A stretch of DNA of 64,000 bases from Gracilibacillus orientalis (GTDB taxonomy: Bacteria > Bacillota > Bacilli > Bacillales > Amphibacillaceae): contig NZ_FOTR01000004.1 in the NCBI RefSeq assembly GCF_900114645.1, positions 62,001-126,000 of the forward strand, given 5' to 3'. The position numbers were made by a program, and so were the translations under genes. Below, piece by piece: positions 1-64,000 of this stretch. The notes below the pieces were generated by a model, which worked only from the letters and a program-made list of their open reading frames with translations, did not search any database and had not been told where the DNA came from. Position 1 is the first letter of the stretch; every line of letters starts with the position of its first letter.

Positions 1-420
1 AAACAAGGAAGAATTGCTGGGGCAAATATGGCTCGAAATCCAATTACGTTTAAAGGAATAGTAGGGACCTCTATTATTAAATTCTTTGATTTAGATTTAG
101 GACGAACCGGTATAACAGAAACAGAAGCCAAAAGGTTGAACATATCCTATAAAGTTGAAACAAGAAAAGACACTGATCATGCAGGTTATTATCCGGGAGT
201 AGAAACACTTCATACAAAGTTGATTTATCATTCAAAAACTGGTCAATTATTAGGTGGACAGATCATCGGAAAAAAAGGTGTCGACAAACGTATTGACGTA
301 CTAGCCACTGCTTTATACAACCAAATGACCATCCAACAGCTACAAGACCTAGACCTGGCATATGCCCCGCCTTACAACAGCGTCTGGGACCCAATCCAAA
401 AAATTTCCCGCAAAACCTGA
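1..420 (+). CDS. cdr: CoA-disulfide reductase-like flavoprotein, C-terminal part (5' end outside window)
   Basis: The reading frame is open from base 1, so this is the 3' end of a gene that begins before the window; about 139 residues are visible. The text GRIAGAN followed by FKGIVGTS and the tail AYAPPYNSVWDP is typical of the dimerisation domain of FAD/NAD(P)-dependent disulfide reductases, and most like CoA-disulfide reductases. In that family the enzyme reduces CoA disulfide with NAD(P)H to keep the cytosolic thiol pool reduced. The tyrosine in the AYAPP segment belongs to the family's C-terminal active-site region. The FAD- and NAD-binding domains and the catalytic cysteine are not in view, so other members (NADH oxidase or persulfide reductase types) cannot be excluded. 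A bidirectional terminator follows at once. Confidence 0.8.
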   Translation, partial: KQGRIAGANMARNPITFKGIVGTSIIKFFDLDLGRTGITETEAKRLNISYKVETRKDTDHAGYYPGVETLHTKLIYHSKTGQLLGGQIIGKKGVDKRIDVLATALYNQMTIQQLQDLDLAYAPPYNSVWDPIQKISRKT

Positions 421-440
421 GTGAAATCCCTTCTGGACAA

Positions 441-474
441 GCAAAAGACTTCCGTTCATTCGGAAGTCTTTTGC
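441..474. terminator. Bidirectional rho-independent terminator
   Basis: A perfect 14-bp stem with the 6-nt loop TTCATT lies between two convergent genes. Its AAAAG and CTTTT flanks provide a U-run on either strand. Confidence 0.85.
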
Positions 475-488
475 CAATAATACAGAAT

Positions 489-1670
489 CTATTTGCTCAT
501 TGTTCCCTTAGCAAGAATAGCAAGCTCCATCTTTTCCAATGATTCACAGTATTCTCCATAAATAGCCCCGTTTATCTTGGAAGGATCTTTTCGTAAATAA
601 TGAATCACTTTCCAATCGGAATACCAGTCGCCCTGTTCTGCAGGTTTCTGTTCGACATTTCGCCATGCTTGCTCTAAGGTGGGGCTGTACAAGCGATTCG
701 CCCCAGGTTTTAGCTGGCATTCTTTTAAACTTTCTTGAAAAGGTTGATCAGGGTTCGCCTCGTTGATGTTATTAAAAATGTTTGGCCAGTAGTCCTTTCT
801 TGATCCGGTATGCCGCTGTTGTAGTGCCATTTCATAAATAGCATCAAAGAATTCATCATCAAATAACAATTGATATAATCGTTTTCCTAATAGAATCCTG
901 TCTTTTAAAGAAGCGAATTGATGTACGGATTGCCCGATCAATTTAACTTGTTTTCTATCTGAAAAAGGAAACAATATTTGATTCAATTGTAATAATTCCT
1001 GAATTTTAAACTCCAGGGACTCCAGTAAGTTAGCTTGATAATCCTTATTTTGAATCACTCTGTCTTCAATATAGTTTTGTTCATTGATAATAAGTGCGAC
1101 AGATATCATGTTTTTATCTTTCGTTTGATAATAGTAATCCCACATTACCTTCATAAAAAAGGATACACCGAATTGAGGAAGTAAATAGAAGAGATTTTTT
1201 TTCTTTCTAATACTTTCCTCGTATAACAGTAATTGAGGAAATGCATCATGAAAAATAAGCCAATTACTTCGTTCTAAAAATGCAAAAAAATATTCCTGTT
1301 GTTCTTGAGTCATCAGTCTTGTCAACAGACTTCCTTTCAAATCGGTCATGTTCCATCCAGCATTACGAGCAACCATATGTGCGAGAAATGCCCATTCAAT
1401 GTCAGGGTGTTTTTTAAAAAAATCCATATATGCTTGGGTTCTTGTAACGTTATTAATATTATACTTTCTCGTCTGCTCCTTGATAGCTTTTATCAGTTCC
1501 ACTTCATGGTCAGACAGATTGTCGAGATCGGTCACTGCTTGTTCCTTTTTCTGAAGTTCTTTTTTGATTGTCTTCAGTTCAGTTGGCAATCTTTTAAATT
1601 GATCAAATATTTGTGATCCCCCCTTTTTTATATTTATCACGGTGCTCATCGTCCATAAAACCACCATCAA
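489..1670 (-). CDS. DUF2515 family protein (YppC-like)
   Basis: A protein of up to 393 residues without a signal peptide or membrane segment. Its body (HPDIEWAFLAHMVARNAGWNMTD and LLYEESIRKKKNLFYLLP stretches, taken separately) resembles the DUF2515/YppC family of Bacillaceae, whose function is not known to me. The start is uncertain: the three upstream ATG codons lie inside a copy of the dispersed intergenic repeat (1632-1711), and a run of six G that looks like a ribosome binding site lies inside the ORF around 1617-1622. The native start may therefore be downstream, near the TTG that begins LPTELK. Convergent with the cdr-like gene across the shared terminator. The family call rests on remembered similarity. 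Confidence 0.75.
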   Translation of the reverse strand: MMVVLWTMSTVINIKKGGSQIFDQFKRLPTELKTIKKELQKKEQAVTDLDNLSDHEVELIKAIKEQTRKYNINNVTRTQAYMDFFKKHPDIEWAFLAHMVARNAGWNMTDLKGSLLTRLMTQEQQEYFFAFLERSNWLIFHDAFPQLLLYEESIRKKKNLFYLLPQFGVSFFMKVMWDYYYQTKDKNMISVALIINEQNYIEDRVIQNKDYQANLLESLEFKIQELLQLNQILFPFSDRKQVKLIGQSVHQFASLKDRILLGKRLYQLLFDDEFFDAIYEMALQQRHTGSRKDYWPNIFNNINEANPDQPFQESLKECQLKPGANRLYSPTLEQAWRNVEQKPAEQGDWYSDWKVIHYLRKDPSKINGAIYGEYCESLEKMELAILAKGTMSK

Positions 1671-1711
1671 TGTTTGAGTAATTCAAAGAAGTTAAAGGTG
1701 GGGGCTAACGG
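1632..1711 (+). repeat. Dispersed intergenic repeat, copy C (left half)
   Basis: It starts with ATTTATCACGGTGCTCATC and contains TCAAAGAAGTTAA followed by a GGGGGCTAACGGA block, in the same order as the fuller copies at 7721 and 8112. The right half is not recognisable. It overlaps the 5' end of the DUF2515 gene on the other strand. Confidence 0.75.
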
Positions 1712-1866
1712 ATGCTTATACCTTTATTGTTAGGTTATGTATGCCTACTATTATGTTTACTATATGTCAACGGATTTATACAATAATGATGTTAGTATGG
1801 GGAGCTGGTAACAGGTTAGAGAAATGTAAAAGTGGGATTAATTGGTTTTGTATAGGGGGGGATTCC

Positions 1867-1924
1867 ATTTATCATGGTGCTGACTGTCTGTAAGATCCCC
1901 ACTGATTATAGTCTCACTTTATAG
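1867..1924 (+). repeat. Dispersed intergenic repeat, copy E (internally deleted)
   Basis: About 58 bp joining the repeat's left end (ATTTATCATGGTGCTGAC, then GTCTGTAAGATCCCCACT) directly to its right end (AGTCTCACTTTATA). The central part is missing. Together with copy C it accounts for much of the 378-bp gene-free stretch 1671-2048; the rest shows nothing recognisable. Confidence 0.7.
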
Positions 1925-2015
1925 GAGTAGCGAACTACATTATTGATTTTACTTTAATTTGAATAAGGTCAGGGTTTCAAATCATTTATCATTACACTTC
2001 TTTTATATTTAAAGG

Positions 2016-2041
2016 TATAGGGATGAAGGCACATCCCTATA
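2016..2041 (-). terminator. Hairpin terminator of the zinc-ribbon gene
   Basis: A 10-bp stem TATAGGGATG/CATCCCTATA with a 6-nt loop, just downstream of the stop codon of the minus-strand gene. The T-run on that strand is short. Confidence 0.6.
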
Positions 2042-2048
2042 AAAAGTC

Positions 2049-2252
2049 TTACCCGAAAAATAAGTCCAAAATGTTGGAGCCAGAAGTAGCTTGTTTATTA
2101 TAAAATTCAGAATAACCACAGTCCTCACAATATACAACAAGAAAACGATTATTTTGCACATCAAACATTTTGGAAAGACCTGTCCCTGTCATTGCTACTT
2201 CTTTTTGTGCTGCGCTCGTGCTTCCACATTTAATACATCCTTTGTGTTCCAT
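2049..2252 (-). CDS. Small zinc-ribbon nucleic-acid-binding protein (DUF2082-like)
   Basis: A 67-residue protein with two CxxC knuckles, CIKCG near residue 8 and CEDCG near residue 43, which can hold one zinc ion. The C-terminal sequence YSEFYNKQ and the length fit the zinc-ribbon family formerly called DUF2082. Members are predicted to bind nucleic acid, but no precise role is known to me. An AGGAGG ribosome binding site precedes the ATG. The gene stands alone, with a hairpin at its 3' end. Confidence 0.8.
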   Translation of the reverse strand: MEHKGCIKCGSTSAAQKEVAMTGTGLSKMFDVQNNRFLVVYCEDCGYSEFYNKQATSGSNILDLFFG

Positions 2253-2353
2253 TATCTTAATCCTCCTAAAACTCCAATTGAATACATTTTCAACAAGTAT
2301 TCCTTACCATTATTTACGAAATAAATAGAAATGCGTTTCATTTTTTCTGTTAA

Positions 2354-2653
2354 AATAAGAACAAATCAGGTGATACAGAAATTTTTACCGGAGGATTTAA
2401 ACCGTTAGCTCACGTAAGCGATGATAAATTGGTAGTACTCGGCTTATTCTCTTCTAAGACAGGTGAGTTGGAAGATAAGAAGGAAATTAAAGCCCGGATT
2501 GAAGAAGCAACAAAATATGTGAGTCTTGATCGTCTATGTATCAGTCCGCAATGTGGTTTTGCTTCCACGGAGGAAGGAAATATCTTGACAGAAGAACAAC
2601 AATGGAATAAGCTTCGTCTGATTAAAGAGATAGCAGAAGAAGTTTGGAGATAA
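2354..2653 (+). pseudogene. C-terminal remnant of a MetE-like methyltransferase (YxjG/YxjH family)
   Basis: The open frame begins right after a TAA at 2351 and encodes about 99 residues ending in EEVWR. It aligns with the last ~95 residues of the intact MetE-like protein at 18442-19548: both carry GGFKPL, then VVLGL, a K-x-GELEDK segment, and the zinc-ligand motif SPQCGFAST. The N-terminal two-thirds, which would complete the TIM barrel, are absent and no ribosome binding site precedes the frame. I read it as a decayed paralogue. In B. subtilis the two family members yxjG and yxjH are near neighbours, so a former paralogous pair is plausible (inference). Confidence 0.75.
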
Positions 2654-2902
2654 TATTAAAATGTGAAAGCATAAGGATGTTTTATCATCTTTATCCTTTT
2701 TTTCATATGAAAGTATTGATTTAGACTAAGTGACACTCTTATTCAAGTGCTATATACAATTTTTGTATTTTTTATTAGAGAAAATGATATAATGGTAGAA
2801 ATTGAGAATATAGCTGTCTGATAGATTAGGGAATGGGGATACTCATACATATTAAGTGATTAGTGTTCTGCTTAGCATAATTTGATCGAATGAGGTGAGT
2901 GT

Positions 2903-5900
2903 GTGAAAGATATTTCTAAGACGGAAAGAGAAAAAATAGTAGGGCAAGAAATGGTGACATTATTGAAAGAAGGATATATTAGTGAAAAAGAATTCACGAA
3001 AGTTATGAAATCGTATAAACAATATAAATATCATCAAGAGCAGCTAAAAGAATACAAACAATCTGGTGAACATATGAATTCTACACCAAAGCAACAAACC
3101 GAACAACAACAAGCTGACAAACAGCAAGTGAAGAAAGAAGAAGTGAAACAAGCCAAAGTAAAAACTGCTGAGCAAATAAGAGAAAGAAATATAACATGGC
3201 TATTAATTCTAGGTGTATCCTTTTTGTTGATTAGTGGATTAGTTGTTGCAACAAGTTCGTGGGAACAAATGGGAGCCGTATTAAAAGTAGTTACGCTACT
3301 TGGTGTTTCGGTATTTTTTCTAGTTTTAAGTGGTATTTCCTCCTCATTTTTAAAAATCGAAAAGACAGCTTTTGCTTTTTTAACTTTAGGGAGTTTGCTG
3401 CTGCCGATTGCTATTATCGCGATTGGCTACTTTGAATTGTTTGGAAGTTACTTGAGTTTAACCGGTGAAGGGAGATACTTGCTCGGCGTTATTTGTACGT
3501 TACTGCCATTGCCTTTATATGCTAGAAATGCAATGAAGAGCCAATCACGACTATTTGTATGGATATTTTTCTTGTTTATGTCTTTTTTTGTCGGATTTGC
3601 TATCGCAGCGACGAAGGTTTCTGTGGATGTCTTTTATTTTCTTATTATGATTTATAATGCGGCTCTATTATATGGATATCACCGATACCGTAATCATAAA
3701 ACGTTTCGTATCTTTATCGAAGAAATACCAGCATATGCTCAATTAAACTTAGTCATATCTACATTATTAATGCTTTTCGTGTTTGATCATGCACTATTTT
3801 ATAGCTTTAATGTTTTATTGACGGCGTTTCTCTATATTGCGATGGTATTTGTTTATAATACGAAGTCCTATCAGTTTGTTTTCTCTGCCTTATTTGCATA
3901 CGGAGCCTATCAGTTAACAGAACATTCCTGGTTACAATCAATCGACTTATTTATATATGGTCTAATTGGTGTGGGCTATCTTGTCTTTGCTTATTTAATA
4001 AAAAAAGATGCCTATTTAGCGAAGGTTTTTCATTATACAAGTGGTATTATTTCGCTATTTGCTTTTATATATATTAGCTATCAAGGACTTGTAATACGAG
4101 AGAATCAAGATTCGTGGATTTTATTACTAGCATATATGACCATCACTTGTACCTACGTATACCTGTCTAATATGACAGAAAGACAGGTATTCCGTTGGTT
4201 AGCTCCGATCTTTCTCTATACATGTGGACTCCAATTTTGGGATTTAAGTGTCCAACCGTTTATGAATAATAGTGTACAGCTATTTATGTTTGTTTTTGCA
4301 GGTATGTTGTTTATATGGATTGGTATTCGAAACAATTACAAGTATCTTCAAAATATTAAAAAGAGTACGTACTATTTATCTATCGCTGTGATGTTGTTAT
4401 CTATGATGTATGGTTTGTTAGTGGAGATATACATGCAAGTATCTTTCATGTTTATATTGTTTGGTTGTTTAGCTTTAATTGTGTTAGCTTCTCAACCAAA
4501 AGCTGAAAAACAAGTAGCAGATTGGACGCATGCGATCAGTTGGTTATTAGCAATTCTTGTTTTGTATCCTGAACTGATGGAGTATTTCTCTGCTTACCAT
4601 GAGAAATTTAATATGTCTTTTCACATGGCTGTTTCAGGATTGATTTTATTGGCTATTAGTGTGGTTTGGAAAAAAGTTGAGAAATATGCTTTAGCACAAT
4701 CAGCCTTTTATACTGGTCAGTTTAGTTACTTAATGGCCGTACTTCTGCTAATGAAGGTCTATTCAATAGAAGAGATGTATGTACGCCCTGCTATATTATT
4801 GGTTGGCATTGGGGTGTCTGTATGGCTAGTTAGATATGCTCGACTTGATCTGCTGTGGTCGATTGTCGCTGTGATGACGTTTGCTTTTTATACGTCATTA
4901 CTCAGTACCTTCTCTATAGAGACATTTGAATCGATCGTATTGTTCCTGTTATTTGCCCCGGTACTTTTATTAGTAATCGAGCGGTTTGCAGGAGCATATG
5001 TGAAAGCTTTAAAAGTCTATTTCTTTTGGCTTGCTCATATTGTTCAATTGAGCGTGCTTATGTTGGTTATCTTAGATCAATTGTTAGGTCAGTCCGTTAA
5101 CCCAATTGTTTCATGTATTCCTTTTTTGATTTATCTATATAGTACGGTTACTAAGACAAAAGAATGGCAGATAAGATTGTTTCTATATTTAGCATTGACA
5201 ATGGTACCTTTCTTGTTAATAACAAATATTGCCTATTATGATTTGTTGGAATATATTCCATTTACTTACTGCTTGATAGCCTCAACTATTATGCTAGTTA
5301 TTGTATGGTTCGTAGTGAATCCTGTATGGAAAAGAAGAATGGAATGGTACCTTATTCCATTTGCGAACTTTAGTCTGTTGATAGTTGTGACTGTTCAGCA
5401 AATGTCTACATTATTAGATTTAGTAATTGTAGGATGTTTTATCATATTAAATCTTTACTTATTACACAAGCGTAAATGGTCGATGGTGGCAGTTCTTCCA
5501 TTAACATTGTCGATTTTAATGTGGGAACAACAGCGTTTTGTAACGGAAGATATACCTTTACTTTTTATTTATATAGGGTGCTTCCTCAGTTTGCTAATTA
5601 CAGGAAGGTTTTTATATAATCTGCTTTTTCATAAAGATTCGCAAAAATTGCTGATTGATTGGTATTCGGTAGTTGCTGTGATGTATGTTGGCTATACATT
5701 AAACTTTATCGGAGTTTCAGATACTATATGGATCCGCATTATTCCATACTTGTTGCTTACTTTATGGTTATTTTTACAAGTTAATCGTATCGATCAACCG
5801 TTCATTCAGAAAATATTTATTACCTTAGGGGCGTTAAGCTTTTTACCATCTTATTATCTTGTTTTGCAAGAATATCTTGCATACATCTCCGAGTTATTCC

Positions 5901-6346
5901 ATGCAGAATTAGTAGTACTGCCTGTTTTGGCGCTTTCTATCGTAATGGCCAGAAGGACATGGAGTAATTATCAAAGCATCATGACGCATGTACAATCAGT
6001 AATTCTTGTTTTAATTACAGTTTATTTAGTAGTAGATGCGATTCAAAGTAATACAGTATGGGATGCACTTATTGTCGGTATTCTTTCATTAGTAGCATTG
6101 CTAACAGGTATGAAATTCCAAATTAAATCTTATTTTTTTGTTGGACTTGGAACACTGCTTTTTAATGTAATCTATCAAACGAAACCATACTGGGGTAATA
6201 TGCCATGGTGGGGATATCTGTTAATTGCCGGTATAACACTTATTACCATTGCTAGTTACAACGAGTGGAAGAAACAAAGACAAACAGAAGGAAAGCTAGA
6301 GAAGAAAGTTAAAACAATGATATCCCGATTCAAAGAGTGGAAATAA
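2903..6346 (+). CDS. Very large multispanning membrane protein (DUF2157-like N-terminus)
   Basis: 1147 residues from a GTG with a good GAGGTGAG ribosome binding site. Residues 1-95 are hydrophilic, rich in Lys and Gln, and probably form a cytosolic coil. From about residue 97 (NITWLLILGVSFLLISGLVV) to residue 1120 the protein is an almost unbroken series of roughly 30 hydrophobic helices with short loops. The first helices look like those of DUF2157/SCO7613-type proteins. A short basic tail ends it. I see no catalytic motif, ATP-binding site or transporter signature. Function unknown. It stands alone, preceded by about 250 bp of AT-rich DNA that contains a TATAAT box at 2788. Confidence 0.75.
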   Translation: MKDISKTEREKIVGQEMVTLLKEGYISEKEFTKVMKSYKQYKYHQEQLKEYKQSGEHMNSTPKQQTEQQQADKQQVKKEEVKQAKVKTAEQIRERNITWLLILGVSFLLISGLVVATSSWEQMGAVLKVVTLLGVSVFFLVLSGISSSFLKIEKTAFAFLTLGSLLLPIAIIAIGYFELFGSYLSLTGEGRYLLGVICTLLPLPLYARNAMKSQSRLFVWIFFLFMSFFVGFAIAATKVSVDVFYFLIMIYNAALLYGYHRYRNHKTFRIFIEEIPAYAQLNLVISTLLMLFVFDHALFYSFNVLLTAFLYIAMVFVYNTKSYQFVFSALFAYGAYQLTEHSWLQSIDLFIYGLIGVGYLVFAYLIKKDAYLAKVFHYTSGIISLFAFIYISYQGLVIRENQDSWILLLAYMTITCTYVYLSNMTERQVFRWLAPIFLYTCGLQFWDLSVQPFMNNSVQLFMFVFAGMLFIWIGIRNNYKYLQNIKKSTYYLSIAVMLLSMMYGLLVEIYMQVSFMFILFGCLALIVLASQPKAEKQVADWTHAISWLLAILVLYPELMEYFSAYHEKFNMSFHMAVSGLILLAISVVWKKVEKYALAQSAFYTGQFSYLMAVLLLMKVYSIEEMYVRPAILLVGIGVSVWLVRYARLDLLWSIVAVMTFAFYTSLLSTFSIETFESIVLFLLFAPVLLLVIERFAGAYVKALKVYFFWLAHIVQLSVLMLVILDQLLGQSVNPIVSCIPFLIYLYSTVTKTKEWQIRLFLYLALTMVPFLLITNIAYYDLLEYIPFTYCLIASTIMLVIVWFVVNPVWKRRMEWYLIPFANFSLLIVVTVQQMSTLLDLVIVGCFIILNLYLLHKRKWSMVAVLPLTLSILMWEQQRFVTEDIPLLFIYIGCFLSLLITGRFLYNLLFHKDSQKLLIDWYSVVAVMYVGYTLNFIGVSDTIWIRIIPYLLLTLWLFLQVNRIDQPFIQKIFITLGALSFLPSYYLVLQEYLAYISELFHAELVVLPVLALSIVMARRTWSNYQSIMTHVQSVILVLITVYLVVDAIQSNTVWDALIVGILSLVALLTGMKFQIKSYFFVGLGTLLFNVIYQTKPYWGNMPWWGYLLIAGITLITIASYNEWKKQRQTEGKLEKKVKTMISRFKEWK

Positions 6347-6561
6347 CATACAAGTTTCATTTTACTAGCGAATGGGATGGATCATTGGACATATGTTGCA
6401 GCTATTTTGAATGAGAAAGATGACCAAATAATTCTTTAAACACAAGTGGGGCAGCTTAAGAATAAGAGATAATTTTATTACTATCTAAAGAGTAATATTA
6501 AAACAGATTAATAGAAAAGTTCTTCTAACCTCTGGAATTAGGGTGGAAGGCCGTATATAAG

Positions 6562-6610
6562 CGAGTTACAAAGTGTTATTTGATTTTAACACTATGTAAC
6601 TCGTTTTTTT
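6562..6610 (+). terminator. Rho-independent terminator
   Basis: A 17-bp stem (one mismatch) from CGAGTTACAAAGTGTTA to its complement ending ACTCG, followed by seven T. It probably ends any transcript from the large membrane protein gene and insulates the toxin gene downstream. Confidence 0.85.
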
Positions 6611-6653
6611 GTTTAAGGTTAAATGGTAGAAAAAGCCTCTAATCAAGTATGAA

Positions 6654-6680
6654 TTGGATTTATTAAGCATATGTTATAAT
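6654..6680 (+). promoter_or_regulatory. Probable SigA promoter of the SpoIISA-like toxin gene
   Basis: TTGGAT at 6654 and a perfect TATAAT at 6675, with a short 15-nt spacer, about 85 bp upstream of the toxin start and directly after a terminator. Confidence 0.5.
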
Positions 6681-6765
6681 AAAGAACATTTGGAAAAATC
6701 AGGTCATTACTGGAACGCTTACATCGATAAAGGTATCTTCTTTATTGGAAAGGGTGTGGATAAGG

Positions 6766-7656
6766 GTGGGGAAAGAAACACTTGTTATTTCAATTCTGAT
6801 AGGGGTTCTCCTGTTATTCATATTATTTGTTTACGTTCGAAGTTTGCGCAGTTTTAGTAATAAAGAGGATAATCGTTTTAATGAAAATTTATACCAGTAT
6901 CGTAAAACACTATATGTTCTGTTTGTATTGTCAATCGGTACGTTGTGGCTGGCCGAAGTCATTTCCATTGATGATTGGCAGAGGCTAGTAATATTAGCCG
7001 GGATGGCTGTATTTATTGATATATTTGTATTTACTACTCCAACGATAAAAAAGATTTGGAAAACTGAATTTCAAGCTTATGATCCATTGAAAACATATAT
7101 ACAAGAAAATAGTTTAATAGAAGAAAAACAACAAGATAAGTTAAATTATTTTTCTCAATTGTTACAAATTGCTCCATTTATCAAATCTGATATTGAGAAA
7201 AAGCAGCTTAATTTTCCAGAATCACTTGATTTATTTCTCTGTTATTATGCAGATACCTTTGGTTTACGTGTTCATCTTTATGAAGTAAAAGCAAAGGATA
7301 TCGAAATAGAGCACGAACCTATCGAAGTTTTTATAAAAACCATTCAAACGATTAAACAAACACATACGTTGGACTGGGGGAGTATGCCGGTCAACTTAGC
7401 GGTAAACGATGAAGGTAATACTGAAAGACTTATTATGGAAACATTATGGAACGGAGATATTGTGGCGTTGGATCGAGAAGAAAAACACGGAAAAGGTATG
7501 GCTCATATATGCCCTATTTTCGTGGGGGAAAACCATACGTTTATTTTATTCATAGAGGAGATTCATCAAAGAGTTTATGAGATTGATGCAATGTTTATCA
7601 CCAATCTTGCTTGTCTTTTCTGTTTTCTGGAAGACCAAAATTTAGTGGAAAATTAA
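6766..7656 (+). CDS. spoIISA: SpoIISA-family membrane toxin
   Basis: 296 residues from the GTG at 6766, chosen because AAAGGGTG lies 9 nt upstream; GTG 6754 and TTG 6745 are in-frame alternatives. Three membrane helices (about 6-24, 48-65, 73-90) are followed by a cytosolic domain. The helix 2-3 region, YRKTLYVLFVLSIGTLWL and later DIFVFTTPTIKKI, matches B. subtilis SpoIISA, and so do a YYAD-x-FGL segment, an LDR segment and the ending in which a central hydrophobic helix leads to the C-terminus. SpoIISA kills by damaging the membrane unless the small antitoxin SpoIISB binds its cytosolic domain. It is about 48 residues longer than the B. subtilis protein. Two small basic ORFs follow and are the candidate antitoxins. 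Confidence 0.8.
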   Translation: MGKETLVISILIGVLLLFILFVYVRSLRSFSNKEDNRFNENLYQYRKTLYVLFVLSIGTLWLAEVISIDDWQRLVILAGMAVFIDIFVFTTPTIKKIWKTEFQAYDPLKTYIQENSLIEEKQQDKLNYFSQLLQIAPFIKSDIEKKQLNFPESLDLFLCYYADTFGLRVHLYEVKAKDIEIEHEPIEVFIKTIQTIKQTHTLDWGSMPVNLAVNDEGNTERLIMETLWNGDIVALDREEKHGKGMAHICPIFVGENHTFILFIEEIHQRVYEIDAMFITNLACLFCFLEDQNLVEN

Positions 7657-7720
7657 ATAAAAAAGTAATAAATGGTGAGTCTATCCCGTAAAATGGTGAA
7701 GAGTATCTTAAAATCGAGGT

Positions 7721-7868
7721 AATTTATCACGGTGCTAATCGTCCGTAAAATCTCCACTGCATGGTTTGGAATTAAGTGAGAGCTAAACGGGACCCTAACA
7801 CCCTGATAAGTTTTATTAATCATCAGTGAGGGCCAAAACCCTCACTAATGAAAGCCTCGCTTTATAAA
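7721..7868 (+). repeat. Dispersed intergenic repeat, copy A (near complete)
   Basis: About 148 bp. The first 20 nt are identical to copy B. Hairpin 1 pairs the GTCCGT...CTCCACT arm (7741-7758) with AGTGAGAG...ACGGGAC (7775-7793), imperfectly. Hairpin 2 is a perfect 8-bp stem AGTGAGGG/CCCTCACT (7825-7832 with 7839-7846). The right end reads GCCTCGCTTTATA. It lies between the toxin and the first antitoxin candidate. Confidence 0.85.
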
Positions 7869-7900
7869 ATGATTCAAAGATGGTGTGGAGGAGGAGTTTT

Positions 7901-8113
7901 GTGGTTAAGCAAATGGCTGAATCCAAGTCAAAAAGAGATAAAAGAAAGGAACTTAAATCCTGTCATTCGAATACACTATATCAAGAAACAACTCCCTTAG
8001 GTGACATTCTTGATCGAAAGAAATCACCAATTACACAAATAGCGGAGGCATCTAAAACCCGATATACAAAAGATCTGGAGAAGCTACGGCAAAAGGCACT
8101 AAAAATGTTATAA
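7901..8113 (+). CDS. Candidate SpoIISB-like antitoxin 1
   Basis: 70 residues from the GTG at 7901, which sits 6 nt after a strong GGAGGAGG. An upstream in-frame ATG at 7880 would place that ribosome binding site inside the gene. The protein is small, very basic and without membrane segments. Its second half, DRKKSPITQ followed by a Lys/Arg-rich helix (TKDLEKLRQKALKM), resembles the equivalent part of B. subtilis SpoIISB (LKKRSTTS followed by a charged helix) and of the ORF at 8354. Position directly after a SpoIISA-type toxin supports an antitoxin role; the assignment is inferred. The TAA stop lies at the left end of repeat copy B. Confidence 0.6.
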   Translation: MVKQMAESKSKRDKRKELKSCHSNTLYQETTPLGDILDRKKSPITQIAEASKTRYTKDLEKLRQKALKML

Positions 8114-8250
8114 TTTATCACGGTGCTAATCCCCCACTTCAATTTTCAGGTAAATCAAAGAAGTTAAGTGAGGGGCTAACACCCTGATAAGTTTCTTTAA
8201 CCATCAGTAGTGGTTAAAAAACCTCCAATGATGGAAGTCTCACTTTATAA
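8112..8250 (+). repeat. Dispersed intergenic repeat, copy B (near complete)
   Basis: About 139 bp. It shares its first 20 nt with copy A, the block TCAAAGAAGTTAA with copy C, the block CTAACACCCTGATAAGTTT with copy A, and its 20-nt right end (8230-8249) exactly with copy F at 61751. It lies between the two antitoxin candidates, and its left edge carries the stop codon of the first. Confidence 0.9.
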
Positions 8251-8353
8251 GCGACCCCTTTTCTTTCAAACTTAGTGATAATGGAGATGGGTTGTATTTT
8301 TTTGTGAACACAAACTAAATAGTATTGGAGATTGATGAGGAGAGATGGAATTA

Positions 8354-8509
8354 ATGACTAGTTTCAAGAACGAAGGCACCGATCTCATCAACCGAAAAAA
8401 ATCCCCCAAAACTACACAATGGAAGGGAAAGACAAGAGAAGAGAAACGTCATCAGGCTATGTTAAATAAGATTAAGAAATGGCAAAAAGATGATAGCTCT
8501 TATTTATAA
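8354..8509 (+). CDS. Candidate second SpoIIS antitoxin (SpoIISB/SpoIISC-like)
   Basis: 51 residues from the ATG at 8354, chosen because GAGGAGAG (8337-8344) is 9 nt upstream; an ATG at 8345 directly abuts the ribosome binding site. The protein is basic and soluble. NRKKSPKTTQ followed by a Lys/Arg-rich helix (EEKRHQAMLNKIKKWQ) parallels antitoxin candidate 1 (DRKKSPITQ plus helix). B. subtilis also carries a second antitoxin-like protein, SpoIISC, next to SpoIISAB, so two small partners fit known locus design. The function is inferred from position and this shared motif. A terminator follows. Confidence 0.55.
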   Translation: MTSFKNEGTDLINRKKSPKTTQWKGKTREEKRHQAMLNKIKKWQKDDSSYL

Positions 8510-8610
8510 TTTATATAGCAGAAAGTTTCAAGGTTGTGGGCATTCGGTTTTAATCAAGGAATGAAGGGCGAACGAGTACTGTAGTTAGACAGAAAATATT
8601 AGAACATATT

Positions 8611-8658
8611 AAAACACTTGGATAAAGGTTTAACTTCTGTCCAAGCGTTTTGTTTTTT
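8611..8658 (+). terminator. Terminator after the SpoIIS-like locus
   Basis: A 12-bp stem AAAACACTTGGA/TCCAAGCGTTTT with one mismatch and a 17-nt loop, then a T-run. It could also serve the convergent ABC operon. Confidence 0.75.
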
Positions 8659-8757
8659 TCGTAGTAAGTGAACGGTCGAGGGAAATACTACTGCGCCAGT
8701 CTAATGGAGTAGATTGAAGAAATTTTAACTTAAGAGAATGCTTTACGTTAGAAGCGT

Positions 8758-9480
8758 CTATTCCATTCGCTTGCGAAACATCCGTTCAAGGAAAATAAGC
8801 CAAATAAGTGTAATCACAAAACCAGTCAAAAGGTTCCACCAATAATTCCCACTGTCTGATTCTGAAAATACTTTCACTGGCCAGTAGATCGGAAAAATCG
8901 CAGTAATCTTTATAATAGGATGACTGATTACATAATCAAGTAACGGTGCGAGAAGCATCAAGTTAATCACTTTAGTAAGTGCCAATCCCTCAACTTTATT
9001 GGAAGCAAGACTTGCCAATAACAATGTCACGACGGGAGATTGTAATGCAAGTAATATAGCTACCGGGAGAAAAGTGATGACATCCCACACTATTAGTCCC
9101 TGTATTAGCACAGCCGCAAAAGATATTATAAAAGTAACAATAATAGGGGCCAATATTCTGGCAAAAAGATAACCTGTCTTGGTTATTGGTGTCACCGCGT
9201 AAAAAAGCAAAACACCTTCGTCACGTTCATCTAAGATAATAAATCCATAAAGCATCCCAATCATAAGAGGAGCCATCAGTAATGCCAAACTGACTATAAT
9301 CCGAAAATGCGGCTGTAACGGAAAAGAAGTATAGGATAGAAAAATAGTATGCAATTCTGGTAAACCGAAACGAATAACGGTGGTTAACAGTAATATACCA
9401 AATAAAGAGAATATTAATAATGGTTCACGTTGAATATTTTTTATATCACCTATTGATAACAACAACATTTTCTTCATCAC
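8758..9480 (-). CDS. ABC-2 type transporter permease (second subunit)
   Basis: About 240 residues and six hydrophobic segments, no enzyme motif; typical of ABC-2 permeases of drug or lantibiotic export systems. I chose the GTG at 9480 (ATG 9477 is equally possible) because GGAGGTG lies just upstream; the longer frame to 9537 would overlap the previous gene by 41 nt. It is the last gene of a four-gene operon: TetR regulator, ATPase, permease, permease. It probably forms a heterodimeric membrane channel with the protein encoded upstream. The substrate cannot be read from the sequence. Confidence 0.85.
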   Translation of the reverse strand: MMKKMLLLSIGDIKNIQREPLLIFSLFGILLLTTVIRFGLPELHTIFLSYTSFPLQPHFRIIVSLALLMAPLMIGMLYGFIILDERDEGVLLFYAVTPITKTGYLFARILAPIIVTFIISFAAVLIQGLIVWDVITFLPVAILLALQSPVVTLLLASLASNKVEGLALTKVINLMLLAPLLDYVISHPIIKITAIFPIYWPVKVFSESDSGNYWWNLLTGFVITLIWLIFLERMFRKRME

Positions 9481-9496
9481 ATTCCCCACCTCCATA

Positions 9497-10195
9497 TCAA
9501 GAGAAGCATTTTGTTCGTAAAAATCGTTGAAATGCATAATAGGTTAAGATATAAGCGAAACTGATCCATGCCATAAAGACAGCGATCGCATAGATATAAT
9601 CCTGGACAGTAAGACTATCAAATGCTCCTTCTAAGAGAATGAGAACAGCTTGAGTTGGCAGCAAATATAATAATACCGGATCCGCTAGGTTAAAAAAGCT
9701 AAGTAAAGGTAAATAAAAAACAATAACAAATAAGGGTGATGTATATAAAAACATATTAACGGTATCAACGCGGGCTGCTAATAAAATTCCTAATAATGTA
9801 AAGAATATCGAACACAACGTGACCGCTATTAAAAATGGTAGATAATCAACATGATGTTGATGAACAACACCAAAGATGATCGAACTTGACACCATTGCCA
9901 GTACCGTTAAAGATAAAACTTTACTGACTAAATAGTCATGAATACGTATCGGACTAACAAATAATGTATTAAAAATCGATTGATCCTTTTCGAGTAAAAC
10001 TAATCCACCAACAAAGAAAAAACCTAATACAGATGGATCGGTAAAAATGATAAAGATAGATGTTTTTTCGACATAGGAGGCGGGCATTAATAATAACAAG
10101 CCGATATAAAGGATGCTTACGAGTGCGTAGGCAGCATAAAAACCATGACGAAATTGAAAACGAATATCAAATGTAAAAAGATCAAGATTTTTCAT
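9497..10195 (-). CDS. ABC-2 type transporter permease (first subunit)
   Basis: 232 residues with about six membrane helices. The segment LVLLEKDQSIFNTLFVSPIR between helices 2 and 3 is characteristic of ABC-2 permeases, including those annotated as fluoroquinolone exporters. The ATG overlaps the stop of the ATPase gene by 4 nt, so the two are translationally coupled. It is likely to work with the downstream permease and the ATPase as one exporter. Substrate unknown. Confidence 0.85.
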   Translation of the reverse strand: MKNLDLFTFDIRFQFRHGFYAAYALVSILYIGLLLLMPASYVEKTSIFIIFTDPSVLGFFFVGGLVLLEKDQSIFNTLFVSPIRIHDYLVSKVLSLTVLAMVSSSIIFGVVHQHHVDYLPFLIAVTLCSIFFTLLGILLAARVDTVNMFLYTSPLFVIVFYLPLLSFFNLADPVLLYLLPTQAVLILLEGAFDSLTVQDYIYAIAVFMAWISFAYILTYYAFQRFLRTKCFS

Positions 10196-11046
10196 AATAA
10201 TGCCCTTCCTGTCACCTTCATAAATATATCTTCCAATGTCGCTTCTTGTGTATGCATGGTCAAGATCTCCAGATGAGCTAAGATATGTTGAAAATGCTGA
10301 TTATTATGTAATTTTTTTAGTGAAAACAGCTCTTGTTTGATATCTGATTGGCATCGATATTCAACTTGCAATGCTTTTTCTCCATGGGCTATTTTTAATT
10401 GTTTCGGTTGATCAATCAATGCTATTTCACCATCCACCATAAAGGCTACGCGATCACAAATTTTATCAGCTGTATCCATATTATGAGTCGTGAGGATCAC
10501 CGTTTTTCCTTTCTCTTTTTCCAGTAAAATAAGTTCGCGCAGATTCTTGGCATTGGCTGGATCTAATCCTGAAGTTGGTTCATCTAAAAATAAAATATCA
10601 GGGTTGTTTAACAATACACGGCAAAAATTCAAACGCATTTTCATCCCTTTGGAATAGTGACTGAATCTTACATTTGCAGCATCTGCTAATCCCACCTTTT
10701 CTAAAAGAACTTGTGGATTTTGTGTCTCACTTTTGTATAATTTGCTGAAAAAATGTAGATTTTCTAATCCGGTAAACTTTTGATAAAAATTGGGGAACTC
10801 AAAACCCACCCCGATTTGTTCATAATATTCGGCGTTTAATTGATAAAGTTCATGCTGATTGATTTGGACATTTCCTTGGTATCCTTTTAAAATACCGATT
10901 AGGATTTTTTGTGTCGTGCTTTTACCTGCACCAGATGGACCTAAAAAGCCGAAAATTTCTCCTTTCGCCACTTCAAATGAAATATTATGAATCGTATTCT
11001 TTGATTCACCGGGATAACGATAAGTTAAATCGTTCACCTCAATCAT
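10192..11046 (-). CDS. ABC transporter ATP-binding protein
   Basis: 284 residues. Walker A is GPSGAGKST (36-44), the signature motif is the variant YSKGM (132-136) and Walker B is ILFLDEP (152-158), followed by the D-loop SGLDP and the switch histidine in TTHNMD. This is the drug-resistance (DRA/CcmA-like) type with a C-terminal extension. It powers export through the two permeases encoded downstream. It overlaps tetR by 8 nt, indicating one operon. Confidence 0.93.
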   Translation of the reverse strand: MIEVNDLTYRYPGESKNTIHNISFEVAKGEIFGFLGPSGAGKSTTQKILIGILKGYQGNVQINQHELYQLNAEYYEQIGVGFEFPNFYQKFTGLENLHFFSKLYKSETQNPQVLLEKVGLADAANVRFSHYSKGMKMRLNFCRVLLNNPDILFLDEPTSGLDPANAKNLRELILLEKEKGKTVILTTHNMDTADKICDRVAFMVDGEIALIDQPKQLKIAHGEKALQVEYRCQSDIKQELFSLKKLHNNQHFQHILAHLEILTMHTQEATLEDIFMKVTGRALL

Positions 11047-11653
11047 AACTACTTGCCTCCTGAATCAGACCTGCAGCCAAACATTCAGCAAGCAGATCTA
11101 CAGCGTCTGGATAAATTTCTTCGCCAATTTCTTTCTTGTGAAGCAGAACAGTATAAAATCCCCTCAGTGCAGCTGTAATCGTTGAAGTGGAGTGGTTGAC
11201 CATGCAATTGTTTTCTTGCCATTTATGAATGAGTGGAGATAGTACCCACTCGTCTTGTTCTGCATGTTGATGCAATCTTTCTGGAGGAATTTTTCTGACG
11301 AGATGTTCCATGCTTTCGCCTTGAAAGATTCGCTTAATGAAAGGATTTTGGTCAATCAATTCCATACCATAAAGCAGCATCTCTTTGAAAGCTTGGCGCG
11401 TCAATTTATCATTATCGATCTTGTTTAGGATTTTCTGTTTGATAGTAGCTTCTTCCATTTCAAGAATATCGAAGAAAAGTACTTCCTTCGAGTCAAAAAA
11501 CTGATAAAAAGAACCTTGTGCAATGCCAACCGTGGAAGTCAATTGTGTAATACTTGTTTTTTTGACACCAAATTCTGAAAATAGCTGTTTGCCAACATCG
11601 ATTAATTGTTGCCGAATTGTGTTTTTTTCATGTTCTGTAAATCCCTTTACCAT
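11039..11653 (-). CDS. TetR/AcrR family transcriptional regulator
   Basis: 204 residues. The N-terminus (LIDVGKQLFSEFGVKKTSIT, then TSTVGIAQGSFYQFFDSKEVLF) is a classical TetR helix-turn-helix, and the C-terminal half should bind a ligand. As first gene of the operon it most likely represses itself and the exporter and is released by the exported compound. An inverted repeat in its upstream region (11677-11703) is a candidate operator. Confidence 0.92.
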   Translation of the reverse strand: MVKGFTEHEKNTIRQQLIDVGKQLFSEFGVKKTSITQLTSTVGIAQGSFYQFFDSKEVLFFDILEMEEATIKQKILNKIDNDKLTRQAFKEMLLYGMELIDQNPFIKRIFQGESMEHLVRKIPPERLHQHAEQDEWVLSPLIHKWQENNCMVNHSTSTITAALRGFYTVLLHKKEIGEEIYPDAVDLLAECLAAGLIQEASSYD

Positions 11654-11676
11654 TAAAACACCACCTTATTTGAATA

Positions 11677-11703
11677 TATGAATATTTCATTTTTTTATTC
11701 ATA
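11677..11703. promoter_or_regulatory. Candidate TetR-type operator
   Basis: Perfect 8-bp inverted repeat TATGAATA / TATTCATA with an 11-nt AT-rich spacer, about 25 bp upstream of the regulator's start codon, where a repressor would block transcription of its own operon. Confidence 0.45.
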
Positions 11704-11891
11704 TAAAGTATATATCAATTTTGTATGTATTGTAAATAATTTCGTAGTAATTAACCGAACCACTCAAGTGGAAAAAAATCAATCTAAAAATATTACAATT
11801 ATTTAACAAAAGTTTTACTAGTAGTTTACTCCATGTTAACAACTAGCTTGTATAGTAAAAGAGTACGAATAAAAGGAGGGAATGACGAAAT

Positions 11892-14800
11892 ATGAGAGAA
11901 AAATGGACAAGCAGGCTGTCGCTTCTTGTTATCTTCTTGTTAATGTTTACTAATGTATTTACATATGTTCCTATTGCATATGCCAATACAGATAAAGAGG
12001 TTGAACAAGAAGAAGTTACAGCAGAAGAAAATGGAGAAGCTGATTCAAGTGAAGAACAGAATCAACTTTCATCTGAAGAAGAACCAACAACAGAAGAAAG
12101 CGCGAATTTAGCAGAAGAAAGATCTGAAGAAGATCCAACCTCAACAAAAGAAGAGCAGATACATAATGAAGAAACAGAAATGAAAAATGAGCAAGTAGAA
12201 GAAAAAGAAAAGACCAACGACGAAAAGGTAAGTACAGAACAGAAGCAAGAAAATTCTCAAGAAGAACAGACAAATACCGAAAAGGATGCTGAATCTTCAC
12301 AGGAAGAAACAATTACCGAAGAGAACGCTGAAAGCGCTAAATCTACTGACGAAGAAATGGAATCGCAATCCGCGATTGATTTTCAATCACTTCCAGCGCT
12401 GTTGCTAACTGAAATTATGCCAAATAATGATGGTACAGATAAGTTTGAATATTTTGAGATATACAATAACAGTGATCACGCCATTCTATTAGATTATTAT
12501 ACCATTGCATTGCGTTATACAAATGACAGCACTAATGATAGAGCTTTCAAATTTCCTGAAGTAGCGATTCCAGCTGGAGAAACTCTTGTTTTTTGGCGTA
12601 ATACTGAGCAACTCAGTGTAGAGGATTTTAATGCTCATTACTCAACTGAATTAACGGAAGATCAAATTGTTTCCTATCAGGGAACTGGTTTTTATAATAG
12701 TGGAAATCGTGGAGTAGTTATTAAAGATGATCACAAGGAAATTGTAACCAATAGTTACCTTGAAGAAGATATTGCATCCGGAAAAGTGATTTCATATCAA
12801 TATTCTACTGATTCTATTGAAATGGAACCATATCAGACGGTGGCCGAACCAACTCCTGGAATGTTGAACGAAGATCAAATTCCAGAAGAAAAAGTAAGGA
12901 CTGAAGAAATCGATAAGCCTGCTATCGGACATGCACCGGTAACGGAAGCACAAGAAGGTAAATCAATTACAATTGAAGCAGAATTATCAAGTGAAGAGGG
13001 TAAAGTAAGAGGAACTTTACACTATCTTTCAGAAGAAGGCTCATTTGAACAAGTGAATATGACTTTAGTTGAGAAAAATATGTATGAAGCAACCATTAGT
13101 AGTGATTATGTTACTGCTGGTGAGCTTGAATATTATATAACAGCAACAAATCCTCAACAGCGTACGCGTTATCCAGAAGATGACAGCGAAACATTTACCA
13201 TTGACGTAGCAGCAATTGATGAGTCAGAAGAGGAGTTTCAACATTATCCTCATTTACTTATCACGGAAGTTTCACCGAATACTGAAGGTGGAGGAACAGA
13301 CTACTACGAATATTTTGAACTTTATAATAACACCAATCAGACCTTATCCTTTAATCAATATGCTCATATTTATTATTACACCGATTCTGGACGGGAGATA
13401 CAATTTCAGGTTCCGGCAATAGAAATCGAGCCTCAGGAAACTCTTGTTTTCTGGTATAACAATGGAAACAATACACTAGAGGATTTTAATGCTCATTTTT
13501 CTACCAATCTAACAAGTGAACAAGTGGTAGAAGTAACCGATACAACATTTCCTGGTTTTGCAAATGGAGGAAACCGTGCGTTAATCCTAAAAGATGCATC
13601 AAATGAAGAAGTAATATATGCGGATTATGAAGGGGTAGATAATGATAATACGGGTGCTGTAATCCAATATAAATACCCGTATGAAGGAACAAAAATGACT
13701 AAGTTAGCAACTCTAGCAACTCCTACACCTGGAACAATTTTAGACGAACAGGTTCCTGCCGAGGTTGTCACAATAGAAGATCAAGAAGAAGATACATCTG
13801 CTCCAGAAATAACACATGAATCAGTATCTTCAGCAGATGCCTTTTCACCAGTTACTATAGAAGCAGAAGTAACAGATGACCTTGCGATTCCTGATGTTAC
13901 GGTTTTTGTGAAAAATAAAGATTCAGAGTATCGTAGTTTATCTATGACCACTCATTCAGATAATCCTGGAAAATATACGGCGGAAATTCCAGGCATATAT
14001 GTGGAATCTGACTTGACCTATTATATAGAAGCAACTGATGGTGTAAATACAGAAACAACAGAGGAATTCACCATTTCCGTATCGCAAAATGATGTGGATA
14101 TACAAGCATTACCATCATTATTGGTAACGGAAATCACCCCAGATTCTTCAAATGTTGGCTCCGCAGATGGCTATGAATTTATCGAAATCTATAATAATAC
14201 AGATCAAGACATACCTTTTGAGCATTATAAAATGCAGTATCGTTATGGCAGTGATCCGGCAAGTGATGTTATTTGGCCTTCTATTCCAGATGATGTTGTG
14301 ATCCCTGCGAATGAAACATTAGTATTTTGGATTATAAATGGGCAAAACAATGATAAGACGGTAGAAGATTTTAATACTAACTATGGATCTGATTTAATAG
14401 AAAATGAAAATATAGTGAGAATTGAGTCAGCAGGTATGGCAAACGGTAGTATGCGTGGGCTGATTATTGCTTCCAATATTGGTCATGAGTCTTCGATTGC
14501 TTATTATAATGATTTGGATACGACAGATGATACTATGCCGAATAAAGGGATTGTATATAAATATCCATCAAATGATTCGAATGTAATGGAAAAGATAAGT
14601 GCCGGTACACTTGATGCTACACCTGGTGTAGTGGAAGAATTTCAGGTGCCAGCAGAATCTGTTCAGGTAGAAGCAGATGAGACTTCACCAGTTATTGAAG
14701 ATGTAACGGGTATTGATGTCATTAATCAGACAGATGACTTAGATGTCACTGCTGAAGCGTCTGATCAGGAAGAATTAAAAACAGTTGCGATATATTATCG

Positions 14801-16751
14801 TACAAATGATAATCAAGAATATCAGAAAGCATTGATTGAAGAAGGAGAAGAAGAGGGAGTATTTTCGAACCGTATCTATGCACCTGAGATGATTGGCAAT
14901 ACAGAAATTGAATATTATTTTGAAGCTTCAGATGGAGTAAACACAACTAAAACAGCTACTGAGACGATAGATATAGAAAGTAATTTAGATGAAAGTCCGT
15001 TACGCTTAAATGTTGATGAAGGTCAGGTTTTAAATGAAACTTTTGTGCTAAAAGGAACGTCCAAAATGGATCAACCAGCTGATACAGAAATGCGTATTGA
15101 CGGAAAAAAGGTACCATCAAGTTATCAAGCATTAGAACATGAAGCCTATTTCGCTTTTGAAGTAAGTGGTATTAATACGTATTTCCAAAACGGTGTGACT
15201 ATTGGAGACGATGTTGTTCATATTTTTGATGACTGGATGGCTCAATGGGAGACTATCACAGTACCAGTAGATCCTGATAACTTAGCTATTGGGGAAAATA
15301 CGATTACGATACGTGCAGGTAATAAAGCAACTCCATGGGAAGGTGATCCTGGTGAAAACCGTGATGATTATAATCTTCGCAATGTACGTTTAGTATTGGC
15401 TGATGGTACGATTTTAACGGATCCCAACCATCAAGACCCTGACAATGTATTAGATATGGGTGATAATGGCACAGAACGAATTGCGGAACATTTTTCTTTC
15501 ACCATTTCAGAAGACCATGCACAATCAGTTGCTTATGCTTGGAATACTACTGAAACAGCAGATGGTGAGCACATGGTAAAAATAACTGATTCAGAGCAGA
15601 CAATCCAAGAAGAGGTGCTTGTTGATAATACTGCTCCAAGTATGGAAGCAACAGTTGAAAATGGACAAACATACAAAGGTATCTTTACGATTGATGCAGT
15701 GATAAATGACGAGGTTGCAGGGATGGACACTTACCTTGCTGAATTGGATGGGGAAGAGATAGAATTACCTTACGAAACATCGTCAGGTGCACTTGCTAGT
15801 GGTGAGCATACGTTAATTATTACGGCTACAGATCAAGTTGGAAACCAGGGAAGAGAAGAAATTACTTTTTATACTGTTGAAGAAAATCCGGCAGTACCTG
15901 AAAGCCAAACAAATGTAAAAGACGGTGATCCGACATTGAAAGTTCGCGTGGATGATCCAATGGGAGATAAGGTAGATGTTGGATTCTATCAAGGGTTCCA
16001 GTATAAACCTTCTGATACAGATTCTGTAGTCTCTTATCAAGGTGCTTCACCCGTAGAGCCGCCAAATACAAATGAAGTGACTGATTCAGTAGTTCTGGAG
16101 GATCAGGACATTTCACTAGTGTCTGAACAAGATGGCGAGTACTTAGTGACGGATGATGCGACGAAATTTCCATATCATCGTTTTGATGTGACACTAGATG
16201 ACACAGTCGAAGAAGATGATATCGTTGAGTTAAAGTGGAATGGTAATTCTCTAGAAGGCAGAAAAGTAACCATGTATGCTTGGAATATAGTGGAATCCAA
16301 GTGGGATATCATTGATTATCAAATTGCCGAAGAAGATGATTTTTCACTGGAAGGTAATGTAGAAGTTGCCTCGTACAGTAAAGACCATCAAGTTCAGGTT
16401 ATGATTCAAGATGAAATACCTGTTAATCAAGATGAATATGATTATACATTTGCCTGGATGTCAGATACACAATATTATTCAGAGAGCTATCCTTACATTT
16501 ATGAGCGCCAAACAGAATGGATTGCGGAGCAGCAAGAAGAAATGAAAATTGAGTATGTTATTCACAGCGGAGATTTAGTAGATGAAGCGGATCAGGAATA
16601 CCAATGGGACCACGCTGCTGAATACATGAGAACATTAGATGATGCAGAAGTACCTTATGGTGTTCTTGCTGGAAACCATGACGTATTACAAAAAACCGGA
16701 GACTATAGTGAGTACTATAAATATTTCGGTGAAGATCGTTTTTCCGATTAG
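11892..16751 (+). CDS. Surface protein with lamin-tail domains and truncated metallophosphoesterase (interrupted by amber stop)
   Basis: 1619 residues from the ATG after AAAGGAGGG to a TAG at 16749. A signal peptide (residues 1-31, ending in AYA) and a Glu-rich region (about 35-155) precede three lamin-tail-like domains, each opening with a LLxTEIxP-type motif and an E-(F/I)-x-YNN motif (starting near 168, 455 and 745). Ig-like segments follow. The last 110 residues are the first half of a calcineurin-type phosphoesterase: MSDTQ (about 1523), GDLVD (about 1557), GNHD (about 1594). Its remaining metal site and the wall anchor lie in the same frame beyond the TAG. As read, this product would be secreted, unanchored and catalytically incomplete. 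The strongly acidic composition fits a halophile's surface protein. Confidence 0.85.
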   Translation: MREKWTSRLSLLVIFLLMFTNVFTYVPIAYANTDKEVEQEEVTAEENGEADSSEEQNQLSSEEEPTTEESANLAEERSEEDPTSTKEEQIHNEETEMKNEQVEEKEKTNDEKVSTEQKQENSQEEQTNTEKDAESSQEETITEENAESAKSTDEEMESQSAIDFQSLPALLLTEIMPNNDGTDKFEYFEIYNNSDHAILLDYYTIALRYTNDSTNDRAFKFPEVAIPAGETLVFWRNTEQLSVEDFNAHYSTELTEDQIVSYQGTGFYNSGNRGVVIKDDHKEIVTNSYLEEDIASGKVISYQYSTDSIEMEPYQTVAEPTPGMLNEDQIPEEKVRTEEIDKPAIGHAPVTEAQEGKSITIEAELSSEEGKVRGTLHYLSEEGSFEQVNMTLVEKNMYEATISSDYVTAGELEYYITATNPQQRTRYPEDDSETFTIDVAAIDESEEEFQHYPHLLITEVSPNTEGGGTDYYEYFELYNNTNQTLSFNQYAHIYYYTDSGREIQFQVPAIEIEPQETLVFWYNNGNNTLEDFNAHFSTNLTSEQVVEVTDTTFPGFANGGNRALILKDASNEEVIYADYEGVDNDNTGAVIQYKYPYEGTKMTKLATLATPTPGTILDEQVPAEVVTIEDQEEDTSAPEITHESVSSADAFSPVTIEAEVTDDLAIPDVTVFVKNKDSEYRSLSMTTHSDNPGKYTAEIPGIYVESDLTYYIEATDGVNTETTEEFTISVSQNDVDIQALPSLLVTEITPDSSNVGSADGYEFIEIYNNTDQDIPFEHYKMQYRYGSDPASDVIWPSIPDDVVIPANETLVFWIINGQNNDKTVEDFNTNYGSDLIENENIVRIESAGMANGSMRGLIIASNIGHESSIAYYNDLDTTDDTMPNKGIVYKYPSNDSNVMEKISAGTLDATPGVVEEFQVPAESVQVEADETSPVIEDVTGIDVINQTDDLDVTAEASDQEELKTVAIYYRTNDNQEYQKALIEEGEEEGVFSNRIYAPEMIGNTEIEYYFEASDGVNTTKTATETIDIESNLDESPLRLNVDEGQVLNETFVLKGTSKMDQPADTEMRIDGKKVPSSYQALEHEAYFAFEVSGINTYFQNGVTIGDDVVHIFDDWMAQWETITVPVDPDNLAIGENTITIRAGNKATPWEGDPGENRDDYNLRNVRLVLADGTILTDPNHQDPDNVLDMGDNGTERIAEHFSFTISEDHAQSVAYAWNTTETADGEHMVKITDSEQTIQEEVLVDNTAPSMEATVENGQTYKGIFTIDAVINDEVAGMDTYLAELDGEEIELPYETSSGALASGEHTLIITATDQVGNQGREEITFYTVEENPAVPESQTNVKDGDPTLKVRVDDPMGDKVDVGFYQGFQYKPSDTDSVVSYQGASPVEPPNTNEVTDSVVLEDQDISLVSEQDGEYLVTDDATKFPYHRFDVTLDDTVEEDDIVELKWNGNSLEGRKVTMYAWNIVESKWDIIDYQIAEEDDFSLEGNVEVASYSKDHQVQVMIQDEIPVNQDEYDYTFAWMSDTQYYSESYPYIYERQTEWIAEQQEEMKIEYVIHSGDLVDEADQEYQWDHAAEYMRTLDDAEVPYGVLAGNHDVLQKTGDYSEYYKYFGEDRFSD

Positions 16752-17906
16752 CCTTATTATGGCGGTTCATATCTTAATAACCGTGGTCACTATGATTTAA
16801 TTTCTGTTGATGGAAATGACTATATTATGGTTTATTTAGGATGGGGGATCGATGATGAAGGTATTGCATGGATGAATGAAGTATTAAGTCAACATCCGGA
16901 CCGTACAGCGATCTTAACATTCCATGAGTATCTACAAGCGACTGGAACACGCCATCCACTTGGTGAAAAGCTATACCAGGAAGTAGTACTTCCAAATGAA
17001 AATGTTGTAGCTGTTTTATCTGGTCATTATCATGAAGCACAAACATTAGTTGATGAAATTGATGATGATGGGGATGGTAATCCTGACCGGACTGTCTATC
17101 AAATGTTATCAGACTATCAGGCAGGTCCAGAAGGTGGACAAGGATATATGCGTCTGTTACATTTTGATACGGAAAATAATCGGATTTTCGTGAATACTTA
17201 TTCACCATATATGGACGATTATAATTATTATGATACAGATGAATATCCAAATAAAGATGAATTTATGATTGATTTGGATTTAACAGCCCAAGAAAAGCGT
17301 GTTGCAACAGATAATTTTGCAGTTAATGTGTATACAAACAATGAAATTGGAACAGTAGAGGATGTAGCAAGCGGAGATACTGCTGAAGCAACATGGACCG
17401 ACCTTACGGAAGGAGAACAATATTCATGGTATGCAACGGTGTCTGATGATTATACAGGGGAAAGCCGATCACCAATCTGGTCTTTTGTAAAAGGTGAGGA
17501 TGATACTCCTGATGAAGAGATAGGAAATGGGGATGGCAATCAAGAGGAGGAGCAGCCTGGAAATGATCCGGATCCAAGGCCAGATCCAAGTCCAAGCCCA
17601 GATCCAGATCCACAGCCTAATCCAAATCCAGACCCAGATCCAAGACCAGATCAGGGAGAAGGAAATGATGAATCCGAAGATGGTCAGGGGTCTGAAAACA
17701 AGAATGATCAAACAACCGAGGAAGCAGAACAAAACAATAATCAACAAGATGAGAGTGATGCTGATCAAATTAACGCATCCAATAACAATAAAATCAATCT
17801 GCCTGATACAGCCACGAACATGTATCAGTATCTAGCCCTAAGTTTGGTTCTACTTCTATCTGGTACCATCTTATACGTTAGAACAAGAAGACAAAAAATT
17901 AAATAA
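16752..17906 (+). pseudogene. Same-frame 3' remainder of the surface metallophosphoesterase, with wall-anchor signal
   Basis: Directly after the TAG the same frame stays open for 384 codons. It starts with PYYGGSYLNNRGHYDL, the expected continuation of the phosphoesterase domain, then holds the last metal-ligand motif SGHYHE (codon about 1709 of the joined gene), an Asp-Pro repeat linker (17560-17665), an Asn/Gln-rich spacer and a sorting signal: LPDTA, a hydrophobic helix and the basic tail RTRRQKIK. No ribosome binding site or signal peptide precedes the internal ATG at 16827, so separate expression is unlikely. The unbroken frame and retained motifs imply a very recent nonsense change, readthrough, or a sequencing error. 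Confidence 0.8.
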
Positions 17907-17912
17907 TAAGAG

Positions 17913-17943
17913 GAGATGCGATCATTGATTGCATCTCTTTTCA
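17913..17943 (+). terminator. Rho-independent terminator
   Basis: An 11-bp stem GAGATGCGATC/GATTGCATCTC (one G-U pair) with a 3-nt loop, followed by TTTTC. Confidence 0.85.
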
Positions 17944-17960
17944 TTTTAAGGAAAGAAAGT

Positions 17961-18125
17961 ATAAAGTTTGCGCGGGTGTCTAGTTCCGAACGCCCAGAAA
18001 CTAGGCGATTTCACGAATCGCCCTACGATAAGTCATCATCGGCTCGCAACCTCACCGTGATTCCTTTATCTCAGGTGATTCGCTCCAGTCGCTACGTTTC
18101 TAAACGGGCGCTCTGCGCTTTTCTT
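17961..18125. repeat. GC-richer intergenic repeat, family 2, copy 1
   Basis: About 165 bp running from GTGTCTAGTTCCGAACGCCC to GGGCGCTCTGCGCTTTTC; the inverted GCGCCC-type ends resemble a repeat I know as widespread in intergenic DNA of Bacillaceae (from memory). Its middle (GTCATCATCGGCTCG, CTCACCGTGAT, CCTTTATCTC) recurs at 42200-42240. The DNA is clearly richer in G+C than its surroundings and encodes no credible protein. Confidence 0.7.
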
Positions 18126-18196
18126 ATTGAGAAAGTCTGGTCGGAATGATTTTTCTTATTGTTAACATTCAGCCTAAACATTTCCAAGAAACAGGG

Positions 18197-18225
18197 TTGT
18201 ATTTTTCGATGGGGTATTGTATGAT
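18197..18225 (+). promoter_or_regulatory. SigA promoter of the SAM-riboswitch transcript
   Basis: TTGTAT and TATGAT separated by 17 nt, with TG just before the -10 box, about 30 bp upstream of the riboswitch. Confidence 0.65.
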
Positions 18226-18250
18226 TAATTCATGGTAAAAATTGCATACT

Positions 18251-18392
18251 TTCTTATCCAGAGAGACGGAGGGATTTGGCCTTATGATGTCTCAGCAACC
18301 AGTCATTTTTGACGTGGTGCTAATTCCAATAGATAAGAAGATTGACTTTAGTTTATGGTAAAGGCCTTCTTCTTAGAAGGTCTTTTTTTTAC
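18251..18392 (+). ncRNA. SAM-I (S-box) riboswitch with terminator
   Basis: The leader shows the S-box signature in order: CTTATCCAGAGAGACGGAGG, then TGATGTCTCAGCAACC, then GTGGTGCTAATTCCA, then AGATAAG, which closes P1 with CTTATC. A terminator (GGCCTTCT/AGAAGGTC, 18363-18382, then eight T) follows. In this family SAM binding favours the terminator, so the downstream MetE-like gene is expressed when SAM is scarce. Confidence 0.96.
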
Positions 18393-18441
18393 TGGGTAAG
18401 ATATGCTGACCAAATTCATTTTCATTATAAGGAGAGGTAGA

Positions 18442-19548
18442 ATGACAATAAAAACAGGAACAGCACCATTTCGAGCAGATCATGTAGGGAGCTTATTACG
18501 CCCGGAGAACTTACTGAAGGCAAGAAAGGATTTCGAGGAAGATAATATTACTAGAGAGCAATTACGTGATGTAGAAAACAAGGAAATTAAGCGGATCATT
18601 GATAAGCAGATTGAAGTAGGATTAGAGCTTGTTTCAGACGGTGAATTTCGCCGTCGTTTCTGGCACACTGACTTTTTAGAACATTTAAATGGGATTGAAG
18701 GGTTTGTACCAGAAGTAGGATATATTTTTAGTGGAGATGAAGAGACAGAACGATATAACATTCGAAATACTGGTAAAATCTCATTTAATCCTAATCATCC
18801 GTTTATCCAGGACTTCAAAGAATTTAATTCATTAGTAGGTGATCGAGCCGTAGCAAAACAAACGATTCCAAGTCCTAATCAGCTTTTTAATGAAGGAATT
18901 CGTGATGTTAGCATTTACCCGGACATTGAGGACTTTGCTGTTGATGTAATTCAAGCATATCGTGATGCAATTAAAGCATTTTATGAGGCTGGTGTGCGTT
19001 ATTTACAGTTTGATGACGTCTATATAGCAGGGTTGTCTTCACCTGATATTCCATTTAATGATGGTGAATTTTCACGGGAGTTTTTAATTGACCTAGCATT
19101 AAGAGTAGTCAATGGCGTGTTAGAAGATAAACCAAGCGATCTTGTTGTCACTACTCATTTATGTCGAGGTAACTATCGCTCGAATTGGGCCTTTGAAGGA
19201 AGCTATGATTTAATTGCACCAACCCTTTTCGCTAAGGAAAAAGTGGACGGCTTTTTCTTGGAATATGATGATGAACGTTCAGGTGGATTCAAGCCGCTGG
19301 AACATATCCCAAATGACGGAGCACGTGTTGTTCTTGGCTTGATTACATCAAAAAATGGTGAACTGGAAGACAAAGAACAAATTAAAGCACGAGTGGGAGA
19401 AGCATCAAAATACGTACCACTCGAGCAATTATGCCTAAGTCCACAATGTGGCTTTGCATCTACCCACCATGGAAATAAACTAACCGAACAAGACCAATGG
19501 AATAAACTCCAACACATTGTTCAAATTACGAGAGAAATCTGGAGTTAA
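18442..19548 (+). CDS. MetE-like cobalamin-independent methionine synthase family protein (YxjG/YxjH type)
   Basis: 368 residues from the ATG at 18442, which follows AAGGAGAGG; a longer frame to 18403 lacks a binding site. It matches the short, C-terminal-domain-only MetE family: FRADHVGSLLRP at the N-terminus, DGEFRR, FDDVY, a THLCRGN zinc-ligand motif and SPQCGFAST near the end, which carries the last zinc cysteine. MetE proteins transfer a methyl group to homocysteine to form methionine; the short paralogues lack the N-terminal half, and their methyl donor is less certain. The SAM-I riboswitch upstream places it in methionine/SAM metabolism. A broken paralogue lies at 2354-2653. Confidence 0.92.
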   Translation: MTIKTGTAPFRADHVGSLLRPENLLKARKDFEEDNITREQLRDVENKEIKRIIDKQIEVGLELVSDGEFRRRFWHTDFLEHLNGIEGFVPEVGYIFSGDEETERYNIRNTGKISFNPNHPFIQDFKEFNSLVGDRAVAKQTIPSPNQLFNEGIRDVSIYPDIEDFAVDVIQAYRDAIKAFYEAGVRYLQFDDVYIAGLSSPDIPFNDGEFSREFLIDLALRVVNGVLEDKPSDLVVTTHLCRGNYRSNWAFEGSYDLIAPTLFAKEKVDGFFLEYDDERSGGFKPLEHIPNDGARVVLGLITSKNGELEDKEQIKARVGEASKYVPLEQLCLSPQCGFASTHHGNKLTEQDQWNKLQHIVQITREIWS

Positions 19549-19620
19549 CCTGGTTCAGAACACCTCATTTCTCAGTTGATTTCTGTAAAAATAATGTCGG
19601 AAACTCATTCCTGAATTATT

Positions 19621-19704
19621 AGATAAGGTTTATCAAAAGTGAAAGAGAATGGAATCAAAGCTTATCTTTGGGTAATGTGCTTATTCTAACAAAACTTGAT
19701 AACC
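19621..19704 (+). ncRNA. Possible structured leader upstream of the channel gene
   Basis: AGATAAG (19621) can pair with CTTATCT (19661), or GGTTTATCAA (19627) with TTGATAACC (19696). The overlapping choices followed by a terminator resemble a regulatory leader. It matches no riboswitch class that I recognise, and could be chance in AT-rich DNA. The gene-free stretch 19549-19895 otherwise holds only the two hairpins listed below. Confidence 0.3.
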
Positions 19705-19711
19705 CGAGAGA

Positions 19712-19745
19712 AAGAACCTTCTTCGCAATGGAAGGTTCTTTTCTT
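19712..19745 (+). terminator. Rho-independent terminator
   Basis: A 10-bp perfect stem AAGAACCTTC/GAAGGTTCTT with a 9-nt loop, then TTCTTTT. Confidence 0.8.
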
Positions 19746-19751
19746 TTGTGT

Positions 19752-19795
19752 CGAGTACATCGGCAAATGATTTTGCTGATGTACTCGGATTTTTC
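19752..19795 (+). terminator. Second strong hairpin with T-run
   Basis: A 16-bp stem CGAGTACATCGGCAAA paired to its complement (one G-U pair) with a tiny loop, followed by GATTTTT. It comes 12 bp after the previous terminator. Confidence 0.7.
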
Positions 19796-19895
19796 AGAAA
19801 AAATAGAAAAATGTTGAAATTAGTAGTTTATTGTTTTTCAAAGTAGGTTATAAGGAATATGTAACTAAAATATAGATAGAAAGGAAGTTGCACAA

Positions 19896-21122
19896 ATGTC
19901 AGAATTTATGAATCCATTTAACAACATGTTAAACGAGTTGATTAATGCGATCCCCAATGTTATTGCCGCACTCTTATTACTTGTTTTAGCATGGATTGTA
20001 GCAACAATCGCAAAAGGAATTGTAGAAAAAGTTTTTGTTAAATTAGGGCTGCACAAAGGGCTGATAAAAACAAAAATCGCAAATGATGAAGAACATGGAA
20101 AAAGTATACTTAAAGCAGCTGGGAAAGTCATCTATTTATTAGTATTTATTCTATTCTTACCTGCTATTTTAGATGCTTTGGAAATGAATTCAGTTTCTGA
20201 ACCGATATCCAATATGATGAATAAATTATTAGGATTTATTCCGAATATAATTGCAGCGGCCGTTATTCTTATTATTGGTTACGTTATCGCTAAATTAGTA
20301 AAAGATTTATTAGAGAAATTCCTAGTTAGTTTAAATGTAGACAGATGGTTCCAGAAAGTAAAACCGGAAGGCAATCAAGCTGGATCTGATTCAATTACGA
20401 TCTCTTCCGTTTTAGCTAATATTGTGTTTGTACTTATTTTAATACCAATTGTCACGATTGCATTAGATACATTGGAAATGCAAGCTATTGCGAATCCAAT
20501 TACATCCGTGTTAAACCAAGTATTGGCGATTATTCCGAACCTATTTGTAGCAATTATTTTAGTAATAGCAGGTTACTATCTTGCTAATTTACTAGGTAAC
20601 TTACTAACCAGTCTGTTAAAAGGAACTGGTATAAATAATATCTATTCCATGCTGAACCTGACATCAGAAGATAAAGACATCCCTTTTGACTTAGCAAAAG
20701 TGTTAGGTACAGTTGTTAAAGTGCTAGTCTTATTATTCTTTACTGTTGAAGCGTTAAATCTCTTACAATTAGATGTACTTAACACGATTGGTTCAGCAGT
20801 AATTACTTATATACCATTCTTGGTAAGTGGTTTACTCATACTAGGTGGTGGATTATTATTAGGTCACTTCCTAGCGAACGTGATCAAGAAATATACCAAT
20901 AATGGATTATCAGCTACTATCGTAAAATATATTGTGATCGTGTTCGCCGTATTTATGACATTAGATCAATTGCAGTTCGCAACATCAATCGTTAATTTAG
21001 CATTTGTCTTAATATTAGGCGGTTTAATGGTTGCATTTGCGATTTCATTTGGTATCGGTGGACGTGATTTTGCAAAAAATCAATTAGCAAAATTAGATTC
21101 AAAAATGAATCGGGGAGAATAA
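19896..21122 (+). CDS. Mechanosensitive-channel-like protein with repeated TM helices
   Basis: 408 residues from the ATG after AAGGAAG. The protein consists of internal repeats in which an amphipathic start with NPFNNML or ANPITSVLNQ leads to IPN(V/I/L) and a long hydrophobic helix (residues about 18, 110 and 208 onwards). This is the pattern of the conserved TM-helix family (PF05552-type) found in proteins annotated as small-conductance mechanosensitive channels. A late glycine-rich helix ends in SFGIGGRDFA. Such proteins may help with osmotic shock, which would suit a halophile; there is no classical MscS beta domain, so channel activity is unproven. It is monocistronic, with a terminator behind it. 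Confidence 0.8.
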   Translation: MSEFMNPFNNMLNELINAIPNVIAALLLLVLAWIVATIAKGIVEKVFVKLGLHKGLIKTKIANDEEHGKSILKAAGKVIYLLVFILFLPAILDALEMNSVSEPISNMMNKLLGFIPNIIAAAVILIIGYVIAKLVKDLLEKFLVSLNVDRWFQKVKPEGNQAGSDSITISSVLANIVFVLILIPIVTIALDTLEMQAIANPITSVLNQVLAIIPNLFVAIILVIAGYYLANLLGNLLTSLLKGTGINNIYSMLNLTSEDKDIPFDLAKVLGTVVKVLVLLFFTVEALNLLQLDVLNTIGSAVITYIPFLVSGLLILGGGLLLGHFLANVIKKYTNNGLSATIVKYIVIVFAVFMTLDQLQFATSIVNLAFVLILGGLMVAFAISFGIGGRDFAKNQLAKLDSKMNRGE

Positions 21123-21127
21123 GATGA

Positions 21128-21162
21128 AAAGCCATTAGCCATCGTGCTGATGGCTTTTTATT
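21128..21162 (+). terminator. Rho-independent terminator
   Basis: A 13-bp stem AAAAGCCATTAGC/GCTGATGGCTTTT (one G-U pair), 6-nt loop, then a T-run. Confidence 0.85.
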
Positions 21163-21250
21163 TTGGAAAAGTTAAACTTACATCACAATTACATTTCTAT
21201 CCAGTTATGTTAAAATGATCGTACATTATAAATATAAAAGAGGTTGTAAG

Positions 21251-22081
21251 ATGAGGCGTGTTCGTATGTATTTAGTGATATTTTTGAGTTTGTTTGTTTT
21301 AGGGCTAATTGTGAAAACATATTATGATACGAATGTTTTTAAGGTTGAGGGGCTGGAGATAACTACTTCAAAGTTGGAAATGGATCAATCATTTACAGTG
21401 TTGCAGTTAACCGATTTGCATAATAAACAGTTTGGCGATCATAATGAGAAACTGCTACATAAAATTGAAGAATTAGATGCTGATGTTATCGTTATTACAG
21501 GGGATTTAATTGACCGAAGAACAGATAGTTTACAATTTGTTTTTGACTTTGCGGAAAAATTAACAGCGATTAATTCCAGTGTCTATTTCGTGTCTGGTAA
21601 CCATGAATGGGAAAATTCGAAAAGAGAATCATTTTTTCAGGGATTAGCTGATAAGGGGATTCAATTAATTGATAACCAAAACCTGAGCATTGAGATCGAA
21701 AACATTACTTTTCAATTGGCAGGTGTGGGAGATCCTTCAACCAAGCACGACAATATAGAAGGTGCTATGGACGGGCTGAATGTGGATGATGTAACATTTT
21801 TGTTATCTCACGCACCTGATCTTTCTCGTACAGATTATCCAGAGCCGATTGATTTGGTGTTAAGTGGTCATACTCATGGAGGACAAATACGCTTGCCTTT
21901 AATTGGTGCTATTGTCGCTCCTGATCAAGGATTTTTCCCGAAATATGATCAAGGTATATTTGACTTGAATGAACGTCAACAATTATACATCGATAGTGGT
22001 CTTGGCACGAGTTTAATTGATGTGAGAATGTTTAATCAAAGTCAGATGACACTGATTACAGTAAAGGGTGTTGGTAAATGA
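21251..22081 (+). CDS. Membrane-anchored metallophosphoesterase (YkuE/YaeI-like)
   Basis: 276 residues from the ATG at 21251 (the frame extends to 21215, but the binding site AAGAGG favours this start). An N-terminal helix (MYLVIFLSLFVLGLIV) anchors it. Calcineurin-type metal motifs appear in order: LTDLHN, GDLIDR, GNHEW and SGHTHGGQ, all intact. Relatives act on phosphoester or nucleotide-lipid substrates at the membrane; the substrate here is unknown. Its stop overlaps the next start (ATGA), so the two genes form an operon. Confidence 0.88.
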   Translation: MRRVRMYLVIFLSLFVLGLIVKTYYDTNVFKVEGLEITTSKLEMDQSFTVLQLTDLHNKQFGDHNEKLLHKIEELDADVIVITGDLIDRRTDSLQFVFDFAEKLTAINSSVYFVSGNHEWENSKRESFFQGLADKGIQLIDNQNLSIEIENITFQLAGVGDPSTKHDNIEGAMDGLNVDDVTFLLSHAPDLSRTDYPEPIDLVLSGHTHGGQIRLPLIGAIVAPDQGFFPKYDQGIFDLNERQQLYIDSGLGTSLIDVRMFNQSQMTLITVKGVGK

Positions 22082-22737
22082 AGCGGTTAATGTTGTTCGT
22101 CGTGCTTGCGTGTATTGCGATGGCAGCAATTGAACTATATATTGCTCCCAATTATCTGGTTAAATCAATATGTAAGTTGTTTCTTTTCTTGCTGATTCCT
22201 TATATATATATTAGGTTTGTTGCCCATCTATCGTTTAAAGATTTATTTTCCGTTAAAATGAAATACATGAAATTACCGATTATTCTCGCAACTGGTGTAG
22301 TGATTATTATTTTATCGGCGTATTGGATCATTGGAGGATTCTTTGACTTTTCCAATGTGACCGTTATGTTGAAAGATAACATGGCAGTTGATAAAGGTAA
22401 TTTTCTTTTTGTTGCGATCTATATTGCACTCGTTAATTCTTTGTTAGAGGAATTTTTCTTCCGTGGTTTTGCGTTTTTAGCTTTATTAAAATTGACAACC
22501 AAACGAGTAGCATACTTTTTTAGTGCAGGGGTGTTTGCTTTCTATCATATTGCCATGATGACAGATTGGTTTTCTATATACTTATTTCTCCTTATTCTGC
22601 TTAGTTTATTTGTTGCAGGTTGCTTATTTAACAAACTGGATGAAAAGGCTGATAGTATACTACCGTCATGGCTCGTTCATATTAGCGCAAACCTTTCTAT
22701 CAACCTGATCGGGATGACGTTATTTGGAATCATTTAA
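22078..22737 (+). CDS. CPBP family intramembrane metalloprotease
   Basis: 219 residues with about six membrane helices. The EEFFFRGF motif near residue 122 and the later FYHIAMM histidine motif are the glutamate and histidine signatures of CPBP (Rce1/Abi-like) membrane proteases. In bacteria these proteins process or protect against peptides, among other jobs; no target is visible here. It is translationally coupled to the phosphoesterase gene and convergent with ligD. Confidence 0.85.
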   Translation: MKRLMLFVVLACIAMAAIELYIAPNYLVKSICKLFLFLLIPYIYIRFVAHLSFKDLFSVKMKYMKLPIILATGVVIIILSAYWIIGGFFDFSNVTVMLKDNMAVDKGNFLFVAIYIALVNSLLEEFFFRGFAFLALLKLTTKRVAYFFSAGVFAFYHIAMMTDWFSIYLFLLILLSLFVAGCLFNKLDEKADSILPSWLVHISANLSINLIGMTLFGII

Positions 22738-22763
22738 GAATGACTAGATTGAACGAATCAAAG

Positions 22764-24497
22764 TCAAATCACCAAGTTAAACGGGCAACCTTTTTCTTTA
22801 ATTCTGGTTGGTACAGTATGAATCGTAAACATTCTTGGATCTAATGTTTCATTTACCTCATTCCAAAATAATGGCGTAGCGACAGTTGCTTCTTCCGTTG
22901 CCCTTGTGGAATAGGGGGCAATGATTGTCTTTCCGGGGGCGTGCTGGACATAATCGATATATAGTCTGTTACCCCGGTTTTTCTTCAAGCGTTCAATTGT
23001 AAAATGATCAGGATCGGATTCTACCAATACTTTTGCAGTCGCTTCCATCAATGTTCTCGTTTCATTGTAGGTCATATGATGAATCAGTATATGAATTTGC
23101 AAACCGGTTCTTCCCGATGTTTTGACAAAAGGTGTAAAGCCTTGATGCTCCATCATTTCTTTGATCAAACGAGCAGCATGTACAGCGATAGAAAATTGAT
23201 CCAATGATGGTGGGTCAAGATCAAAGACAATTTCTTCGGGATCCGTTTTATTTATTTTGTTAAAAGGAACATGAAACTCCAATCCACCATGATTACCAAA
23301 CCAGATTAAACTTTGCAAGTCTTGGCAGCGTATGTCCATTTCTCCATCGTCACCAGGAATCGCTCGAATGAAAGAAGGTGCGTAATCCGGCAGGTGTTTT
23401 TGATAAAAAGAATGCTCATGAACGCCATCTGGATAGCGAATTAATGTCAGTCTGCGATCTTTCAGGCCGGGTAGCATAAATGGCGCCACCCACCTTAGGT
23501 AGCACAAGTAATCTAGTTTTGTTACAGCAGGAAATAATTCTTTTTCTAATCTGGACAACCTAACCGATGATGGAAATTGTGCCAATCCCTGATCAACCGT
23601 ATGTTGATTGCAATCTGTTGGTTCGATATCAAATCGGAATTGGTTAAAAACTGGTTCGCGAATTTCTTGATCTTTTGCATTCAGACAATTTATATCCATG
23701 CAAATCGAAGGTTCTACTTTCCAGGTTGTCCCGTTTACCTTCTGACCATAGCGTTTAAAAAAAGTATTCAACGTTTCTTTTTCTTGTCGTTCCAGGCCAT
23801 TTTTACATTTTCCAAGTATACGGAGTGCATCATCCTGATAATATTGTAATGTTAAATAATCATTTTCCATATTCCAATTTGTAACGATACCGGGAATGGT
23901 CCGGTAATTTTTGATTTTTAACCATGTTTTACTGCGTTTTCCTTCAGCATAAGCAGCGTTTTTTTGTTTGGCAACCACTCCTTCTGCCTGATGCACATCG
24001 ACAACTTCGCGAATGGATTGCCATTTTTCAAAAATAGGTGCCTTTCGAATTCTTCCCATCACGCCATCCAAAATAGAGGATAACATCTGATCTCGTTCAG
24101 AAAAGCTTTTCTTTCGTATATTTTGAGCAGCTGATTGTAATATATCAAAGGCAACAAAAGTAGCAGGACGCTTTTGGCTGTATTTGTTTATATATGTTTT
24201 TAATCTGGATCGCATTTGAATTTGTTCAAAGTCTGTTCGATAATCTGTGATCGTAATTACTAGTTCACCATCTAGCAGTAGCGGTAAATGAGTTTGGAAT
24301 GAGGAAGCGTGTTGCTTACACCATGAAATGATTTCAGGAAATGTTGCGCTAAGATCATGGCCATTACGACTCCATAATTTGACTTCTTGATCAGTCCAAT
24401 GTAAACCACAACGATATCCATCATATTTCACTTGGTATATCCACTCATTCTCAGATGGTGCTTCGTTTACAAGTGTAGGTAGCATCGGTTTCCACAT
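22764..24497 (-). CDS. ligD: ATP-dependent DNA ligase LigD (ligase plus polymerase domains)
   Basis: 577 residues. The N-terminal half is an ATP-dependent ligase with the adenylation lysine in VKYDGYR (Lys24) and LDGELV and GVVAK motifs. The C-terminal half is the archaeo-eukaryotic primase-like polymerase domain, with FDLDPP providing metal-binding aspartates, and KTSGRTG. No phosphoesterase domain is present, as is usual in Bacillus LigD. With Ku, encoded divergently next door, it performs non-homologous end joining, which in B. subtilis protects spores during germination from double-strand breaks. Confidence 0.95.
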   Translation of the reverse strand: MWKPMLPTLVNEAPSENEWIYQVKYDGYRCGLHWTDQEVKLWSRNGHDLSATFPEIISWCKQHASSFQTHLPLLLDGELVITITDYRTDFEQIQMRSRLKTYINKYSQKRPATFVAFDILQSAAQNIRKKSFSERDQMLSSILDGVMGRIRKAPIFEKWQSIREVVDVHQAEGVVAKQKNAAYAEGKRSKTWLKIKNYRTIPGIVTNWNMENDYLTLQYYQDDALRILGKCKNGLERQEKETLNTFFKRYGQKVNGTTWKVEPSICMDINCLNAKDQEIREPVFNQFRFDIEPTDCNQHTVDQGLAQFPSSVRLSRLEKELFPAVTKLDYLCYLRWVAPFMLPGLKDRRLTLIRYPDGVHEHSFYQKHLPDYAPSFIRAIPGDDGEMDIRCQDLQSLIWFGNHGGLEFHVPFNKINKTDPEEIVFDLDPPSLDQFSIAVHAARLIKEMMEHQGFTPFVKTSGRTGLQIHILIHHMTYNETRTLMEATAKVLVESDPDHFTIERLKKNRGNRLYIDYVQHAPGKTIIAPYSTRATEEATVATPLFWNEVNETLDPRMFTIHTVPTRIKEKGCPFNLVI

Positions 24498-24600
24498 AGT
24501 ATAAACTCCTTTTATCCATCATTTATCAGCAATATTTTTAACAAACTATTGCATGATTATGTTATAAAAAGAAAAACTACCTATAAAAGAGGTGATAAAT

Positions 24601-25443
24601 ATGCATACGATGTGGAAAGGGAGCATTAGTTTTGGTCTTGTTAACATTCCAGTCAAACTTCATTCAGCAACCGAAAACAAAGATATTAAGCTCAGAAATT
24701 TGCATAAAGAATGCCAATCCCCTGTAAAGTATGAAAAAGTTTGCCCGGTTTGTGAAAAAGAAGTGGGGCAGGACGATATTGTAAAAGGATTTGAATACAC
24801 AAAAAATAAATTTGTTATTCTCGAGGCCGAGGACTTAGACGCGATTAAAGAAGAAAAAGAGGATAAGGCGGTCGATATTGTTGATTTTGTTAAATTAGAA
24901 GAAATTGATCCCATTTATTTTGATCGCAGTTATTATTTGTCACCAAATGATGGTGGGGCAAAAGCATATGGATTATTGCGTAGGGCGCTGGAGGAAACAG
25001 GAAAAATCGGATTGGCAAAAATTACGATCCGTTCAAAAGAACATTTAGCAGTTGTCCGCATTTACCAAAATACGTTAGTGATGGAGACTATTTATTATCC
25101 TGATGAAGTCAGAGATTTTCAAGAAGTACCCAATGTACCAGAGGAATCTAATATGGTTGAAAAAGAGTTGGATACGGCCAAATTATTAATTGAACAATTG
25201 TCGACAGCATTTGAACCTGAAAAGTATCATGATGAGTATCGAACGGCATTATTGGAACTTATTGAGCAGAAAAAGACTGGAGAAGAGGTCTCCACAGCCA
25301 AAGAGCCTGCGAAAAAAGACAATGTTACAGACCTGATGGATGCTCTCGAAAAATCATTAAATAAAACTCAAAAAGGGAAAAAGAAAACAACAACAAAACG
25401 GAAGAAAACAACCAAGAAAACAGCTTCACAAAAAGCAAACTAA
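24601..25443 (+). CDS. ku: Ku DNA-end-binding protein
   Basis: 280 residues starting MHTMWKGSISFGLVNIPVK, the hallmark N-terminus of bacterial Ku. AAGAGGTG lies 6 nt upstream of the chosen ATG; a GTG three codons earlier lies within the ribosome binding site. The beta-barrel core runs to about residue 230. The last 40 residues are a Lys/Thr-rich tail, thought in this family to help DNA binding and threading. Ku homodimers encircle broken ends and recruit LigD, encoded divergently 103 bp away. Their expression is sporulation-linked in B. subtilis; I could not confirm a SigG promoter here. Confidence 0.96.
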   Translation: MHTMWKGSISFGLVNIPVKLHSATENKDIKLRNLHKECQSPVKYEKVCPVCEKEVGQDDIVKGFEYTKNKFVILEAEDLDAIKEEKEDKAVDIVDFVKLEEIDPIYFDRSYYLSPNDGGAKAYGLLRRALEETGKIGLAKITIRSKEHLAVVRIYQNTLVMETIYYPDEVRDFQEVPNVPEESNMVEKELDTAKLLIEQLSTAFEPEKYHDEYRTALLELIEQKKTGEEVSTAKEPAKKDNVTDLMDALEKSLNKTQKGKKKTTTKRKKTTKKTASQKAN

Positions 25444-25474
25444 AACCCGGACTACCGAAGTCCGGGTTTCTTTT
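25443..25474 (+). terminator. Rho-independent terminator of ku
   Basis: A perfect 11-bp GC-rich stem AAACCCGGACT/AGTCCGGGTTT with a 5-nt loop, then CTTTT. Confidence 0.92.
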
Positions 25475-25522
25475 AGAATTAAACAAAGATAAAATGGTAC
25501 ACCGCTCATTCACAAAAGAATG

Positions 25523-25542
25523 GATGGAAGCCTCACTATATA
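25523..25542 (+). repeat. Dispersed intergenic repeat, copy G (right-end remnant)
   Basis: Twenty bases that differ at two positions from the right end of copies B and F. Nothing of the left part is recognisable nearby, so it may be a relic or chance. Confidence 0.4.
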
Positions 25543-25664
25543 GGGAATTTTCATTGGTTTCCAGTTTATAGCTTATTTTTATCAATTAACTAGCGCAGGA
25601 TGAGATCGTATGGTTCCGTCTATTTCTTAATGAATAACGGGTAGTGAGTGATCAACTCATCCTG

Positions 25665-25695
25665 TTGACATGTATGATTCCATGATATCATGGAA
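25665..25695 (+). promoter_or_regulatory. Promoter-like TTGACA with perfect 18-bp palindrome
   Basis: A consensus -35 TTGACA at 25665 is followed 7 nt later by the perfect palindrome TTCCATGATATCATGGAA (25678-25695), which covers the space where a -10 box is expected (TATCAT at 25686, spacer 15). A dimeric regulator bound here would control the small membrane protein gene at 25727. Confidence 0.5.
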
Positions 25696-25726
25696 TAAGT
25701 TATTAAATTAAAAAGGGGAACCTGTT

Positions 25727-25921
25727 ATGAAACGGATGATTATAATGGAAATAGTTTACGCGGTTATTTTAGGCATAGTTTTCGGAATCGTATTTAAAAA
25801 TTTCTGGCTAGGGATGCTTAGTGGCTTTTTTATAGGGGCAGTAATGATCGTGATTATGAGTGTAGTTATTAAGAAGCACAAAAATAATCAAGAAAATAAT
25901 TCCACGCAAAACGGTACATAA
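25727..25921 (+). CDS. Small two-helix membrane protein
   Basis: 64 residues: two hydrophobic helices (about 5-24 and 28-47) joined by a short turn (FKNFW), then a hydrophilic tail rich in Lys, Asn and Gln. AAGGGG precedes the ATG. I do not recognise a family. The promoter region with an 18-bp palindrome suggests specific regulation. Confidence 0.65.
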   Translation: MKRMIIMEIVYAVILGIVFGIVFKNFWLGMLSGFFIGAVMIVIMSVVIKKHKNNQENNSTQNGT

Positions 25922-25976
25922 TTTAAAGTCCGATATAGAAAACTATTCTCAATAAATAGGTAAGGAGGATAGAAAA

Positions 25977-26156
25977 ATGGATGCACAGCGCGCACAAGAT
26001 ATTTTAGATTCACCTGATATGCGTAACGTTACGTACAATGGTAATAACGTATATATTGAGCATGTCGATCAAGGTACAGGTCATTGTACCGTCCACCCGA
26101 TTGAAAGTCCTGAACAAAAATATATGGTGACAGTGGACCAATTACAGGAGCTGTAA
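25977..26156 (+). CDS. sspH: H-type small acid-soluble spore protein
   Basis: 59 residues beginning MDAQRAQDILDSPDMRNVTY and continuing with an IEHVD segment and a PEQKYMV segment, which matches the SspH family in length and pattern (N-terminal QRA, central HVD, PE-x-x-x-x-V near the end). SspH is a minor spore-core protein made in the forespore. A strong AAGGAGG lies 8 nt before the ATG. The short spacing to the membrane-protein gene upstream would allow co-transcription, but a forespore promoter of its own is more likely. Confidence 0.85.
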   Translation: MDAQRAQDILDSPDMRNVTYNGNNVYIEHVDQGTGHCTVHPIESPEQKYMVTVDQLQEL

Positions 26157-26482
26157 GAAAAGTTTTGTACAACATGGGCAGTTCGATGAAGGTTCTCCAA
26201 TCATGATGTATCATGAGCTCAAAGATTGGGCAACATCTCTGTTTACTTATAATAAAAATCTGCATCCCTGTTAGAAGAGTATATCTAATGGGGTGTAGTT
26301 CCATTATGTGTTTTTAAAAATAAAATTTTCAATATTTTATAATATTTTGCAGGAATTAGCCGATTCATATCGAATAGTATAATGAGCAAAATTTTTTTAC
26401 TAGTGAAAGTTTATCCCGCTTATCTTTATATTGTCCAGTTAGTTTGAATTCAAAAGGTTATTTTCTACTCGGGGGATGCGTA
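26157..26482. other. Gene-free stretch of 326 bp
   Basis: AT-rich. The one visible feature is a weak hairpin CCAATC/GATTGG around 26199-26231, with ATGAT/ATCAT inside it and no T-run. No other gene or repeat is evident. Confidence 0.5.
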
Positions 26483-28030
26483 ATGCAATGGTTTGAACCT
26501 TATCCACTCTATATTTCAATAATGGCTTTTTTTATTTTGTTTTTATCAATTGTACTTTTAAAAAAGCCCAACAATTTTGTACGAATATTATTATCTGTTA
26601 TTTTAATCCTTTCAAGTTTATTTATGATTTCTACTGCCATAGAATTATACATCGATGATTTTAATGGAATGCAATGGTTAAGGAATATCCAGCAAATTGC
26701 ATTATTTTTATGTCCAGTTTTTCTTTTTGGATTTGCTAGGGAAATAGCTGAACCAAATGCTGAAAAGAGTATTAAATATATGACATACTTAGGTGTTCCG
26801 TCAGTAATTGGTGTTATTTTATTATTTACTAATCCTATTCATCATTGGATGAGATCCAGTGTGACAACACAAACCGTTTGGGGATTAACCGAAATCAGCA
26901 TTACGCCAACAGCATTGGGGATTATATTTATTTCTTATTTGCTATTCTTAACTCTGTTAGCGGTTTTTACTTTTATAAGAAATATGCATGATTTGCCATC
27001 CCACCTTAGAACTAGTCATCTTTTATCCTCGATTGCTATTCTACTTCCATTATTATCTTTATGTCTCTTATCTTCTTTGTCTGTGAAAATTCCGGGTCAG
27101 ATTGCTTTATCATTTTCAATGATGAGTGTTTTACTGATTTTTATTTTCAAACGCTATGATTTTAATTCGATTTGGCCTGTTTCCCGTAATAAAATTTTAG
27201 AATCCCTGGACGAAGGGATTCTACTGTTTGGTCCAAAGTATAATCTTCTGGAAATTAATCAAGCAGGTTATCAGCTGTTGAAAAGATGGATGCCACACCT
27301 ACAAGAGAATATAATTATCGGACAGAGATTGGATCAATTATTTACTGATAGAAGGATTATGGAAGGGGTATATCAACATATATCGACATCTTTTGAATGG
27401 AAGATAGAGTTGGGTGATGAAGACGTTTATCTTCAAGTTAACATTGTTCCAATTGGATATTATGGACGTGACATAATGCTTGTTGTATTAACGGATATAA
27501 CAGAGAAAAAATTAATAGAAAACCGTTTATATACATTAGCTCATTATGATTCCCTAACAAATATATGTAATCGACATTCATTTATTGAAAAGTATAATGC
27601 TATGATGGAGAATAAAGAAATTTCTGTTTCCTTTTTGTTAATGGATATTGATCATTTTAAGCAATTTAATGATCAGTACGGCCATATCGTTGGTGATCAG
27701 GTGCTAAAGGAATTTGCTGTTGCTCTAACTGAATTTTTTATGTCAGCGAAATATTTTAGTATTGTTGGAAGGATAGGAGGAGAAGAGTTTGGTGTTTTAT
27801 TACGTAAGGACGCTGGACAGGCAGGTGAACAAGCAAACCTCTTTCAACAAAAACTAACTGAACATTCTATATTTGTAAATGGTGAGCAACAAGAAAAAAT
27901 TACTGTAAGTATTGGATTGACTACTACTTACGAACCAATTAGTTTTGAAAAAATGTACAAGGAAGCAGATAAAGCATTATACCAGGCAAAAAGAGCTGGT
28001 AGGGATCGAGTGGAAATGATTAATGCTTAA
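26483..28030 (+). CDS. 7TM-PAS-GGDEF diguanylate cyclase
   Basis: 515 residues from the ATG at 26483, preceded by GGGGGATG; the frame extends 13 codons further without a binding site. Seven or so membrane helices (about 5-220) of the histidine-kinase-N-terminal 7TM type are followed by a PAS-like domain (about 225-335) and a GGDEF domain. The active-site loop reads GGEEF near residue 431, and MDIDHFKQFND and YHARLYQ-type (ALYQAKRAGRDRV) motifs are present, so cyclase activity (2 GTP to c-di-GMP) is likely. The inhibitory RxxD site is not seen at its usual place five residues before GGEEF. Confidence 0.9.
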   Translation: MQWFEPYPLYISIMAFFILFLSIVLLKKPNNFVRILLSVILILSSLFMISTAIELYIDDFNGMQWLRNIQQIALFLCPVFLFGFAREIAEPNAEKSIKYMTYLGVPSVIGVILLFTNPIHHWMRSSVTTQTVWGLTEISITPTALGIIFISYLLFLTLLAVFTFIRNMHDLPSHLRTSHLLSSIAILLPLLSLCLLSSLSVKIPGQIALSFSMMSVLLIFIFKRYDFNSIWPVSRNKILESLDEGILLFGPKYNLLEINQAGYQLLKRWMPHLQENIIIGQRLDQLFTDRRIMEGVYQHISTSFEWKIELGDEDVYLQVNIVPIGYYGRDIMLVVLTDITEKKLIENRLYTLAHYDSLTNICNRHSFIEKYNAMMENKEISVSFLLMDIDHFKQFNDQYGHIVGDQVLKEFAVALTEFFMSAKYFSIVGRIGGEEFGVLLRKDAGQAGEQANLFQQKLTEHSIFVNGEQQEKITVSIGLTTTYEPISFEKMYKEADKALYQAKRAGRDRVEMINA

Positions 28031-28044
28031 AGGAGGATTTATTG

Positions 28045-28410
28045 ATGGCAGATATCAATCAAATTATGGAATGGACATTTTATGATGAAGTAAGTGTGCC
28101 TGATAACATACATGAACTTCTTGTTGATGGAGAAAGAGCATACACTGCTTATAAAACCGTTCGTGACATTGCAGTGATAACGAATAAGCGATTCATCATT
28201 TCGGATCGGCAAGGGATTACGGGGAAAAAGGTGGAAATATATACGATTCCGTATAAATCGATAGATATGTATTCCACAGAAAATGGTGGCAAGTTAGATT
28301 TGAATGCAGAGATTGAGTTATGGACCAGATCGGGTCATTTCAAATTAAACCTTAATAAAAAAGTCGATATCCGAAAATTAGACAAAATTATTGCTGAACA
28401 TATCTTATAG
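28045..28410 (+). CDS. Bacterial PH-domain protein (bPH_1 type)
   Basis: 121 residues from the ATG at 28045, after AAAGGAGG. It has no membrane segment and reads through as a single beta-rich domain with RDIAVITNKRFIISDRQG and a final helix (DIRKLDKIIAEHIL), the usual layout of small bacterial pleckstrin-homology proteins. Their ligands are mostly unknown. It starts 14 nt after the cyclase gene, so the two are probably co-transcribed. Confidence 0.82.
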   Translation: MADINQIMEWTFYDEVSVPDNIHELLVDGERAYTAYKTVRDIAVITNKRFIISDRQGITGKKVEIYTIPYKSIDMYSTENGGKLDLNAEIELWTRSGHFKLNLNKKVDIRKLDKIIAEHIL

Positions 28411-28420
28411 TCACTTAAAA

Positions 28421-28445
28421 TTACTTTTTGCGACACAAAAAGTAA
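28421..28445 (+). terminator. Hairpin after the PH-domain gene
   Basis: A perfect 10-bp stem TTACTTTTTG/CAAAAAGTAA with a 5-nt loop; the T-run is weak. Confidence 0.5.
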
Positions 28446-28486
28446 TAGGAGAGTCGTATTTTGCGCTTTCCCGGGTAATATTTACA

Positions 28487-28511
28487 GGCACCGAATATAG
28501 TATTCGGTGCC
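28487..28511. terminator. Hairpin between convergent genes
   Basis: A perfect 11-bp GC-rich stem GGCACCGAATA/TATTCGGTGCC with a 3-nt loop, between the PH-domain gene and comER. It lacks a clear T-run on either side. Confidence 0.55.
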
Positions 28512-28517
28512 CGGACT

Positions 28518-29342
28518 TCATCCGTTATTTAATTTATTTGCGATCATTTCTTTATCTTCTTTAAATTTATGATGCGTTTGGTTAATTAACTCTTCAAATA
28601 ATCCATTTATATTTTCCTCAAGCGAAGCAATACCGACTCCAGTTATTCCACCTTTTACACAAACTTTTTCTATTAATTCTGTTAAGGTAAAATGATTTTC
28701 TGATAACAACTTTCCAAAACCAATAAACATTTTTTCCATTAACAATGTTGCTTGTTCTGTTGTAATTTCTGTTTGATTGGCAGCATCACGGATATAGTTT
28801 TCCGCTAAAAAAGAAAAAAAGGCAGGTCCGCAAGACACTATATCAGAAGCTATCCTCATAATGTTTTCCTCAATTTCCACTGGTTCCGAAAATTGTTGGC
28901 ATTTTTTAATAAATAATTCTTTTCTGAATGATTCTACTCTATTACCGATCGTTAATAGTGTTACACCTGCCAGAGCATGGTTTGTAATACTGGGAACCAT
29001 TCGTGCCACCTGGCAATCAACTAGTGATTCAATTTCTTCCACTGACATTGCACTTGTTATCGATACTAATAGTTGTTTTTCATCCAGTATTGGTCTAATT
29101 TCTCTTAATACGTTTATCATGTCTCCTGGTTTTACGCATAAAAAAATCGTATCAACATTTTCAATTAACTCAAATATATTTTCCTTTACATGAATCTGTG
29201 GATATTTTTGTTGGATTGCATATGCTTTTTCTGCTGTACGATTAGAAATATAAAGACTTTCCTGATCAATTACGTTCGATTCAAGAAAGGCAGTTACTAA
29301 AACTGCTCCCATATTACCGGTTCCAATTAAACCCCATTTCAT
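28518..29342 (-). CDS. comER: ComER, pyrroline-5-carboxylate reductase-like late competence protein
   Basis: 274 residues. The N-terminus has a Rossmann nucleotide-binding motif (GLIGTGNMGAVL) and the body resembles ProC, including LFLCVKPGD and a C-terminal helical domain. As in B. subtilis, it is divergent from comEA. Its exact role in competence or sporulation signalling is unclear, and proline synthesis is not implied. Confidence 0.92.
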   Translation of the reverse strand: MKWGLIGTGNMGAVLVTAFLESNVIDQESLYISNRTAEKAYAIQQKYPQIHVKENIFELIENVDTIFLCVKPGDMINVLREIRPILDEKQLLVSITSAMSVEEIESLVDCQVARMVPSITNHALAGVTLLTIGNRVESFRKELFIKKCQQFSEPVEIEENIMRIASDIVSCGPAFFSFLAENYIRDAANQTEITTEQATLLMEKMFIGFGKLLSENHFTLTELIEKVCVKGGITGVGIASLEENINGLFEELINQTHHKFKEDKEMIANKLNNG

Positions 29343-29419
29343 TTCATCTCGCCTCCTGGATAGTTTCTAACACTATCCTATGAACAACTTTACTATTCTA
29401 TGATAAAGGAATGATAAAC

Positions 29420-30004
29420 ATGTCTTGGATACTAAAAAATTGGTATTTAGTTTTAGTGATTGCTGCCATATTACTTTGGTTATTAATCGATCCATCAATC
29501 GAAGAACAGAACGATGCAGCCGATCAGATGATGGAAAATAATCCTGAACTGCTAGAGGAGGAAAAAACAGTTCCAACTGAATATAAGATCGATATTAAAG
29601 GTGAAATAGAAAATCCAGGGGTATATCAAGTTACCGAAAATGACCGGGTGGAAGATGCCATACAATTAGCTGGTGGTTTTAACAGCAAGGCAGATAAACA
29701 AATGATTAACCTCGCAGAACGAGTGTATGATGAAATGGTCATACATGTACCAGCGAAAGGTGAGAATGCAGAAGGGACACATCAAATGAAAGATATGGGA
29801 AGCGACGATCAAAAGGTAAAGGTTAATTTAGCATCTATTGAGGAAATGCAAACCATACCAGGGATAGGCGAAGTAAAGGCAAATGCGATTATGGAATACA
29901 GAGAAACCTATGGGCGATTTGAAAAAATAGAAGATTTAACCAAAGTATCAGGTATTGGTGAAAAAACGGTAGAAAAACTGAAGGAGTATGTCCGAATTCC
30001 GTAA
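29420..30004 (+). CDS. comEA: ComEA, membrane-anchored DNA receptor for transformation
   Basis: 194 residues from the ATG at 29420, 9 nt after AAAGGA. An N-terminal membrane anchor (residues 8-26) is followed by an acidic linker, an SLBB domain (YKIDIKGEIENPGVYQV onward) and a C-terminal helix-hairpin-helix pair (IPGIGEVKA and VSGIGEKTV) that binds double-stranded DNA outside the membrane. It delivers DNA to the ComEC channel encoded downstream. Confidence 0.96.
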   Translation: MSWILKNWYLVLVIAAILLWLLIDPSIEEQNDAADQMMENNPELLEEEKTVPTEYKIDIKGEIENPGVYQVTENDRVEDAIQLAGGFNSKADKQMINLAERVYDEMVIHVPAKGENAEGTHQMKDMGSDDQKVKVNLASIEEMQTIPGIGEVKANAIMEYRETYGRFEKIEDLTKVSGIGEKTVEKLKEYVRIP

Positions 30005-30074
30005 TGTTTGTTATTGACGCTTTTCCACTCGATCGGTACACTTCTAATATGAGTGAAAAGAAAGGGTGTTTATA

Positions 30075-30527
30075 ATGGAAAGAATTTCCTGGCATCAATA
30101 TTTTATGGCTCAAAGTCATTTATTAGCTCTGCGCAGCACTTGTCAGAGATTAATGGTAGGAGCGACAATTGTAAGGGACAAGCGTATTATCGCTGGCGGA
30201 TATAATGGAAGTGTTTCTGGAAGTGTTCATTGTATTGATGAAGGATGCTATGTGATTGAAGGTCATTGTGTACGTACTATTCATGCAGAAATGAATGCTC
30301 TTTTACAATGCGCTAAATTTGGTGCTTCAACAGAAAATGCAGAGATTTATGTAACACATTTTCCTTGTTTGAATTGTTGTAAAGCAATTATTCAAAGTGG
30401 AATTAAAACTGTTTATTATGCAGAAGATTATAAAAATCATCCATATGCTGTGGAATTGTTTAAAGAAGTGGGTGTCCATGTTGAAAAAGTGGAATTAGAG
30501 CAGCATTATATAACATTGAAACCTTAA
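30075..30527 (+). CDS. comEB: ComEB, dCMP deaminase family protein
   Basis: 150 residues from the ATG at 30075, after AAAGGGTG. The zinc and catalytic motifs are HAEMNA and PCLNCCK, with the allosteric-type insertion containing CIDEGC between. The predicted reaction is deamination of dCMP to dUMP. It lies between comEA and comEC as in B. subtilis, where it is not needed for DNA uptake. Confidence 0.93.
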   Translation: MERISWHQYFMAQSHLLALRSTCQRLMVGATIVRDKRIIAGGYNGSVSGSVHCIDEGCYVIEGHCVRTIHAEMNALLQCAKFGASTENAEIYVTHFPCLNCCKAIIQSGIKTVYYAEDYKNHPYAVELFKEVGVHVEKVELEQHYITLKP

Positions 30528-30559
30528 CAGTATAATTAAAGGAGGGAGGTGATGATTGC

Positions 30560-32833
30560 TTGTATCAGCGATTACATTGGTTTGTTCTATTATATGTTAT
30601 CAGTTTTGTACTGAAAGATGTGAGTGGTAAATGGTTTGTAGTAATTTTAGGAATTATTACTTTTTACCTGATATACTTTCATCGATTTTCTAAACTGCTT
30701 ATTACCTCTCTCATCGTTTTTGGGCTTTTTTCATTTTATCAGATACCATCCTTACATCCTAATGACACAATAGAAACCTCCTCCAGTGTCAGTATTCAAG
30801 GAAAAATTCAATCCTCAGTAGAAAAAAACAGTCAATTTTTTCGCTTTACATTTCAATCTTCTGATCATCAGCTTATCCAAGTGTACTATTTTACCGAACC
30901 TGAAGAATACCGAAACAAATTTATGTCATTTCGCACTGGTGCTTCCTGTACGTTGTATGGAACATTTCAAAGTATTCCTGCTGCGCGTAATCCTGGACAA
31001 TTTGATTATAAGGATTACTTGGCTTCACAAGGCATTGAGAAGCAATTAGTGATCGAATCGATGGAGCAAAGCAAATGTGAAGGGCAATCGTCTTGGCAAA
31101 AGATATATGATGTACGTCAACATGTATTAGATCATATCGAACATAATGTGAGTGCTTTTACATATGCCTGGTTTGCTGCCTTGCTATTTGGAGATCGGGG
31201 GCATTTAGAAGATGATGTTACAACCTTATTTCAGAATTGGAATCTTACCCATTTACTAGCTATCTCAGGTTTGCATGTAGGACTTATTTTGTCAATCGTT
31301 TATTTTTTAATGTTATTTTTAAGTCGTATTACCATCGAAAAAGCACAAGTTTTAATAGCTTGTTTATTGTTTCTCTATCCTGCAATGGCAGGCGGAGCAC
31401 CTTCTGTTTGGCGAGCTAGTCTGTTAGCGATCGTTATCATTGTACTTTCCAAGTTACCTATTCGTCTAGCTACAACAGATATGTTAAGTATCGTTTTTCT
31501 CATCATGGTGATATTGGATAAATTCGTGATTTATTCGATTGCTTTTCAGTTTAGTTTTATTGTTACGTTTGGAATTATATTATCGAGGAAATTATTGAAC
31601 GATGATGTCGGTTATATATGGTTAGTACTTCGAATTTCACTTATAAGTATGCTCATTATATTGCCTATTCAGCTTTATCATTTTTTCCAATTCCAACCAT
31701 TATCTGTATTTCTGAATGTGATCGTGATTCCTTATTTTACATTTATCGTGTTGCCGTATTTAATTTTGATACTATTTGCTTCCTTAATGCCTCCAGTTTT
31801 AGCTATCTTAGATTCGATTTTTGTGGATCTTCATACAGCGGTAATCACGGCTTTGACTACAATTGATCACTTTATACAACCTCCTTGGTTGACCGGTGAA
31901 TTTCCGATTTATTTTTTTCTGCCTTTTTATATTTTATTATGGTTATTTCTTTATTATTTTGAAAAGAAACAATTGTCAAAAGCCCTTCAATTTGGCTCAT
32001 TAATCGTACTACTACTTACATTTATTTGCATCAGACCATACCTAGATCCTCATGGATATATAACGATGTTGGATATCGGTCAGGGGGACGCTATTATAGT
32101 CGAATTACCTTACAGAAAGGGAGTTTTTATATTTGATGCAGGTGGGAAAATGACAGCAGACTTTTCCGAGACTTCTTCTGAAACCTTTGATCAGGTAATC
32201 GATCCATATTTGAAATCTAAGGGTATTAATAAAATTGATGCTATCATATTGTCACATGCTGATCATGACCATGTAGGCAGTGTACCATATATTTTAGCCG
32301 GATATTCTGTCGATTATGTGATTACGAGTCCTTATTTTGATGCTGAGATAATCGAACAATATAAGAACACAGATACTGAATCCCAATTTTTTACTGTAAA
32401 GGCAGGGGATACATTCGATCTTAAACAGCATACATTTGAAGTTCATTATCCGGAGCGGAATCAAACTGATAACAATGGTAATTCACTTGTTATTAGTAGT
32501 ACATTTGGTAAGGATAAATGGTTATTCACAGGTGATTTAGGAGAAACGGGAGAAACAGAAATAGTACATGCATATCCAGCATTAAAAGCAGATGTGTTAA
32601 AAGTTGCCCATCATGGCAGTAATACATCAAGTTCTCCATCTTTTTTAGCGGCGGTAGAAGCAGATTTAGCATTGATATCGGTTGGTGAAAATAATCATTA
32701 TGGCCATCCACATAAAGATGTGTTAGATAATTTGAAAAGATACAATGTAAAAGTAATGAGAACGGATCAATATGGTGCGATTATTTATAAATTTTCGGAA
32801 GAAAGAGGAACAGTTTTTCCTTATTTACCATAA
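30560..32833 (+). CDS. comEC: ComEC, DNA uptake channel
   Basis: 757 residues from a TTG codon, chosen because GGAGGTG lies 8 nt upstream and no ATG is in frame nearby. N-terminal helices surround a periplasm-side OB-like region (about 65-160), then comes the competence domain with many membrane helices (LLAISGLHVGLILS near residue 228). The C-terminal metallo-beta-lactamase-like domain (MLDIGQGDA, SHADHDHVGS, THHG-type VAHHGSNTS) may degrade the non-imported strand. It completes the DNA uptake operon. Confidence 0.95.
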   Translation: MYQRLHWFVLLYVISFVLKDVSGKWFVVILGIITFYLIYFHRFSKLLITSLIVFGLFSFYQIPSLHPNDTIETSSSVSIQGKIQSSVEKNSQFFRFTFQSSDHQLIQVYYFTEPEEYRNKFMSFRTGASCTLYGTFQSIPAARNPGQFDYKDYLASQGIEKQLVIESMEQSKCEGQSSWQKIYDVRQHVLDHIEHNVSAFTYAWFAALLFGDRGHLEDDVTTLFQNWNLTHLLAISGLHVGLILSIVYFLMLFLSRITIEKAQVLIACLLFLYPAMAGGAPSVWRASLLAIVIIVLSKLPIRLATTDMLSIVFLIMVILDKFVIYSIAFQFSFIVTFGIILSRKLLNDDVGYIWLVLRISLISMLIILPIQLYHFFQFQPLSVFLNVIVIPYFTFIVLPYLILILFASLMPPVLAILDSIFVDLHTAVITALTTIDHFIQPPWLTGEFPIYFFLPFYILLWLFLYYFEKKQLSKALQFGSLIVLLLTFICIRPYLDPHGYITMLDIGQGDAIIVELPYRKGVFIFDAGGKMTADFSETSSETFDQVIDPYLKSKGINKIDAIILSHADHDHVGSVPYILAGYSVDYVITSPYFDAEIIEQYKNTDTESQFFTVKAGDTFDLKQHTFEVHYPERNQTDNNGNSLVISSTFGKDKWLFTGDLGETGETEIVHAYPALKADVLKVAHHGSNTSSSPSFLAAVEADLALISVGENNHYGHPHKDVLDNLKRYNVKVMRTDQYGAIIYKFSEERGTVFPYLP

Positions 32834-32853
32834 TATACAGTAGAATATAAAAA

Positions 32854-32887
32854 AACGAGACTAAAAGTTAGCCTCGTTGCGTTTTTA
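32854..32887 (+). terminator. Terminator of the comE operon
   Basis: An 11-bp stem AACGAGACTAA/TTAGCCTCGTT with one mismatch, followed by GCGTTTTT. It overlaps the stop codon of the convergent yqzM. Confidence 0.75.
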
Positions 32888-33019
32888 TGAACTAACTGCA
32901 TCAAAAATAACACCAATAAAGAAAATAATCATAAAGAATACAAAAGAGAAAACAAAACCAAAACCAGCATCAAAAATGTCATGTCGTTTAGACTGAACAT
33001 CCTTTTCAAATTCATTCAT
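32885..33019 (-). CDS. yqzM: YqzM family small membrane protein
   Basis: 44 residues: MNEFEKDVQSKRHD, a Gly/Phe-rich single membrane helix and the tail GVIFDAVSS. AAGGAGG lies upstream of the ATG. B. subtilis has the same small ORF between comEC and holA, which supports the name; the function is unknown. Confidence 0.88.
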   Translation of the reverse strand: MNEFEKDVQSKRHDIFDAGFGFVFSFVFFMIIFFIGVIFDAVSS

Positions 33020-33182
33020 TTGTTATTACCTCCTTAAAATATCGAGTTGAAGTTGAACTTCATACTCTTGTTTGTAGTAACATCGGCGATTGTCCGTCGT
33101 CATTACTTCAATTTTTTCATCCATATCTCAGGATTCCCTTACTTAGCAAGAGTTAACACCTATATATTTTTGGGTATCAGGT

Positions 33183-33289
33183 CAATCTATATATAAGAAA
33201 ATATCGCAACTTGATTAGATGCCTAGGACTGATGAAGTTGCGTTGATATAGATTGCAGAGGGAAGGATGTTGATGCCTCCCTCTTTTTC
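33183..33289 (+). ncRNA. Possible small structured RNA ending in a terminator
   Basis: Outer stem CAATCTATAT (33183) with ATATAGATTG (33246), and inner stem CGCAACTT (33205) with AAGTTGCG (33235), enclose a 22-nt loop. Two bases later a terminator begins. No protein is encoded, and no gene upstream on this strand would need the terminator except read-through from comEC. The promoter is not clear. The rest of the 33020-33441 gap shows only upstream regions of yqzM and holA. Confidence 0.35.
33257..33289 (+). terminator. Rho-independent terminator
   Basis: Stem AGAGGGAAGG/CCTCCCTCT (one bulge), 9-nt loop, then TTTTT. Confidence 0.75.
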
Positions 33290-33441
33290 ATTAATATGTA
33301 TAATATAGATGTTTTGCATTCACACTTCTTTTCAACAGTTAAATCTTATTATACAATAAAACATATTCAGTTTTTTTTCAACTTTTTATCATGTTTGACA
33401 CATTTTTTAAAGAAATTAGCTACATATTTGGAGATGAGTAG

Positions 33442-34479
33442 ATGAGTTATCTGGCGTGTATTGAAGAAATGAAGAAAGGAAAATTTGCACCTGTTTATTA
33501 TTTTCACGGAACGGAGACATATATGACTGAAGCTTTAAAGCAGGCATTAATTTCAAATGGTGTTGATCAGGAGGAACAAGATACGAATTTGTCTATATAT
33601 GACTTGGAGGAAACTCCAATTCAGGATATAGTAACGGATGCAGAAACATTTCCATTTCTTGGTGAAAGAAAAGTTATTATTGCTACAAATGCAGATTTTT
33701 TACGGGCAAAACCTGCGAAAACGGAAATTGAGCATCAGCCTGAAATATTAATTGATTACATACAAAATCCTGCTCCCTATTCTGTTCTTGTAATAATAGC
33801 TCCTTATGAGAAGGTAGACGAACGAAAAAAAGTAGTTAAACAACTAAAAAAAGCCGCAAAAACTGTAGCCTGCGAACCGTTAAAGGAATGGAATATGCAA
33901 GAGGTGATTGGCACCATTGCAAAAGAACACGGAGTATCCATTTCTGGCCAAGTAATGACTTATTTTATTAATGAGATTGGTACTAATTTAATGATCATCC
34001 ATTCTGAAATGGAAAAGCTTGCGTTATATGTGGGAGAAGGAAATGAAATAAGATTAGAAGATGCGGAATTATTATTATCTAATCAGGAGAACAATTCGGC
34101 ACTAAAATTAATGGATGCTATCATGGTGAACGATTTGGCAAAAGCAATTGACATTACTAAAGATTTGGAAAAAATGAACGAGGATCCAATTGCTTTGATT
34201 GCACTTGTTGCGTCACAATTCAGGACGTTGCTACATGTGAAATTATTGAAGCAAAAAGGGTACACTCAACAGCAAATGGCGACCCAATTAAAAATTCACC
34301 CATATGTTGCCAAGCTATCGATGCAGCGTCAAAATAAGTTTCAGGTGAAGGAACTGAAGGAAGCTATTGATTTGTTGACAGAAACTGATACGCAAATAAA
34401 ATCAGGTAAAATGGATAAATCACTTGCGTTTGAGTTGTTATTATATCAATTAATTTCTAAGAGAAAAATTGTATCTTAG
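33442..34479 (+). CDS. holA: DNA polymerase III delta subunit
   Basis: 345 residues, the usual length. The N-terminus (PVYYFHGTETYMTEALK) and the DAETFPFLGERKVIIATNA segment match HolA. It is the clamp-loader subunit that opens the beta sliding clamp. The gene lies between comEC/yqzM and rpsT exactly as in B. subtilis. Confidence 0.95.
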   Translation: MSYLACIEEMKKGKFAPVYYFHGTETYMTEALKQALISNGVDQEEQDTNLSIYDLEETPIQDIVTDAETFPFLGERKVIIATNADFLRAKPAKTEIEHQPEILIDYIQNPAPYSVLVIIAPYEKVDERKKVVKQLKKAAKTVACEPLKEWNMQEVIGTIAKEHGVSISGQVMTYFINEIGTNLMIIHSEMEKLALYVGEGNEIRLEDAELLLSNQENNSALKLMDAIMVNDLAKAIDITKDLEKMNEDPIALIALVASQFRTLLHVKLLKQKGYTQQQMATQLKIHPYVAKLSMQRQNKFQVKELKEAIDLLTETDTQIKSGKMDKSLAFELLLYQLISKRKIVS

Positions 34480-34550
34480 GGTAGGTTAATGAATTGAACC
34501 TAACACAGAAGTATCGCATTTTCCGTAGCTTTCAAGTGAGAAAAAACCAA

Positions 34551-34585
34551 AAAACCACAACAGCTCTAGTCTGTTGTGGTTTTTC
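34551..34585. terminator. Bidirectional terminator between holA and rpsT
   Basis: A perfect 13-bp stem AAAACCACAACAG/CTGTTGTGGTTTT with a 7-nt loop and A/T runs on both sides. Confidence 0.92.
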
Positions 34586-34586
34586 A

Positions 34587-34853
34587 TTATGCACTTAGTC
34601 CGTTTACTTTTTGTGCTAAACGAGATTTTTGACGGTCACCATTGTTTTGGTGAATAAGTCCTTTTTGAACGGCTTTGTCAATTTTCTTTACTGCAGTTAC
34701 AAGTGCAGTTTTTGCGTTTTCAACATCATTGTTTGCTATTAGTGTTTCCACTTTCTTAATATGTGAACGCATATCAGTTTTTACGGTTTGATTTTGTTGA
34801 CGGTGATCTTCATTCACGCGAACACGTTTAATTGCTGATTTAATATTTGCCAA
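34587..34853 (-). CDS. rpsT: 30S ribosomal protein S20
   Basis: 88 residues. I chose the TTG at 34853, 6 nt after GGAGGTG; this gives the standard start (M)ANIKSAIKRVRVNE, whereas the upstream ATG would put the ribosome binding site inside the gene. S20 binds 16S rRNA early in small-subunit assembly. A TTG start is also found for this gene in other bacteria. Confidence 0.96.
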   Translation of the reverse strand: MANIKSAIKRVRVNEDHRQQNQTVKTDMRSHIKKVETLIANNDVENAKTALVTAVKKIDKAVQKGLIHQNNGDRQKSRLAQKVNGLSA

Positions 34854-34968
34854 TGTCTTCACCTCCATCTTGCTTTTACCCTATCTTATGTTAGGTCAAA
34901 TGACATTTTACCAAAGCTTTGCCAAGTTTTCAATACAAATTGTTGTTTCAGCAGAAATATCCCTCCGT

Positions 34969-34996
34969 GTATCTTTTTGAACTACTCGGTAAAACT
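34969..34996 (+). promoter_or_regulatory. Forespore (SigF-type) promoter of gpr
   Basis: GTATC and GGTAAAACT are separated by 14 nt. The second box fits the SigF -10 pattern GGnnAnAnT at every fixed position. gpr is SigF-controlled in B. subtilis. Confidence 0.6.
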
Positions 34997-35024
34997 ATAA
35001 AAAATGTGTGAGGAGGATGATACT

Positions 35025-36116
35025 GTGAAAGATCAATCATTTGAAGTAAGAACCGATTTAGCAGTCGAAGCAAAAGATATGTATGTTGAAAAAGAAAAAA
35101 ACAAAGAACAACAAATTGCCGGAGTAAAAATAAACGAGAAGCGAATCGGAAATATAGAAGTAACTAATGTAGAAGTAGACGAACAAGGCGCAAATAATAT
35201 TGGCAAAAGTCCAGGGTCCTACCATACGGTTTACTCTAATGCGATAAAAAATCAAGATACAAAGTCCCAAGAAGAAACAGCAAAAGTAGTAACTAAACAA
35301 CTAATAGAATTAATGGATAAAAATGAAGTAGCGAAAGGTGCTTCAGGATTAATTGTCGGTTTAGGAAATCGTAATGTAACTCCTGATGCTTTAGGTCCTC
35401 TAGCCATTGATAAAGTGCTTGTCACCAATCATTTATTTATTCACGAACCCCAGTATGTACAGGATGGTTATCGAAAAGTAGCAACGATCAACCCTGGCGT
35501 AATGGGAGTTACTGGTATCGAAACGAGCGATATTATCAAAGGTGTCATTGAGAAATATAAACCAGGTTTTGTGATAGCTATCGATGCACTTGCTTCCCGT
35601 TCTATTGAAAGAGTAAATGCAACCATACAATTGTCGGATTCTGGTATACACCCAGGTTCAGGTGTTGGTAACAAACGAAAAGAATTGAGTAAAGAAACTT
35701 TAGGTGTACCTGTTTTCGCTATTGGTGTACCAACAGTAGTAGATGCCGTTACGATCACAAGTGATGCGATTGATTATGTGTTTAAACATATCGGTAAGGA
35801 ATGGCGTGAAAAAGATAAACCTTCTAAATCATTAACACCTGCAGGATTAAATTTCGGAGACCATTCACTATCGGAAGAAGATTTACCACCAATTGAAAAA
35901 AGAGAGAAAATATTTGGAATGATTGGTGCATTAGATGAACAAGAGAAGCGAGCGTTAATGAAAGAGGTGCTGACACCTCTTGGACATAACTTAATGGTAA
36001 CGCCTAAGGAAATAGATGGATATATCACAGATATGGCTCATTTATTGGCAGAAGCGTTAAATGCAGCAATGCACGAAAACGTTGATATTAAAAATTTTGC
36101 TCAATATACAAGATAA
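35025..36116 (+). CDS. gpr: Germination protease (SASP-specific)
   Basis: 363 residues from the GTG at 35025, just after GAGGAGG; the frame runs 7 codons further up, across that site. The start VKDQSFEVRTDLAVEAKDM contains the propeptide and its SASP-like autocleavage site. GLGNRNVTPDALGP and the later AIDALASRS are family hallmarks. GPR degrades small acid-soluble spore proteins during germination. It heads the gpr-spoIIP-yqxA cluster. Confidence 0.96.
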   Translation: MKDQSFEVRTDLAVEAKDMYVEKEKNKEQQIAGVKINEKRIGNIEVTNVEVDEQGANNIGKSPGSYHTVYSNAIKNQDTKSQEETAKVVTKQLIELMDKNEVAKGASGLIVGLGNRNVTPDALGPLAIDKVLVTNHLFIHEPQYVQDGYRKVATINPGVMGVTGIETSDIIKGVIEKYKPGFVIAIDALASRSIERVNATIQLSDSGIHPGSGVGNKRKELSKETLGVPVFAIGVPTVVDAVTITSDAIDYVFKHIGKEWREKDKPSKSLTPAGLNFGDHSLSEEDLPPIEKREKIFGMIGALDEQEKRALMKEVLTPLGHNLMVTPKEIDGYITDMAHLLAEALNAAMHENVDIKNFAQYTR

Positions 36117-36190
36117 AAATAGGTTCTACTTTCTATTGAATCATCATAGTATCTAGTAGATATGATAGAGGAGATAGAAAGGAGAACACT

Positions 36191-37378
36191 ATGCGCCGTC
36201 CTAATCGATTTCAAAAACGTGTCTTTTTGTTTTCAAAACATAAATTACTGATAACTATATCGGGATTTGTTACCGCATTTTTTGCGATGTTTATTTTAGT
36301 AGGCATGTTAACAAGTATTGATCCGAATTATCGTGTTGCTTCTAATACGGTGAAGAAATGGACAAATAATGTAACCGAAGTACATTTCTTATCCTTAATG
36401 ATGATGGAAAACCGCACTTTTAAAGAAGCGCTCCCAGATGATCAGACACCTATTGATATGTGGAAGGTAGTCTTTGAATTAGGAACGAATGTCAGAATGC
36501 ATGATGTCAGAAGCTTATTGGGGAGAGAACTTCCTGGATTTGAAATGTATGATCGTCAAATATTAATTGCAGGTGAGGGAACAGATTATACGAATTTAAC
36601 CGTAGAGTCTACACCACCTCTAGATATCGTTTTAGAAGAAAGAGAAGCAACAACGCCAGAAGGAAAAGATGAAGAAAAGCCTGTTGAGGAAAAAGAAAAA
36701 ACAACAGGTGACAAAAATGTTGTTTATATATACAACACACATAATCGTGAATCTTTTTTACCTTATTTACCTAAGACGGATAATCCGAATGATGCGTTTC
36801 ATCATGAAGTGAATATCACGAACGTCAGTGAGCAGCTCGCAAAAGATTTAAAACGTTATGGTATTGGTGCTGAAGTGGATGACACCGATATTGGTGCTAT
36901 CTTAAATGAAAAAGGATGGGATTATTCCTCAGATTCTTATAAAGCCTCTAAAGATGTGGTTGAAGCAGCAGTGTCGGAAAATAAGGAAGTTAATTTTGTG
37001 TTTGATTTGCATCGTGACAGTATCCGTAAAGATTTGACGACAATTGAGATTGATGGGAAATCTTATGCCAAAATTATGTTTGTAATTGGTGGAGATAATC
37101 CGAATTATGAAAAAAATTATGCATTAGCAGAGAAATTACAGGCTTTATTTGATGAAAAATATTTAGGTTTAAGTCGTGGGGTAGAGATGTATGGCGGTGC
37201 AGGCAGAAACGGTGTCTACAACCAAGATATCTCTGAAAACGCGTTGACGATAGAAATTGGCGGGGTTGATAACACAATGGAAGAGTTGTATAACACCACA
37301 GAACTTTTTGCAGAGATATTCAGTGAATATTATTGGAATGCTGAAAGCGTCTCAGGATCTAATGAAGGGGATGAATAA
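36191..37378 (+). CDS. spoIIP: Stage II sporulation protein P
   Basis: 395 residues. One N-terminal membrane helix (about 18-40) anchors it; residues about 155-175 are a charged linker. The catalytic domain holds the expected zinc/active-site residues in IYNTHNRES (about 181), FDLHRDS (about 273) and EIGG (about 355). SpoIIP is an amidase and endopeptidase that, with SpoIID and SpoIIM, thins septal peptidoglycan to drive engulfment. Confidence 0.96.
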   Translation: MRRPNRFQKRVFLFSKHKLLITISGFVTAFFAMFILVGMLTSIDPNYRVASNTVKKWTNNVTEVHFLSLMMMENRTFKEALPDDQTPIDMWKVVFELGTNVRMHDVRSLLGRELPGFEMYDRQILIAGEGTDYTNLTVESTPPLDIVLEEREATTPEGKDEEKPVEEKEKTTGDKNVVYIYNTHNRESFLPYLPKTDNPNDAFHHEVNITNVSEQLAKDLKRYGIGAEVDDTDIGAILNEKGWDYSSDSYKASKDVVEAAVSENKEVNFVFDLHRDSIRKDLTTIEIDGKSYAKIMFVIGGDNPNYEKNYALAEKLQALFDEKYLGLSRGVEMYGGAGRNGVYNQDISENALTIEIGGVDNTMEELYNTTELFAEIFSEYYWNAESVSGSNEGDE

Positions 37379-37380
37379 AG

Positions 37381-37701
37381 GTGAAGTACTTCTTTTACTT
37401 ATTGTTGTTGACACTAGTTTTTTCGTTAGGCATGTATATCGGTATAGATCGTTCTGATGGAGTGGGTGTAGCTGTCAGTCACTCTCAAGAAGAAACGACA
37501 AGTGAATCAGAGGAAGCCGATGAAGTTGAGGTAGTGAACAGAGATCAGATTATAGAAGAAGTAGAAAAAGAAGTTCAGGTGAATGAGGAGATCGAACCTA
37601 CTTTTTTACACTCCGCTGCAGGTGAGGGCGAAAAAATCGTTAAAGTTATTTTCGATCAAATTGTGGATGTTACGTATGCAGTAGTGGATGGTGTTTTTTA
37701 G
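37381..37701 (+). CDS. yqxA: YqxA family protein
   Basis: 106 residues from a GTG two bases after the spoIIP stop, so the genes are co-transcribed. It has an N-terminal membrane helix (FFYLLLLTLVFSLGMYIGID), an acidic Glu-rich middle and an amphipathic end. Position between spoIIP and lepA and the general layout match B. subtilis YqxA (DUF3679), of unknown function. Confidence 0.85.
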   Translation: MKYFFYLLLLTLVFSLGMYIGIDRSDGVGVAVSHSQEETTSESEEADEVEVVNRDQIIEEVEKEVQVNEEIEPTFLHSAAGEGEKIVKVIFDQIVDVTYAVVDGVF

Positions 37702-37816
37702 ATGAAGAGAAGGTCAAATGGTTGATTGAAGAAATACCTGCTGCATATTTCTGTTGAACATCCACGTTTTCACTGCTATAATCAATGCTAGTATTGTGGT
37801 CGAATATAGGAGTTGA

Positions 37817-39637
37817 ATGACATTGACGAACAATAGAAATCAAAGCAAAGTACGTAATTTTTCAATAATTGCACATATTGATCACGGAAAATCAACGTTA
37901 GCTGATCGAATATTGGAAAAAACAAAAGCGCTGACGTCTCGTGAGATGAAAGCACAATTTCTAGATGGGATGGATTTAGAGCGTGAACGTGGGATTACGA
38001 TCAAATTAAATGCTGTTCAATTGAAATATGATCGCGGTGATGGAGACGAATACCTTTTTCACTTGATCGACACACCTGGACATGTCGATTTTACATACGA
38101 AGTTTCGCGAAGCCTCGCAGCGTGTGAAGGTGCTATTTTAGTGGTAGATGCGGCACAAGGTATTGAAGCTCAAACACTTGCAAATGTCTATCTGGCACTG
38201 GATAATGATCTTGAAATTATACCGGTTATTAATAAAGTTGACTTACCAAGTGCAGACCCGGAGCGAGTGAAACAAGAGATTACCGATGTCATAGGTATTG
38301 ACGGAGACGAAGCGATATTAGCAAGTGCAAAGTCCGGCATTGGTATTGATGAGATATTAGACCAGATTGTCGAAAGAATTCCCGCGCCTAAAGGAAACCT
38401 TGATGATCCACTTAAAGCACTTATTTTTGATTCATTATATGATCCATACCGTGGAGTTGTCGCATATATTTGTGTCAAAGAAGGTTCGGTAAAAGTAGGC
38501 GATAAGATTAAAATGATGGCAACGGGTAAAGAATTTGAAGTGAATGAAATTGGGGTCTTTAATCCAAAGCCAGTTAAACAAGATGAATTATTAGTTGGTG
38601 ATGTAGGATACTTAACAGCATCGATTAAAAATGTAGGTGATACTCGCGTAGGGGATACCATTACATTATCCAATAATCCTGCTTCTGAGCCATTACCAGG
38701 TTATCGCAAGTTAAATCCGATGGTATTCTGTGGTCTTTACCCGGTTGATGCAGATAAGTATAATGATTTGCGTGAAGCACTTGAACGTCTGGAGTTAAAT
38801 GATTCCTCTTTACAATACGAAGCAGAAACTTCTCAAGCATTAGGATTTGGTTTCCGGTGTGGATTTCTGGGACTGTTGCATATGGAGATTATCCAGGAAC
38901 GTATTGAGCGTGAGTTTGGTATTGATTTAATAACTACAGCGCCAAGTGTGATTTATCAAGTCGTGAAAACAGATGGTGAAGCAGTTGATATTGATAATCC
39001 ATCATTTATGCCGGACAATCAATCTGTTGAAGAGGTCCAGGAGCCATACGTTCGGGCAACGATAATGGTGCCAAATGATTTTGTGGGACCAGTGATGGAA
39101 ATCTGTCAGAAAAAACGCGGCGATTTTCTGGATATGCAATATTTAGATGATAATCGAGTGAATGTTGTCTATGAAATTCCATTATCCGAAATTGTTTACG
39201 ACTTTTTTGATCGATTAAAGTCACAGACGAAAGGCTATGCTTCCTTCGATTATGAAATGATAGGCTATAAGACATCGGACCTTGTGAAAATGGATATATT
39301 ATTGAATGGCGATACAATTGATGCCTTGTCCTTTATTGTACACCGTGATTTTGCTTTTGAGCGTGGAAAGCAAATAGCCGATAAATTAAAAACGTTAATA
39401 CCTAGACAGCAGTTTGAAGTACCGATTCAAGCGGCAATAGGTAATAAGATTGTTGCAAGAACGAACATCAAAGCAATGCGTAAAAACGTGTTAAGTAAAT
39501 GTTATGGCGGGGATATCTCCCGAAAACGTAAACTTTTAGAGAAACAAAAAGAAGGTAAAAAACGTATGAAAATGGTTGGTTCTGTTGAAGTTCCTCAGGA
39601 AGCCTTTATGTCAGTTCTTAAAATGGATGATGATTAG
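37817..39637 (+). CDS. lepA: Elongation factor 4 (LepA)
   Basis: 606 residues. GTPase motifs: [27 protein letters not shown]. The C-terminal end [13 protein letters not shown] is LepA-specific. It is a ribosome-associated GTPase that affects stalled or misassembled translation complexes. AGGAG is 4 nt before the ATG, slightly close; a TTG two codons downstream is a possible alternative start. Confidence 0.97.
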
Positions 39638-39645
39638 AATCAATG

Positions 39646-39676
39646 AAAAGCCCTTGTCAAATGGCAAGGGCTTTTA
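39646..39676 (+). terminator. Terminator of lepA
   Basis: A perfect 11-bp stem AAAAGCCCTTG/CAAGGGCTTTT with an 8-nt loop. Confidence 0.88.
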
Positions 39677-39700
39677 CCGTACGTGAAAGGAGGAGAAGGA

Positions 39701-40843
39701 ATGGTATCGTCTGTCTATATTCACATTCCTTTTTGTGAAAAGATTTGCCATTATTGTGATTTTATTAAGTTTTTTTATGAAGAACAAATGGCCGATGATT
39801 ACTTAGTTGCATTAGAGAATGAGATGAAAATCAATATAGAAAACCCTAAAAAGAAAATGAAAACTATTTTTGTTGGTGGAGGAACTCCAACTGCACTTAA
39901 TAACCGACAGTTAACGAAACTGGTGAAAATGATCGATCATTATTTTGATGTTGAAAGTGCAGAAGAATATTCATTTGAAGCGAATCCAGGTGATTTAACG
40001 GAAGAGAAAATTCGCATTCTAAAAGAGCACGGTGTCAACCGGATTTCGATGGGGGTCCAGGTGTTTGATGATGTGATGTTAGAACAATTGGGCAGACTGC
40101 ACCGAGTGAAAGATGTCTATCAGAATGTAAATGATTTAGTGAGGGCTGGTATTGACAATATTAGCATCGATTTAATGTACAGCTTGCCAAATCAGACGCT
40201 CGGACATTTTGAGGAAACGTTGGATGAGGCATTACAGTTTGATCTGCCTCATTATTCCGCTTATTCGCTACAGATTGAGCCGAAAACCATTTTTTATCAA
40301 CGTTATAAGAAAGGAAAGTTAACAAAGCCACCAGAAGAAATCGAAGCGGATATGTATGAATTACTACGCAGAGAAATGAAAAATAAAGACATCCAGCAGT
40401 ATGAAATCAGTAACTTCGCCAAACCAGGTTTTGAAAGTAAGCATAACTTAACTTATTGGAACAATGATTACTACTATGGTTTTGGTGCAGGGTCGCATGG
40501 GTATTTACCTGGAGAACGGATTATTAATATTCGTCCATTCCCAGCCTATGTGGAAGCAGCGAATAAAACAGGCAAACCTGTCCTTCATATTGAAAAAATC
40601 GGACGTAAGGAACAAATCGAAGAAGAAATGTTCTTGGGATTGAGGAAAAGTGAAGGGGTATCGATTCCGCGGTTTGAGGAAAAATACCAAGTGAAAATGG
40701 AGAAATTATATGGAGATGAATTAACCCAGCTTGAAAAACGAGGCTGGATTGACCGTGATCCACACTTTGTTAAATTAACAGAAGAAGGAAAACCTTTCGG
40801 GAATGAAGTATTTCAATCTTTTTTATTGGAAAAAGATCTGTAA
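39701..40843 (+). CDS. hemW: Heme chaperone HemW (radical SAM protein)
   Basis: 380 residues from the ATG at 39701, after AGGAGAAGG; the frame begins 6 codons earlier within the binding site. The radical-SAM cluster motif CEKICHYC, then GGGTPT and YSLPNQT, place it in the HemN/HemW family; the short length and lack of HemN N-terminal features favour HemW, a heme-delivery protein, over coproporphyrinogen dehydrogenase. It lies between lepA and hrcA as in B. subtilis. Confidence 0.94.
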   Translation: MVSSVYIHIPFCEKICHYCDFIKFFYEEQMADDYLVALENEMKINIENPKKKMKTIFVGGGTPTALNNRQLTKLVKMIDHYFDVESAEEYSFEANPGDLTEEKIRILKEHGVNRISMGVQVFDDVMLEQLGRLHRVKDVYQNVNDLVRAGIDNISIDLMYSLPNQTLGHFEETLDEALQFDLPHYSAYSLQIEPKTIFYQRYKKGKLTKPPEEIEADMYELLRREMKNKDIQQYEISNFAKPGFESKHNLTYWNNDYYYGFGAGSHGYLPGERIINIRPFPAYVEAANKTGKPVLHIEKIGRKEQIEEEMFLGLRKSEGVSIPRFEEKYQVKMEKLYGDELTQLEKRGWIDRDPHFVKLTEEGKPFGNEVFQSFLLEKDL

Positions 40844-40918
40844 TATTTTTGTTAACTGATTGGGACGGGCATCATGAAACTTTTCCATGTCGATGAAAAG
40901 AAATCTGGTGTTTCTTGA

Positions 40919-40947
40919 TTGACATTTTGTGATGGATTTGATAATTT
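40919..40947 (+). promoter_or_regulatory. SigA promoter of the hrcA operon
   Basis: TTGACA at 40919 and TAATTT at 40942 with a 17-nt spacer, immediately upstream of the CIRCE element. Confidence 0.7.
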
Positions 40948-40957
40948 ATTATTAGAT

Positions 40958-40984
40958 TTAGCACTCAAGGTTTTAGAGTGCTAA
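40958..40984 (+). promoter_or_regulatory. CIRCE operator (HrcA binding site)
   Basis: A perfect inverted repeat TTAGCACTC - 9 nt - GAGTGCTAA, directly before the hrcA ribosome binding site. HrcA bound here represses the heat-shock operon at low temperature. Confidence 0.98.
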
Positions 40985-40999
40985 CAGAGGTGATCATCG

Positions 41000-42022
41000 A
41001 TGCTTACAGAGAGACAGATCCAAGTTTTGCAGGTTATTATTGATGAGTTCATCCAGACGGCACAACCGATTGGATCGAGGGCTATCGCTAAAAAAGAAGA
41101 CATTTCATTTAGTCCTGCTACTATTCGCAATGAAATGGCAGATCTAGAGGAATCAGGTTTTATTGAAAAAACGCACACTTCCTCTGGACGTGTACCTTCT
41201 GAAAAAGGCTATCGTTTTTATGTCGATCACTTAATGTCACCATTTCGTTTATCTAATCAAGATATGAGCATTATTCAAAAGACATTTGAACGTGAAATGA
41301 TCGAATTTGAAAAAGTAGTTCAAAAATCTGCACGTGTTTTATCAGATTTAACGAACTACACTTCGATCATTTTGGGACCAGAAGTATTTGAAACAACATT
41401 AAAGCAAATTCAGATTATCAGTTTGTCTGAACATACTGCGGTTGCGATACTAGTAACTAGTACAGGACATGTTGAACATCGATACTTCAATGTGCCAACA
41501 ATAATGCATACATCTGATTTGGAGAAATTGGTAAATATTTTAAATGATCGCCTGATTGGTGTACCAATCATCCGCCTGCAACAGAAAATGTATGGTGAAG
41601 TTGCACAGATACTGCAACGCTATAGTTCAGAATTTGAAACAACTTATTCATATTTAAAAGAAGCTTTATTGGAGAAACAACCTGTGAAGCTTTACATGGG
41701 CGGAAAAACAAATATCATGTTACAACCAGAGTTCCATGACATCCAAAAGATTCAATCTCTTTATTCTGTAATGGAAAAAGAAGACGAAATGGCGAATCTA
41801 CTCAGAACATCTGGTAAAGGTATTAAAGTGTCGATTGGGCAGGAAAATGAGTTGGATGCGATGCAGGATTGCACCTTGATCACCGCAACCTACTCGTTAA
41901 GCGATGAACAGCTCGGAACGATAGCATTACTTGGACCGACGAGAATGGAATATTCAAGAGTTGTGTCAATATTGAATGTTTTGTCAAATAGATTAACTAA
42001 AAAATTTAATTCATGGTACTAA
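41000..42022 (+). CDS. hrcA: Heat-inducible transcriptional repressor HrcA
   Basis: 340 residues. The N-terminal winged helix (TERQIQVLQVIIDEFIQTAQ, then FSPATIRNEMADLEESG) and the C-terminal AILGPTRM-like segment are typical. It binds CIRCE with help from GroEL and represses its own operon. AGAGGTG precedes the ATG. Unlike in B. subtilis, a 337-bp spacer with a terminator-like hairpin separates it from grpE. Confidence 0.97.
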   Translation: MLTERQIQVLQVIIDEFIQTAQPIGSRAIAKKEDISFSPATIRNEMADLEESGFIEKTHTSSGRVPSEKGYRFYVDHLMSPFRLSNQDMSIIQKTFEREMIEFEKVVQKSARVLSDLTNYTSIILGPEVFETTLKQIQIISLSEHTAVAILVTSTGHVEHRYFNVPTIMHTSDLEKLVNILNDRLIGVPIIRLQQKMYGEVAQILQRYSSEFETTYSYLKEALLEKQPVKLYMGGKTNIMLQPEFHDIQKIQSLYSVMEKEDEMANLLRTSGKGIKVSIGQENELDAMQDCTLITATYSLSDEQLGTIALLGPTRMEYSRVVSILNVLSNRLTKKFNSWY

Positions 42023-42025
42023 TAC

Positions 42026-42057
42026 GAGAAGGGTATGGTGCAATCCCGTACTCTTTT
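42026..42057 (+). terminator. Terminator-like hairpin after hrcA
   Basis: An imperfect stem (GAG...GGG with CCC...CTC, internal loop) followed by five T. It would reduce read-through from hrcA into grpE. Confidence 0.5.
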
Positions 42058-42064
42058 TGTGAGG

Positions 42065-42290
42065 TATAAAGCATAAACAGGGAGGTCTAGGCAATCGCCA
42101 GAAGTATAGTCGGCCTTGCACTGACTAACTTCACTCACGGCCTGTGATCAATGTTGATACTAAAATTTCCAGTTCGTCATGCCCTTGGGCGAAGAAGTTA
42201 TCATCGGTTCGTAAACTCACCGTGATGCCTTTATCTCTAAGTGAGAAAGAATGATCGATTAAAACCATCACTTTGCGCTTAATTATGTGA
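42065..42290. repeat. Intergenic repeat, family 2, degenerate copy 2
   Basis: It contains ATAAAG...GTCTAG near the left end and, at about 42196-42240, AAGTTATCATCGGTTCG plus CTCACCGTGATGCC, closely matching the middle of the repeat at 17961. The right end TTTGCGCTT also matches. An internal segment is unrelated. It fills most of the hrcA-grpE gap; a promoter for grpE is not obvious. Confidence 0.6.
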
Positions 42291-42359
42291 GTGTAAAGTT
42301 TGATTATTTCGTTAAAGTGTGTTTAGCTATACAGTGGTTTTATTTAGGAGGTGACAGGG

Positions 42360-44800
<2,441 letters not shown>

Positions 44801-44826
44801 AAAATAGGTTCTCAATCTAGGTTTGG

Positions 44827-44863
44827 AAAGTCAAAGTCAGTAATACATGGCTTTGGCTTTTTC
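44827..44863 (+). terminator. Hairpin with T-run between dnaK and dnaJ
   Basis: A 10-bp stem AAAGTCAAAG/CTTTGGCTTT (one G-U pair), then TTT. It is likely to make dnaK the most abundant message of the group. Confidence 0.7.
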
Positions 44864-45009
44864 CATGAAATAGTCATTTTTATTCAAATAAGTGCACCAA
44901 TGATGCTGATTAAAGATACTCAGCTTCGGATAAGTAATGTTTGCTTATCTTTATCAATCAATGTTATTATAGTGTTTATGCAATAAACGAGCGGGAGTGT
45001 GATTAGGCA

Positions 45010-46131
45010 GTGAGTAAACAAGATTATTATGATGTTCTTGGTGTATCTAAAGATGCATCAAAAGATGAGATAAAAAAAGCGTACCGTAAACTTGCAAGAA
45101 AATATCATCCAGACGTTAACCAAGAAGAAGGTACAGATGAGAAATTCAAGGAAGTAAAAGAAGCATATGAGGTATTAGGTAATGAACAACAAAGAGCAAA
45201 ATATGACCAATTTGGTCATGCCGGACCACAAAGTCAAGGATTTGGCGGTTTCGGAGGTGGAGAAGACTTCGGCGGCTTTGGAGATATCTTTGATATGTTC
45301 TTCGGAGGTGGACGAAGCCGAGATCCCAATGCTCCACGCCAAGGAAATGATTTACAATATGCGATGACCTTAGAGTTTGAAGATGCCATTTTTGGAAAAG
45401 AAACAGACATCCATATCCCAAAAGAGGAAGATTGTTCAACATGTAATGGATCTGGTGCAAAACCGGGAACTAATCCGGAAACATGTAGCCATTGTAATGG
45501 TAACGGTCAATTAAATGTCGAGCAAAATACACCTTTTGGTAGAGTAGTCAATAGACGTGTATGTCACCATTGTCAAGGTAGCGGTAAAATGATTAAAGAT
45601 AAATGTACCACTTGTGGTGGCCAAGGTAAGATCAAAACTCGTAAGACAATTCATATCAGCATTCCGGCGGGTATTGATGAGGGACAGCAAATTCGTGTTC
45701 CAAATCAAGGTGAACCAGGTGTGAACGGTGGGCCTGCTGGTGATTTATATGTTATTATTCAAGTAAAAGAGCATGAATTCTATCAGCGTGAAGGCGATCA
45801 TATTTTCTGTGACATGCCTATTACATTTGTTCAAGGAGCTCTAGGAGACGAAATTGAGGTACCAACCCTGCACGGGAAAGTAAAACTTAAAGTACCAGCT
45901 GGTACACAAACAGGTAAAACATTCCGATTAAAAGGGAAAGGTGCACCAAATGTGAGAGGGTATGGACAAGGGGATCAACATGTCAAAATTCGTGTCATTA
46001 CACCGACAAACTTAAGTGATCGTCAGAAAGAATTATTAAGAGAATTCAATGAAATTAGTGGAAATCAACCGACTGATGAGCATGAGAATTCTTTCTTTCA
46101 AAGAGTAAAGCGTGCATTTAAAGGAGAATAA
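45010..46131 (+). CDS. dnaJ: Chaperone DnaJ (Hsp40)
   Basis: 373 residues from a GTG. The J domain carries HPD (KYHPDVN), followed by a Gly/Phe-rich region (75-105), four CxxCxGxG zinc repeats ([32 protein letters not shown]) and the C-terminal substrate-binding domain. It stimulates DnaK ATPase. Confidence 0.98.
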
Positions 46132-46174
46132 GAAATACTTGTATGAAAATTTTAAATAAAGTGAGTTGATCTGC

Positions 46175-47125
46175 GTGAAGTGGACAGAGCTGTGTATCTA
46201 TACGACAAATGAAGCGATTGAACCTATCTCGAACATTATTCACGAAGCAGGTGCCAGTGGTGTCGTTATTGAAGATCGTCAGGATTTAGAGAAAGAACGT
46301 GAAAGTATTTACGGTGAAATCTATGATCTTAATCCTGACGATTATCCTGAAGAGGGAGTGCGTTTAAAAGCATATCTTCCTGTAAATAGCTTCTTGGGTG
46401 AAACGGTAACTGAGATTAAACAGGCGATTAATAATTTGCTCCTATACGATATTGATATTGGTTTAAATAAGATAACTCTTAGCGAAGTTAATGAAGAAGA
46501 GTGGGCAACAGCTTGGAAAAAGTATTATAAACCTGCGAAAATTTCAGAGCGTATAACCATAACACCGACGTGGGAAGATTATCAGCCTGTCTCTACAGAT
46601 GAACTCATCATAGAGCTAGATCCGGGTATGGCATTTGGTACAGGTACACATCCAACAACAGTGTTAAGCATTCAAGCACTTGAGAGATTCATTGAAAAAG
46701 ATGACACTGTTCTTGATGTTGGGTGTGGTTCAGGTGTGTTAAGTGTTGCTTCCGTATTATTAGGTGCAGAACAAGTTTTTGCTTATGATTTAGACGAAGT
46801 AGCGATTCAAAGCACTAAGTTAAATGTCAAAGTAAATAAAGTGGATGGCAAAGTCAAAGTAAAGCAAAATAATTTACTAGATCATATAGATGAAACAGCT
46901 GATATCATAGTATCAAATATCTTAGCTGAGATCATTTTGCGTTTTGAGAAAGATGCTTTTGAACGATTAAAACCTGGAGGAGTATTTATTACTTCTGGCA
47001 TCATTCAAAAGAAAAAGCGAGATGTGAAAGACGGATTAGAAAAAGCGGGATTCGACATTTTAGAAATCAATCAGATGGAAGATTGGATTTCAATCATTGC
47101 CCAAAAGCCTGAAGAAAGTAGGTAG
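46175..47125 (+). CDS. prmA: Ribosomal protein L11 methyltransferase
   Basis: 316 residues from the GTG at 46175, giving the usual start (M)KWTELCIYT. The GMAFGTGTHPTT motif, the SAM-binding LDVGCGSGVLSV and the SNILAEI motif define PrmA, which methylates L11. It follows dnaJ closely and is coupled to rsmE. Confidence 0.95.
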   Translation: MKWTELCIYTTNEAIEPISNIIHEAGASGVVIEDRQDLEKERESIYGEIYDLNPDDYPEEGVRLKAYLPVNSFLGETVTEIKQAINNLLLYDIDIGLNKITLSEVNEEEWATAWKKYYKPAKISERITITPTWEDYQPVSTDELIIELDPGMAFGTGTHPTTVLSIQALERFIEKDDTVLDVGCGSGVLSVASVLLGAEQVFAYDLDEVAIQSTKLNVKVNKVDGKVKVKQNNLLDHIDETADIIVSNILAEIILRFEKDAFERLKPGGVFITSGIIQKKKRDVKDGLEKAGFDILEINQMEDWISIIAQKPEESR

Positions 47126-47129
47126 TGGG

Positions 47130-47882
47130 ATGCAACGTTATTTTATCGAAAAAGATAATTGGTATGATGATAAAATACAAATTGTGGCTGATGACTATCA
47201 CCATATTGTTCATGTCATGCGTATGGAAGAAGGAGATACACTTATTGCTAATCGTCATGACGGACAATCAGCAATAAGTCGTATCAAAAGGATCCATGAA
47301 ACGGTTGTGGAAGCTATTGTTGAGAAATGGCTACATGAGGAATCGGAGTCACCGATTAACATTACGATAGTGCAAGGCTTGCCAAAGGGTGATAAATGGG
47401 AGTTAATCCTGCAAAAGGGTACGGAACTTGGAGCAGCTCATTTTATCCCTTTTCAAGCTGATCGTTCTGTTGTAAAATGGGATCACAAAAAGTTAAAGAA
47501 AAAACTACCGAGATGGCAAAAAATCGTGAAAGAAGCTAGTGAACAAGCACATCGAACGAAAATTCCTCAGGTCGATTCTGTTATTACAATGACAGAATTA
47601 ATTAACGAAAGTGTGTCCTATGATTTCAAATTCTTCGCTTATGAAGAGGCGACGCGTGAATACAAATCTTTCAAATTACATAACTATTTTTCCAAAATAC
47701 AAGAAGGTCAATCAGTAATAATTTGTATCGGTCCAGAAGGTGGTTTCAGTGATAAAGAAGCAAATGATTTAAAGAATGAGGGCTTTCAGGCGATTCGACT
47801 CGGGCCAAGAATTTTACGAACGGAAACAGCCCCCCTATTCGTACTTGCTAATTTATCTTACTACTTTGAAGAAATGAGGTGA
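47130..47882 (+). CDS. rsmE: 16S rRNA m3U1498 methyltransferase
   Basis: 250 residues from the ATG at 47130, five bases after the prmA stop. The PUA-like N-terminus (MQRYFIEKDNW) and SPOUT knot motifs IGPEGGFSDKE and RLGPRILRTETA identify RsmE. Confidence 0.95.
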   Translation: MQRYFIEKDNWYDDKIQIVADDYHHIVHVMRMEEGDTLIANRHDGQSAISRIKRIHETVVEAIVEKWLHEESESPINITIVQGLPKGDKWELILQKGTELGAAHFIPFQADRSVVKWDHKKLKKKLPRWQKIVKEASEQAHRTKIPQVDSVITMTELINESVSYDFKFFAYEEATREYKSFKLHNYFSKIQEGQSVIICIGPEGGFSDKEANDLKNEGFQAIRLGPRILRTETAPLFVLANLSYYFEEMR

Positions 47883-47886
47883 TGAA

Positions 47887-49224
47887 ATGTCTACAGTGGC
47901 TTTTCATACATTAGGTTGTAAAGTAAACCATTATGAAACAGAAGGAATATGGCAGAAATTCAAAAATGAGGGTTACATGCGAGTGGATTTTGATCATCAT
48001 GCTGACGTTTATGTCATCAATACTTGTACTGTTACAAATACAGGTGATAAAAAAAGCCGACAAGTAATTCGTCGAGCAATTCGTAGTAATCCAGAAGCAG
48101 TAGTTTGTGTAACAGGTTGCTATGCCCAAACATCTCCTGGTGAGATTATGGAGATCCCAGGTGTTGATATTGTTGTAGGTACACAAGATCGTGGAAAAAT
48201 GCTTCAATATATTGAAGAACATCAAGAACACCGTCAACCGATTAATGGTGTTTCCAACATTATGAAAAATCGTGTTTTTGAAGAGATGGATGTACCTGCA
48301 TTCACAGATCGAACACGTGCATCGTTAAAAATTCAAGAAGGTTGTAATAACTTTTGTACATTCTGTATCATTCCATGGTCTCGCGGATTATTACGCTCTA
48401 GAGAACCTGATAATGTATTGAAGCAAGCCCGTCAATTAGTGGAGGCTGGTTATAAAGAAATTGTCCTAACAGGTATTCATACAGCTGGATACGGAGAAGA
48501 CATGAAAGATTATAACTTCGCACAACTATTACGGGATCTTGAATCAAAAGTAGATGGTTTAAAACGTATCCGTATTTCGTCGATTGAAGCGAGTCAGATT
48601 ACTGATGAAGTGATCGAAGTATTGGATGCTGCTAAAAAAATAGTACCACACCTACATATTCCCTTACAATCTGGGTCAGATACAGTGTTGGAAAGAATGC
48701 GCCGGAAGTATACGTCAGACTTCTATGAAAAACGTGTAGCAAAAATCCAAAAATCATTACCACATTTAGCTATAACGTCTGACGTGATTGTAGGTTTTCC
48801 TGGTGAAACAAAAGAAGAGTTCCAGGAAACAATGGATTTTGTTAAAAAAATTGGATACTCGGAATTACACGTGTTCCCTTTCTCAAAAAGGACCGGTACG
48901 CCAGCAGCAAGGATGGATAATCAAGTAGATGATGAAGTGAAAAAACGTCGTGTGCAAGCATTAATTGAACAATCAGATGAACAAGCATTAGCATATGCGA
49001 AAGCTTATGTGAATGAAGTTGTAGAGGTTATTCCTGAAGAAACTTTTGATGCTAATCAACCAAATATCCTGGTAGGTTATTCCGATAACTACTTGAAAGT
49101 GAAATTCGAAGGAACCAAAGATATGATCGGTGAAATCGTTCGTGTAAAAATAACAAAAGCAGGTTATCCGTATAACGAAGGTCAATTTGTTCGGATAATG
49201 GATGACGCCGCCTTATCTATGTAA
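47887..49224 (+). CDS. mtaB: tRNA t6A37 methylthiotransferase MtaB
   Basis: 445 residues. The N-terminal UPF0004 domain has the three cluster cysteines (LGCKVN, INTCTVT, VTGCYAQ); the radical-SAM motif is CNNFCTFC, and a C-terminal TRAM domain follows. It makes ms2t6A in tRNAs that read ANN codons. Four bases separate it from rsmE. Confidence 0.95.
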   Translation: MSTVAFHTLGCKVNHYETEGIWQKFKNEGYMRVDFDHHADVYVINTCTVTNTGDKKSRQVIRRAIRSNPEAVVCVTGCYAQTSPGEIMEIPGVDIVVGTQDRGKMLQYIEEHQEHRQPINGVSNIMKNRVFEEMDVPAFTDRTRASLKIQEGCNNFCTFCIIPWSRGLLRSREPDNVLKQARQLVEAGYKEIVLTGIHTAGYGEDMKDYNFAQLLRDLESKVDGLKRIRISSIEASQITDEVIEVLDAAKKIVPHLHIPLQSGSDTVLERMRRKYTSDFYEKRVAKIQKSLPHLAITSDVIVGFPGETKEEFQETMDFVKKIGYSELHVFPFSKRTGTPAARMDNQVDDEVKKRRVQALIEQSDEQALAYAKAYVNEVVEVIPEETFDANQPNILVGYSDNYLKVKFEGTKDMIGEIVRVKITKAGYPYNEGQFVRIMDDAALSM

Positions 49225-49344
49225 ACGACGGTAGGTATTCTGTTATGTATTTTTCTTAAGAGAAGAGCTATTTATTTAACGAAACAAATGAAATGATACG
49301 AGAAAAAGGGTTGGTATCATTATCTAATTTTTCTAGTTAAACGG

Positions 49345-49373
49345 TTGACCTATTTTAATTGGTATATTATAAT
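49345..49373 (+). promoter_or_regulatory. SigA promoter of rpsU-yqeY
   Basis: TTGACC and TATAAT with a 17-nt spacer, about 75 bp before rpsU. Confidence 0.8.
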
Positions 49374-49448
49374 TGCAAAGAGACATATGTATGTATTACA
49401 TGTGTTGTATTAATATTTGTTGTATGCTTCGGAGGGAGGGAAATTAGC

Positions 49449-49625
49449 ATGTCTAACACAACTCGCGTTCGTAAAAACGAGTCAATTGAAGATGCTCTTC
49501 GTCGCTTTAAGCGTAGTGTATCAAAATCTGGTACATTATCTGAATATCGTAAGCGTGAATTTTATGAAAAACCTAGTGTTCGCCGTAAGAAAAAGTCGGA
49601 GGCAGCTAGAAAGCGTAAATTTTAA
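49449..49625 (+). CDS. rpsU: 30S ribosomal protein S21
   Basis: 58 residues, [20 protein letters not shown] then the very basic tail [12 protein letters not shown], exactly S21. GGAGGGAGG lies 9 nt upstream of the ATG. A longer open frame exists upstream but is not conserved in this family. Confidence 0.98.
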
Positions 49626-49643
49626 AGAGGGTGTAATGAAATA

Positions 49644-50090
49644 ATGGCAATCGTTGAACTTTTGAACCAGGATATGAAGCAGGCGATGAAGGACAAAGAT
49701 AAAGTTACATTAGGTGTAATTAGAATGGTCAAAGCATCGATGCAAAATGAAGCCATTAAATTACAGAAAGATACATTGTCTGAAGAACAAGAATTAAACG
49801 TTTTAGCGAAAGAGCTAAAGCAAAGAAAAGATTCCCTCCACGAATTTAAAGAAGCTGAACGCGAAGATCTTGTAAGCAAGTTAGAAGATGAAATTAACAT
49901 AATACAAGCTTATATGCCAGAACAACTGTCTGATGAAGAGTTAGAAGAAATAGTTGTTCAGACGATCGAAGAAGTTCAAGCTCAATCAAAAAAAGATATG
50001 GGAAAAGTAATGAGTGCCCTAATGCCTAAGGTAAAAGGTAAAGCAGAAGGCTCAAGAGTGAATCAATTGGTTCAAAAGAACTTATCATAA
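49644..50090 (+). CDS. yqeY: YqeY family protein (GatB/YqeY domain)
   Basis: 148 residues, helical, with [14 protein letters not shown] at the start and [12 protein letters not shown] in the middle, as in YqeY. Its domain is related to the tRNA-binding tail of GatB, so a tRNA-linked role is suspected. It is co-transcribed with rpsU, 18 bp upstream. Confidence 0.93.
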
Positions 50091-50117
50091 ATGAACATAA
50101 TGATTTCATTCATCATT

Positions 50118-50153
50118 AAGACCCTAGGCTTATTGAATAAGTCTAGGGTCTTT
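50118..50153 (+). terminator. Terminator of rpsU-yqeY
   Basis: A 16-bp stem AAGACCCTAGGCTTAT with its complement (one mismatch or wobble), 3-nt loop, then TTT. Confidence 0.88.
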
Positions 50154-50158
50154 CTAAC

Positions 50159-50283
50159 ATTTATCACGGCGCTAATCTAACCGTTCGTTAACCCCCACTT
50201 TCCCGATTCGAGTAAATCAAAGCTACACTTTAATAAGTTTCACTACCATCAGTGGCGATAAAAAAACGAATCCACACTTTATA
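50159..50283 (+). repeat. Dispersed intergenic repeat, copy D
   Basis: About 125 bp. It opens with ATTTATCACGGCGCTAATC, has CCCCCACTT and AGTAAATCAAAG as in copy B, then TAATAAGTTT and ACCATCAGTGG, and ends CACACTTTATA. The second hairpin is damaged. It starts 6 bp after the yqeY terminator. Confidence 0.8.
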
Positions 50284-50434
50284 GATTTTGCTGTAAGCGT
50301 GTGAATTCATATTGTCAGGTAATTCAATGATTGATGAAGAAAAATGTATACACTATGTAATAGTGTAATACTTTTCCTTCTAGATATAAGTATGATAAAC
50401 TGTATGCGTTGACATAAGGTTTTAGTTTAACAAA

Positions 50435-50461
50435 TGAAACTTTTTATACATAATAAACGTA
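50435..50461 (+). promoter_or_regulatory. SigW-type promoter of yqeZ-floA
   Basis: TGAAAC and CGTA separated by 17 nt fit the SigW consensus. The B. subtilis yqeZ-floA operon is SigW-controlled, so cell-envelope stress probably induces this one. Confidence 0.75.
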
Positions 50462-50504
50462 TGGATGCTTATATGTCACAGCACTAGTGAAGGGAGGTCG
50501 GGAA

Positions 50505-51845
50505 TTGAAAAAGTACGTATCTTTGTTATTGCTTGCGATTTCAATCATTGCAGCAGTAGTTTCTTTCACTGATTTTCAGACAAAAGTTCATGCCGAAGAA
50601 AATGGAGAAGGTAAACTTGTTTACGTAATACCGATAGAAAATGAAGTAGAACGAGGTTTAGAAGCATTTATTAGAAGAACAACAACTGAGGCAAGTGATG
50701 CAGATGCAGATCACGTCATTTTTGAGATTAATACTCCTGGTGGACGTGTAGATGCTGCTTCATTTATTGGTGAAATTTTGCAGGATTTAGAGATTGAAAC
50801 AACATCTCTTATTACTGTCAGAGCACTTTCTGCAGGATCTTATATTGCCTTGAATACAGATAATATCTATATGAAGCCACAAACAAGTATGGGAGCAAGT
50901 GGTGTCATAAATGCTGATGGGACAGCTGCAGATAAAAAAGCACAATCAGCATGGATCGCGAGTATGAGAGGAGCAGCTAGCTCTAAAGATAGAGATCCGT
51001 TGTTTGCAGAAGCGATGGCTAATGCTAACATTGATTTGCCTGAATATGGAGCCCCTGAAGGTGAATTTCTTACTTTGGATGCTAATTATGCAGTAGAAAT
51101 AGATTATGCTGAAGGGATTGTGAGCCATCGGACAGAACTTTTAAGTGACTTATCGTTATCTGAAGCAGAAATTATTGAAACAGAACCAACAGCTGCAGAA
51201 GTAGTAGCACGATTTCTGACGAATCCAGTTGTCGTTCCCATACTATTATCGTTAGCAAGTATCGGTTTAATAGTGGAATTATATTCACCTGGTTTTGGCA
51301 TTCCCGGTTCAATTGGAATAGCTTCTTTAATTCTATATTTTTACGGGCATATTGTAGCAGGTTTAGCAGGGTATGAAGCTATTGTCCTGCTGGTGGTGGG
51401 TGTTGTTTTAATTATTATTGAAATATTTGCGCCAGGGGGGATTATTGGTTTCATTGGTATCGGTGCGATAGTAGGCTCATTATTTTTGTCAACTAATGAT
51501 CCGGGGCATATGGCCCTAAGTATAGCTATCGCACTTATTGCGAGTATTATTGTTTCTGTTATTTTATTCAAAACTATTGGTTTTGAAAAAGGAGTCTTCA
51601 GACATGTTATTCTAAGTGACTCGACAACTACAGAGCAAGGCTACGTCTCTTCTGTAAATCGATTAGAATTAATTGGTAAAGAAGGAATTAGCGTGACACC
51701 ACTAAGGCCGTCTGGATCTGCAGAATTTGAAGAGGAAAGGTTAGATGTGGTGTCAGAAGGTTCGTTTATTAACGTGAACACTCCGATTAAAATTATAAAA
51801 GTAGAGGGTTCACGAATAGTGGTAAGAGAAATAAGAAATTTTTAG
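50505..51845 (+). CDS. yqeZ: NfeD-type membrane serine protease (YqeZ)
   Basis: 446 residues from a TTG five bases after AGGGAGGTCGG. A signal peptide (about 1-27) leads to a ClpP-like domain with the nucleophile in LSAGSYIAL, then four or five membrane helices and a C-terminal NfeD OB-fold. Long NfeD proteins are encoded next to flotillin genes and are thought to act with them in membrane quality control. The stop lies 12 bp from floA. Confidence 0.92.
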   Translation: MKKYVSLLLLAISIIAAVVSFTDFQTKVHAEENGEGKLVYVIPIENEVERGLEAFIRRTTTEASDADADHVIFEINTPGGRVDAASFIGEILQDLEIETTSLITVRALSAGSYIALNTDNIYMKPQTSMGASGVINADGTAADKKAQSAWIASMRGAASSKDRDPLFAEAMANANIDLPEYGAPEGEFLTLDANYAVEIDYAEGIVSHRTELLSDLSLSEAEIIETEPTAAEVVARFLTNPVVVPILLSLASIGLIVELYSPGFGIPGSIGIASLILYFYGHIVAGLAGYEAIVLLVVGVVLIIIEIFAPGGIIGFIGIGAIVGSLFLSTNDPGHMALSIAIALIASIIVSVILFKTIGFEKGVFRHVILSDSTTTEQGYVSSVNRLELIGKEGISVTPLRPSGSAEFEEERLDVVSEGSFINVNTPIKIIKVEGSRIVVREIRNF

Positions 51846-51857
51846 GAGGAATAGAAT

Positions 51858-52859
51858 ATGAATGATTTAGAAACATTTTTGCCCATTATAGGGATTGGAT
51901 TAATAGTCATTGTTGTAGCTATTTTATTTACCTTTATACCAGTGATGCTATGGATTAGTGCACTTGCAGCAGGTGTAAAAGTAAGTATCTTTAACTTAGT
52001 AGGGATGCGTTTGAGAAGGGTTGTACCTTCACGTGTTATTAATCCATTGATTAAAGCACACAAAGCAGGTATTGATGTAACGACAAACCAACTAGAGAGT
52101 CACTTTTTAGCTGGTGGTAATGTAGACCGTGTTGTAAATGCGTTAATTGCAGCACAACGAGCAAATATTGAATTAAGCTTTGAACGCTGTGCAGCGATCG
52201 ATTTAGCTGGACGTGACGTATTAGAAGCAGTACAAATGAGTGTAAATCCGAAAGTAATTGAAACACCGTTTATTGCTGGTATTTCGATGGATGGTATTGA
52301 AGTAAAAGCGAAAGCACGAATTACTGTTCGAGCAAACATTGAACGACTCGTCGGTGGTGCAGGTGAAGATACTGTTATTGCCCGTGTAGGTGAAGGTGTC
52401 GTAAGTACTATTGGTAGTTCAGAAGCACATACGAAAGTGCTGGAAAACCCAGACTCCATTTCTCACAACGTATTAAACCGTGGGTTAGATGCTGGAACAG
52501 CTTTCGAAATCTTATCCATTGACATAGCCGATGTAGATATCGGTAAAAACATCGGTGCGATCTTACAGACAGATCAAGCTGAAGCAGATAAAAACATTGC
52601 CCAAGCGAAAGCAGAAGAGCGTCGTGCAATGGCGGTTGCGCAGGAACAAGAAATGGTTGCAAAAGTTCAAGAAATGCGTGCCAAAGTTGTCGAAGCAGAA
52701 GCAGAAGTACCAAAAGCACTTGCAGAAGCATTGCGTTCTGGCAACATGGGTGTAATGGATTATATGAATTATAAGAATATTGATGCTGATACAGATATGC
52801 GTGATTCTATCGGTAAATTAACTGAAACAGACAATGATGAGGACGAAAATAACAAGTAA
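51858..52859 (+). CDS. floA: Flotillin-like protein FloA
   Basis: 333 residues. An N-terminal hydrophobic segment (about 9-35) inserts in the membrane; the SPFH/band-7 domain follows ([24 protein letters not shown]), then a long Glu/Ala-rich coiled coil (about 235-295). FloA scaffolds ordered membrane microdomains. Confidence 0.96.
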
Positions 52860-52914
52860 GAGTCCTCATAGGGATTTTCTCAGATAAGTTAGATTATATT
52901 TGTTTCATAGTACA

Positions 52915-52961
52915 GCAACTGGAATAGGAGACTTCTGCTGGAAGTGTATTATTCCAGTTGC
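52915..52961 (+). other. Strong hairpin between floA and the next gene
   Basis: A perfect 12-bp stem GCAACTGGAATA/TATTCCAGTTGC with a 23-nt loop. No T-run follows, so it is not a standard terminator; it may protect the floA mRNA end. Confidence 0.5.
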
Positions 52962-53009
52962 GTAACTAGTGAATTAACTACTGGAAAAGTCCTTGAAAGG
53001 AAGATGTAA

Positions 53010-53519
53010 ATGAGTGAATTGTTAAGTTTTATTGTCCCGATAATAGCGATTGTGTTTTGGCTTTTTGGTCTGTCAAAATCTAAAGATGAACAGCAAAGTC
53101 CACAAAGGCCTCAAAGACCGCAAAGAACTGATCAACAAACAACAAGTAATACACAGCACCCAAGAACCGAAACAACAGCACAATCTGTCCCTAATCATCA
53201 GGGAATGGAAACTAATATCGATTCTGGACAAGAAACATTTGCCCAACAAAAGAAAGAGCAAATGGAAGAATTGAATAAAAAAATCCACCGTTCAGAAAAA
53301 ATTCGAGATAAAAACCAAGATCAAGAGCTTGGTAAGCATGATGCCATTAAGAATGGTCCGACACAAAAAGCATACCGTAAAGATAATGAAAAAGAAATTT
53401 CTCTTTCAATTGAAAAAAACTTAACGTCAAAAGGGATTGCTCAAGGTATTATTATGTCAGAAGTATTGGGGCCGCCACGTGCCTATCAAAAAAGAAAATA
53501 CTATCGGAACGACCGATAA
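53010..53519 (+). CDS. Membrane-anchored hypothetical protein in the yqfB position
   Basis: 169 residues. One N-terminal helix (LLSFIVPIIAIVFWLFGLS) is followed by a long hydrophilic, Gln/Lys-rich and probably disordered middle, and a more ordered end (SKGIAQGIIMSEVLGPPRAY) that looks conserved. B. subtilis has the much shorter yqfB here; I cannot confirm homology. Function unknown. A terminator separates it from yqfC. Confidence 0.7.
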   Translation: MSELLSFIVPIIAIVFWLFGLSKSKDEQQSPQRPQRPQRTDQQTTSNTQHPRTETTAQSVPNHQGMETNIDSGQETFAQQKKEQMEELNKKIHRSEKIRDKNQDQELGKHDAIKNGPTQKAYRKDNEKEISLSIEKNLTSKGIAQGIIMSEVLGPPRAYQKRKYYRNDR

Positions 53520-53520
53520 A

Positions 53521-53555
53521 AAAAGCCGAATGGAAAAACCATTCGGCTTTTTTCT
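53521..53555 (+). terminator. Rho-independent terminator
   Basis: A perfect 13-bp stem AAAAGCCGAATGG/CCATTCGGCTTTT, 5-nt loop, then a T-run. In the 160 bp before yqfC I see only a weak hairpin CCGACA/TGTCGG. Confidence 0.92.
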
Positions 53556-53715
53556 ATACATTAAAAATTCATGAAAGAACTCCACCTCACCGACAATTTT
53601 GCTAAGTGTCGGTTTAGCTGTCTTTGATCTGATTTTCTAGCACTTAACTTTACGTATAACTGTTCTTATTTTTATATATTTTCATAGAATGAAGGTGAGG
53701 GGAGGCATATGCTCA

Positions 53716-53997
53716 GTGAAAAAGATAAAAGAAAAATTTATGTCTGCTTTTACACGTACTTTTGATTTGCCTTCTGAAGTTACGTTGGAACTGCCACGAA
53801 TTACAATGATCGGATCGATTCATGCGTACATAGAAAATCATCAAGGTCTTATCATCTTTTCTTCTACCGAATTGCTTTTAAAAGTTCACCAAGGACATGT
53901 TCGAATAACAGGAGATAACTTTGTACTGAAAACAATGATAGATAAAGACATTTTATTAGAAGGTAATATAAAAGATATTACCTTTGAGAAATCGTAA
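53716..53997 (+). CDS. yqfC: Sporulation protein YqfC
   Basis: 93 residues from the GTG at 53716, 10 nt after GGGGAGG; the frame runs further up but across that site. The sequence LPRITMIGSIHAYIENHQGL matches YqfC of endospore formers. In B. subtilis it is made in the mother cell with YqfD; a CATAGAAT at 53683 could be a SigE -10 box but the -35 is weak. Confidence 0.9.
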   Translation: MKKIKEKFMSAFTRTFDLPSEVTLELPRITMIGSIHAYIENHQGLIIFSSTELLLKVHQGHVRITGDNFVLKTMIDKDILLEGNIKDITFEKS

Positions 53998-54022
53998 AGT
54001 CTAAATTCGGAGGGAAAGGCTT

Positions 54023-55222
54023 ATGTTTTTCAAACGCAAAAATTGGTTATCAGGATATATTACAATTGAAATAAAAGGAGAGTATCCAGAACGTTTTTTT
54101 GATTTGTGTGCAAAATTTAATATTGCGTCATGGGATATCGAAAAAAAGAACGAAACAATAGCAATAGGAAAAATAAAATTAGCTGATTTGCCTAAACTAA
54201 GGGTAGTAAAAAGAAAGACCATTCACAAAGTATATTTTAAAGGACGCAATGGACTACCATTTTTTCTTCATCACCTGACCTATCAAAAACCACTACTAAT
54301 TGGATTCTTTATCGCTATAGCAGTTATATTCTTCATGTCTAATATTGTTTGGAGAATTGATGTATCTGGCTTAGATGAAGAAATCGAAACAAAAGTCATT
54401 CATCAGTTGGAAGATTATGGTTTGGAAGAAGGCAGTTTTCAGTGGAATATAGCTTCTCCAGCAACTATCCAAAAACAGTTATTAACAGATGTTCCTGAAT
54501 TATTATGGATTGGTGTGAAAAGAAATGGATCTGCTTTTCATCTGGAAGGTGTCGAAAAGACCATAGTTGAAAAAGAAGAAGAGGAAGAAGCTGGACATTT
54601 GGTAGCTACAAAAGAAGGGGTTATTGAAGATTTGTTCGTTTCAAGAGGACAACCTCTTGTAAGCGCCAATGATGTAGTTTATCAAGGAGATATTTTAGTA
54701 TCTGGTTATCTTAAAGAATCTGAAGAAGATGATGATGAAAGGAAGCCTGTGGCAGCAGAAGGAGAGGTAATTGCAAAAGTATGGTATAAAAGTGAAGTAA
54801 CCGTACCGTTGGACAACCAGTATCTTGTACTTACTGGTGAAATGGAACAAAAACATTACTTGCATATTTCTAAATATTTAATTCCAATTTGGAACTTTGA
54901 AAAGCCTGAATATAAACATCATCAAGTTGATGTTGAAGAAAAAAATTTTTATTTTTTGAAATGGAAACTTCCAATAAGTTATGTAAAGCAATCCATTTAT
55001 GATGCAGAATTAAAAGAGGAAAAAGTAAGTAAAGAAAAAGCAAAAAATATTGCATTAGAGCAAGGTAAGAGGGAGTTAATGAGGGAAATTCCACACGATG
55101 CAGAAATTACGGATGAAAAAGTTTTGCACGAAAGTGTAGAGAGTGGTAAAGTAAAATTAACCTTGTATTATACTGTACTAGAAAATATTGCAAAGAAACA
55201 ACCAATTACTCAAGGAGATTGA
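54023..55222 (+). CDS. yqfD: Sporulation protein YqfD
   Basis: 399 residues with a single membrane helix (about 90-110). The hydrophilic parts on both sides, including GRNGLPFFLHHL before it, and the position after yqfC identify YqfD, a SigE-dependent sporulation protein of unclear mechanism. It overlaps the next ORF's leader. Confidence 0.92.
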   Translation: MFFKRKNWLSGYITIEIKGEYPERFFDLCAKFNIASWDIEKKNETIAIGKIKLADLPKLRVVKRKTIHKVYFKGRNGLPFFLHHLTYQKPLLIGFFIAIAVIFFMSNIVWRIDVSGLDEEIETKVIHQLEDYGLEEGSFQWNIASPATIQKQLLTDVPELLWIGVKRNGSAFHLEGVEKTIVEKEEEEEAGHLVATKEGVIEDLFVSRGQPLVSANDVVYQGDILVSGYLKESEEDDDERKPVAAEGEVIAKVWYKSEVTVPLDNQYLVLTGEMEQKHYLHISKYLIPIWNFEKPEYKHHQVDVEEKNFYFLKWKLPISYVKQSIYDAELKEEKVSKEKAKNIALEQGKRELMREIPHDAEITDEKVLHESVESGKVKLTLYYTVLENIAKKQPITQGD

Positions 55223-55224
55223 TT

Positions 55225-56178
55225 ATGTCAGAAGATCTAAAAATGATTGATTTACAATTAGAAAATCCAAATGAAGCACTAACACTTTTTGGGACAGAAG
55301 ATCGACATTTAAAGCAGTTAGAAGAACAATTACAAGTATCGATTACTTCTCGTGGTGAGCAAATTAGTGTTTCTGGTAGTAATACAGATGTAAACGTAAT
55401 TCAAGAAGTATTAAACGGACTGTTGGCTATCATTAGAAAAGGAATTACAATCACAGAGCGGGATGTTATTTATGCAATAGACCTTGCAAAAAAAGGGAAA
55501 ATTAATCAATTAGAAACGTTATTCGAGGATGAGATTACAAAGAATGCAAAAGGAAAATCGATTCGTGTAAAAACACTAGGACAACGCCACTACTTGCAAA
55601 CAATGAAACAGAATGATCTTGTCTTTGGGATAGGACCAGCTGGGACTGGTAAAACGTACTTGGCTGTGGTGATGGCTATCCATGCACTAAAAAATGGTAG
55701 AGTAAAGCGAATTATTTTAACCAGACCAGCAGTAGAGGCAGGAGAAAGTTTAGGATTCTTACCTGGAGATTTAAAAGAGAAGGTCGACCCTTATTTACGC
55801 CCATTATACGATGCTTTACATGATGTACTGGGTACGGAACATACGATGCGCTTAATTGAAAGAGGCACGATCGAAATTGCTCCTCTTGCCTACATGCGTG
55901 GAAGAACATTAGACGATGCTTTTGTAATTTTAGATGAAGCACAAAATACGACCAATGCACAAATGAAAATGTTTTTAACCCGTTTAGGTTTTGGATCAAA
56001 AATGGTTATTACTGGTGATGTTACACAAATTGACTTGCCCAAAGGGGTTCAGTCAGGTTTAACTGAGGCAAAAGAGAAGTTATCCAATATGAAAGGGATC
56101 GGTGTAGTCTATTTATCACAATCTGATGTAGTCCGACACCCTATTGTTCAAAAAATTATTGAAGCATATGAAAATTAA
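55225..56178 (+). CDS. phoH: PhoH family ATPase
   Basis: 317 residues from the ATG at 55225, after AAGGAG. Walker A is GPAGTGKTYLA, Walker B FVILDEAQNTT, with the GDVTQIDLP motif. PhoH-like proteins are predicted RNA-linked ATPases and occur beside ybeY, as here. The N-terminal ~100 residues look KH-like. Confidence 0.95.
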   Translation: MSEDLKMIDLQLENPNEALTLFGTEDRHLKQLEEQLQVSITSRGEQISVSGSNTDVNVIQEVLNGLLAIIRKGITITERDVIYAIDLAKKGKINQLETLFEDEITKNAKGKSIRVKTLGQRHYLQTMKQNDLVFGIGPAGTGKTYLAVVMAIHALKNGRVKRIILTRPAVEAGESLGFLPGDLKEKVDPYLRPLYDALHDVLGTEHTMRLIERGTIEIAPLAYMRGRTLDDAFVILDEAQNTTNAQMKMFLTRLGFGSKMVITGDVTQIDLPKGVQSGLTEAKEKLSNMKGIGVVYLSQSDVVRHPIVQKIIEAYEN

Positions 56179-56202
56179 ATAAACTGCTTTGAATAGTCAT
56201 AA

Positions 56203-56272
56203 GGAGTTGTCTCAAAAGTTATGTATGTTTACACCAAAAGAATATGCGAGACTTTTCGGGCAACTCTTTTGT
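56203..56272 (+). terminator. Possible terminator after phoH
   Basis: GAGTTG and AAAAGT pair with ACTTTT and CAACTC around an internal loop, and TTTT follows. Moderate support only. Confidence 0.5.
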
Positions 56273-56317
56273 AGAACAGTAATGTGAAAGGTATGCCCGA
56301 AGAATGGGGGAATCAAA

Positions 56318-58459
56318 ATGAAAAAATTTTGGTTGTTAAAGCAACAATTCGTTTCTTTTTTTCAGCATAATAGTATGCAATTAGTCACAGCATGCTTCGT
56401 TATTGCAAGTATATTCTTTGTCGTAACATTCCAAAATGTTAATACAGAAACATATGATATCGAAAAATTCTCTGCAGCTAAAGAAACGATTCGTTCCCCT
56501 ATTTCGATCGAGAATACCGAAGAAACTGAACGGAGAATCAGAGAAGTTGTCCAATCTGTTGAGGAGCATTTTGAAGTTTCCGGAGAAATTACAGAAGAGC
56601 AAATTACATATATAAATGAAGTTTTCGAAGCGATTGATAAGATCGAAACAGGAAATATTGAGTTAGATTCAAAGGAAGAAAACCTGGAGACTATTTCAAA
56701 TAAAGTTGCTTATCTTGAGAATTTAGTTCACGATGAACTACTACTTGAAGTTGATGCAGAAACATTTAGAGCATTATTTCAAGCTACAAATGAAGAGAGA
56801 GTGTTAGCGAAAGAATTGATTACGACAGCCCTTTACGATGCGTATTATAATGGCATTAAAGTCGAAGAAGTTGATCAAGCTATTCAGGAAGCACAGCAAA
56901 AGCTGACTTACTCTACGTTAGAAGATTCTTTTGTTGAGGCTTTACGTCCACTTATAGTATTTAGCATACAACCTAATTCATTTTTCTCTGCTGATCAAAC
57001 AAATGAAGCCCAACAACAAGCAAGAAATAGTGTAGAACCCGTTATGATACGAGCAGGTGAAGTGATTGTTGAAGAAGGTCAATTGATTACTAATGAAATA
57101 TACGAAGAGTTAGAAGTTACTGGGCTTTTAAACGAAGAACGGAATTTTTATCCGATGTTTGGTTTATTTCTGTTAGTTTCCTTAATTGGCTTATTTTTAT
57201 TTTTTGAATTACGTCACCATATGAATAGTTCTGATTTTCATTTTCGTAAATTAATAGCAGTTGGCGTGTTAAGTATTTTTATTGTGTTAGTGATGAAAGT
57301 AGTAAGCTTTTATACAACATCGATTAATCCTTTATATTTAGTCACTCCAGTAGCCACGGTATCTATGTTATTAAAAATTTTAGTTAACGAACGAATTGCT
57401 ATTGTAATGTCGATATTTTATGCTGTGATCGGCAGTGTCATATTTAATGCGGATATTCCAGGCCTGTTAAATATGGAAGCTGGAATTTTTATCATGTTCT
57501 CCCAGTTAGCTAGTATTTTCTCCTTATCGGCGATTAAAGATAGAGGATCAATTATTAAGAGCGGGTTAGCTACATCCATCGTTAATATTGTAACAATCTA
57601 TTTATTTTTATTCTTATCATTTGAAAAATATACATGGTTGGATTATTTATCTTTAGGTGGGTATGGATTTCTGTCTGCTATTATCGCTACAGTGCTAACG
57701 ATGGGGATGTTGCCTTTTTTTGAGTCGGGATTACGCATTTTATCCGATACAAAGCTTTTAGCTTTATCAAGTCCCAATCAATCATTATTACGCAAACTGT
57801 TAATTGAAGCTCCTGGAACTTATCATCACAGTATCATGGTAGCTAATTTAAGTGAGGCTTCCAGTGAAGCGATTGGAGCAAATGGTTTATTAGCTCGCGT
57901 TGCAGCTTACTATCATGATCTTGGCAAAACAGTCAGACCACATTATTTTATTGAAAATCAGATGGGGATGAAAAATCCTCATGACTATCTTGACCCTTAT
58001 CAAAGTGCAGAAATTATTTTGCAACATCCTGTAGATAGCGCAAAGTTGCTAAAAAAAGAAAAATTACCTAACGAGATTATTGAGATTGCTCTACAACATC
58101 ACGGTACGACTTTACTGAAATATTTTTATTATAAGGCGAAAGAGCGGAATGATAAAGTAAATGAAGGGGACTTTCGATATGAAGGTCCAAAGCCAAAGAC
58201 GAAAGAAGCTGCAGTTGTATCCATTTGTGATTCCATTGAAGCAGCTACACGATCGTTGGCTAACCCTACTCAAGAAGAGATTGAAAAAGTTGTTTCTTCT
58301 ATTTTTGAAGACCGATTATTAGACGGCCAGTTGAATGATAGTACATTAACATTTAAGGAATTGGAACAAATGAAATTAGTTATTTGTGAGACATTAAAAG
58401 GTATCTATCACTCCCGCATTCAGTACCCAAAGGAATCTAATATGAAAGAGGCGAAATAG
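56318..58459 (+). CDS. pgpH: c-di-AMP phosphodiesterase PgpH (7TM-HD)
   Basis: 713 residues. One N-terminal helix, an extracytoplasmic domain (about 45-275), seven helices (about 278-475) and a cytosolic HD domain with the metal motif YYHDLGK near residue 530 and later QHHGTT. PgpH hydrolyses c-di-AMP to pApA, and so influences potassium and osmotic balance. Same position as B. subtilis yqfF. Confidence 0.95.
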   Translation: MKKFWLLKQQFVSFFQHNSMQLVTACFVIASIFFVVTFQNVNTETYDIEKFSAAKETIRSPISIENTEETERRIREVVQSVEEHFEVSGEITEEQITYINEVFEAIDKIETGNIELDSKEENLETISNKVAYLENLVHDELLLEVDAETFRALFQATNEERVLAKELITTALYDAYYNGIKVEEVDQAIQEAQQKLTYSTLEDSFVEALRPLIVFSIQPNSFFSADQTNEAQQQARNSVEPVMIRAGEVIVEEGQLITNEIYEELEVTGLLNEERNFYPMFGLFLLVSLIGLFLFFELRHHMNSSDFHFRKLIAVGVLSIFIVLVMKVVSFYTTSINPLYLVTPVATVSMLLKILVNERIAIVMSIFYAVIGSVIFNADIPGLLNMEAGIFIMFSQLASIFSLSAIKDRGSIIKSGLATSIVNIVTIYLFLFLSFEKYTWLDYLSLGGYGFLSAIIATVLTMGMLPFFESGLRILSDTKLLALSSPNQSLLRKLLIEAPGTYHHSIMVANLSEASSEAIGANGLLARVAAYYHDLGKTVRPHYFIENQMGMKNPHDYLDPYQSAEIILQHPVDSAKLLKKEKLPNEIIEIALQHHGTTLLKYFYYKAKERNDKVNEGDFRYEGPKPKTKEAAVVSICDSIEAATRSLANPTQEEIEKVVSSIFEDRLLDGQLNDSTLTFKELEQMKLVICETLKGIYHSRIQYPKESNMKEAK

Positions 58460-58461
58460 AC

Positions 58462-58932
58462 ATGGAAATAGATTTTTATGATGAAACTGAAGAAGTATCA
58501 CAGGAACATTTTGATTTAATAACCCAATTGCTTTCGTACGCTGCACAACAGGAGAAGTTGGCAGAAGATTCAGAATTGTCGATTTCGTTTGTAGATAATA
58601 AGGAAATTCAACTGTTAAACAAACAATATCGTGGACTGGATAATCCTACAGATGTATTATCATTTGCTCTTGAAGAAGAAGCTGATCAAGAAATTAGGAT
58701 AATTGGGGCTGATATTCCAGTTACGCTAGGAGACATCATTATTTCTGTTGATAAAGCAAATGAACAAGCCGGGGAATACAATCATTCTTTCACAAGAGAA
58801 TTAGGGTTTTTAGCTTTGCATGGTTTTTTGCATTTGCTTGGGTATGACCATATGAATGAAGATGATGAAAAGAAAATGTTTTCAAGACAAGAGGAGTTAT
58901 TGAATGGGTTCGGATTATCGCGGGAGAAATAA
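58462..58932 (+). CDS. ybeY: rRNA maturation endoribonuclease YbeY
   Basis: 156 residues, three bases after pgpH. The zinc motif HGFLHLLGYDH (HxxxHxxxxxH) and NPTDVLSFA are complete. It takes part in 16S rRNA 3' processing and ribosome quality control. Confidence 0.97.
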   Translation: MEIDFYDETEEVSQEHFDLITQLLSYAAQQEKLAEDSELSISFVDNKEIQLLNKQYRGLDNPTDVLSFALEEEADQEIRIIGADIPVTLGDIIISVDKANEQAGEYNHSFTRELGFLALHGFLHLLGYDHMNEDDEKKMFSRQEELLNGFGLSREK

Positions 58933-59272
58933 ATTTCATTTTGGTTTGCGGTATGCGTTGAAAGGACTTAAAGTTGCCATTTTGACTGAACGAAATATTA
59001 ACATTCATATCATTGCGGCGATGATTGTATTTGTTGCAGGCTTACTCTATTCCATATCAATGATAGAATGGGCAATTTTATCTTTGACGGTTGGTGCAGT
59101 TATAAGTATGGAGATGATGAATACTGCCTTGGAAAGAGCTTTAGACCATTTAGAACCTGAGCATCGGCCTGCGATCGGAGTTGCAAAGGACATGGCTGCA
59201 GGTGCAGTCTTAGTTACTGCTATTGTGGCAATTCTCGTCGCAATTCTCATTTTCATGCCAAAGATTTTATGA
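58904..59272 (+). CDS. dgkA: Undecaprenol/diacylglycerol kinase DgkA
   Basis: 122 residues with three membrane helices and the active-site stretch MEMMNTALERALDH. It overlaps the end of ybeY by 29 nt, so translation is coupled. In Gram-positives this enzyme phosphorylates undecaprenol for wall synthesis. The cytidine deaminase gene that follows it in B. subtilis is absent. Confidence 0.95.
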   Translation: MGSDYRGRNKFHFGLRYALKGLKVAILTERNINIHIIAAMIVFVAGLLYSISMIEWAILSLTVGAVISMEMMNTALERALDHLEPEHRPAIGVAKDMAAGAVLVTAIVAILVAILIFMPKIL

Positions 59273-59398
59273 TCAAAAAATAAGGAATACACATTTTTAA
59301 ACTTTACCACTAGTTTTGTCGAAAGTATGAAATCTTAGAGAAGATATAGTATTATTATGTTATAGAAAAACAACAGGAATTAAAGCGGAGGAAAAGTT

Positions 59399-60304
59399 AT
59401 GCATAACAATTTTAAATCAGGATTTGTAGCAATTATCGGTAGACCCAATGTAGGAAAATCAACCTTTATGAATCATGTTATTGGTCAAAAAATTGCAATT
59501 ATGAGTGACAAAGCACAAACAACCAGAAATAAAATACAAGGTGTATACACGGATGAGCAAAAACAAATCATATTTATTGATACCCCTGGAATTCATAAGC
59601 CTAAGCACAAATTAGGCGATTTTATGGTAAAAATAGCCGAAAATACCTTGAATGAAGTAGATGCGATTATGTTTATGATTAATGCGGATGAAGGATATGG
59701 TATGGGTGATCAGTATATTATGGATCGCTTAGAGTCGATCAAAAAACCGGTATATCTAATCATCAATAAAATTGATCTTGTTCATCCAGATCAACTGTTG
59801 CCACTTATAGACCAATATAAGGACAAGTATCCATTTAAAGAAATTATTCCTATTTCAGCTCTGGAAGGAAATAACGTAAATCATTTAATGGAAGTCATTA
59901 CGGAGAACCTTCAGGAGGGTCCCCAATATTATCCGGAGGACCAAGTTACTGACCATCCTGAGCGTTTTATCATTAGTGAGTTGATACGTGAAAAGGTTTT
60001 ACAATTAACAAGGGAAGAAGTACCACATTCAATTGCTGTTGTAATGGACGGTATTGATAATCGTGATGAAGATGAAAAAGTATTAGTCCAGGCTACAATT
60101 GTGGTTGAAAGAAAATCACAAAAAGGCATTATTATCGGTAAACAAGGCCAAATGTTAAAAGAAGTTGGAAAACGAGCAAGAAAGGATATTGAACGGCTAT
60201 TAGGTTCGAAAGTGTATTTGGAGTTGTGGGTAAAAGTTCAAGAAAACTGGCGAAACAAAGACCATCAATTAAGTGAATTCGGTTTTAAGCAGGATGAATA
60301 TTAA
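59399..60304 (+). CDS. era: Ribosome assembly GTPase Era
   Basis: 301 residues. GTPase motifs [25 protein letters not shown], followed by the C-terminal KH domain ([19 protein letters not shown]). It binds the 16S rRNA 3' end. GGAGG precedes the ATG. Confidence 0.98.
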
Positions 60305-60463
60305 AAGTTGTATGATATATAATATCTCAGCTGTGAAGGTTATATAAGTTTGTTGTTTGTAGTTTGATACATGGTAAATATTTTAACTAATTGAATTAGA
60401 ATTTCAGGAAAATCTAATATTGAACACAATGAAAGATTACCATAAGGAAAGGTGAGGTTTATT

Positions 60464-60598
60464 GTGATCGATGTACCATGGAAAATATTTAGCCAAACAG
60501 GAAATATCGAAGCGTACTTATGGATGAAACAAGTTGAGTCAGATGATTTTGACGAAGAAGAAGAAGACGATCCGTTATTTGAGGATACACATTTTTAA
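60464..60598 (+). CDS. yqzL: YqzL family small protein
   Basis: 44 residues from a GTG, after AAAGGTGAGG: (M)IDVPWKIFSQTGNIEAYL, then a very acidic tail. The W-K-x-FSQTGN motif and the place between era and recO match YqzL; function unknown. Confidence 0.88.
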   Translation: MIDVPWKIFSQTGNIEAYLWMKQVESDDFDEEEEDDPLFEDTHF

Positions 60599-60623
60599 TG
60601 AGTGAAAGGGAAAGGTGAAGCTT

Positions 60624-61376
60624 GTGTTTGAAAAAGTTGAAGGCTTCATTTTGAAAACACAGGATTATGGGGAAACACATAAAATTGTGACTATATTAAC
60701 ACCAACACTAGGAAAAGTTGGTGCTATAGCAAGAGGTGCAAAGAAAACAAAAAGTAGAATGGCTGCTATTACGCAGCCATTTATTCATGCTTCGTTTCTT
60801 ATTCAGCCTGGATCAGGTCTTGCTGTTATTCAGCAAGGAGAAATGATTACTTCTTTTCGTAAAATACGGGAAGATATATTTAAGACTGCCTATACAAGTT
60901 ACTTAGCAGAATTAACAGATAAATTGATCGATTCTAAAAGGTATAACCCATTTGTCTATCAACAATTATTACATACGGTCGAACGGATAAATGAAGGTAA
61001 TGATGCGGAGATACTAACCATGATTTATGAATGGAAGATGTATCATGAAGCTGGATTTGCTCCTGTAGTAACAAAATGTGTTTCTTGCGGAAATCCACAT
61101 AATTTAAAAGCATTTTCTATTTCAAATGGTGGGCTGTTATGCAGGAATTGCTTACGTCTAGATGAAAATGCTATCGCTATTCCCGAGAAAGTTGCTAAAC
61201 TAATGGCGTTATTCGCCTGGATTGAGGTGGAACAAATCGGGAATATTTCAGTAAAGCCAGAAAATAAAATGATCCTTCAAAAAATTATGGAGCAATATTA
61301 TGAAGAACATGGTGGGTATTATTTGAAGTCTAAAAGATTTTTGAACCAAATGAATCAGTTAAATGATAAATTATAA
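60624..61376 (+). CDS. recO: DNA repair protein RecO
   Basis: 250 residues from the GTG at 60624, 6 nt after AAAGGTG. The OB-fold N-terminus (VEGFILKTQDYGETHKIVT) and a zinc-binding four-cysteine site (CVSCG and CRNC) are clear. RecO loads RecA with RecR. Confidence 0.96.
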   Translation: MFEKVEGFILKTQDYGETHKIVTILTPTLGKVGAIARGAKKTKSRMAAITQPFIHASFLIQPGSGLAVIQQGEMITSFRKIREDIFKTAYTSYLAELTDKLIDSKRYNPFVYQQLLHTVERINEGNDAEILTMIYEWKMYHEAGFAPVVTKCVSCGNPHNLKAFSISNGGLLCRNCLRLDENAIAIPEKVAKLMALFAWIEVEQIGNISVKPENKMILQKIMEQYYEEHGGYYLKSKRFLNQMNQLNDKL

Positions 61377-61434
61377 TTGACAATTGGCGTAATGTTGCGT
61401 ATTATGTAAAAATGAAATGAATAGCGGAATGCAA

Positions 61435-61635
61435 AGAAAGAGAGTAGTACTGATCATTGTCTTTCAAGCGAATTCAGGTTGGTGGAAGCTGAATAAGATC
61501 AAAATCAGGAAGGCACTCTGGAGCAACTTTTTTGAAAGTGGTCATCCTATTTCACTGGGTGACAAGTAGGGTGGAACCGCGGGCAAACCCGTCCCTATGC
61601 TTTATCTATTGATAAGGCATAGGGACGGGTTTTCA
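61435..61635 (+). ncRNA. Glycine T-box riboswitch
   Basis: Stem I contains AGTA near its base, a GGTGGAAGC distal motif and a candidate GGC (Gly) specifier at 61512 followed by A. The T-box AGGGTGGAACCGCGGG (61568-61583) and a terminator stem (AACCCGTCCCTATGC with its complement, 61586-61633) follow. Uncharged tRNA-Gly should prevent termination and raise glyQS expression. Confidence 0.95.
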
Positions 61636-61716
61636 ATTTTTCTAACGTTTTGAGTACAAAATCATAAACGGAGACACTCTTGCCCGAGAGAATGGGGAAA
61701 AGTCTCGCCAATTGAT

Positions 61717-61771
61717 AATTTTCACTCGTGCGATGTCCGTAAAATTAACTGATGGAAGTCTCACTTTATAA
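61717..61771 (+). repeat. Dispersed intergenic repeat, copy F (internally deleted)
   Basis: AATTTTCACTCGTGCGATGTCCGTAAAAT resembles the left end (seen here as two stretches, 61717 and 61734), then the exact 20-nt right end of copy B follows. The centre is missing. It sits between the T-box terminator and glyQ, so it is part of the glyQS leader mRNA. Confidence 0.75.
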
Positions 61772-61829
61772 CATACTTTGCTAATTAACGATTTACAAAA
61801 CGTTCTATACATAGGAGGATGAAGTACTG

Positions 61830-62723
61830 ATGAATATTCAAGAGATGATCTTAACATTACAAAAGCATTGGTCAGATCAAAACTGTATCTTAATGCAAGC
61901 ATATGACGTTGAAAAAGGGGCTGGAACGATGTCGCCAATGACCCTTTTACGCAGTCTTGGTCCGGAACCATGGAACGTAGCATATGTTGAGCCATCACGC
62001 CGTCCAGCAGATGGTCGTTATGGACAAAACCCAAACCGATTATATCAACACCATCAATTCCAAGTCATTATGAAACCTTCTCCTGACAATATTCAGGAGC
62101 TATATTTGGAATCATTAGAAAAGTTAGGTATTGACCCAGCGTATCATGATATTCGTTTTGTTGAAGATAACTGGGAAAATCCAACACTAGGTGCAGCAGG
62201 ATTGGGATGGGAAGTTTGGTTAGATGGTATGGAAATAACACAATTTACTTATTTTCAGCAAATTGGCGGTTTGGAAGCGAATCCTGTAGCCGTGGAAATA
62301 ACTTATGGGCTTGAACGTTTAGCTTCCTACATTCAAGATAAGGAAAATGTATTTGATTTAGAATGGACAACAGGTGTAACAGTTGGAGATATCTTCTATC
62401 AGCCAGAGTATGAACACTCAAAATATACATTTGAGGAATCCAATACCGAGATGCTTTTTGAATTATTCTCTACATACGAGGGAGAAGCAAAGCGGGCAAT
62501 GGAAAAAGATTTAGTTTTTCCTGCTTACGATTACGTTCTGAAGTGCTCTCACACCTTTAATTTATTAGATGCGAAAGGTGTTATTTCGGTAACAGAACGA
62601 ACAGGATATATTGGACGTGTCCGAAATTTAGCGAGAGAGATTGCTAAACTATATGTAGCAGAAAGAGAAAGACTTGGATTCCCCATGTTGAAAGGAGAAG
62701 AAAATAGTCATGAAAACAACTAA
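61830..62723 (+). CDS. glyQ: Glycine-tRNA ligase alpha subunit
   Basis: 297 residues starting [14 protein letters not shown], with EVGAGT-like [10 protein letters not shown] and [11 protein letters not shown] motifs of the alpha2-beta2 enzyme. The subunit holds the aminoacylation site. AGGAGG lies upstream. Confidence 0.98.
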
Positions 62724-64000
62724 TGTTTTGTTTGAAGTTGGTTTAGAAGAAATGCCAGCTCGTTTTATGAATGATACCGAAAAGCAATTAAAGAATAAAA
62801 CGATCGACTGGCTGAAAAATATTCGATTAGCTTATCAAAATCTAACAATATATATTACACCAAGGAGATTCGCTGTATTAATTGAAGGGTTAGCTTATAA
62901 ACAAGCAGATCAAGAAGAAGAAGCAAAAGGACCTGCTATGAAAATTGCCCAGGATGATGCTGGTAATTGGACTAAAGCAGCGATCGGTTTCTCTAAAGGT
63001 CAAGGGAAGTCTGTAGATGACCTTTATGTAAAAGAAGTTAACGGAACGAATTATATTTTTGTGAACAAATTTTTAAAAGGCAAAACACAAGAAGAGTTGT
63101 TACAAGATTTTAAAGATATTATTCTAAGTTTAAACTTTCCTAAAAATATGCGTTGGGCTGATCAAAACTTACGTTATATTCGCCCAATAAAATGGCTTGT
63201 GGCATTACAAGATGAAAAAATTATTCCTTTTGAGATAGCTGGTGTACACACAAGTAATGTGAGCTTTGGACACCGATTTTTAGGAGAAAAAATAACAATA
63301 AATACTCCATCTTCATACGCCAAACTATTAAATGACCAATATGTGATTGCGGAAACAACGAAGCGAGAAAAAATGATTACAGACGGTATTAAACAACTGG
63401 AACAGGAAAAGGGATGGAAAATTCCGGTTGATGATGATTTGTTAACAGAAGTAACTCATCTAGTAGAGTATCCAACTGTATTTTTTGGCCATTTTAGTGA
63501 GCAATTTTTGCATATACCACAAGAAGTACTTATTACATCCATGAAAGAACATCAACGCTACTTCCCTGTACAAACTGAAGAAAATCAGTTATTGCCATAC
63601 TTTATCGGGGTGCGTAATGGTACAAGTGATCACATTGAAACGGTAGCAAGAGGTAATGAGAAGGTATTACGGGCGAGATTACAGGATGCACAGTTTTTCT
63701 ATGAAGAAGATCAAAAACAATCGATTGACCATAACTTAAAACAATTAGATCGCATGGTTTTCCAGGAAAGCCTTGGTACAATTGCCGATAAAGTAAAACG
63801 TGTAACAGAAATATGCGAAATAATTGCAGAGGAATTAGACCTCTCTGAGCAAGAAAAGACTCAAGTTGACAGAGCTGCTAAGATAAGTAAATTTGATCTG
63901 GTTACTAACATGGTTAATGAATTCACGGAGCTACAGGGTACAATGGGAAGAAAATATGCCACCATATTTGGTGAAGATGATGTAGTAGCACAAGCAATCG
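62710..64000 (+). CDS. glyS: Glycine-tRNA ligase beta subunit (3' end outside window)
   Basis: The first 430 residues are visible, from the ATG at 62710, 14 nt inside the end of glyQ. The start [19 protein letters not shown] and [12 protein letters not shown] are typical. The beta subunit binds tRNA-Gly. The frame is open to the last base. Confidence 0.97.

Follow-up and report, generated by a model that had tools for sequence, protein, structure and literature searches.

Stop codons within reading frames that evolve under purifying selection are widespread in prokaryotes, and most of them were inferred to be short-lived and were assumed not to represent functional recoding (Belinky et al. 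2021, PMC7918605). In E. coli reporters, readthrough was lower for TAG than for TGA (PMC11126739). Large secreted enzymes with a C-terminal LPXTA or LPXTAT signal, anchored to the cell wall and associated with class D sortases, have been described in Bacillus cellulosilyticus (PMC3617157). The gene analyzed here lies in a 64,000-nucleotide stretch of the salt-loving bacterium Gracilibacillus orientalis (hereafter the window), from a 4.6-Mb draft genome in 29 contigs, whose closest relatives are other Gracilibacillus species. Like the nonsense alleles of Belinky et al., it has one stop in a constrained gene, apparently short-lived and one substitution away from a sense codon; however, their survey focused on stops shared by at least two species, whereas this TAG is private to one genome. 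Like the B. cellulosilyticus proteins, it encodes a large secreted enzyme ending in an LPxTATN signal, but the G. orientalis copy is interrupted.

The initial annotation reported a single in-frame amber codon splitting a gene of 2004 codons between its GNHD and GHYH motifs, and both observations were confirmed (Table 1). The TAG, which is codon 1620 of the 2004 (itself included), shares its frame with the upstream ATG and is the sole interruption in the 6-kb gene; the 384 codons past it stay open in the same frame up to the terminal TAA. For the eight other TAG-ended open reading frames of at least 150 codons in the window, the next in-frame stop follows within 10 codons. Since, in addition, the downstream part aligns with orthologues, the open stretch past the TAG is beyond what chance would give. 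Read through the stop, the product consists of a signal peptide (recognized by eye), an acidic linker, three lamin-tail domains (PF00932, profile match), a calcineurin-like phosphoesterase domain (PF00149, 56.8 bits) with conserved metal motifs, a Pro/Asp-rich linker and the sorting signal. The metal-binding roles of DTQ (motif I) and GD (motif II) are those that we presume from knowledge of the metallophosphoesterase fold.

Table 1. Features of the interrupted gene (positions in the window).
Feature	Position	Strand	Remarks
Interrupted phosphoesterase gene	11892..17906	+	ATG 11892 to TAA 17904-17906; full-length orthologues in G002, G015 and G009
Segment up to and including the amber codon	11892..16751	+	1619 aa
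In-frame TAG	16749..16751	+	Every relative examined has a sense codon here, most often Lys
Segment past the stop: remaining phosphoesterase domain, linker, sorting signal	16752..17906	+	
DTQ, presumed metal motif I, before the stop (retained)	16464..16472	+	Invariant alignment columns
GD, presumed metal motif II, before the stop (retained)	16569..16574	+	Invariant alignment columns
GNHD motif, before the stop (retained)	16671..16682	+	Sequence; invariant in alignment
FHE, with a presumed metal-ligand His; absent from the truncated product	16920..16928	+	Sequence; His invariant
GHYH motif, lost on truncation	17022..17033	+	Sequence; alignment
LPDTATN sorting motif, then membrane helix and basic tail; absent from the truncated product	17799..17819	+	NF058670

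A wall anchor had also been proposed beyond the stop, described as LPxTG-like. The anchor is present, but the label had to be changed: the motif belongs to the LPxTATN class and, in the product read through the stop, matches the NCBIfam model sorting_LPXTATN (NF058670) with 39.8 bits against a cut-off of 32, with the hydrophobic helix and basic tail characteristic of LPxTATN wall anchors. About 20 LPxTATN signals and two sortase genes were found genome-wide, indicating that an anchoring route exists. So many signals alongside only two sortase genes make up a rich wall-anchored set that resembles the one in B. cellulosilyticus (PMC3617157). Downstream of the gene, a SAM (S-box) riboswitch (18251-18339, plus strand, 73.4 bits) was detected just 5′ of a methionine-synthase-like gene (18403-19548), which is ordinary for Bacillaceae.

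Comparison of the orthologous codon in relatives, suggested as a check of the interruption, revealed a sense codon in every relative examined and a stop at this site in none. The site is a variable position in the alignment, with Lys in 17 of the 36 aligned relatives, Gln in nine, Arg in four, Asn in three, and Tyr, Glu and Ser in one each. The nearest relative compared has a syntenic orthologue, 93% identical over the region and with a sense codon at the site, and the three nearest orthologues carry the Lys codon AAG, one substitution from TAG. No stop within the region was found in any of the best 22 non-self matches (60-93% identity). The orthologues in G002, G015 and G009 are full-length single open reading frames of 1959-1980 aa, and in the first two genomes the locus is syntenic, with the neighboring genes present and full length. 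Two genomes initially flagged as stop carriers, G092 (TAA) and G090 (TGA), were rejected, as each of these codons simply terminates a short homologue that has no linker or anchor. Separately, the open frame that holds the G001 orthologue (C62:21650-22711; apparently G. boraciitolerans) spans just 611 aa, so that the long N-terminal region of this orthologue is either disrupted or wrongly assembled. The gene is patchily distributed in the genus and is missing from several nearly complete genomes, which indicates that it is dispensable.

A base-calling or assembly error in the draft genome, with the true gene intact, is an unlikely explanation, although it would fit a TAG that is private to one assembly and differs by a single base from the codon of the relatives, in a gene with no other interruption. 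Current assemblies seldom contain isolated substitution errors. Moreover, two more conserved genes with single stops were found in a background survey of this genome that covered about 0.9 Mb, sampled in stretches, and they fit a normal nonsense background, even if an error cause shared by all three is possible. Raw counts of long post-stop extensions, which mostly reflect neighboring genes in the same frame, were excluded from this survey, and only orthologue-confirmed cases were retained. One is an aldo/keto reductase gene (L203, C6:75493), uninterrupted in four congeners, and the other a gene for an AraC-family regulator (L184, C14:289107, minus strand), uninterrupted in congeners; each has one in-frame TGA, across which it matches its own Pfam family. 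Thus, single in-frame stops are ordinary background in this genome and are not specific to amber, in agreement with the prokaryote-wide survey (PMC7918605), and no TAG-specific excess of interrupted genes was seen in the sample. Two further loci were noted in passing: a paralogue of the AraC regulator at C14:539908 is listed with an internal TAA, and an apparent gene at C14:231218 (L181) is divided in two by a TAA, and its second half ends in a RES-like stretch.

Coding constraint was found on both sides of the stop. In comparison with G002, dN/dS was 0.088 for the part of the domain past the stop and 0.082 for the part before it; pairwise values among the intact relatives were 0.06-0.08. The linker past the domain, which shows more change but is repetitive and poorly aligned, was left out of this analysis. 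Relaxed constraint past the stop, which is expected only for an old allele and does not define a recent one, was not seen. On the lineage leading to the window, changes polarised with two outgroups comprised three nonsynonymous and eight synonymous ones in the domain past the stop. Neutrality along the whole branch was rejected (binomial p about 0.001, from small counts), and any unconstrained period covered at most about the final quarter of the branch, a rough estimate from the same small counts. The retained constraint implies that the stop is very recent, or that it is a sequencing error, or that the full protein is still made; low-level synthesis of the full protein and a sequencing error predict it equally well. 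Among the options offered by the initial annotation, a very recent nonsense mutation is the best supported: the TAG is private to the genome, a single base change separates it from the sense codon of the nearest relatives, and the sequence around it shows no decay. We therefore consider it probable (roughly 78%) that the TAG is an ordinary, very recent nonsense mutation, i.e. a loss-of-function allele at the strain level, in a dispensable gene for a wall-anchored metallophosphoesterase.

The initial annotation also considered programmed or suppressor-dependent readthrough, which found no support in any of the tests that were run. Selection for a minority of full-length anchored enzyme, made by suppression or leaky readthrough, would account for the constraint past the stop, would be helped by the many residues tolerated at the site, and would have parallels in the prevalence of purifying selection on in-frame stops (PMC7918605), but the authors of that study infer a short life and no recoding function for the majority of these stops. 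A covariance search and ARAGORN, the latter applied to tRNA regions, identified no CUA anticodon among about 50 tRNAs, a draft set whose incompleteness (e.g. no tRNA-Cys is listed) leaves a small opening. A pattern search for the CTA anticodon yielded no new tRNA, its matches being ordinary Arg or Ser tRNAs out of register, or no tRNA at all. Matches to the pyrrolysyl-tRNA synthetase (PylS) model stayed below the cut-off, as in most control genomes; the predicted RNA fold 3′ of the stop was unremarkable (z -1.37), and no Rfam element was found at the stop site. A change of the genetic code or a generally leaky TAG was rejected, as TAG works as a normal stop in the eight other TAG-ended open reading frames of the window and release factor 1 is intact in the genome. 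Together with the lack of the TAG in relatives and the finding that the other interrupted genes carry TGA, these results make selected readthrough very improbable. A more elaborate version, in which the TAG is kept as a low-level switch and rare readthrough adds a small anchored, active fraction to a secreted inactive form, is more doubtful still.

It is barely conceivable that the locus consists of two genes, with the 359-aa open reading frame at 16827-17906 translated on its own. This frame does have an ATG at 16827; however, that codon is internal to the conserved domain, 25 codons past the stop, no ribosome-binding site is apparent in the sequence, and the codon is not credible as a restart. 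The product would have no signal peptide, which would make its sorting signal useless, and the orthologues are single open reading frames.

Under the preferred reading of a recent nonsense mutation, translation would end at codon 1620 by normal termination with release factor 1. The exported 1619-residue product would keep DTQ, GD and GNHD, but would be devoid of the three conserved active-site histidines of FHE and GHYH, and the loss of the LPDTATN sortase signal would preclude covalent attachment to the wall. As judged from these lost motifs and from knowledge of the fold, the truncated product should be catalytically dead and not linked to the wall, as had been suggested. In a confident predicted model of the domain (mean pLDDT 90.5), the TAG site is flanked by a helix on one side and a strand on the other and is not part of the metal motifs. 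The model matches structures of Rv0805 and purple acid phosphatases, likewise calcineurin-like metallophosphoesterases (PF00149), but with identity of about 15% and TM-scores of roughly 0.55-0.67, too low for the substrate to be inferred from these enzymes. A sequence search of solved structures with the phosphoesterase domain gave no match.

If readthrough did occur, wall-anchoring of this enzyme would be controlled by a stop codon, but no result obtained here points that way. The value of the finding is mainly one of annotation: the gene is to be labelled as interrupted, and it adds one case in which a gene with a single stop is still under constraint.
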